DNA of 29,023 nucleotides, taken from positions 1-29,023 of IMG/VR virus record IMGVR_UViG_3300027721_000055, one strand, 5' to 3'. Of the stretch, positions 1-29,023 are shown piece after piece. The DNA comes from a virus. Below the pieces are notes generated by a model. It saw nothing but the letters and a program-made list of their open reading frames with translations. It ran no database searches and had not been told where the DNA came from. Made by a program: the position numbers and the translations under genes. Every line of letters starts with the position of its first letter. Positions within the stretch are counted from its first letter, which is position 1.

Positions 1-1
1 C

Positions 2-1492
2 TCGATCTCTGCCACGCAAGTAACGGCAGGTACTTTGCCCGTCCTTCGCGGCGGCACCGGAGTCACTACGTCAACGGGCAGCGGTAGCAACGTTCTTTCA
101 TCGGGTCCGATCTTAACCGCACCAGTTCTGGGCACCCCAGCGGCAGGCAGTATCCTCACCAACTGCACTGGCTTGCCTTTAGCCACTGGCGTGTCTGGTA
201 CTTTACCCGTCGGTAGCGGCGGCACCGGAGTCACTACGTCAACGGGCAGCGGCGACAACGTTCTTTCATCGGGTCCGATCTTAACCACACCTGTATTAGG
301 CACCCCCGCATCTGGCAGTATCCTCACCAACTGCACTGGCTTGCCTGTTACAACGGGCGTTTCTGGACTTGGTACCGGAGTAGCAACTTTCCTCGCAACT
401 CCGTCAAGTGCGAATCTAGTTGCGGCAGTTACGGATGAGACAGGATCGGGTGCGCTTGTATTCGCTACGTCCCCGACTTTATTTACCCCCAACTTAGGAA
501 CACCTACTGCTGGTGTCCTAACTAGTTGCACTGGCTTGCCTTTAACCACTGGCGTTACTGGAGTACTACCAGCCGCTAATGGCGGCGTTGGTGGTGTCAC
601 AGACACATCTACATTTTTGACCACAGGCCAATCCACAGACGCTCTCGCTACCGGCGAACTGCGGTGGAACGGCGTAGACAAGACTTTGGATCTGAAACTG
701 GCTGGCGATGTAACGCTTCAAATTGGGCAAGAGACCAATCTACGGGTTCACGCACTAGAACAAGTGTACAACGGCCAAGTAGTTTATATTTCAGGACTAG
801 CCTCTGGTTTACCTTCAGTCAATTTAGCCGATAATACAACAGCAACCGCAGGTAAGACGTTGGGTGTTGCTACGCAAGACATAACTAGTGGGCAGGATGG
901 CTATGTTACTGTTGTTGGTTTAGTCCGAAATTTAGATCTTCTTACTGGATTAGGTAGCCCAATCACATCTGGAGATACCATTTGGTTGGGTACATCTGGC
1001 AACTTGACCAGAACGGAACCAGCTTACCCTAATGCTAAAGTAAGAATCGGTCACATCATTAGTGCTTCTGATACTGATGGAAGTATTCATGTCAATGTCC
1101 ACTATGACCCAACAGGCACTGTAAACGGTACTGGTAAAATTGGATATGCTACTGGTTCTGGCGGAGCAATTACGCAAACCGCAAGCAAATCAAATCCGGT
1201 AACACTCCACAAGACTAACGGCCAGATCACAATGCACAATGCTGCGTTAGCTTTTGACACGATTGTGTCATTCACATTAACCAACACCAAAATAGAAGCT
1301 GGTGATGTTTTAATCCTTAATCATATTAGTGGTGGTACTGCTGGAATTTACTTACTAAATGCCAGATGTGCCGCTGGGTCGGCGATCATTAGTGTAAAAA
1401 ACACACATATTTCAGCAGGATCAGGTGGCGTAAATAATCTTGCAGAGGCTATCGTCATCGCCTTCGCAGTCATCAGAGCCGCAAATTCATAA
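2..1492 (+). CDS. Phage tail fibre / receptor-binding structural protein (5' end outside window)
   Basis: The frame is open back to the left edge (the residues before the first possible TTG continue the repeat pattern), so the N-terminus is missing. The first ~190 residues are repeats with blocks such as GGTGVTTSTGSG, LGTPASGSILTNCTGLP and TTGVSGTLPV, glycine/threonine-rich units typical of phage fibre shafts. A middle part (VYISGLASGLP... DGYVTVVGLV) and a C-terminal domain (IGYATGSGGAITQTASKS... QITMHNAAL... FAVI) resemble modules often found at the ends of phage tail or appendage proteins. The likely role is a trimeric fibre that contacts the host. The 3' half is AT-richer than the following gene. 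The stop is followed one base later by the ATG of the next gene, so the two are probably co-transcribed. The family call is from recognition of repeat style; the receptor is unknown. Confidence 0.8.
   Translation, partial: SISATQVTAGTLPVLRGGTGVTTSTGSGSNVLSSGPILTAPVLGTPAAGSILTNCTGLPLATGVSGTLPVGSGGTGVTTSTGSGDNVLSSGPILTTPVLGTPASGSILTNCTGLPVTTGVSGLGTGVATFLATPSSANLVAAVTDETGSGALVFATSPTLFTPNLGTPTAGVLTSCTGLPLTTGVTGVLPAANGGVGGVTDTSTFLTTGQSTDALATGELRWNGVDKTLDLKLAGDVTLQIGQETNLRVHALEQVYNGQVVYISGLASGLPSVNLADNTTATAGKTLGVATQDITSGQDGYVTVVGLVRNLDLLTGLGSPITSGDTIWLGTSGNLTRTEPAYPNAKVRIGHIISASDTDGSIHVNVHYDPTGTVNGTGKIGYATGSGGAITQTASKSNPVTLHKTNGQITMHNAALAFDTIVSFTLTNTKIEAGDVLILNHISGGTAGIYLLNARCAAGSAIISVKNTHISAGSGGVNNLAEAIVIAFAVIRAANS
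51..580 (+). repeat. Tandem 168-bp repeats in tail fibre gene
   Basis: Blocks beginning GGCACCGGAGTCACTACG occur at about 53 and 221, a 168-bp (56-codon) period, and stay nearly identical through the following ~65 bp. A third, more diverged unit follows (about 480-580). The near-identity of the first two suggests recent duplication or recombination within the fibre shaft. Confidence 0.8.
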
Positions 1493-1493
1493 A

Positions 1494-3434
1494 ATGCCAA
1501 TCTCTCCCCTACCCCAAGCACCGTACAGGCAGGACCGGAAGATCTTTCCGACCCCGCTCGTCACGGATGTCTTGTTCAGCGAGATTCGCGACTGCACCCG
1601 CACCGAGTTTCCTGAATACGGAACCCCGCACCCTAACGCAACGAAGTGGCCGCACCACAAGCTGATCTTCATCAAGTCGGTTGACATCGAGCGCGACGGC
1701 TTGTTTGAGTTCTTCTACGCTGCGGATCGGGAGAACCAAGACCTTTATAATTACCAGTTCCAACAAGCGGACGTGGGCGGTACGAAGTTCGACTCGGTGG
1801 TTCGCACGTACGTCTCGGCCCGTTCCGACTTCTCCCCGACCAAGTACGCGATGGGCGCAGAAATGTCCAGCGACCCGAACGGCGTCTTTGAGGGCGTATA
1901 CGTGCTGTCAGAGTACAAGCAAGTAGACGCGCAAGAGCAAACCCTAAACTCGTTGTACGTTACTGAACAGCTCACGTACATCAAAAAGGTCACGCTCGTT
2001 GAAGCGTTGTACGACGAGCGAACTGGCCGGGGGAGCCAGAACAAGAAAATTGCTTTTTATCGGGGCGAGTACACTCCCGAGTACCCAAAGAATACGGCTG
2101 GTGCAATAACCATTGAAGACATCTTCGAAGACCCAGCGCACCCGTACTGGGGCCTGCAATCTGCACTGACTAATATTTTTAGGGCTGGTGAACAGCTTTC
2201 TGATAATTGGTTCGCTGTTCAAGAATCGTATATCTCGCCACCCGAATCTAGTAACGGTCCAACCAACCCAGCTAAACGTTTCGTGGTGACCCGACCGACG
2301 GCTTTCGTCACAGACGTTATTTTTGTAGAGACTGGCACGATGCCGGACCCTGTTCCTACCTACGGCTCGCCCCACTACGACACGACCCAGTGGCCCAACC
2401 ACAAGCTAAGCTCGATCAATCCCGCGTCGGGAGACCCTAGCGGGAGAATCTACGACTTTTATTACGTTGCGGACCGACCGTCTCAAGACCTCTACAACTT
2501 TCAATTTAGTCAGGCTGATATCGGCGGAATCAAGTTTGACTCGGTCGTTCGCACGTACGTGACGCCCAGAGCGGGCTACGTTCCTACGAATTACGTAATG
2601 GGTTCGGCAATGTCCAGCGCACCGAACGGGGTCTTTACCGGCACGTACGTGCTGTCCGAGTACAAGCAAACGGACGCACAAGACCCGATACTCAACTCGC
2701 TGTACGTCACCGAGCAGCTCACGTACGTCAAGAAAGAGTTGCTGGTACAGCACGATTATGACGACACCTTCGGCGCAAACCTAAAGACTATTCAGTTTTT
2801 GGCATACGCCACCGAAATCTTATCGGGCACTTCCACTGCGGCACAGTTATTCGCGTCCGGTTCTCCTTATTTTGGGGCTCAAGACAACGGCACCGTGCGT
2901 AGCGGAAAGCAACTCTCGGCAAAATGGTACGCCATTACGGAAGCTCAAGTTGTTCCATCGTTCATGCTGGGCGGCGGACGCACGTACTTCACCACAGTAA
3001 ACTACAGTTGGCCCGCAGAACTCGGGTACATCGATATCGATCTGTGGGAAAAAAGAGCCGGAGGCGATCAGAAATATATAAGACCGAATTATACAAAGAA
3101 CGCTTATAGCGGACCGTGTCGGGCCATGATCGTCGAAACTTTTTCTAGTTCGCCGACCGGAGGAAACACGGCCAAAGCGATGGAGCCTTTGGCTATTAAC
3201 ATTTCAAACCCTTATTTCTCTATTTCGATAGAACCGACTTTGCACACTTACCGGATCCTCGAGCTCTCAAACGGATCGACAGATCCAGAATTTGAACTTA
3301 CCAACGCGGAATACAGATTTCCGGCGACAATACCCGCCGCTCGTCCGCATCAGATTGTGGCATCCGACGAAGTGAAGCCTTTTCGTGGTGGCTACTTGCG
3401 TCAAATTACGACCGTTTACGCACCAACAACGTAA
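1494..3434 (+). CDS. Structural-type protein with internal ~249-residue duplication, function unknown
   Basis: I do not recognise a named family. The ATG at 1494 begins 1 bp after the fibre stop and is preferred to an upstream in-frame ATG at 1440 that would overlap the fibre gene by 50 bp. The protein is 646 aa. Two similar halves are visible: FDSVVRTYV, YVLSEYKQ, LNSLYVTEQLTY and QDLYNYQF/QDLYNFQF each occur twice, 249 codons apart. The last ~150 residues are not duplicated. There is no signal peptide or obvious membrane segment. Its place between the fibre gene and further virion-type genes suggests a virion or appendage component. Its stop overlaps the next start as TAATG. Confidence 0.75.
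   Translation: MPISPLPQAPYRQDRKIFPTPLVTDVLFSEIRDCTRTEFPEYGTPHPNATKWPHHKLIFIKSVDIERDGLFEFFYAADRENQDLYNYQFQQADVGGTKFDSVVRTYVSARSDFSPTKYAMGAEMSSDPNGVFEGVYVLSEYKQVDAQEQTLNSLYVTEQLTYIKKVTLVEALYDERTGRGSQNKKIAFYRGEYTPEYPKNTAGAITIEDIFEDPAHPYWGLQSALTNIFRAGEQLSDNWFAVQESYISPPESSNGPTNPAKRFVVTRPTAFVTDVIFVETGTMPDPVPTYGSPHYDTTQWPNHKLSSINPASGDPSGRIYDFYYVADRPSQDLYNFQFSQADIGGIKFDSVVRTYVTPRAGYVPTNYVMGSAMSSAPNGVFTGTYVLSEYKQTDAQDPILNSLYVTEQLTYVKKELLVQHDYDDTFGANLKTIQFLAYATEILSGTSTAAQLFASGSPYFGAQDNGTVRSGKQLSAKWYAITEAQVVPSFMLGGGRTYFTTVNYSWPAELGYIDIDLWEKRAGGDQKYIRPNYTKNAYSGPCRAMIVETFSSSPTGGNTAKAMEPLAINISNPYFSISIEPTLHTYRILELSNGSTDPEFELTNAEYRFPATIPAARPHQIVASDEVKPFRGGYLRQITTVYAPTT
1546..2745 (+). repeat. Two-copy intragenic duplication (period ~747 bp)
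   Basis: The segment around 1546-2010 recurs at about 2287-2745. For example GACTCGGT then GTTCGCACGTACGT is found at 1791 and again at 2538, a 747-bp offset. The copies have diverged at silent and coding sites, so the duplication is not recent. Confidence 0.75.
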
Positions 3435-4045
3435 TGCTGTACGACGTTATAAAGCCCCAAGGTGATCCCAGCTTCGGGGTACTGGCGTCGAGCAACTTCT
3501 CCCAAGGCTGGTCGGGCTCGGGCTCCCAAGGCGGCTCGGGCTCTGGCGTAACTTACGTTGAGCGCAGCCGCAGGCCCGCCCCCTCGGAACTAGAGCTCCC
3601 GTTCATTCTTTCTGTAAAACAAGAAGAATTGGGCTGGAAGTACAATGTCCGGCCCGGGTCCATCACTAACGGCACCAACGGCGGCCCGTTCGCAATATCG
3701 GGGCTCGACGAGTTTACTGCTTTTACCGGTGAAAAATTCATAATCGCGGAGGCGACGGTCACGTCCAGCCCGTTCGAGATCGACAACGTTGGCTTCGAAA
3801 TTAAAGCTGTAGTCGAAGAGGACACCAACGAGGTCAAGTTTGACGACGACGACAATCAAGAGAAGCTGCGGCTTTTGATCGGCAAGTTGGTGGTAGTACC
3901 CAACTCTGACCCGGTTGCGTACACACCGCTGCAAGCGTCATTCACATCTTACAAGACCATCGTAAGTTTCCACAACGGGGTTCCCGTCTATGTTCTTCAA
4001 GCCGCTCCATCACACCAGTCGATCCTAGTCCTACCGGAACCCTAA
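3434..4045 (+). CDS. Unknown structural-region protein with Gly/Ser-rich N-terminus
   Basis: The protein is 203 aa. The start ATG shares its A with the previous stop (TAATG), so translation is probably coupled. Residues ~22-38 form a flexible Gly/Ser-rich stretch (WSGSGSQGGSGSG), then comes a possible beta-rich body with an acidic cluster (EVKFDDDDNQEK). It has no recognised domain, membrane segment or catalytic motif. Position suggests a minor virion or appendage protein. The DNA is markedly GC-richer than the next gene. Confidence 0.65.
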   Translation: MLYDVIKPQGDPSFGVLASSNFSQGWSGSGSQGGSGSGVTYVERSRRPAPSELELPFILSVKQEELGWKYNVRPGSITNGTNGGPFAISGLDEFTAFTGEKFIIAEATVTSSPFEIDNVGFEIKAVVEEDTNEVKFDDDDNQEKLRLLIGKLVVVPNSDPVAYTPLQASFTSYKTIVSFHNGVPVYVLQAAPSHQSILVLPEP

Positions 4046-4052
4046 ACGCATT

Positions 4053-5243
4053 ATGTTCGGAAGAGTATCTACAGCACCAATCCCAGAGAGTTTTTTGACC
4101 GATTCTTGGGGTGATGGAGGTGTGTATTTAGCGAAGAAATTTACGGGCGCTTATGCTGGTGAAGCCAATTTTAATGAGTTCCCACCAATATTGAGCGGGT
4201 GGGTGGGTTGGGATCAATCTATAGGTCAAAGAACATACCCCGAATACGCGATGCCTACTGATTTACCGCCTTGGATTGCAGACACAAAGGAAATAAGATT
4301 TTTAATCGGGGCGGATAGTTTAGTTGGTCCTTTTTCATTCGCAGAGGCTGTGTATTTACGCTCTGTTGTAAAAGAATTAAAACCCGAAGTAGAACCAATA
4401 ACGTTTACTTGTGCTGGTTCTGGTTCTTCCGAAACAGTCAGTAGTGCAAAAGGGTCTTATACAACCGACGATTACCTTTTAGATCAGATAGATACTTCTC
4501 GTCCGGAGAGTCTTTTTTACCACAACGCAAAGAGTTATCAAAAGTGGGATTCATATGATGAATCTCGGTCGGGCGTATTCTTTACTGGTGAGGTGGGGAC
4601 TGGTATAGGCTGTGATCTTTCTGTATCAGCGTTGAGTGGTGGTCCCTCCGGCAGATGGGGGATGGGGCATGGCTATTTTATTGTTATGGATGTTGATAAT
4701 TATTCAGAATATTATGTCGCTATACCATATTTGGCATATGTAGCACATGCTGGGTTCTCGATGGCCGAAACAAAAGAGTCAAAAGATTCAACAGAAGAGA
4801 ACCCCTTGACTGTGAGCGGTTCTACCTACGGATTTATACTTTGCAATCTAGAGATAGGTAAACGTAAACTTTTAGGGCGCATAAGCCTGCTCTCTGAGGA
4901 TGATATTACTCAACCTTTGAGCTCTGCGGGGGAGACTATGTCAAGAACGTTCGGTGCGGATACTGAATTCAAAAGAAGTGTAAAATATGTCTCGGGCAGT
5001 ATTGAATATACATTTATGGGGAAGACAAGGACGCTAGAGGTATCTGGTCTTGAGGAAGAAAGTCACACCAATAACTCTTTTGGGTTTGGCGAAGGGCGAA
5101 TGCCCTACGCTACTATAAGTAGCGTTGCACCTAAATTCCCATTAAAGGTGAGGGCGGTTGGTTTCTGGCCTTACGAGAACGCCGACGGATCGCCGGTATA
5201 CAACGAGACCACTGGAGTTAAACTCGCCGACCCCGTCCCGTGA
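4053..5243 (+). CDS. Unknown protein in AT-rich segment, possible host-range or appendage component
   Basis: The protein is 396 aa and starts at an ATG 7 bp after the previous stop, without an SD sequence. No family is recognised. The sequence is rich in aromatic residues and glycine (WVGWDQS, PSGRWGMGHGYF, SEYYVAIPYLAY), which fits a beta-structured extracellular or virion protein, but that is only an impression. Base composition stands out: the line starting at 4681 is about 28% GC against well over 50% just upstream. That suggests the gene was acquired separately, as is common for adhesion modules. No signal peptide is seen. Confidence 0.6.
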   Translation: MFGRVSTAPIPESFLTDSWGDGGVYLAKKFTGAYAGEANFNEFPPILSGWVGWDQSIGQRTYPEYAMPTDLPPWIADTKEIRFLIGADSLVGPFSFAEAVYLRSVVKELKPEVEPITFTCAGSGSSETVSSAKGSYTTDDYLLDQIDTSRPESLFYHNAKSYQKWDSYDESRSGVFFTGEVGTGIGCDLSVSALSGGPSGRWGMGHGYFIVMDVDNYSEYYVAIPYLAYVAHAGFSMAETKESKDSTEENPLTVSGSTYGFILCNLEIGKRKLLGRISLLSEDDITQPLSSAGETMSRTFGADTEFKRSVKYVSGSIEYTFMGKTRTLEVSGLEEESHTNNSFGFGEGRMPYATISSVAPKFPLKVRAVGFWPYENADGSPVYNETTGVKLADPVP

Positions 5244-5259
5244 CCTGCCTTTAAATGAC

Positions 5260-5288
5260 TTGACCCGAGAACCTTGAATCTTTAATCT
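5260..5288 (+). promoter_or_regulatory. Weak promoter-like sequence upstream of 5299 gene
   Basis: TTGACC (5260-5265), a 17-bp spacer and TAATCT (5283-5288), in the only sizeable gap of this block. The -10 is poor. The flank ACTTGACCCGAGAACC closely matches ACTTGACTCGTGAACC ahead of the gene at 26135, which is the main support. Confidence 0.35.
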
Positions 5289-5298
5289 GCTTTCACTT

Positions 5299-5541
5299 AT
5301 GGAAAAACGTTTTTCAAAGACAATTGTCAACCCAAAGACCGGTCGCGAGCGCACCGTTAAGTTTGGACAAGCTGGTAAAGCCGCAGACGGCGGGGACCGC
5401 ATCCGTCCAGGCACCGCCAAGGGCGATGCGTACTGCGCCCGCAGCGCTAAAATCAAGGGGGACTGGAAATCGGATCCGAATTCCCCAAATAATCTATCTC
5501 GAAAAAAGTGGCATTGCCAGGGTTCAAAATCCATGCCTTGA
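5299..5541 (+). CDS. Conserved small phage protein, function unknown
   Basis: The protein is 80 aa and basic. The C-terminal half (GDAYCARSAKIKGDW, DPNSPNNLSRKKWHCQGSKS) looks like a small conserved protein seen near structural and lysis genes of other phages, where the pattern YCARS... NSPNNLSRRKW.C recurs; I recall the motif but no assigned function. The two cysteines (YCARS and WHCQ) could bind a metal or form a disulfide. The ATG follows a 55-bp gap holding a weak promoter-like sequence. It lies just upstream of a lysozyme group. Confidence 0.7.
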   Translation: MEKRFSKTIVNPKTGRERTVKFGQAGKAADGGDRIRPGTAKGDAYCARSAKIKGDWKSDPNSPNNLSRKKWHCQGSKSMP

Positions 5542-5566
5542 CTTCTTTCCGACAAAAGCATAGAAT
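5538..5566 (+). promoter_or_regulatory. Sigma70-like promoter, probably giving a leaderless transcript
   Basis: TTGACT (5538-5543), exactly 17 bp, TAGAAT (5561-5566), then 6 nt (CCGAAC) and the ATG at 5573. The expected transcription start falls on or beside the A of the ATG, so the mRNA would have essentially no leader. It overlaps the end of the 5299-5541 gene. Confidence 0.6.
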
Positions 5567-5572
5567 CCGAAC

Positions 5573-5704
5573 ATGAAATCTAAAACACAAAAACAAGTTG
5601 CTTACCTTTTGAGTAAGGTGAGCCCCTTGAGCTCAAAGCAAGAATCTAAGCTCGAGCGGGAACTTCATTCCGGGGCAGTTAAGGTCAAACCAAACGCTAA
5701 ATAA
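5573..5704 (+). CDS. 43-aa basic protein, relative of the 41-aa protein at 6347
   Basis: The frame is short but well supported: it begins 6 nt after a good -10 box and ends 4 bp before the lysozyme start. It encodes a lysine-rich helix-prone peptide (QKQVAYLLSKVSPLSSKQ then SKLERELHSGAVKVK). The gene after the lysozyme encodes a similar peptide (KVQKKVRYLLES... QKSELRKKV). No transmembrane segment is visible, so a holin role is unlikely. Function unknown; location suggests a role linked to the lysozyme or virion assembly. Confidence 0.65.
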   Translation: MKSKTQKQVAYLLSKVSPLSSKQESKLERELHSGAVKVKPNAK

Positions 5705-5708
5705 TTTA

Positions 5709-6350
5709 GTGAAGCCTGTCCTAGTAAAGCCTAAAAGAGTTCCTTCTCCAGAAGAAATGCGTGCGGACCAGTTCGGCTTTAAGCCTGACGAAGAAGAGCC
5801 TGCGCCAGATTACGAGAACAAAGGCCTCGCGGACAAAGCTTTCGAAGTAATCCGCAAGCACGAAGGCTTCAGGGCAAAGCCGTACCTCGACACCAATAAA
5901 AATTGGACGGTCGGGATCGGCACCCTGATCGGCAAAGGAACCGACGCTGACCTCAAGGCCAGCCCGTTTTTTGGGAAAGAGATCAGCGAATCGACCGCCA
6001 AAGACCTAGCCACCAAAGCTATTGCTGAGAAGATTACGTTGGCCAAAAAACTCGTTGGGGCCGACACGTTCAAAGGTTTCTCACCAGATCTCCAGGCGCA
6101 ATTGGTTTCTGGAGCTTACCGAGGAGACATCACCGGTTCGCCCAAGGCCCTGAAATTGCTTAGCCAGAATGACTTTGCCGGGGCCGCTCGCGAATTCTTG
6201 GACAACGAGGAGTACCGGAAAGCAAAAGCTGCGAAGTCAGGGGTGGCCTCACGGATGGAAGAGATGGCGGACGCACTCAAAAAAGAAAAGCCCGCGAGCT
6301 TCCAGAGCGCGGTTGAGGATCGCTTTAACCAATTGTCTGCGAACCGATGA
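5709..6350 (+). CDS. T4-type (GH24-like) lysozyme, endolysin or virion-associated
   Basis: The protein is 213 aa, from a GTG start 4 bp after the previous stop. Residues ~42-190 form a glycoside hydrolase 24-like domain that would cut the glycan strands of peptidoglycan. The T4 lysozyme triad is recognisable with the same spacing: E52 (KHEGFRAKPYLD), D61 and T67 (WTVGIG), compared with E11, D20 and T26. The first ~40 residues are charged and proline-rich, not a signal peptide or signal anchor. With virion-type genes on both sides it could be a virion-borne lysozyme rather than a free endolysin. No typical holin lies next to it. The stop overlaps the next start as ATGA. Confidence 0.8.
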   Translation: MKPVLVKPKRVPSPEEMRADQFGFKPDEEEPAPDYENKGLADKAFEVIRKHEGFRAKPYLDTNKNWTVGIGTLIGKGTDADLKASPFFGKEISESTAKDLATKAIAEKITLAKKLVGADTFKGFSPDLQAQLVSGAYRGDITGSPKALKLLSQNDFAGAAREFLDNEEYRKAKAAKSGVASRMEEMADALKKEKPASFQSAVEDRFNQLSANR

Positions 6351-6472
6351 AACTTGCAAAGCTAAGTTCTAAAGTTCAGAAAAAAGTTCGTTACCTCCTC
6401 GAATCGAACACAAATATAAATTCAACGCAAAAATCAGAACTTCGAAAGAAGGTCCAAACCAAAGCCAAATAA
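6347..6472 (+). CDS. 41-aa basic protein, paralogue of the 5573 protein
   Basis: The start overlaps the lysozyme stop (ATGA) and the stop is 3 bp before the next gene. The peptide is lysine-rich (SSKVQKKVRYLLES then QKSELRKKVQTKAK). It shares the KxQKxVxYLL and QKSxL pattern with the 43-aa protein upstream of the lysozyme, so one is probably a duplicate of the other. Function unknown. Confidence 0.6.
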   Translation: MKLAKLSSKVQKKVRYLLESNTNINSTQKSELRKKVQTKAK

Positions 6473-6475
6473 GTC

Positions 6476-7408
6476 ATGCACGCAACTACTCTAGGTCAGC
6501 TCAGCCAAACTCTTTCCACATACACGGGTCCCGGACAAAGCTTCGCACCCATTCTAAACCAGGCTTTGGAGGTTATTTATGGGATGGGTATCTGGCGTGA
6601 CCTGACCGTTGAGGGCTCTTTCGCTTGTGGAGACGGATACTTCACGTTGCCCGACCAAGCGGACATGGTCTTGTTTGCTTCTGTGGACAACCAACCATCT
6701 CGCGTACACAGCCTGTGGCACGACTACCGCGCAGCCGGAACGAATTATGACTCTACCCTGAGCTTCGGTTTGATCGATGATGGTTATCACCCGCTCTTGA
6801 CTGAGCTGTACAACCTCACCAACACCGGCTTATTTTACCTTACGCCAGCTTTGGACTCTTCCGAAAACGTTGCTTTTGACCCAGCTAGCGGAGAGTCCGT
6901 GACCGTGAAGGCTTACGCAAGTTCGGACAGCTCTATTATCCCTGGAACCACCTCCAGCGGTACTTCTTTCTCCGTGGGCGCATCCGCGAGCGGTGTTGAG
7001 TCGATCCAATACTCCAGCCTCTTGCACCGGTACGATTTGCGTTTGGGTTCCGCAACTGGAACAGTGGTCTCAACGTTTGGGCCCGGGGACGGGGTTGCAC
7101 GTTTCCGGCGTTACCGGGTTCCCCAAGCCAGGGCTGGGTCTTTCGTGCATGTCCTGTGCAAACGCCGTTTCATTCCGGTCGAGGACGACGACGATATCGT
7201 TTACATTTCTCAAATCTCGATCCTTAAGCACGCTATGCTTGCTATTCTGGCCGAAGACAACGCTGACTTGGAACGCTCTGAAATCCATTGGGGCAAGTGC
7301 AGACAATACTTGGACGAGCAGCTCGATCAATACCGAGGTCCTGCCCGTCCAAGCTTGGATCTACAACTTTATGGTGAGGGTATCTACGCTACTCGGAACC
7401 AGTATTAA
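6476..7408 (+). CDS. Probable neck / head-tail connector (tail tubular-like) protein
   Basis: The protein is 310 aa. The last third (YRVPQARAGSFVHVLCKRRFIPVEDDDDIVYISQISILKHAMLAILAEDNADLERSEIHWGKC split by short gaps, then LDEQL) resembles phage neck or head-closure proteins, in which a helical segment with EDNADLERA-like sequence and a terminal LDLQL... motif recurs. This is recognition from family style rather than an alignment. It would sit at the portal-tail junction. It is the last gene of the left + strand block; its stop (7406-7408) directly abuts the stop of the converging gene at 7409, with no room for a terminator. Confidence 0.55.
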   Translation: MHATTLGQLSQTLSTYTGPGQSFAPILNQALEVIYGMGIWRDLTVEGSFACGDGYFTLPDQADMVLFASVDNQPSRVHSLWHDYRAAGTNYDSTLSFGLIDDGYHPLLTELYNLTNTGLFYLTPALDSSENVAFDPASGESVTVKAYASSDSSIIPGTTSSGTSFSVGASASGVESIQYSSLLHRYDLRLGSATGTVVSTFGPGDGVARFRRYRVPQARAGSFVHVLCKRRFIPVEDDDDIVYISQISILKHAMLAILAEDNADLERSEIHWGKCRQYLDEQLDQYRGPARPSLDLQLYGEGIYATRNQY

Positions 7409-7699
7409 TCAGGCACCCTGATTATCGAGGCCCGCTTGCAGGGCTTGTTTGAAGAGATCATAGATATCTTCTGGGTCTTCGGACCCTAGTTTTTTAATGA
7501 CGACGTCCGCGCAAGATTGGATCCACACCAGTGCGTGGTCCTCATCTTCTGGATTTACTGAGCCCGTACATGTAAGGTTAAGGACGATGTCTTCTTCATC
7601 TTTAGGGACTTTCAAAACTAAGTCCAGGCTCCACCCAGGGCCATAAAGAACGAAAATTAATTTGTCCTTCATGGCCGCGTGTGAGTCCCTAAATTTCAT
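7409..7699 (-). CDS. Small acidic protein at the end of the replication operon, function unknown
   Basis: The protein is 96 aa and starts with an ATG that overlaps the primase-helicase stop (TGATG), so it is probably coupled to it. An internal ATG at residue 10 is a possible alternative. The sequence is acidic (PKDEEDIVLNLT, NPEDEDHALVWIQ, EDPEDIYDLFKQ) and likely a small folded alpha/beta protein. No family is recognised. Acidic phage proteins downstream of replication genes may act as partners or inhibitors, but nothing here shows which. Confidence 0.65.
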   Translation of the reverse strand: MKFRDSHAAMKDKLIFVLYGPGWSLDLVLKVPKDEEDIVLNLTCTGSVNPEDEDHALVWIQSCADVVIKKLGSEDPEDIYDLFKQALQAGLDNQGA

Positions 7700-9834
7700 C
7701 AGTTCTTGTTGATTTGGATTGTCCAGATTCTTCCGCTTCCAGTTGAAGTGCTATGAATCTTACGGGCGGCAGCATTGCTTGTCGAGTACTCTTCCGCGCT
7801 ACTGAGGTCCCGCTGCAAACGCATCGGCTCTCGCACGACCGGAAAGCCCCGGAGTTCGTCGATGCGGTTAATCTCCACAATTAGCTGGGTTGTAGTCCCG
7901 GTCCACACATCGTGGTTCGGGTTAGCGTCCGAGTAGTACTTGAGGAAAATGTCTAGTAGCTCCGTAGATCCCTGTCTCGTGCTCGAATCTCGTGCTGAAT
8001 TCTCAACCATCGGGTGGAAGTAGCTACGAGTCCCGTACCGAGCGGATCCCAGAACGGCTTGGTTCGGTTCGTAGTCCAAGAGCCACCGCGCAAAGAACGG
8101 CAGCTCGCGCCGGATCAAAGCCTCCTGCTGTTCGTTCGGCAAGAAGTCTCGGCAAGAGTTTTGTGCGATTCGGAAAGCCATGAGCTTGTCCCGGTTCGAA
8201 CTCTCCAAGGTCGGGATCATGCTCAGACTGTTCGCGTCTTCGTTCAGGGTAATGATCGCCCGCCCGTACCAGTTGATGTCTGTGCGGTCCGCGTACTTGG
8301 CCTCGACTTGGATCCTTGGATTCGCAACGAGCTTTTTGAGCATCTCGACAAACTTACGGTGGTCTGCAAAGTTCGTTGCGGATACCGAGTCATCAACGGT
8401 CCAAACCGGAACTTCGCTCAGGCCCTTGTTGAAGGTGGTCTTCGCGCTAAGGTACTCGCTCGCGTCAGCGTGGCCACCCAAAAGGTTCCCCACGATAAAC
8501 TGGCTCAGCAAGGTCTTTCCCCGGCGAGGAGGCCCAGCAATGATCACCGCGTGACCGCTCAGCTGGCGCTTGTAATACGACGCTTGGTAGGCCCGGGAAA
8601 GCCAAGCAAACCAAAAGTCCAAGGGCATGCACCCAAGCTCGTCCGCGATCGGGTCAAAGAACTTGTTGAAGAAGTTGTAAAGCCACGGCCAGTCAGAGGG
8701 CTCTCCCGTGACGGCTGGAACCAATGCTTTGCACCGGCTGGTGTTAACCAAGCGACGTCCGTCTGATTCGATGATCAAACGCTCTTCGCGGAATACAAAG
8801 GGCGCTGCTCCGTCAACGCGGTTATGCGTGATGATGTGGTGCAGAGCCGCTTCGATCTCCGTGACTTTCTGACCCTTCTTTTTATCTTGGCTGAAACCGG
8901 CCATCTTTAGGTGCAAAATAACGTTGTCCCGAATATTTCGAATTGGGCCGAGCGGGCCCGTGATCCAGAAGTCTCGTCCGTCGTACCAGATATCGCTGAC
9001 GCCCTCGACCAATCTCTTGGTCTCGTACTTCTGGACAAAAGCGTTCCCGAAGATTTCGCGCCAAGAAATGAAGGGCGCTCCAGCCCGATCGCTGTAGCAG
9101 ATCATCCCCTCGGGCTTAACCATCGCGCCTTCCCGATCGATGCCGTCCTCGATCCAGAATAAGGGGCCCCGGGAGCCTTCAATAAACTCGCCCTTCCAAC
9201 GGTTTGGAAAACGCTCAGCGAGCTCGGTGGCGACAACGCTCAAAGGGACCGAGACGTCCGTGACTACTTTCTTCCCGGTACCAACTTTAAACAAAGCTAT
9301 CAAAGCATCCGCCGCAGAAATCTTACCGCCAAAGTCTTTCCAGTTCGTCCCCGCTTCGTAGTACTGGCTCGGCTTTGTACTTGTGGCGTCGTATCCGGCG
9401 TAGAGCTTTTTAGCGTTCACGATCTTACTGAGCTGCTCAAGCACAAGCTCGGCAGTGTCTTCCGTGACCATCAAAGGCTCTTCGAGCTCCCAGATCAAAC
9501 GCAAGTGGTCTGACCAGGTCTTAACGGCCCAGGTCGGCATCGGGCCACCGCTGCGTTTCTTTTCCAGAATGTCCTGCAAGTTCGCCCAGTCAACTGGGAC
9601 GTCATAGTCCACAATGAAACTGTGAATCTTGCACGGTGAATTTTGAATCCCGACCCGTTCGTTCGGGTTCAGAGCCTCTACTCCCGAAATGAAAGCGTGA
9701 CGGGTGTCCACGTTGGCGCACCAAGCGCGGAAAGAAGACTTGCTTTTAAGGTCTGGGTACTTGCTCGACCAAGTTAAGGGGTCGAATGGGGCGGCGGAAT
9801 CGGATCGTAAGTTTGGAATGGAGTAGTATTTCAT
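7699..9834 (-). CDS. Primase-helicase (AEP-like primase plus D5/VirE-type AAA+ helicase)
   Basis: The protein is 711 aa from the ATG at 9834; a TTG at 9876 would add 14 residues. The N-terminal half resembles an archaeo-eukaryotic primase: FIVDYD gives a DxD pair at residues 76 and 78, SDH (108-110) fits the sxH motif, and GYD with KPSQYYEAG (~147-162) fits the third region. The C-terminal half is a helicase ATPase: Walker A GPPRRGKT (434-441), Walker B VWTVDD (477-482), then IITLNEDANS like virus-type helicases. It would unwind DNA and lay primers for the polymerase encoded just upstream. The helicase call is firm, the primase call is inferred from motifs. No SD sequence is seen. Confidence 0.75.
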   Translation of the reverse strand: MKYYSIPNLRSDSAAPFDPLTWSSKYPDLKSKSSFRAWCANVDTRHAFISGVEALNPNERVGIQNSPCKIHSFIVDYDVPVDWANLQDILEKKRSGGPMPTWAVKTWSDHLRLIWELEEPLMVTEDTAELVLEQLSKIVNAKKLYAGYDATSTKPSQYYEAGTNWKDFGGKISAADALIALFKVGTGKKVVTDVSVPLSVVATELAERFPNRWKGEFIEGSRGPLFWIEDGIDREGAMVKPEGMICYSDRAGAPFISWREIFGNAFVQKYETKRLVEGVSDIWYDGRDFWITGPLGPIRNIRDNVILHLKMAGFSQDKKKGQKVTEIEAALHHIITHNRVDGAAPFVFREERLIIESDGRRLVNTSRCKALVPAVTGEPSDWPWLYNFFNKFFDPIADELGCMPLDFWFAWLSRAYQASYYKRQLSGHAVIIAGPPRRGKTLLSQFIVGNLLGGHADASEYLSAKTTFNKGLSEVPVWTVDDSVSATNFADHRKFVEMLKKLVANPRIQVEAKYADRTDINWYGRAIITLNEDANSLSMIPTLESSNRDKLMAFRIAQNSCRDFLPNEQQEALIRRELPFFARWLLDYEPNQAVLGSARYGTRSYFHPMVENSARDSSTRQGSTELLDIFLKYYSDANPNHDVWTGTTTQLIVEINRIDELRGFPVVREPMRLQRDLSSAEEYSTSNAAARKIHSTSTGSGRIWTIQINKN

Positions 9835-9880
9835 TGGTTCGAGGTCTTGGTTACAAGGTGCATGGTTCTGGGTCAAGCGA

Positions 9881-12577
9881 TTATTTGGTATAAATTTTAA
9901 CGACGTGGCCTTCGGCGTCCAGCGGGATGTCTGGGATCCACGGGGGTGGGGTTCGCATGATCTGGGTGACGTCGGCCAGGGTCCGCTCAGCGTCCCGATC
10001 GAGGCACTCGATCACGACTTCATCGTGAACGTGCAAGATGATCTTGTGGCCCGCTTCTTCGATCTGGCGCAAGTGGTAGCAGAAGACGTCCCGGGCAAGG
10101 CTCTGGCTACAGTTATGGGCTATTAAGAGTTGGTCTTGGCTTCCGCGCACGACGAATCTATTTTTAGGTCCGCAGTCTCTGATGTCGAATACCTGTTTGA
10201 ATAACTTGGTTTCAAGGTGCTCGCTATTTCGAAGGATACCCCAGCATTTATTCTGAATAAAAGCGTCGATCGCGCAATTCCATTTTTGTCGGATTGATCT
10301 AAGACCCAACCGGGAATTCGTGAGCGTCGAGTATTCCGCATATTTTCCTGATGGGTTGACCATCGACAGTTTTCGAAAGAGTAGCCCTTGTTGTTGTCTA
10401 TGCGATCTAGGCAAAGTCCTTCCAACCATGACGGGTACATTTGATCCCAAAATGCCTGAAATGAATATTGCCATTCTGGACATACTGTAATTCCACGACC
10501 TCCGTAGTTCTCCCAAGCCTGATGGCTTGGTAAACGACACCGGTCGTTCATTGATCGCCACACCGCAAAAAGTTTGTGTTTGCTTTTCTTGTGCGTAGAC
10601 TTTTGGTCCGAAATTTTCGACGCAAGTAGTGGACAACTTTTTGAGCAAAACTTTCCAGTTATGAGCTCTCCGGATAAACGATTCACTATTTTTCCACAAT
10701 CGCATTTTAGTTCCCAAATAATATTTCGTCTGTGTTTTCCGATTGGTCTTACCGCTAAGCAGGTCCCAAATTTTTTTCCAGTATAATCTTTTGCTTTGTT
10801 TGTTAACTCCATGCGGTAAACGTACCAAACTTAGTTCTAAGTGTCTAGCTTTTTCAGCAGGAACCCAACTATCTTCGATCAAGAATTGATGGTCTGGCGT
10901 GCATGTAATCCCGTGGCATTCAATAACTTCTTGGATACCCGAGTTGATTAAGCCCTTATGTTTAACAAAGTTTAAGCCATCCCAAAGCTCGTCGTCTAAG
11001 GACACATCTTGAATCTGGACCCACCCGCGTTGTTTCGATAAAACATTAGTTTCACCAATTAAGCAGTTCTCCGTAAGCATTCCATGCCACGGGCGAACCA
11101 GCATCGGCCTTCCGTTCCGGACCATCGTGCACACCAGAGCGTCAGCCGTTTTGTTGACCCCTTTGTAGTGCATGGCATTTCCGCTCGGAAGCTCAACTCG
11201 GTACTCCCCAGACTTGGAGGCCATCTTGATCTCCCGCTCAAACTTGCGCCAGAGCTCGACAACCTTGTTCATCTTGGTCTGGTAAAGCCGAACACTTTTT
11301 GTGGCCTCGTCCAGATCGCACTTCATGATCATCGCGTACTTCTTTGCGGAAGCGCCGTATCCGCACCCGAGAACCATTCCCTTTACGAGTAGGCGCAGGC
11401 CCGGATCCAATGACTTCATCGAACCTTTATCCTTTGACCAAAGGCCAAACCGGATCGCGAACGCCTCGTACATGTCTTCCGTGTTTCGGATCTCGTTCAA
11501 GGTGTCCCAGTCCTTCGCCAGCCAGCACAAGGTGCGAACTTCGATCTGGCTCAAGTCAACCACGACCAGGCTCGACCCTTCAGGACTCCTGATTTGGGAA
11601 CGAAGGTCCACGCCGAACATTTCTTTGCGCGGTAAGTTTTGCAGGTTCAGGTTTCCGCCGGAGCCCGAGAACCTCTTGGTGTGCGCTCCACAATACATCA
11701 AGCCACCGTAGTACCGGTTGTCAATCGAGCCCTTCTCGAAAGCCTCAACTTTCTTCAAAAGCGCGTTGATCCTGCGGTAACTGCGGACGGCGTAGACCCA
11801 CGGGAAAGTCTCAGCGTGCAGGTCGAGCCACGCTTCGCATTCCTCATCACCCATAGCCCAACTCTTTGGCGGGGCAATCCCAGCAGCGCGGCACGCTTTA
11901 TTTGCTTCGGTCCGGCTGAGCAAGGCCCCCGAGTCTTTCCACGGGATAGCCTCGTGCGCTTCAAAAAGTGAAATCCTGAGCTTCGCGGCATTTTGAGAAA
12001 TGAGCTCTTCGTCTACCGGCAAACCGCGACGGCAGATTTTGCGGGTGTGTGCGCTGTAGTAACGCTCGTACTCGGGCCACTGGCTTTCCAGTTCTTGCCA
12101 AAGCTTCAAACACCAACGGCTGTCGTCCAGAGCGTAAGCTGTGACTTCGGCTTTGAACTCGGGGTCCATGAGGTCCCAGTCCAAACCCTTCATGTTGTCC
12201 CGGGTTTCTTTGCTGAGTTCGACCTTGAAGATATCTTTAACAGCGTTCTTCAGGGCCCGAGGCTTTCCTAGAAAGGCTGTGAGGTCTGCCGTGCAATGCC
12301 ACTCCGCGTAGTCTGCCGAAGCCCACCAGCCTTGCTCGATCCCATACAGGTACAAGCTTTCATCGAAGGACGCGTTGTGGCTCAGTACGCGTTGACCGGC
12401 CAGCTTTGACCAATCAAATTTGGCGGGATCGCCGCACCATTCATAGCCGTCGTCCGCAACGACAGAGACCATGTAGGCGTCAAATTTAGGGTGAGCGAAG
12501 TATCCTCGGGGTCCGTAGACCGAGACAGAACATTCTTTATCGTAGTAGGATTCGAAATCGACAGCGTAAGTAATCAT
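9881..12577 (-). CDS. Family A DNA polymerase with 3'-5' exonuclease, interrupted by an intein
   Basis: The precursor is 898 aa and should splice to 580 aa. The N-terminus is a DnaQ-like proofreading exonuclease: D7/E9 (AVDFESY), N68/D72 (SHNASFD) and Y148-D152 (YALDD). The polymerase shows motif A (VVVDLSQIEVR, D341), motif B (RLLVKGMVLGCGYG, R395/K399/Y407) and motif C (HVHDEV, D852). The segment between B and C is broken after WHGMLTEN (residue 504) by a 318-aa intein, and the protein resumes at C823 (CSQSLARD). It is the phage replicase. The start ATG is 11 nt downstream of a hairpin terminator. Splicing is required, since the insertion splits a conserved region needed for the palm. Confidence 0.92.
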   Translation of the reverse strand: MITYAVDFESYYDKECSVSVYGPRGYFAHPKFDAYMVSVVADDGYEWCGDPAKFDWSKLAGQRVLSHNASFDESLYLYGIEQGWWASADYAEWHCTADLTAFLGKPRALKNAVKDIFKVELSKETRDNMKGLDWDLMDPEFKAEVTAYALDDSRWCLKLWQELESQWPEYERYYSAHTRKICRRGLPVDEELISQNAAKLRISLFEAHEAIPWKDSGALLSRTEANKACRAAGIAPPKSWAMGDEECEAWLDLHAETFPWVYAVRSYRRINALLKKVEAFEKGSIDNRYYGGLMYCGAHTKRFSGSGGNLNLQNLPRKEMFGVDLRSQIRSPEGSSLVVVDLSQIEVRTLCWLAKDWDTLNEIRNTEDMYEAFAIRFGLWSKDKGSMKSLDPGLRLLVKGMVLGCGYGASAKKYAMIMKCDLDEATKSVRLYQTKMNKVVELWRKFEREIKMASKSGEYRVELPSGNAMHYKGVNKTADALVCTMVRNGRPMLVRPWHGMLTENCLIGETNVLSKQRGWVQIQDVSLDDELWDGLNFVKHKGLINSGIQEVIECHGITCTPDHQFLIEDSWVPAEKARHLELSLVRLPHGVNKQSKRLYWKKIWDLLSGKTNRKTQTKYYLGTKMRLWKNSESFIRRAHNWKVLLKKLSTTCVENFGPKVYAQEKQTQTFCGVAINERPVSFTKPSGLGELRRSWNYSMSRMAIFISGILGSNVPVMVGRTLPRSHRQQQGLLFRKLSMVNPSGKYAEYSTLTNSRLGLRSIRQKWNCAIDAFIQNKCWGILRNSEHLETKLFKQVFDIRDCGPKNRFVVRGSQDQLLIAHNCSQSLARDVFCYHLRQIEEAGHKIILHVHDEVVIECLDRDAERTLADVTQIMRTPPPWIPDIPLDAEGHVVKIYTK
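10123..10812 (-). CDS. HNH homing endonuclease nested in the intein in the +1 frame
   Basis: The protein is 229 aa, same strand as the polymerase but shifted by one base; the ATG begins at the second base of polymerase codon 589. It is complete: a zinc-ribbon-like N-terminal part (DYTGKKFG; C37/C39 and C56/C60), an HNH core of the YGGRGI type (NYGGRGITVC at 102-111, LDRIDNNKGY at 135-144, FENCRW at 146-151), and a C-terminal helix-turn-helix (DKNGIARSTLLFRINAG, ~175-191). Such proteins cut DNA at sites lacking the element. The stop lies 11 bp before the intein end. A stop codon about 9 codons upstream rules out a longer frame. There is no SD; a promoter-like sequence sits 6 nt before the ATG. 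Confidence 0.88.
   Translation of the reverse strand: MELTNKAKDYTGKKFGTCLAVRPIGKHRRNIIWELKCDCGKIVNRLSGELITGKFCSKSCPLLASKISDQKSTHKKSKHKLFAVWRSMNDRCRLPSHQAWENYGGRGITVCPEWQYSFQAFWDQMYPSWLEGLCLDRIDNNKGYSFENCRWSTHQENMRNTRRSRIPGWVLDQSDKNGIARSTLLFRINAGVSFEIASTLKPSYSNRYSTSETADLKIDSSCAEAKTNS
10819..10847 (-). promoter_or_regulatory. Promoter-like sequence ahead of the nested HNH gene
   Basis: On the minus strand TAGACA (10847-10842), a 17-bp spacer and TACGTT (10824-10819), then 6 nt and the ATG. The -35 matches consensus at 5 of 6 positions, the -10 at only 3. The geometry equals that of the 5538 promoter. The start region reads GGTACGTTTACCGCATG, nearly the same as the sequence before the gene at 23740. 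Confidence 0.35.
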
Positions 12578-12587
12578 AATGAGTATT

Positions 12588-12625
12588 TAAAAAGGTGCCT
12601 ACCGCTTTGACACGATAGGCACCTT
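12588..12625 (-). terminator. Intrinsic terminator / attenuator just upstream of DNA polymerase
   Basis: Read on the minus strand, AAGGTGCCTATCG (12625-12613), an 8-nt loop, and CGGTAGGCACCTT (12604-12592) form a 13-bp stem with one G-T pair, followed by a run of five T. It lies between the small gene ending at 12655 and the polymerase ATG at 12577, so it can end or reduce leftward transcription before the polymerase. Confidence 0.75.
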
Positions 12626-12654
12626 GAGTTTGGTATTATTTCTTTCTAAGCAAC

Positions 12655-12867
12655 TCAGTCAACAAGTTCGAATTCAAGCTGGTCAGCGTCTCCGCTAAGC
12701 TTTTTGATTTCGCTATCGATAGCATTACGCACTGCACAAAGACCGTGCAGTTGGGTGATAAGCTTGCTGACGTTGTCTTCAAGCTCTTCGAGGACTCCGT
12801 TGATACTTGCAAGCTCTTGCTTGAGGATCGGGAGCGGATTGGGATGTTCTGCGATTTGTAGGCTCAT
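12655..12867 (-). CDS. Small coiled-coil protein, function unknown
   Basis: The protein is 70 aa and largely one predicted helix pair (ILKQELASINGVLEELEDN... LITQLHGLCAVRNAIDSEIKKL) with heptad-like leucines. The ATG at 12867 is preceded by an A-rich stretch rather than an SD. It lies between the probable ssDNA-binding protein and the polymerase and is followed by the terminator at 12588-12625. Its setting suggests an accessory replication factor or an oligomerising adaptor, which is only inference. Confidence 0.65.
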   Translation of the reverse strand: MSLQIAEHPNPLPILKQELASINGVLEELEDNVSKLITQLHGLCAVRNAIDSEIKKLSGDADQLEFELVD

Positions 12868-12891
12868 TGTATTTTTATTTTGAGGTTTAAC

Positions 12892-13578
12892 TTACTTCGA
12901 CTGACCATTAACCATACGGTTAAGGAACGCGACAACTTCTGGATCTTGTTTCTGGACACTGCGACCGAGGACTGGAACGTACCAGCTGTATCGTCCGCGC
13001 TCCAGCAGCAAGGAACTGAGGTTCCAAACTTGGCCAGTAAGGCTGAGGTTAGGGTTTCCGGTGTGGAAACTATTCACGATCTTGAACGTGTGGTCGAATG
13101 CAAAGCTTTGAACGGTGAGCTGTGCGAGTTGGTAAGCGGTTTCGCCAACCAAGAACGGGAACAGCTCCGCAGCTTCTTCTTCATCAACTGAACCAGCCGT
13201 CGGGTCGTATGGGACCAAAAGAATGATATCAGCGCGGGGGATGATTGGGTAGCTACTTTCAAGTTTAAGCTCAGCCGCTTCCTCGGGGGTGCGGGCAAAC
13301 TTCGCTTTGTACTCACCCTCGAACGGAACTTTTTCAGTCCAGCTCTTGGTGATCGACACCACCGTAACTGGCAGCTTTTTGCCGGGCTTTGCAATTGCTG
13401 CCCGACGATCTAGAACGAGGTCTCCGGGAGAGCCCTCGATCTCGCTCATCTTCTGGATGCAATTCAAACGTGGGACATGGAAGTCCTCCGAGTTGAAGCC
13501 TGAATTGTAGTTGGGGGCTACAATGACATTTTCAATTGGGGCGACGATTACTACTTCTGTTTCTGTTTCTTTTTTCAC
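12892..13578 (-). CDS. Probable phage single-stranded DNA-binding protein
   Basis: The protein is 228 aa from a GTG start (13576-13578). No catalytic motif is visible. It has VPRLNCIQKMSEIEG near residue 35 and a beta-rich middle, a layout I associate with phage ssDNA-binding or recombination-helper proteins located beside a polymerase and a PD-(D/E)XK nuclease. The acidic C-terminal tail typical of T7-type SSB is not obvious here; the tail ends in MVNGQSK. The context (nuclease upstream, polymerase downstream) is the main reason for the call. Alternatives include a recombination mediator of unknown fold. Confidence 0.45.
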   Translation of the reverse strand: MKKETETEVVIVAPIENVIVAPNYNSGFNSEDFHVPRLNCIQKMSEIEGSPGDLVLDRRAAIAKPGKKLPVTVVSITKSWTEKVPFEGEYKAKFARTPEEAAELKLESSYPIIPRADIILLVPYDPTAGSVDEEEAAELFPFLVGETAYQLAQLTVQSFAFDHTFKIVNSFHTGNPNLSLTGQVWNLSSLLLERGRYSWYVPVLGRSVQKQDPEVVAFLNRMVNGQSK

Positions 13579-13642
13579 GATTTATGTATTCTAGTTTTTT
13601 GTGACAATCCATTATGTATCGGCTGGCGTTTCACGTTTGGCC

Positions 13643-14782
13643 TTATTCTTGGGTCAAGGTAAACCTTTCGGTACCCCGCTCCAAAAGCTCTTCAGCTTCG
13701 AGCCTAAGCTCAAAGCTGCGACTCCATTCAGTCTTCTTGCCTTTAGGTGCTTTCGACGCGTAGAGGTCACGAATCTTAGCCACAGGAATTTGAACGAGAT
13801 CTAAAATGTCGGACTGGTCAATTCCGAGCTCATTTACATATTCATAAAAAAGAGCTTTGTCAACGACAACTTTCGTTGCGCCCATGCTTTTTAAGCGGAG
13901 GCCCGGAAGCTCAAAGCCTTCCTTTGCTTTTTGCACGGCCTTTGCGCGAATGCCGTCCGCCCACTTCTCGACGATCGTGGCCACGACGTACAGTTTAGCA
14001 AGCGCGTCGAGGTCATCAATATCTTCGGAGATCAAAGTCCCTTCCGGCAAAACATCCGGTTTGGATCTTTTAACAATCTCGATCGCTGTGTGGCCGAGGG
14101 CTGGGCACCGGTCCCGGTGCAAGCAGTACTGACAACCAGAGCTGATCTCAAGGTCGTCCAAATCTGGAACTGATCGGTCGGTCCACTTCGGGCGAACACG
14201 TTCTCCAGCCAAAATGACTAAAGACAACTCTTCGATGTACTCCGGCAAACGGTCCCGGGAATACTCGCCGATCAAGAGCTCGTTACGCTGCGGCAAAGAA
14301 AAGCTCGCAAAGATCGTTTGAATTTCTGGGAATTGCTGAAAGACTCCAACGGCGTAAGCCTTGCTTTGCCAGTTTTTAGGCGGGGCATCGACTTGGCCAA
14401 TTCCAGTTTTATGGTCGTGTAGAACCGCGAAGCACCCGGCAACTGCAACGATGTCCGCTGTGCCGAACGTCTCGCAACCATTGAGCCCCATTTTCAAAAG
14501 GATCTCCTGATGAATCGTCGGCTCTTCCCCGGCCTTATCGCGCAGGTACTGCAAAGCTGCTTCCATGTCTTCGATCAGCTTGTTGTAGATCTCAACTTCT
14601 TTTTCGTTGTGCAGGGCGCTAGGGTCCAAGATTTCAACGGCTTCGTGGATTCGAGTGCCCATTTCTGCGGCGTCGTTGGTACCCCCACGGCTTTGCCATC
14701 CGGCGCAAGCGTGAACGTGCTTGAGCGAACTGGGTCCGAACTCTGCGTGTGGTCTCTCTGAATGATCTGGTGTAGTTGTCAT
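13643..14782 (-). CDS. PD-(D/E)XK nuclease, DUF2800/AddB-like, probable Fe-S cluster
   Basis: The protein is 379 aa. The N-terminal PSSLKHVHACAG (C26) matches the start of DUF2800 and AddB/Cas4-like nucleases. The catalytic core is seen in FGTADIV (D110) and VLHDHKTG (D123-x-K125), with the helix NWQSKAYA supplying the usual Gln. C217, C220 and C226 (CQYCLHRDRC), together with C26, are positioned to hold a 4Fe-4S cluster. It would degrade or process DNA ends during recombination or host DNA breakdown. It starts with ATG 20 bp after the helicase stop and precedes the ssDNA-binding candidate, a typical phage recombination grouping. Confidence 0.82.
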   Translation of the reverse strand: MTTTPDHSERPHAEFGPSSLKHVHACAGWQSRGGTNDAAEMGTRIHEAVEILDPSALHNEKEVEIYNKLIEDMEAALQYLRDKAGEEPTIHQEILLKMGLNGCETFGTADIVAVAGCFAVLHDHKTGIGQVDAPPKNWQSKAYAVGVFQQFPEIQTIFASFSLPQRNELLIGEYSRDRLPEYIEELSLVILAGERVRPKWTDRSVPDLDDLEISSGCQYCLHRDRCPALGHTAIEIVKRSKPDVLPEGTLISEDIDDLDALAKLYVVATIVEKWADGIRAKAVQKAKEGFELPGLRLKSMGATKVVVDKALFYEYVNELGIDQSDILDLVQIPVAKIRDLYASKAPKGKKTEWSRSFELRLEAEELLERGTERFTLTQE

Positions 14783-14802
14783 TGGGTGCTAGGTGAAAAG
14801 TC

Positions 14803-16140
14803 TTAGACTAAGAGTGTTTGTTCGTCAAGCGAAAATTCAAAACCGTGTAAGTCTCGTAAATTCTTGCACTTGCGATTGATCGCGTTCATCACGGACTCTT
14901 CAACGGTGTCGGCGGCTACAACAATTTGCTGGAGCGCGTCGGATTTTGAACCGTTGCGGTGAATCCGCCCGAGGACCTGGATATGTGACTTAGCGTTGAA
15001 GGTTGGGCTTATGAGGCTTACTCGGGGCCGGAGCCCGGTGACGTCGTGCAACGATAACCCTGTACCGCCCGCCTCGATGTTAGCGACCAAGACCTGGTCT
15101 TGGTCCGATTGAAAACGATCGACGGCTTCTTGGCGGGCCTCTGCCGTCTGGCCACCTTGAATCGTGCGACACCCTAGTGATTCGGACAACGCCTGCGCTG
15201 TGGCGCGGAAGTTCACAAAGAGAACCACGGCCAAACCTTGCTCCAAATAATCGGTGGCCAACGCTAAAAGTTCTGGTACTTTATCCAGTTCGGCTTCTTG
15301 CCGGGCCCGTAAAAGACGCACGATAAAAGGTTCTTCGTCCGGGCTTCCAGAAACAACTTCGTTCTCAATGTAATTGACCAGGTCATCTTCGGTCAAACCC
15401 TGATTTGAATAAGCGGTCCCTACGGACTTTTGGCACTTGACGGCGAGTACGTGGACCCGGTTATTTCGGAAAGAGTCCGGGAAGTCTTCCACGGTCAGCC
15501 TAAAACCGTTGAGGTTTTCTTTGTAAATTTTCGATCGAAGATCCTTTAATTTTTTGCGGTCTGCGAGGTACCAGCCGCCCCAAGTGTCTTGCTTGCACCC
15601 GACCGAGTACATCCAGCTCGTCCAGCTCCGAAGCTGTTCTTTGGAGTTGTTCAGAGAATGTAGCCCCAAAGCAAAGCCGATGGCCCTCATCTCGGTGGGG
15701 TCTTCGCAAGCGGTCGCGCTGAGCAAGTGGATCCCGAGCCCGTGTTGTTTTGCTGAGATCAAGAGCTGGGCGTTCTGAGTAAAAGCGCCCTTGCTTTTAT
15801 GGACCTCGTCAAAGATCAAGAGAGTGTTCGCGGGGATCGTCCAGCGCATAATCTTTTTACCGACTTTGTTTAGGTGCGGAGTGCGCCCGTTTCGAATCTG
15901 TTCGTAGTTTAAAACGAATAATGGTTCGATCCCGTGCTCGGCAAACTCCCGTTTCCAGTTTGTAACGACGGCCTTGGGGCAGATCACCGCAACGGGCCGG
16001 TCTACTTTTTGGGTCAGATGAACGGCCACAACGGTCTTGCCGGTGCCGACCACGCTCGAGTCCAAGGTAGCTTTGCCTAAATTCTGAGCTTCCAAGAAGA
16101 AGTCCAAAGCCTTTTGTTGTGCAGGAAAAAGAGTTTTCAT
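14803..16140 (-). CDS. SF2 (SNF2-like) DNA helicase / translocase
   Basis: The protein is 445 aa. Motif I is SVVGTGKT (29-36), motif II DEVH (111-114, in LLIFDEVHKSKG), motif III LLSATA (139-144), and motif VI LGRIHRNGSKS near residue 400. The C-terminal RecA-like domain includes VVLFVNFRATAQAL. This is the layout of phage SNF2-type ATPases that remodel replication or recombination intermediates using ATP. The ATG overlaps the stop of the upstream small gene (ATGA), so translation is likely coupled. No accessory DNA-binding domain is visible. Confidence 0.87.
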   Translation of the reverse strand: MKTLFPAQQKALDFFLEAQNLGKATLDSSVVGTGKTVVAVHLTQKVDRPVAVICPKAVVTNWKREFAEHGIEPLFVLNYEQIRNGRTPHLNKVGKKIMRWTIPANTLLIFDEVHKSKGAFTQNAQLLISAKQHGLGIHLLSATACEDPTEMRAIGFALGLHSLNNSKEQLRSWTSWMYSVGCKQDTWGGWYLADRKKLKDLRSKIYKENLNGFRLTVEDFPDSFRNNRVHVLAVKCQKSVGTAYSNQGLTEDDLVNYIENEVVSGSPDEEPFIVRLLRARQEAELDKVPELLALATDYLEQGLAVVLFVNFRATAQALSESLGCRTIQGGQTAEARQEAVDRFQSDQDQVLVANIEAGGTGLSLHDVTGLRPRVSLISPTFNAKSHIQVLGRIHRNGSKSDALQQIVVAADTVEESVMNAINRKCKNLRDLHGFEFSLDEQTLLV

Positions 16141-16379
16141 TTGGTGTAAATAATCCAGCCGTAGTATTCGTAGCCGCTAGGGTCCACAGCGTACGGTTCG
16201 CACGCCACGTCCGTAATCACGTCGTCGGGTAGTTGGTAGAAGTAGCTCGAGAGCTTTGTTCCGACAATAAACTCGGGCCAGACCGGCTGGTCCACGTCAA
16301 GCTTTACGAGCCACTTTCCGGGCGCGAGGAGTTTTAACTCTACGAGCAGGTTTTCTAGGTTCCAGTACGATATTTTCAT
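16137..16379 (-). CDS. Small protein overlapping the 3' end of the resolvase gene, function unknown
   Basis: The protein is 80 aa from the ATG at 16379 (an ATG at 16394 would add 5). Its first 83 bp are shared with the resolvase gene in another frame. The stop overlaps the helicase start as ATGA. The sequence is aromatic-rich and ends PSGYEYYGWIIYTK; no family is recognised. It may be a small beta-structured partner of the helicase or resolvase. The overlap and the coupled stop favour a real gene over a chance frame. Confidence 0.6.
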   Translation of the reverse strand: MKISYWNLENLLVELKLLAPGKWLVKLDVDQPVWPEFIVGTKLSSYFYQLPDDVITDVACEPYAVDPSGYEYYGWIIYTK

Positions 16380-16851
16380 TTGCGTAAACGGCAATCAAAG
16401 CCGCGTCAATTATTCCATCGTGGGGCGTTTTTGAGCGCCCCACACACCAGCGTTGTTTCGGCCAACGCTGCGTTGCTTTAGCCAAAGCGATCGACTTTGT
16501 CAACCCCTTTATCTTACGAACGCCCAAAATAGCGTCTTGCCAGTCCTTTACCTGGACCCTGATACAAGGTACTTGAAGCACGGTACATGCTCCAACAATC
16601 TTGCCGAAGCTCAAAGCCATGCTCCGCATCGATGCGAGGGTGGGCGCAAAGTGCAGGGGCTCCTCGATAGCAACGGTGGGTTCTGGAAATTGTTGGACCC
16701 ACTTTAGAACTGCGTCCACATCGATTTCGTTCTTAAAACCGTAGGGCTTGCAGGGCATCGGAGCCAGAGCGATGATCTCGAGCGTTGCACGATTCAGGAC
16801 ACAAAGACCGCCGCTCAGGCCGTTGTCGATTCCGATGATGGTTTGCATCAT
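16297..16851 (-). CDS. RuvC-like Holliday junction resolvase
   Basis: The protein is up to 184 aa. The RNase H-fold catalytic acids are visible: D9 (IIGIDNG), E63/E64 (VAIEEP), and H144-D145 with D149 (PHDGIIDAAL). It would cut four-way or branched DNA before packaging. Two adjacent ATG codons (16851 and 16848) follow the promoter at 16854-16882; the second lies about where the transcript should begin. The C-terminal ~28 residues are very basic (KPARRVKTPRARKVARKA) and overlap the next gene in another frame, so the basic tail may be constrained by that overlap. Confidence 0.87.
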   Translation of the reverse strand: MMQTIIGIDNGLSGGLCVLNRATLEIIALAPMPCKPYGFKNEIDVDAVLKWVQQFPEPTVAIEEPLHFAPTLASMRSMALSFGKIVGACTVLQVPCIRVQVKDWQDAILGVRKIKGLTKSIALAKATQRWPKQRWCVGRSKTPHDGIIDAALIAVYANENIVLEPRKPARRVKTPRARKVARKA

Positions 16852-16853
16852 CG

Positions 16854-16882
16854 GTTATACATCGACAACGGCCCAAAGTCAA
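16854..16882 (-). promoter_or_regulatory. Strong sigma70-like promoter for the replication operon, near-leaderless
   Basis: On the minus strand TTGACT (16882-16877), 17 bp, TATAAC (16859-16854), then CG and ATGATG. Both boxes match consensus at 5 of 6 positions. The start of transcription should fall on or next to the second ATG (16848), so the resolvase mRNA would have no leader. Confidence 0.65.
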
Positions 16883-16888
16883 GACTCA

Positions 16889-17317
16889 TCAGTACTGGTC
16901 TTCGACCTGCTTCTTCAGTTCCTCGAGCCCTTCCCAGACCTTGTCGAGTCGGTCAACAGCGTCGTTGATGTGGCCCTCAAGCATCTCATCGTATTCCAAA
17001 TACATGTCGCGCCAGCGTTTTGCTTCTTGCTGCCAAAGTTCACGCTGTTTTATCTCGGTGTCTAGCTTAGAGATCAAAGCCGCTTCCCGCGATCCACCCG
17101 CTCCAAGCAGTCTGGCCTGCTCCATTATTTCGTTGCGGGCATCAACAAGCTCGCTACGCACCTTATCCAGTTGTTCTGTCTGGAGCGCGTAAAGATCTCG
17201 GCGAAACTCCAAGTCGGATTCTGCTCCGGCAAGCCGTTTGATTAACTGATCGTTGTGTGCCAGCGCGTAGTCTAGCGGTGTCATGTCGTTGTGGTCGTGG
17301 TCGTGTGGTGTGTTCAT
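16889..17317 (-). CDS. Coiled-coil protein, function unknown
   Basis: The protein is 142 aa. A His/Asp-rich N-terminus (NTPHDHDHND) is followed by a long coiled coil from about residue 25 to the end (LEFRRDLYALQTEQLDKVR, EIMEQARLL, WQQEAKRWRDMYLEYDEMLEGH). No enzymatic motif is seen. The ATG overlaps the previous stop as ATGA. It ends 7 bp before the resolvase promoter. It is one of several small accessory genes whose individual roles cannot be told from sequence. Confidence 0.65.
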   Translation of the reverse strand: MNTPHDHDHNDMTPLDYALAHNDQLIKRLAGAESDLEFRRDLYALQTEQLDKVRSELVDARNEIMEQARLLGAGGSREAALISKLDTEIKQRELWQQEAKRWRDMYLEYDEMLEGHINDAVDRLDKVWEGLEELKKQVEDQY

Positions 17318-17538
17318 GGTGTGGTAAGATCAGGGAGTGGTAGCCAGCCTTTAAGCGCGTCTTCCGGTTCGTTCTCGGTCTCGTAATAGATGTCGGGCAC
17401 GCCTTCGTAGAGGCCGAATTGCATGTTGGCGTAGGTCCACTGGCTGGTGGCTTCGTTCCAGCGGGTCATGCAAAGCCACGGCCAGCCGAAGTTGCCGAGG
17501 AAGGTGGTGTCTTTGGGCGCGGTATTGGGCGTGTTCAT
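17314..17538 (-). CDS. Small protein ending in a WLPLPD motif, function unknown
   Basis: The protein is 74 aa from the ATG at 17538, chosen because it overlaps the upstream stop as ATGA; an in-frame ATG at 17592 would lie inside the upstream gene. It contains FGWPWLCMTRWNEATSQW and ends ALKGWLPLPDLTTP. The final motif recalls DUF551-type phage proteins, which often end in HWMPLPEPP, but the rest is too different for a firm call. It overlaps the next gene by ATGA. Confidence 0.6.
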   Translation of the reverse strand: MNTPNTAPKDTTFLGNFGWPWLCMTRWNEATSQWTYANMQFGLYEGVPDIYYETENEPEDALKGWLPLPDLTTP

Positions 17539-18104
17539 AGTTCGTTCGGGTTGGTTGTTTTTAATATACGGTTTAAATCGCATCTCAAGCATCCGCCTTG
17601 TGGTAAAGGATTACTGCAATCGCACTCGGAAATATCCCGCCAGTATTTCAATGGCTCGACGGATTTGATAAGCCTGTCCCGTTGCATCTCAGCATCAATC
17701 ATGCGTTCTTGCGTTTCGCCTAATCTGAGTGTTACAGCATCCCGCTGCTCTCGCACCTTGGACAATTCGCTAGGCAAATGATCCCGTAAAAACTTGTCGG
17801 CTTCGTCCTCAGGGTTGACCTCGTTATCTCGGATTTCCCGCAAAACCTCCCGCGCCTCGTCACGCTCGCGTTGCAATGTCTTAGCATGATCCCAGATGGT
17901 TCCGTTAGGGTCGCGGAGTTCGCAGCCAAGGTCTTTGTTTTGCTGGATGTATTTTGCCTTCCATTCGTCCCGCTCGCGCTTACGTTGGGTAAGTTCTCTT
18001 TCAAGCTGGCGAGCAAATCTTGCTGCCACATATTCAATCCTCGTGCCAGTCGCATCATTATAATACCTGACGGATTGGTCATCGGTTCTTGGTGTGTCGT
18101 TCAT
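17535..18104 (-). CDS. Coiled-coil phage protein (MNDTPRTD type), function unknown
   Basis: The protein is 189 aa from the ATG at 18104. That start gives MNDTPRTDD, a common opening of small phage coiled-coil proteins, and follows an A-rich stretch. An ATG at 18164 overlaps the upstream stop as ATGA and would add 20 residues, so it is a serious alternative. The body is a long coiled coil (VAARFARQLERELTQRKRER, LQRERDEAREVLREIR, LGETQERMIDAEMQRDRL). A C-terminal cysteine cluster (CDCSNPLPQGGCLRC) may bind zinc. Function unknown. Confidence 0.65.
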   Translation of the reverse strand: MNDTPRTDDQSVRYYNDATGTRIEYVAARFARQLERELTQRKRERDEWKAKYIQQNKDLGCELRDPNGTIWDHAKTLQRERDEAREVLREIRDNEVNPEDEADKFLRDHLPSELSKVREQRDAVTLRLGETQERMIDAEMQRDRLIKSVEPLKYWRDISECDCSNPLPQGGCLRCDLNRILKTTNPNEL

Positions 18105-18160
18105 AGTTTTTGGTTTTGGTTCATTTTCGGGGTTAGGCCACCCGAGGCCGTCGAGTCCAC

Positions 18161-18517
18161 TCATGGTTTCCATAGGTTCAGTGTTTTCAAAAAGGCTTCG
18201 GCGCGTTGAGCGGCTGTCGCGTGGATGGCAATATGCTCGTTTTCGTGGGCACTCCATCCAATAACTTGGGCAACCAGCACATCGTGGTATCTTTTGAATT
18301 GTGTGGCTAGCAGTTGCTTCTCTGCGTCGTGCATCGCATTGAGGTCGTTGAGGTAGTCGGGTAACAACTTGATTATTTTAGGGTGTCGAATGTCATTCAT
18401 GCGGTATCCAGTTCCGCTTGTTTTATTTGGTGAATACACAAATGTATTTGCACCGTCTGATTCAATCCTCCACCCACACGCTTCCGCGATGGCGATTCTT
18501 TGTTGTTCAGGATTCAT
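18161..18517 (-). CDS. Small phage protein (MNPEQQRIAIAEACGW type), function unknown
   Basis: The protein is 118 aa from the ATG at 18517, which overlaps the previous stop (TGAATG-like ATGA arrangement); a start at 18532 would lie inside that gene. The N-terminus MNPEQQRIAIAEACGW is a frequent opening of small phage proteins of unknown role. The middle (NDIRHPKIIKLLPDYLNDLNAM) and C-terminal (HIAIHATAAQRAEAFLKTLNLW) parts look helical, and the last resembles a segment found in phage proteins that follow this opening. No catalytic residues are identifiable. Confidence 0.7.
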   Translation of the reverse strand: MNPEQQRIAIAEACGWRIESDGANTFVYSPNKTSGTGYRMNDIRHPKIIKLLPDYLNDLNAMHDAEKQLLATQFKRYHDVLVAQVIGWSAHENEHIAIHATAAQRAEAFLKTLNLWKP

Positions 18518-18882
18518 TGGCAGCTTTCGCATTCGGGGTCATCGAGCCTGCAAGCCTCGCCTAATGGCTCGTCCAAATCGTCGTCAATAGACTCAAGGTG
18601 CATGGTCAAACCACCGTCCATCCGGCTCTCTAGCTTCTTGATTTTCAAGTTGGGCAGGTCGGCATGATACTCACGGGCAAGGGAGCCGTGGGCGATTAGG
18701 GGTCCACCGGACGGGTCGATAAAACTCAGACCTTCTACGCCCTTCACGTCCTCTGCGAATCCTCCGAACCGACAATGGCTGTCAACTAATGCCAGACGGT
18801 AAACTCCGTCCGAGACTTTGATGGCGGTTACTGTGTGTGTGCCGTAGTGGCCCTTGATTTCAATGGATTCTGGTGTTTTCAT
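18514..18882 (-). CDS. Unknown small protein with Cys-rich C-terminus
   Basis: The protein is 122 aa, starts with ATG, and its stop overlaps the next start. The first half looks beta-rich (HYGTHTVTAIKVSDGVYRLALVD), the middle has FIDPSGGPLI, and the end is acidic with a CRLDDPECESC cluster of three cysteines, perhaps a metal site. No family is recognised and there is no membrane segment. It belongs to the accessory cluster between the nucleotide and coiled-coil genes. Confidence 0.6.
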   Translation of the reverse strand: MKTPESIEIKGHYGTHTVTAIKVSDGVYRLALVDSHCRFGGFAEDVKGVEGLSFIDPSGGPLIAHGSLAREYHADLPNLKIKKLESRMDGGLTMHLESIDDDLDEPLGEACRLDDPECESCQ

Positions 18883-18913
18883 TACTTGGTAAAGTTAGGT
18901 GTTTTCAGTGGAA

Positions 18914-19609
18914 TCAATAGGGTTCACCCCATTGGAGGTCGCAGTTTTCGCAGATGACTCCTAGAGTGTAGTGATTGATTTTATATCGACCGCACTCGCA
19001 CTCCGTGTCGGCCCGTTTGGGGTGCTCTTCGACGATCGGTCGCCGGTACAATAATTTTGAGGCGGTAATAGGCATTCCGACGTATGCCGACTTAACCCAT
19101 TCGCATTCGTAGGTATCGTAATACTCGTCGCCTTCTTCAATGGTTGCGTCTCCATCCAACGCAACGTAACCGTTGTTATCTTCGTAGAAATAATCAAGAA
19201 CATCGTTGACGAGATCATCTAGCTCAGATTCCGGTTTGTATGGGGAGCCGCCGTTCGCCGACATGAACTGAATGTCGGCGTTTGGCAACACGTTGCGGTC
19301 ATCCTGCAATGTGTCGCAGTAGTCCGCATCGAGCAGGATGTTGCAGCTACAGGCGATGTGTGCCAGATGCGAGATGCCGGATTCAGGGTCCAGATTTTCG
19401 CCATCACGAAATGCGTTGATGTGTCGCATCATCGCATTGATGTAGGTGCTAGCGCATACTCCGGTATCGCGCCAGTTGAAGGGGCCATACTTTTCTGCGC
19501 CGTGTTTATGGGCCAACGCGGTCTGCTCCATCGCGAACGGAGGGATCAAGCCGAGTGGTGTTTTGAGTGCGCCTGCTGCGCCTTTGGGGTCGTTGTATTG
19601 TGTGTTCAT
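18914..19609 (-). CDS. dATP/dGTP diphosphohydrolase-like protein with C-terminal zinc ribbon
   Basis: The protein is 231 aa. Residues ~20-95 match the domain found at the N-terminus of phage dATP/dGTP diphosphohydrolases (formerly DUF5664; MazG-like all-helical fold): LIPPFAMEQTALAHKHGAEKYG, NWRD, AMMRHINAFRDGENLD, SGISHLAHIACSCNILLDA. These enzymes convert purine dNTPs to dNMP and help shape the nucleotide pool. A long acidic stretch follows (ELDDLVNDVLDYFYEDN, EEGDEYYDTYECEW), then CECGRYKIN...CENCDLQW, a zinc-ribbon pattern of two Cys pairs. Catalysis is inferred from family similarity and the substrate is not certain. Confidence 0.65.
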   Translation of the reverse strand: MNTQYNDPKGAAGALKTPLGLIPPFAMEQTALAHKHGAEKYGPFNWRDTGVCASTYINAMMRHINAFRDGENLDPESGISHLAHIACSCNILLDADYCDTLQDDRNVLPNADIQFMSANGGSPYKPESELDDLVNDVLDYFYEDNNGYVALDGDATIEEGDEYYDTYECEWVKSAYVGMPITASKLLYRRPIVEEHPKRADTECECGRYKINHYTLGVICENCDLQWGEPY

Positions 19610-19613
19610 AAGA

Positions 19614-19645
19614 GAGTTGCGAGTTTAATTTCGAGTTGCGAGTTT
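19614..19645. repeat. Two 13-bp direct repeats at the end of the RNA ligase gene
   Basis: GAGTTGCGAGTTT occurs at 19614-19626 and 19633-19645, a 19-bp period. The ligase stop lies between and within them, so the last residues (KLATRN) are encoded by the repeat. It may reflect slippage that moved the stop, or a binding site. Confidence 0.7.
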
Positions 19646-20287
19646 GCCTTTCGGTTGGTCGTCGTTGTCCAGAGTCATCTTGAATCCAACGCCAGCGGCT
19701 TTGTGATACACGATGATTCCTTCAGGGTTCATGAATCCGGCTGCGGCTTTGCTACCGGATGAACCAAGAACAGTTAAGGTAGAATTCACAAACGCTGTGT
19801 CAAAGATACCTTCATAAAGGATCGGCACTACTTTGCAGCAAGCAGGTGCGTGTTCGGTAAATTTCTGTGGGGCTGTGGGGTTTGAGTTCGGGATGGCGTA
19901 TGTTGGCTGGTCATGCTCAACCCAACGTCCAGCATTGAAGAGCGAGAAGAAACGCTCGCCGTTCTTGAAGCCGTAGTTGCGCTGGATGCCACTGCCCCAC
20001 CACTCACCGAAGTGATGCCCTTCGCCGAGATTGAAAAGTTCTGACGTGTGGTCGTAGGCCCATTTGGCAAAACCAAAGTTGTCGTCTGCTAAAGTGAGCC
20101 AGCGGTTGCGTGATCCGACCCACATCCCAAAAGCAACATTTTCTGTGTATTGTATACCGAAACAGTTTGAGTCTTCAGAAGTATATGGGCCGATGTAGAT
20201 GCTGGCGTTTGTGCCATCAATCTTTTCGGTGATTAGGCACTCGCGGCGAAGGCGAGCCATCTTTGGGAATGGTTTAAATTTGTTCAT
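19625..20287 (-). CDS. RNA ligase (Rnl2-like nucleotidyltransferase family)
   Basis: The protein is 220 aa. The covalent nucleotidyltransferase motifs are present in order: motif I LITEKIDGTN with K22 as the adenylated lysine, motif Ia VGSRNRW, motif III HHFGEWWG (E95), motif IV PEGIIVYH (E189) and motif V VGFKMT (K203). Such ligases join RNA ends using ATP; phage examples repair tRNAs cut by host defence nucleases. No polynucleotide kinase-phosphatase partner is in this window. The ATG overlaps the stop of the 35-aa membrane protein gene (ATGA). Absence of a C-terminal OB fold and the short length favour an RNA rather than a DNA ligase. Confidence 0.8.
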   Translation of the reverse strand: MNKFKPFPKMARLRRECLITEKIDGTNASIYIGPYTSEDSNCFGIQYTENVAFGMWVGSRNRWLTLADDNFGFAKWAYDHTSELFNLGEGHHFGEWWGSGIQRNYGFKNGERFFSLFNAGRWVEHDQPTYAIPNSNPTAPQKFTEHAPACCKVVPILYEGIFDTAFVNSTLTVLGSSGSKAAAGFMNPEGIIVYHKAAGVGFKMTLDNDDQPKGKLATRN

Positions 20288-20391
20288 GGTTTAGGGTAGT
20301 TGTCGTTGTTCCAACTGATGATCGAGTGCCACAAAGCGGCGACCACCAATGCCACGAAGATCCAGATTAGTATGAAGATTACGGCGTTCAT
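20284..20391 (-). CDS. 35-aa single-pass membrane protein
   Basis: A short frame upstream of the RNA ligase: a hydrophobic segment from about residue 3 to 22 (VIFILIWIFVALVVAALW) followed by a polar tail (SIISWNNDNYPKP). Its TGA overlaps the ligase ATG (ATGA), the same arrangement used by proven neighbours, which supports translation. It fills the otherwise empty region between 20288 and 20391. It could be a small holin-like or membrane-modulating peptide, or a leader controlling ligase translation; no holin context exists here. Confidence 0.6.
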   Translation of the reverse strand: MNAVIFILIWIFVALVVAALWHSIISWNNDNYPKP

Positions 20392-20504
20392 TGCGGGTTT
20401 GGTTTGTTTTTATCTAGAGAGGGGGTCAGCGTGTGGGGTTGTTTACCCACGTTTCCCAGTTTATCGGTCGGGGTGACTTCGATCAAGTCGAACGCTGTTT
20501 GTGT
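20392..20504. other. Short non-coding gap, no clear signal
   Basis: About 110 bp between the stop of the 20505 gene and the 35-aa gene. I see a small inverted repeat (GACTT-CGATC-AAGTC) near 20479 but no convincing promoter or terminator on either strand. Confidence 0.4.
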
Positions 20505-20717
20505 TTACGGCTTGCCGCGATAGTAGGGGTGAGCTTTGATCTGCGAGTGCAGATACTCAACTAGCGCAGAGTCGCGGTCGTTTACAGCTTTATCAAAATC
20601 CGCCAGCAACGCATCGAGCGGCTCCGGCTTCTTGATCGAATCGTACGCTGCACGAAATGCTTCGCCTTTTACAGCGCGTGGCAAATCTCCTTTTCCTGCT
20701 CCGGTTCCGAAACTCAT
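20505..20717 (-). CDS. Small phage protein with GKGDLPR motif, function unknown
   Basis: The protein is 70 aa from the ATG at 20717 (a start at 20753 would add 12). The opening MSFGTGAGKGDLPRAVKGEAFRA... resembles small phage proteins beginning G.GKGD.PRPV, common in tailed phages and of unknown role. The C-terminal half is helical (LDALLADFDKAVNDRDSALVEYLHSQI). It ends the terminase small subunit side of the leftward operon. No catalytic residues are evident. Confidence 0.65.
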   Translation of the reverse strand: MSFGTGAGKGDLPRAVKGEAFRAAYDSIKKPEPLDALLADFDKAVNDRDSALVEYLHSQIKAHPYYRGKP

Positions 20718-20769
20718 GTACGAACACTTACCGGAACTGTCTTCGGAACGCAAGAAAAAACTTCAAATA

Positions 20770-21360
20770 TTATTCAGAGTACTCAGCGTCAACGGTTACC
20801 GTTCCCGTTTTGGGAGATCCTTTCGTCAGAACATTTAGGTTAATCGCCAGAGCCCCGCCGCCGGAACCCTTGGTATTCAAGCCCAAGTTTTGGCGGATCA
20901 TGTCGTTCAAGGTCGCGAGGTCGCGGATAGTTTTGACTGCTGGCGGCATCGCCGCAACGCCCTTGAGCATGTTCAAACCTAGCGCGACAATGATGGATTG
21001 GTACTTGTCGGCCGTGTCTCCTGGCCGGGACATCGCTTCCTCGATCGCGCCCATGACCTGCTCGGCATTCAAAAGCCTTTGTACTGGGCTCGGATCTAAA
21101 TCCTCGTTCGACGCGTCCGGGGCCACAAAAACAACCGGAGGATTCAGAATTTCTTCTGGGGTCTCCGGCGCTGGGGCGCTCGCCAAGGCCCCGCCGTGAA
21201 CGGTTCCAGTTTGACGGCACCAACGGCGAACGGTGCTGGAATCAACGCCGATCGAGCGGGCGATATCGGGAATGGCGTGGCCTTGAGCGTAGAGGTCAAC
21301 CGCGCGCTTTCGGACGATCGGTGGTTGGATGCGTCCAGTCTTTGATTTATCAGAAGTCAT
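20770..21360 (-). CDS. Probable terminase small subunit (HTH DNA-binding protein)
   Basis: The protein is 196 aa. Residues ~15-48 form a helix-turn-helix (VRKRAVDLYAQGHAIPDIARSIGV then SSTVRRWCRQTG) like those of terminase small subunits and resolvase-type DNA-binding domains. A Pro/Ala linker is followed by a helical part (LLNAEQVMGAIEEAMSRPGDT...LATLNDMIRQNLGL), as expected for an oligomerising core. The location close to the large subunit supports the call, but the two genes are on opposite strands and diverge, which is unusual. The ATG overlaps the stop of the upstream gene (ATGA). A general HTH regulator is the main alternative. Confidence 0.55.
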   Translation of the reverse strand: MTSDKSKTGRIQPPIVRKRAVDLYAQGHAIPDIARSIGVDSSTVRRWCRQTGTVHGGALASAPAPETPEEILNPPVVFVAPDASNEDLDPSPVQRLLNAEQVMGAIEEAMSRPGDTADKYQSIIVALGLNMLKGVAAMPPAVKTIRDLATLNDMIRQNLGLNTKGSGGGALAINLNVLTKGSPKTGTVTVDAEYSE

Positions 21361-21608
21361 TCGTTTTCAGGCAAGGGGTCGTATCCTTCGAACACATAAG
21401 CGTAAGCGTAGTCGTCTAAGAAGTCTGGTAGCTCAGTCCTTTCGACCAACCGGTCAAAAAGTTTCTCAAGCTTTGCCTGAGAACGGCCTTTAAATTCGAG
21501 CGCAAATTCTCGCAACTCATCGTACTCGGAACGATAAGCAATAAGGTGTTCGATAAATCTGGTTTCCACAACAAGAGTATTAAAAGCAAAATCGACTTGC
21601 CTTTGCAA
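21357..21608 (-). CDS. Unknown small protein upstream of the terminase small subunit
   Basis: The frame runs from a TTG (21606-21608) and gives 83 aa; a GTG at 21569 would give 70 aa and sits 9 nt after a TTTAAT box, so the true start is uncertain. No ATG is available. The protein is mostly helical and charged (LIAYRSEYDELREFALEFKG, AKLEKLFDRLVERTELPDFLDDY). Its stop overlaps the next start as ATGA. It is the first gene of the leftward cluster, with only 11 bp to the divergent terminase large subunit frame. Function unknown. Confidence 0.5.
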   Translation of the reverse strand: MQRQVDFAFNTLVVETRFIEHLIAYRSEYDELREFALEFKGRSQAKLEKLFDRLVERTELPDFLDDYAYAYVFEGYDPLPENE

Positions 21609-21633
21609 GCAAAAAATGTTTGGCTAGGCAAGT
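21595..21633. promoter_or_regulatory. Inverted repeat between divergent genes, possible operator
   Basis: ACTTGCC (21595-21601) and GGCAAGT (21627-21633) are perfect 7-bp inverted arms around the junction of the leftward and rightward genes. The space between also holds TTTGC-AA-GCAAA. Both starts overlap it, so a bound protein could control both directions. Confidence 0.35.
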
Positions 21634-23407
21634 GAAAAATAAGTATGACCCTATCTTGCTCGCGAACGGGAGCTGGGACGTTGGCGGTGTTCTAGTAAAC
21701 GAACCGTGCAACGAGCTCAGTGCAATGCTCTACGCCTTTGCAGAACACACAATTCCTGGAGCGAGGGCTTACTTGTTCTGGCGAATCGCGGACGTCCTTT
21801 GGAACGGCGATGACCGGCCCCAGCCGCTCTTTGAGAAGCATCCTTGGGCCGAACAAATGATCGCGGCTGCGGCCAAAGAAAAGTACTTGGCTATCGGTGG
21901 GGCCGCATCGAGCGGGAAAAGTTACGTCATGGCTGGCTGGGCCGTGGTGAACTGGCTAGCTGCCCCGGACCGAACCTTGATTCTGGTAACGTCCACCACT
22001 CTCCGGGAAGCCAGAAAGCGGATCTGGGGCGCGGTGATTACTTTGCTGACCTCGGTCCCCGGATTACCAATCAAGATACGCGATTCAATTGGCTCAGCGA
22101 ATTACATAGACAACAACGGCGTGATCTTTGACCGGGCTGGTTTGAGCTTGATCGCCGCTGAAAAATCGAAGACTCGGGAAGCCAGCGGCAAGCTCATTGG
22201 TATCAAGCAAGAGCGAGTGATCCTGGTCGCGGACGAGTTGAGCGAGCTCAGCCACTCGATCATGCAGACGGCCTTGTCGAACTTGAGCGCTAACCAAAAC
22301 CTGCGCGTGGTTGCGATGTCCAACCCGTGCAGCCGGTTCGATGCTTTTGGGGATTGGTCCGAGCCGAAGTCTGGCTGGGACTCGATCGTCACGGACCGGG
22401 ACATGAGTTGGAGAACCAAGTACAATGGTTTGTACCTGCGCTTCGATGCCGAGCAGAGTCCGAACTTGCTGACCGATGGGGACCCCTACCCCTGGTTGCC
22501 CACCAAGAAGCGGATCGAAGAGGCCAAGCAAAACTTGGGCGAGAGCAGCCGGGGATACATGCGAATGTACCGGGCGGTCTTCTTTGACTCGGACGAAGCT
22601 GAAGGAGTCTACGGCGAGAACGAGCTTATGCGGGGCGGGGCCCTGCAAAGCGTTTCGCTCCGGGAGTCCACTCCGATCGCCGCGCTGGATCCAGCCTTCA
22701 CGAACGGAGGGGACCGCACGATGCTCCGGTTCGGGGAGATCGGCTACGACGAGCGGGGCCAGTACACCTTGCAGTTCAAAGACTCGGTCCTGCTCTTCGA
22801 GGACGAGACGAACAAGGCGGTCCCGCGAACGTACCAAATTGTGCAGCAGCTCAAGGCCCAGTGCCAGAAGCGGGGGATTAGGCCCGAGAACGTAGCCATC
22901 GATGCGACCGGGGCCGGAGCCCCCTTCTGCGACGTGGTGGCCCAGGACTGGAGCCCGGACATTTTGCGGGTGGTATTCGCCGGAAAAGCCACGGACCGGC
23001 GAGTCAGCATGAACAACCAGACCCCGTGCCGCGACCTGTACGTGAACCGGGTGAGCGAGATCTGGTTCGCTGGGAAAGAGTTGATCCGGTGCAATCAGCT
23101 CCGGGGGATCGACCAGGAACTCGCGCGAGAAATGACAGCACGCCAATACGAAACGGTCAAGGGCGGTGAGGGCTTGCGGATGAAGGTCGAGTCCAAACCA
23201 GACTTCAAAAAGCGAACCGGATATTCCCCCGACAACGCGGACGCCGCATTCTTGCTGATCGATCTGGCGCGAAACCGGCACGGGCTGATCGCGCTCGAAC
23301 CACTGAAAGACTTGCCGGACAACCAAATGTCTCGGCGTCAGATCTCTTTCCGCGACCTGCAAATCCAGTCCCGAACTTCGTACTCTGAGCTGATTTCCCT
23401 GGATTAA
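21620..23407 (+). CDS. terL: Phage terminase large subunit (ATPase and nuclease)
   Basis: The protein is 595 aa from a TTG at 21620; a GTG at 21632 is an equally possible start, and no in-frame ATG exists nearby. The ATPase shows Walker A GGAASSGKS (93-101), Walker B ILVADE (201-206) and the coupling motif MSNP (233-236). The RNase H-like nuclease shows acids D357 (IAALDPAF), D428 (VAIDATGAG) and a third in NADAAFLLID near residue 550. It pumps DNA into the capsid and cuts concatemers. Its stop coincides with the first of four GACAGTTA motifs. No SD sequence. Confidence 0.93.
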   Translation: MARQVKNKYDPILLANGSWDVGGVLVNEPCNELSAMLYAFAEHTIPGARAYLFWRIADVLWNGDDRPQPLFEKHPWAEQMIAAAAKEKYLAIGGAASSGKSYVMAGWAVVNWLAAPDRTLILVTSTTLREARKRIWGAVITLLTSVPGLPIKIRDSIGSANYIDNNGVIFDRAGLSLIAAEKSKTREASGKLIGIKQERVILVADELSELSHSIMQTALSNLSANQNLRVVAMSNPCSRFDAFGDWSEPKSGWDSIVTDRDMSWRTKYNGLYLRFDAEQSPNLLTDGDPYPWLPTKKRIEEAKQNLGESSRGYMRMYRAVFFDSDEAEGVYGENELMRGGALQSVSLRESTPIAALDPAFTNGGDRTMLRFGEIGYDERGQYTLQFKDSVLLFEDETNKAVPRTYQIVQQLKAQCQKRGIRPENVAIDATGAGAPFCDVVAQDWSPDILRVVFAGKATDRRVSMNNQTPCRDLYVNRVSEIWFAGKELIRCNQLRGIDQELAREMTARQYETVKGGEGLRMKVESKPDFKKRTGYSPDNADAAFLLIDLARNRHGLIALEPLKDLPDNQMSRRQISFRDLQIQSRTSYSELISLD

Positions 23408-23621
23408 CTGTCCACATCCACACCCCCCACTTTGAAAAGTATTTCAAAAGAAAAAGGGAATGAGAAGGTAATGGACATTTGTTGTAGACAGTTATTTACA
23501 TAAGTCATTGAAATTTCAACAAAAGGGTCATTTTTGGAAAAATGGTCATAACTGTCTAGTGCATGGTCTGAGAGGTAGTCTGGAAAAAAGAATATATAAG
23601 AGGGTATGTGGTGGACAGTTA
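23405..23621. repeat. Nested inverted repeats around a central palindrome (GACAGTTA sites)
   Basis: Four copies of GACAGTTA occur in alternating orientation. The outer pair is TAACTGTCCAC (23405-23415) and GTGGACAGTTA (23611-23621), perfect inverses; the inner pair is TAGACAGTTAT (23485-23495) and ATAACTGTCTA (23548-23558), also perfect. A 12-bp palindrome TTGAAATTTCAA (23508-23519) is centred at 23513.5, the centre of the outer pair being 23513. Short stems TTTGAAA-AGTA-TTTCAAA and CATTTTT-GG-AAAAATG also occur. The region is AT-rich and non-coding, suggesting an origin, packaging site or control region. Confidence 0.8.
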
Positions 23622-23639
23622 TTTTGATACAGGGCTGTT

Positions 23640-23668
23640 GCACGCTACACTTCGCCAGTGTAGCGTGC
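23640..23668. repeat. Perfect 12-bp hairpin
   Basis: GCACGCTACACT (23640-23651), loop TCGCC, AGTGTAGCGTGC (23657-23668). There is no T-run on either side, so it is not a standard intrinsic terminator. It may be an RNA structure, a processing site or part of the neighbouring repeat element. Confidence 0.8.
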
Positions 23669-23703
23669 GGGCTTCGGGTACCCATTAAGCTCAAAGAATT
23701 TAC

Positions 23704-23732
23704 TTGCTTTCTGGTGAGCGTTCGGGTACATT
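23704..23732 (+). promoter_or_regulatory. Promoter-like sequence with hairpin ahead of the virion gene block
   Basis: TTGCTT (23704-23709), 17 bp, TACATT (23727-23732), then 7 nt and the ATG at 23740. The boxes are imperfect, but the spacing matches the better promoters in the window. CGGGTA-CATT-TACCCG (23723-23738) is a 6-bp hairpin ending 1 nt before the ATG. Confidence 0.4.
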
Positions 23733-23739
23733 TACCCGC

Positions 23740-24183
23740 ATGAGTTTGATGACCGGAAGTTTAAGTGACAAAGCCCGCCTGATCGCACCCGAGTCGAGCC
23801 GGTTGCTGCGTGAAGCCCGCCGCTTGCGGAAGCAGGGTTACGGCAAAGCCTCAGAGGAGATGATGATGGCCGGTACCCAGATGAAGCTGGGCGAGGGCGG
23901 GGGCATCAAGTCGGCCGAGGACAAGGTCGCCACTCAAAAATTGTCGGAACAAATGGATCAAGCTAAGATTCGGTCGGTCAACGAAGCTGGCCAAGGAGCC
24001 TTGCAGGGCCGGATCGGTTTTGCCCAGTCGATCGAAGAACGCGCAAAGACCATGCAGCCGGGCGAAAACATTTATGAAAAGGCTCAGGCGGAAGCTCCTA
24101 AGTTTGGCGTGACTCCCGCACAGCTCACGGGCTTCTTCAAGCGCAAGGGCCTAAGTTTCGGATCCGCACCAAAACCACTTTAA
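23740..24183 (+). CDS. Unknown virion-region protein, helical
   Basis: The protein is 147 aa from the ATG at 23740, preferred to a TTG at 23704 because of the promoter-like sequence and hairpin directly before it. It is helix-rich and basic (SRLLREARRLRKQGYGKASEEMMM, DKVATQKLSEQMDQAK) and ends with a segment (APKFGVTPAQLTGFFKRKGL). No family is recognised. Position directly after the terminase and at the head of a coiled-coil gene block suggests a minor or internal virion protein or assembly factor. Confidence 0.65.
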   Translation: MSLMTGSLSDKARLIAPESSRLLREARRLRKQGYGKASEEMMMAGTQMKLGEGGGIKSAEDKVATQKLSEQMDQAKIRSVNEAGQGALQGRIGFAQSIEERAKTMQPGENIYEKAQAEAPKFGVTPAQLTGFFKRKGLSFGSAPKPL

Positions 24184-24187
24184 TAAA

Positions 24188-25057
24188 ATGGCTGAACTAG
24201 AAAAAGACACCCGGGGTTCCAAACAAAAAGCAGCTGAAGATAAGTCTAAAGCCGACGAGCAAACGCGGAAAGACTACGAGGCGAGGGCCGCAAGGATCCT
24301 CGCGGCGGACCGCCCTGCTTCGATTAAGCTTCCGGAAGGCGAAACCCAAGGTGCACAACTTCGGGGCACTGACAACCGCATGGAAAAAAGTTCAGCCGAA
24401 CGCGGCGAGCTGATCGGTATGCGTCGGGGCATCCCAATTTATGCGACCGCTGAGGGTCTGTACGGCGCGCCAAAAGAACTCGCTCCTGCCGTCGCCGCAC
24501 AAGAGGCTATCGCAGCCACGAACAAGGCTCCAGCACAAGCGGCTGTCCAAGCAAAGCCCGCTGTTATTGAAACACTTGATCAACAACTCGCCGCGTACCA
24601 AGCCCGCGAAGCTCCGAGAGCTGCCGCCATGCAGGTTACCCCGGAATCCCGGACGTACTTCAGCCCCGCGTTCGCTAGGGAAATGGACGCCGCCCGCGAA
24701 AAAGAGAACGCTCTGGCCAAGCGCGGCGGTGCCGCAGAAGTGGCTCGACGCGAAACTGAAAAGGCTGCGTACACCAAGTTTGAAAGCGACTTCGTCCAGA
24801 GCACTGGACGTGAAAATGCTCGGCAACAAATTGCAGCCGGTACCGCTAGCCCAGAACTTATTGCTAAGTACCCCGAACTAAACCCGCTCAAAAGCACGGC
24901 AAAGCCAGGGGAAGATGACTACGGGAAAACGCTTTCAGAATTAGAATTAGAGACTGTGAACAAGGGAATCTTTAAGCCGAGTGCGGCTCCCGCAAGCGCA
25001 GCTCCTCAAGCTGGGGTCCCGCGCAAGAGAATGTTTGCACGCGTAAGACGTAAGTAA
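24188..25057 (+). CDS. Ala/Lys/Glu-rich helical protein, possible internal virion or scaffold-like protein
   Basis: The protein is 289 aa and starts 4 bp after the previous stop. It is low-complexity and highly charged (KQKAAEDKSKADEQTRKDYEARAARIL, AREMDAAREKENALAKRGGAAEVARRETEKAAY), with alanine-rich linkers and a basic C-terminus (RKRMFARVRRK). Such composition is seen in phage internal virion or scaffolding proteins, but no homology is recognised. Its stop overlaps the next ATG by one base (TAATG). Confidence 0.6.
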   Translation: MAELEKDTRGSKQKAAEDKSKADEQTRKDYEARAARILAADRPASIKLPEGETQGAQLRGTDNRMEKSSAERGELIGMRRGIPIYATAEGLYGAPKELAPAVAAQEAIAATNKAPAQAAVQAKPAVIETLDQQLAAYQAREAPRAAAMQVTPESRTYFSPAFAREMDAAREKENALAKRGGAAEVARRETEKAAYTKFESDFVQSTGRENARQQIAAGTASPELIAKYPELNPLKSTAKPGEDDYGKTLSELELETVNKGIFKPSAAPASAAPQAGVPRKRMFARVRRK

Positions 25058-26085
25058 TGGCAACACAACCTGCTGAAATACCGTTTGCAGTGGACTCTGA
25101 TATTACCCCTTTGCAGGGTAAGTTCTTTGCGTCCGTGACCCAGAACGTGCGCGACCCAAACTTGCGGAGCCAGCTCTACGACAAGGTTCGATCGACGTTC
25201 GGGGGTATCCAACAGGCTCGGGACATCCAACGGATCAAGCTCCAAGAAGACGAGGACCGGGCAATCGGGCTCGAGCTTCGAAGGGCGCAGCTCGACAACA
25301 GCCGGATGGAGCTGGGTCTTGCTCGCGATAAAGTTCGCCAGCAACAAGAAGCTGCTGCAAAAACTGGCGAATTTAATTCCACCTTTGATGACTTCGTTAA
25401 TTACGAGCTCGACGGTCTCAGCCCAGAAGAGGGCAAGAAAAGGCTCAATATGTTCGGGGCCCAGTACGCGGACGTAGTGACCTATAATCCTGCGGCCAAA
25501 GCCAAACTGGAACTGATCAATAATTCTTTGGAGACAAAGCGTCAATCAAGTGGGCTGACTACCGGAACGCTTAAAGACTTAGGCACTGTTGGAAATGATA
25601 AAGCAGCCGAAAATTTACTACCAGGAAGTACTCAAACGCTTGAGTATCAAACGGCCAAGCTAGCTGCCGCTCAAAAACAAGCTGACCGGGACCGTAGGAC
25701 TGGCCTTGCTGCGAACATTGCCACAAGTTCGGTTGCTGAGAAACTAGCAGATAAGATGAATAAAGATTTAGCGGAGACCATCGATACCGGTGGTACGCCG
25801 CGCTGGAGCACGATTGACGTTACCTTGAAAGAACTCGATAAGTTTGGCTTTATCACTCCCGAAGAAAAAGTACAGCTTTTGGAATATGGTATCGACCCCC
25901 TCAAAAAGAAGGGAGACGCTACCAAAGTAAAGGGTAAAAAAACTTTGAGTGAGGGTCTGGATATTCTTCAGAATATTTCTGCCGCAGCTTATGCCAGAGC
26001 TGTGGCATCTAGAGCGAATGCTGATGCCCAAATCAATGCGACCCCGGCTGAAACAGATCCAGTTGACTCGCTTTTTCCCGAGTAA
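25057..26085 (+). CDS. Coiled-coil protein, possible internal virion protein
   Basis: The protein is 342 aa. A long coiled coil covers about residues 50-105 (GIQQARDIQRIKLQEDEDR, LELRRAQLDNSRMELGLARDKVRQQQEA), followed by further helical segments. No membrane segment or catalytic motif is visible. The start overlaps the upstream stop (TAATG) and the next gene, 49 bp on, encodes a giant protein. By analogy with podoviruses, where internal core proteins are grouped this way, it may be part of the ejected inner core; that is inference from order and composition only. Confidence 0.6.
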   Translation: MATQPAEIPFAVDSDITPLQGKFFASVTQNVRDPNLRSQLYDKVRSTFGGIQQARDIQRIKLQEDEDRAIGLELRRAQLDNSRMELGLARDKVRQQQEAAAKTGEFNSTFDDFVNYELDGLSPEEGKKRLNMFGAQYADVVTYNPAAKAKLELINNSLETKRQSSGLTTGTLKDLGTVGNDKAAENLLPGSTQTLEYQTAKLAAAQKQADRDRRTGLAANIATSSVAEKLADKMNKDLAETIDTGGTPRWSTIDVTLKELDKFGFITPEEKVQLLEYGIDPLKKKGDATKVKGKKTLSEGLDILQNISAAAYARAVASRANADAQINATPAETDPVDSLFPE

Positions 26086-26091
26086 TTTTAC

Positions 26092-26121
26092 TTGACTCGT
26101 GAACCGTTTATAGCGTACCTT
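26092..26121 (+). promoter_or_regulatory. Promoter-like sequence ahead of the giant virion gene
   Basis: TTGACT (26092-26097), 18 bp, TACCTT (26116-26121), then 13 nt to the ATG at 26135. The -10 is weak. The flank ACTTGACTCGTGAACC matches the one at 5258 (ACTTGACCCGAGAACC), so a shared control element is likely. Confidence 0.4.
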
Positions 26122-26134
26122 GTGCGGTAACGCT

Positions 26135-29023
26135 ATGTCGCTAATTCAAAAAGACTCCGAAGGTAAATCGTACGAAATTCTCACGCTCCCCGAATGGGAA
26201 GCTAAACAAGAAAAACCAATTCAGGATCTTGAAGGTCTTGGTGGATTTCTAAATTACGCCACCGGAGCTTTAGCCAAAGCTGGCCAAGACCCCGAAGAGA
26301 CTTACGGAAAGGTCCAACAAAATCTTTTTCGAGTAGCTGTAGACCGGGGCCTAGTTGAGGCTCCAGATCAGGAAGATCCCGAAGCTCCCGCAAAACTTCA
26401 AAAAGCTTTTGAGGGATTCTCGAACCGAGTTTCAGAAGACTCCTTGCGCAACTTTAGCTTGGTGGCGAACTCACTCCGGGACACAGACCCCGAAGCGTCC
26501 GCAACCTTTCAATCGTACTACGAACGCGCTTCCGAAGACCGTAAAGCGAACCGGCTTACTGTGCTCGCTCCGGACGAAGAGTCGAATCTGGAAGAGCTCA
26601 AGTCCAAGTACTTGACCTTGGATCAGGTTCGGGACGCTCGAATCCAAACAGCGAAAGAGAACGGCTTGGCTTACGTGGACTACCGCGCGGACGATAAGGG
26701 CCAGCGCGGAGTTTGGGTCAACCCTGACCCGACCATCGCTAAAGACCCAGCGTCCATTCTCGACTCGTTCGAGCGTTCGAATAATTTGATCAGCGCGTCC
26801 ACCCTGAAGTTTGCGCGCCAACAAATTGAGCCGAACCCCGGCCGAGACACAGCTCCTTGGCAAGATACTCAAAACGCGGAGCTTCAAAACTTTATTCAAG
26901 ATAGCCGCAAACAGCAGAAATCACAGGACCCCGAACAGGCTGCGTTCGCTCAACAAATTCAAGGGGCTCTAAAGACGGCCGGAGAGTACCAGGACCAAGC
27001 CTTTAAGCAGGGCGGTACAGCCGAAGAGGCTCTAAAGAAAGAAGTCACCAAGTCTGTAGAGTCCGTACAAATACGTTCTACTTTCTCGGGTTACGCCGCA
27101 CCATCCTTCGTACAGAAGGGAACCGGAAAAGTTGCCGAAGCAGAGATCGGAAGAACCTACGACAATCTAAAAACAGCGTACCCAAACAACGCGTTGTTTT
27201 CCCAGTACACTCGGGACCAGTTTGTTAAAGCGGCCGGGGACTTGGTAAAGCAAGGCTTGGAAGCACCGGTCAATAACGATGACCCAACCAAGAACTTTGT
27301 GAAGCTCAGTGACGGGACGTACAGCCCTTTGAGCTCTACAGCTTTATTGCCAAAGGCGTCCTTCGAATCCGCGATGGACAAGCTCGGTTTGGACGACCGC
27401 GCGAAAGCTGCTGCCGAGGTTACTCGCAAGGGCTACATCGCAAACAATTCGGATGCTATTGAAGAAGCTCTCGAACAGTTCGACGGAGAACGCTTTACGG
27501 ACTTCTCGATGAAGTGGCTTGATAAGCAGGACCCACTGGCGCGTACGAGCAAAGCGGACCTGATCGAAGACTATATGTCCGAGGCGTCCAAGCGCACGGA
27601 CTGGAACGTTTTCTCTGCTAAAGCAACGGGCGTCGGAATGTCTGTCGTCAAGTCCTTTAATCCAATCATTCAAGCGATCGGTGGAGGCGTTAGTAATCTC
27701 GCGGGATTCGATGCGGGCAAACAAGTTTTCCTAGACTGGGCTATCGCTGACGCGACGACCGAAGCGAACCGTAAAAAGTATACCAACCTTTACGGGTCCG
27801 ACTTGGGCCTTGGTTACGAATTCTTGTCCCAAGCCGCACCGATGGTGGCGGATATCGCTTTGACTGGTGGTGCCAGCGCTGTGGCCAAGGGGGCCGTTAA
27901 GGGTCTGGCTCGCGGCGTGGCTGTTGAGGCGACCGAGCAGGTTGCGAAAAAGGGCATCAAGGGCTTGCTGGCTACAGAAATTTCAATCCCGGTCGGCAAG
28001 CTCGTTCCGTCTTCCGCTCAAGAGTTTGCGGGCAACGTCACCAAGAACTGGATCGCTAAAGCTCTGAGCCCGGAAACACGCACCTTGTTTGGTCAAAGTT
28101 ACGCCCGTAAGTTTGCGGACGTAGCGACCGGCCCGGTCGGCGCTGACTCGGCCTTGGTTGCGAAAGTATTCCAAGGAATTAAATCGGACCTCGCAAACAA
28201 GCTGCCCCTGGCTGCTGGGGTAGTTACCCAGCGTGCGTCAAGCTTTGCTCGCTCGGCCCAGGGCCAGTACGTCGATACCACTCTGAGTATGCGTGCTGAG
28301 GTAAACCCGGACGGTTCCAGGAAGTTCACGGACGATCAAATCCATAAGTCAGCTTTGACGCACTCGCTAGTTTCTGGATCTATCACGGCCTTGGTCGAAC
28401 AAGGTTTTGGCAAAGTGTTTGGAGAAGGTGCCGACGCCATCACGTACGGTAAAGCGAACCTGCAACAACTTAAGTTCTACACGAACCGTGTATCGGGAGC
28501 CTTGAAACGGAGCAGCTTGGGCGGAGAAGAAGTACTCAACGCACTCAAAACCGTCACTCGCGAGATCGTAAAGGATTCCGGTTACCAAACTCTTAAGCAA
28601 GGCGGCGGAGAGTTCGGAGAAGAGTTCACCGACCAGCTGGCGCAGGCGGTCGCGCAGTCGATGCTGACCAACAAAGACCTCGATGTGGTTACCGCACTCA
28701 AGGACAGCTTCCACGCGGGCTTGCTAGGTTTCGGTTACGGTGCTGGAATTCACGGGGCCACCACTTCGGGGATTTTCTCGAAGCAAAACATTCGTAGGGA
28801 TTACGAGCAAGGGATCGCGCAGTCCGTTGAAGGCCGCGTCCTGAGCGGAGTCATCGCCAAGCTGGAGTCTGACAATCAAAGCCCTGAAACTGTCGCAGTT
28901 CTCAAGAACCGCATGCAACTTGCAGCGCGTAAGTTTCAACCAGTTAGCGAACGGATTCCGGTCCGTCCAGCTTCTGCGGACGTGATCGTTGCCTTGGACG
29001 GTTTGGAAGAGCAGCCCCTGAAC
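26135..29023 (+). CDS. Giant virion-type protein, possibly internal/ejection protein (3' end outside window)
   Basis: The frame from the ATG at 26135 is open without a stop for 963 codons to the right edge, so the C-terminus is missing. The first ~450 residues are soluble, charged and helical. From about residue 500 there are glycine/alanine-rich, weakly hydrophobic stretches (VGMSVVKSFNPIIQAIGGGV, PMVADIALTGGASAVAKGAV) that could associate with membranes. This pattern, the size and the preceding coiled-coil genes resemble the large internal virion proteins of podoviruses that form a channel during DNA ejection. No peptidase, transglycosylase or polymerase motif was recognised, so the role is inferred. 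Confidence 0.65.
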   Translation, partial: MSLIQKDSEGKSYEILTLPEWEAKQEKPIQDLEGLGGFLNYATGALAKAGQDPEETYGKVQQNLFRVAVDRGLVEAPDQEDPEAPAKLQKAFEGFSNRVSEDSLRNFSLVANSLRDTDPEASATFQSYYERASEDRKANRLTVLAPDEESNLEELKSKYLTLDQVRDARIQTAKENGLAYVDYRADDKGQRGVWVNPDPTIAKDPASILDSFERSNNLISASTLKFARQQIEPNPGRDTAPWQDTQNAELQNFIQDSRKQQKSQDPEQAAFAQQIQGALKTAGEYQDQAFKQGGTAEEALKKEVTKSVESVQIRSTFSGYAAPSFVQKGTGKVAEAEIGRTYDNLKTAYPNNALFSQYTRDQFVKAAGDLVKQGLEAPVNNDDPTKNFVKLSDGTYSPLSSTALLPKASFESAMDKLGLDDRAKAAAEVTRKGYIANNSDAIEEALEQFDGERFTDFSMKWLDKQDPLARTSKADLIEDYMSEASKRTDWNVFSAKATGVGMSVVKSFNPIIQAIGGGVSNLAGFDAGKQVFLDWAIADATTEANRKKYTNLYGSDLGLGYEFLSQAAPMVADIALTGGASAVAKGAVKGLARGVAVEATEQVAKKGIKGLLATEISIPVGKLVPSSAQEFAGNVTKNWIAKALSPETRTLFGQSYARKFADVATGPVGADSALVAKVFQGIKSDLANKLPLAAGVVTQRASSFARSAQGQYVDTTLSMRAEVNPDGSRKFTDDQIHKSALTHSLVSGSITALVEQGFGKVFGEGADAITYGKANLQQLKFYTNRVSGALKRSSLGGEEVLNALKTVTREIVKDSGYQTLKQGGGEFGEEFTDQLAQAVAQSMLTNKDLDVVTALKDSFHAGLLGFGYGAGIHGATTSGIFSKQNIRRDYEQGIAQSVEGRVLSGVIAKLESDNQSPETVAVLKNRMQLAARKFQPVSERIPVRPASADVIVALDGLEEQPLN

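Follow-up and report, generated by a model that had tools for sequence, protein, structure and literature searches.

In the textbook arrangement, the homing nuclease of an intein is one of its in-frame domains. Inteins with an in-frame HNH (for example Dalgaard 1997, cited in PMC5050341) have a Hint splicing domain with the HNH between blocks B and F, and nuclease and splicing domain form one polypeptide in one frame. In fractured genes (Dassa 2009; MIJ3 PolB, PMC6892783), a separate HNH gene lies between the two intein halves. The nearest published case to the locus described here is the ShiLan domain, or 'hidden HNH' (PMC11855218, 2025), an insertion in a mycobacteriophage DNA methylase that is open in-frame in the phage gene and encodes a complete HNH nuclease in another frame. 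Its disjunct distribution suggests homing. Neither splicing motifs nor an intein structure were found by its authors, who exclude an intein and propose that the methylase retains the insert (PMC11855218).

The polymerase insert and its nested HNH ORF

The window, which is the whole 29,023-nucleotide stretch of viral DNA analysed, contains on its minus strand (as for all features below) an intein-interrupted family A DNA polymerase ORF of 898 codons (9881..12577; Pfam DNA_pol_A 2.6e-23, phrog_17 1.4e-60). The N-extein (11066..12577) ends with GMLTEN and the C-extein (9881..10111, stop codon included) begins CSQSLARDVF. Between them lies an intein of 318 codons (10112..11065; residues 505-822 of the ORF) that starts with Cys1, ends with His-Asn and is followed by Cys+1. 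Its N-terminal splicing region, with blocks A and B and the TPDH motif, spans 10814..11065, and its C-terminal region, with blocks F and G (VFDIRDCGPKNRFVV...LIAHN), spans 10112..10204. All class 1 intein residues are present (C1, TPDH as TxxH, HN and C+1), and C1, T56, H59 and N318 are invariant in an alignment of 70 related inteins, in which the C-terminal region is also conserved. According to the ORF listing, the polymerase frame has no stop through the whole intein; the third frame is packed with stops. A Pfam search of the window returned neither an HNH nor an intein match, and a profile search matched the intein N region to solved inteins.

AlphaFold2 (AF2) modelling of the intein gave pLDDT values mostly of 94-98 for residues 1-80 and 288-318 (94-98 for 1-70, about 95 for 288-318) and near 40 for residues 110-263. 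The top PDB matches of the model were the Ssp DnaB, Npu DnaE and Mtu RecA inteins (probability 1.00; best E 3e-3 with the disordered middle included), and every listed match was to an intein or a related Hint domain. A Hint/intein fold is thus predicted for the joined N and C regions, around a disordered middle. We consider it very likely, as part of the whole reading proposed below, that the insert is a class 1 cis-splicing mini-intein; its splicing activity is inferred.

Within the intein, an ORF of 229 aa with an ATG start (10123..10812) encodes an HNH-type endonuclease, as supported by the ORF listing, PHROGs matches, codon shuffles, pN/pS and AF2. The ATG lies at intein offset 253 (253 mod 3 = 1), which places the ORF in the +1 frame relative to the intein, and its stop codon is inside the intein. 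The HNH frame is closed across most of the N-terminal splicing region, with its last stop upstream of the ATG at 10831..10833. The protein has N-terminal zinc-ribbon-like cysteines (10633..10704; C37, C39, C56 and C60 are invariant in the HNH alignment, and some members have CapR zinc-ribbon matches), an HNH core (10357..10506, YGGRGI...LDRIDNNKGYSFENCRW; PHROGs, HNH alignment and AF2 model) and a C-terminal helix-turn-helix (10216..10305; model helices 170-177, 181-189 and 194-199, with HTH Pfam matches in relatives). Its AF2 model is confident (mean pLDDT 85.8), dropping to 48-61 past residue 200; the tail beyond the helix-turn-helix overlaps block F and is predicted to be disordered. The first-pass annotation of this locus had claimed that the polymerase frame stays open through the intein with all splicing blocks and that a complete 229-aa HNH protein lies out of frame inside it. 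Both claims held at these coordinates, and its description was accurate.

PHROGs confirmed the HNH family, with matches to the HNH endonucleases phrog_374 (E=1e-52) and phrog_3377 (1e-40) and also to phrog 2081. The 229-aa protein matched no Pfam HNH model, a PDB sequence search with it found no relative, and Foldseek of its model against the PDB gave only noise. The assignment of nuclease activity consequently rests on PHROGs homology and the motif. Because the core sequence is LDRID, without the His of canonical HNH families, the catalytic chemistry also remains unverified. We therefore call the protein HNH-type by PHROGs homology only; its nuclease activity is inferred without cleavage data and is the weakest link in our interpretation.

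Recurrence of the arrangement and selection on the two frames

A polymerase search of annotated phages revealed the same +1 arrangement in APSE-1, Caulobacter phage GB2A and Shewanella phage SFCi1. Streptococcus phage Javan113 is also +1, but with another polymerase site and a different HNH, and an independent viral contig (L007) has the same frame shift in an intein 76% identical to that of the window. Scanning viral contigs with the window intein sequence alone recovered one relative, and we replaced this with a degenerate C-terminal motif and an N-block alignment. These two HNH-blind scans (intein C-terminal motif and intein N block), together with one HNH scan, yielded about 200 loci. After deduplication, 113 loci had an HNH ORF inside the intein, a set that includes the window and close relatives such as APSE-2. 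The HNH was in the +1 frame in 91 and the +2 frame in 22. An in-frame endonuclease in homologues had been set beforehand as a refutation and was found in none (0/113). The C-terminal splicing block was in frame with no intervening stop in 108 of the 113 (the window and 107 others), and in all 108 the HNH stop codon lay inside the intein. The HNH-blind scans alone, before deduplication, gave 79 +1 loci, 21 +2 loci, 17 mini-inteins and no in-frame case; the remaining loci from the scans were a few contig ends and split inteins. As the search profiles derive from this intein family, in-frame HNH inteins of other families are unsampled. A C-terminal motif scan of bacterial genomes returned mostly chance matches and one real case (L237, +2).

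The N-exteins of 107 inserts are mostly polymerase A (88 match phrog_17); SNF2-type helicases also occur, as do single cases, a DnaB-like helicase among them. The nested +2 HNH of Jerseyvirus occurs at ≥80% identity in about 163 phage records (about 160 Salmonella Jerseyvirus genomes). By recurrence, these results show that the arrangement in the window is not peculiar to one genome but belongs to a widespread class, inferred from sequence, that uses two frames. Two Salmonella phage records carry further features. Salmonella phage vB_SenS-Ent1 (L276) has a second intein, with a LAGLIDADG endonuclease, annotated in its helicase gp34. In Salmonella phage SS3e (L277, NC_006940.2), the N-terminal part of the polymerase, the HNH and the C-terminal part of the polymerase are annotated as three ORFs; compared with sibling phages the record has small indels, which point to sequencing errors that by chance exposed the nested HNH.

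The first-pass annotation had put the odds of a random open frame of this length near 1e-5 with uniform codons. That estimate is naive, and a stronger control is to shuffle synonymous codons within each HNH, retaining protein and codon usage. In the window, the intein frame across the HNH has no stops against 12.1 expected, and none of 2000 shuffles was stop-free. Across the HNH of 82 +1 loci, the intein frame has no stops against 507 expected, and across that of 21 +2 loci none against 56 (about 560 expected in both sets). The third frame of the same loci contains 874 stops (+1) and 206 stops (+2). Among 72 HNH ORFs of the same family outside any detected intein, the corresponding frame has a mean of 13.2 stops; five of the 72 are stop-free in that frame, and four of these five are nested copies truncated by a contig end.

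Comparison of the window with L007 showed how selection is divided. pN/pS is 0.12 and 0.10 in the exteins and 0.14 in the splicing N block, and in the overlap it is 0.17 for the HNH frame and 3.71 for the intein frame. Differences at HNH codon positions 1, 2 and 3 number 16, 10 and 40. The pattern is the same in about 40 other pairs and in three cultured Salmonella Jerseyvirus phages with the +2 frame. Within the overlap, therefore, only the HNH frame is constrained as amino acids, and the intein frame is constrained merely to lack stops: given this partition in the pN/pS and codon-position data, the middle of the intein lacks protein-level conservation in its own frame and is just kept stop-free. 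Spacer composition barely departs from shuffles, and we claim no selection on the spacer beyond stop avoidance. Lower synonymous divergence in the HNH stretch between the window and L007 was considered and dropped, being inconsistent in other pairs. Intein identity exceeds extein identity in the same comparison, which we do not take as proof of transfer. The proposal that both frames are selected thus held in a refined form, with amino-acid-level selection on the HNH frame of the overlap and selection for stop absence on the intein frame. Of the outcomes that would have counted against it, frequent stops in the HNH frame of homologues were not seen (their HNH frames are largely intact), and an absence of purifying selection on that frame is contradicted by its pN/pS.

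Natural variants, expression and a proposed mechanism

Intein-less relatives show the insertion site directly. L208 and others carry the polymerase of the window without the intein, reading GMLTEN|CSQSLARD. The intein is in frame with its host protein at a conserved host site and is missing from some relatives. Over the 250 nt that directly precede the site, the polymerases of L007 (intein-plus) and L208 (intein-minus) share 95-98% identity; identity is 93-100% beyond the site but 70-90% over most of the remaining N-extein. This tract of high identity flanking the site could possibly reflect co-conversion or recombination.

The nuclease can be lost without disrupting the intein. L059 and L061 are near-identical phages with near-identical flanks and identical splicing regions, and L059 lacks 531 nt (177 codons) of the HNH by an exact deletion that leaves the intein/polymerase frame open. 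Each (L059, 4001-4405; L061, 4001-4936) also has a second intein-like match upstream (3080-3619). Mini-inteins are dispersed over the intein tree, which argues for repeated HNH loss. In the HNH tree, most nested +1 copies fall in one supported clade of 75; the nested +1 and +2 labels require 4 and 3 changes, respectively, and supported branches force at least 3 and at least 1. Because the labels need several changes on this tree, nesting is not one frozen accident. Nested HNHs have also diverged deeply, being about 35-45% identical.

A start codon is found at or near the start of the HNH domain in nearly all loci, and in the main +1 group an ATG or GTG recurs at the same position. The start is often preceded by a Shine-Dalgarno (SD)-like stretch formed by E-x-G-W codons of the intein itself (for example GAGGAGGGCTGGAAAA GTG). 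SD strength is somewhat above that of synonymous shuffles (p=4e-4 for +1, 6e-3 for +2), a real but modest effect. The HNH start in the window has no SD (dG -2.9). Most checked genes of the window phage also lack one, suggesting a host not reliant on SD. Internal initiation is our favoured route to the HNH protein, but since the SD evidence is modest relative to synonymous shuffles it is only inferred, and with no expression data it remains unproven.

The reading we consider very likely is that of a mini-intein with an open spacer in the protein frame and a complete nuclease made from an internal start in the other frame; within it, splicing, internal initiation, cleavage and homing are all inferred. 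It builds on what the sequence data show: two frames that are both open and conserved, selection divided between them, a predicted intein fold, and relatives whose site is empty. Translation in the polymerase frame would give a precursor whose folded splicing domain is broken up by a spacer of about 200 residues, unconserved and probably disordered, and the intein would then excise itself to restore the polymerase. Other ribosomes would start at the internal ATG (10812) to make free nuclease, which may cut intein-less polymerase genes at TEN|CSQ, and repair of the cut gene would copy in the intein along with the nuclease gene. Selection would keep the nuclease at the amino-acid level in its own frame and the polymerase frame just free of stops. 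That the nuclease is a separate protein conferring mobility, as first proposed, remains an inference as to both separate translation and homing; homing is supported only indirectly, by presence/absence polymorphism of the intein, without cleavage data.

Several alternatives would account for some of these observations. Programmed ribosomal frameshifting from the polymerase/intein frame, producing an N-extein-intein-HNH fusion instead of internal initiation, is unlikely. The HNH frame is open briefly before the domain (18 nt from the last stop to the ATG in the window), and a shift there would enter the HNH. However, start codons occur at or near the domain start almost everywhere and SD strength exceeds that of shuffles; one type of shift would not serve both the +1 and +2 frames, and the fusion would use up polymerase. 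There is even less support for the HNH being a recent insertion or decaying passenger whose overlap is accidental, with neither product of importance. Loss or truncation of the HNH in some copies (the scattered mini-inteins, and a stop in the N-terminal part of L106) fits this idea, but the homing cycle itself predicts periodic loss, and purifying selection on the HNH frame in about 40 pairs, strict stop avoidance at more than 100 loci and the deep divergence of nested HNHs argue against it.

Two further explanations can be all but set aside. Sequencing or assembly indels might have displaced an ordinary in-frame HNH-intein fusion, and the SS3e record does have small indels that split its annotation. 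This would nevertheless require two compensating indels at the same places in more than 100 independent contigs and in well-sequenced phages (APSE-1, vB_SenS-Ent1), and the N and C splicing blocks share one frame on either side of the HNH; recurrence in independent contigs and phages rules out an indel joining the frames, the remaining refutation envisaged at the outset. Alternatively, the insert might be a group I intron with an HNH ORF, as in the SPO1 or Pf-WMP3 polymerase genes, its intein-likeness being fortuitous. HNH-bearing group I introns are common in phage polymerase genes (see also PMC3428280), but 9881-12577 has no Rfam match even at E 1, and the polymerase frame runs open through an insert with Cys1, TxxH, HN, Cys+1 and the predicted intein fold.

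The overprinted mini-intein thus remains our preferred reading, and split members of the same family allow it to be extended. In four loci (L066, L075, L100 and L104) the intein is split: the HNH lies between its halves, and its C half restarts at an ATG of its own. Another split intein of this family (L119:4001-5100) has a GIY-YIG-like ORF (GIYRIKNTRTGAVYIGQ...) in the +1 frame between its halves, and its C half also restarts at an ATG. The coexistence of contiguous nested and split forms in one family suggests that overprinting precedes fracturing, but the direction is unproven. A bolder reading, which we regard as about as probable as not, is that overprinted inteins are both a widespread, repeatedly formed class of phage mobile element and the stage that gives rise to natural split inteins. 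In that case, the intein frame would gain a stop, the C half would restart at an internal ATG, and splicing would proceed in trans.

Relation to known systems and significance

Parts of this arrangement are already present in sequence records. GenBank annotates P46 (HNH) inside P45 (polymerase) of APSE-1, a member of the same class, and the APSE records examined mention no intein. The record of the Jerseyvirus vB_SenS-Ent1, also of this class, describes an 'intein-containing DNA polymerase' with an intein 'encoding splicing domains' and leaves the HNH unmentioned. We found no text joining the GenBank intein and HNH annotations, nor any report of an out-of-frame nuclease in a contiguous intein in the open-access literature searched; subscription papers, InBase and preprints were outside the scope of the search. 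We conclude that this is a real, widespread and apparently undescribed variant of the homing intein, whose function is inferred and for which an earlier description cannot be excluded.

In 113/113 nuclease-bearing deduplicated loci found, the nuclease of this intein family is a separate gene whose frame overlaps that of the intein, and the arrangement spans two frames, several host genes and several polymerase sites. This suggests that such an intein needs just an open, stop-free spacer between its halves. The family provides a clean case of overprinting with partitioned selection and suggests a concrete way in which natural split inteins, of unclear origin, could arise. Intein surveys restricted to the host frame miss such nucleases and miscall these elements as nuclease-less. 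The +2 version in about 160 sequenced Salmonella Jerseyvirus phages, partly annotated as intein-containing already, provides testable material.

The free-standing phage HNHs of PHROGs 374 and 3377 belong to the same protein family as the HNH of the window, but they average 13 stops in the frame that is stop-free in the nested copies. Like the ShiLan domain, the window insert is open in its host gene and holds a complete HNH in another frame; unlike it, the insert has all splicing blocks and a predicted intein fold, and thus does not qualify as ShiLan-type. It shares the Hint domain and the position of the HNH with in-frame HNH inteins, but in this family nuclease and splicing domain would be two proteins from overlapping frames. 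The polymerase ORF of the window is continuous and so does not meet the criterion for a split intein, which the four HNH-bearing split loci do. In contrast to fractured genes, the window and 107 other loci are contiguous, are read through in frame and would splice in cis.
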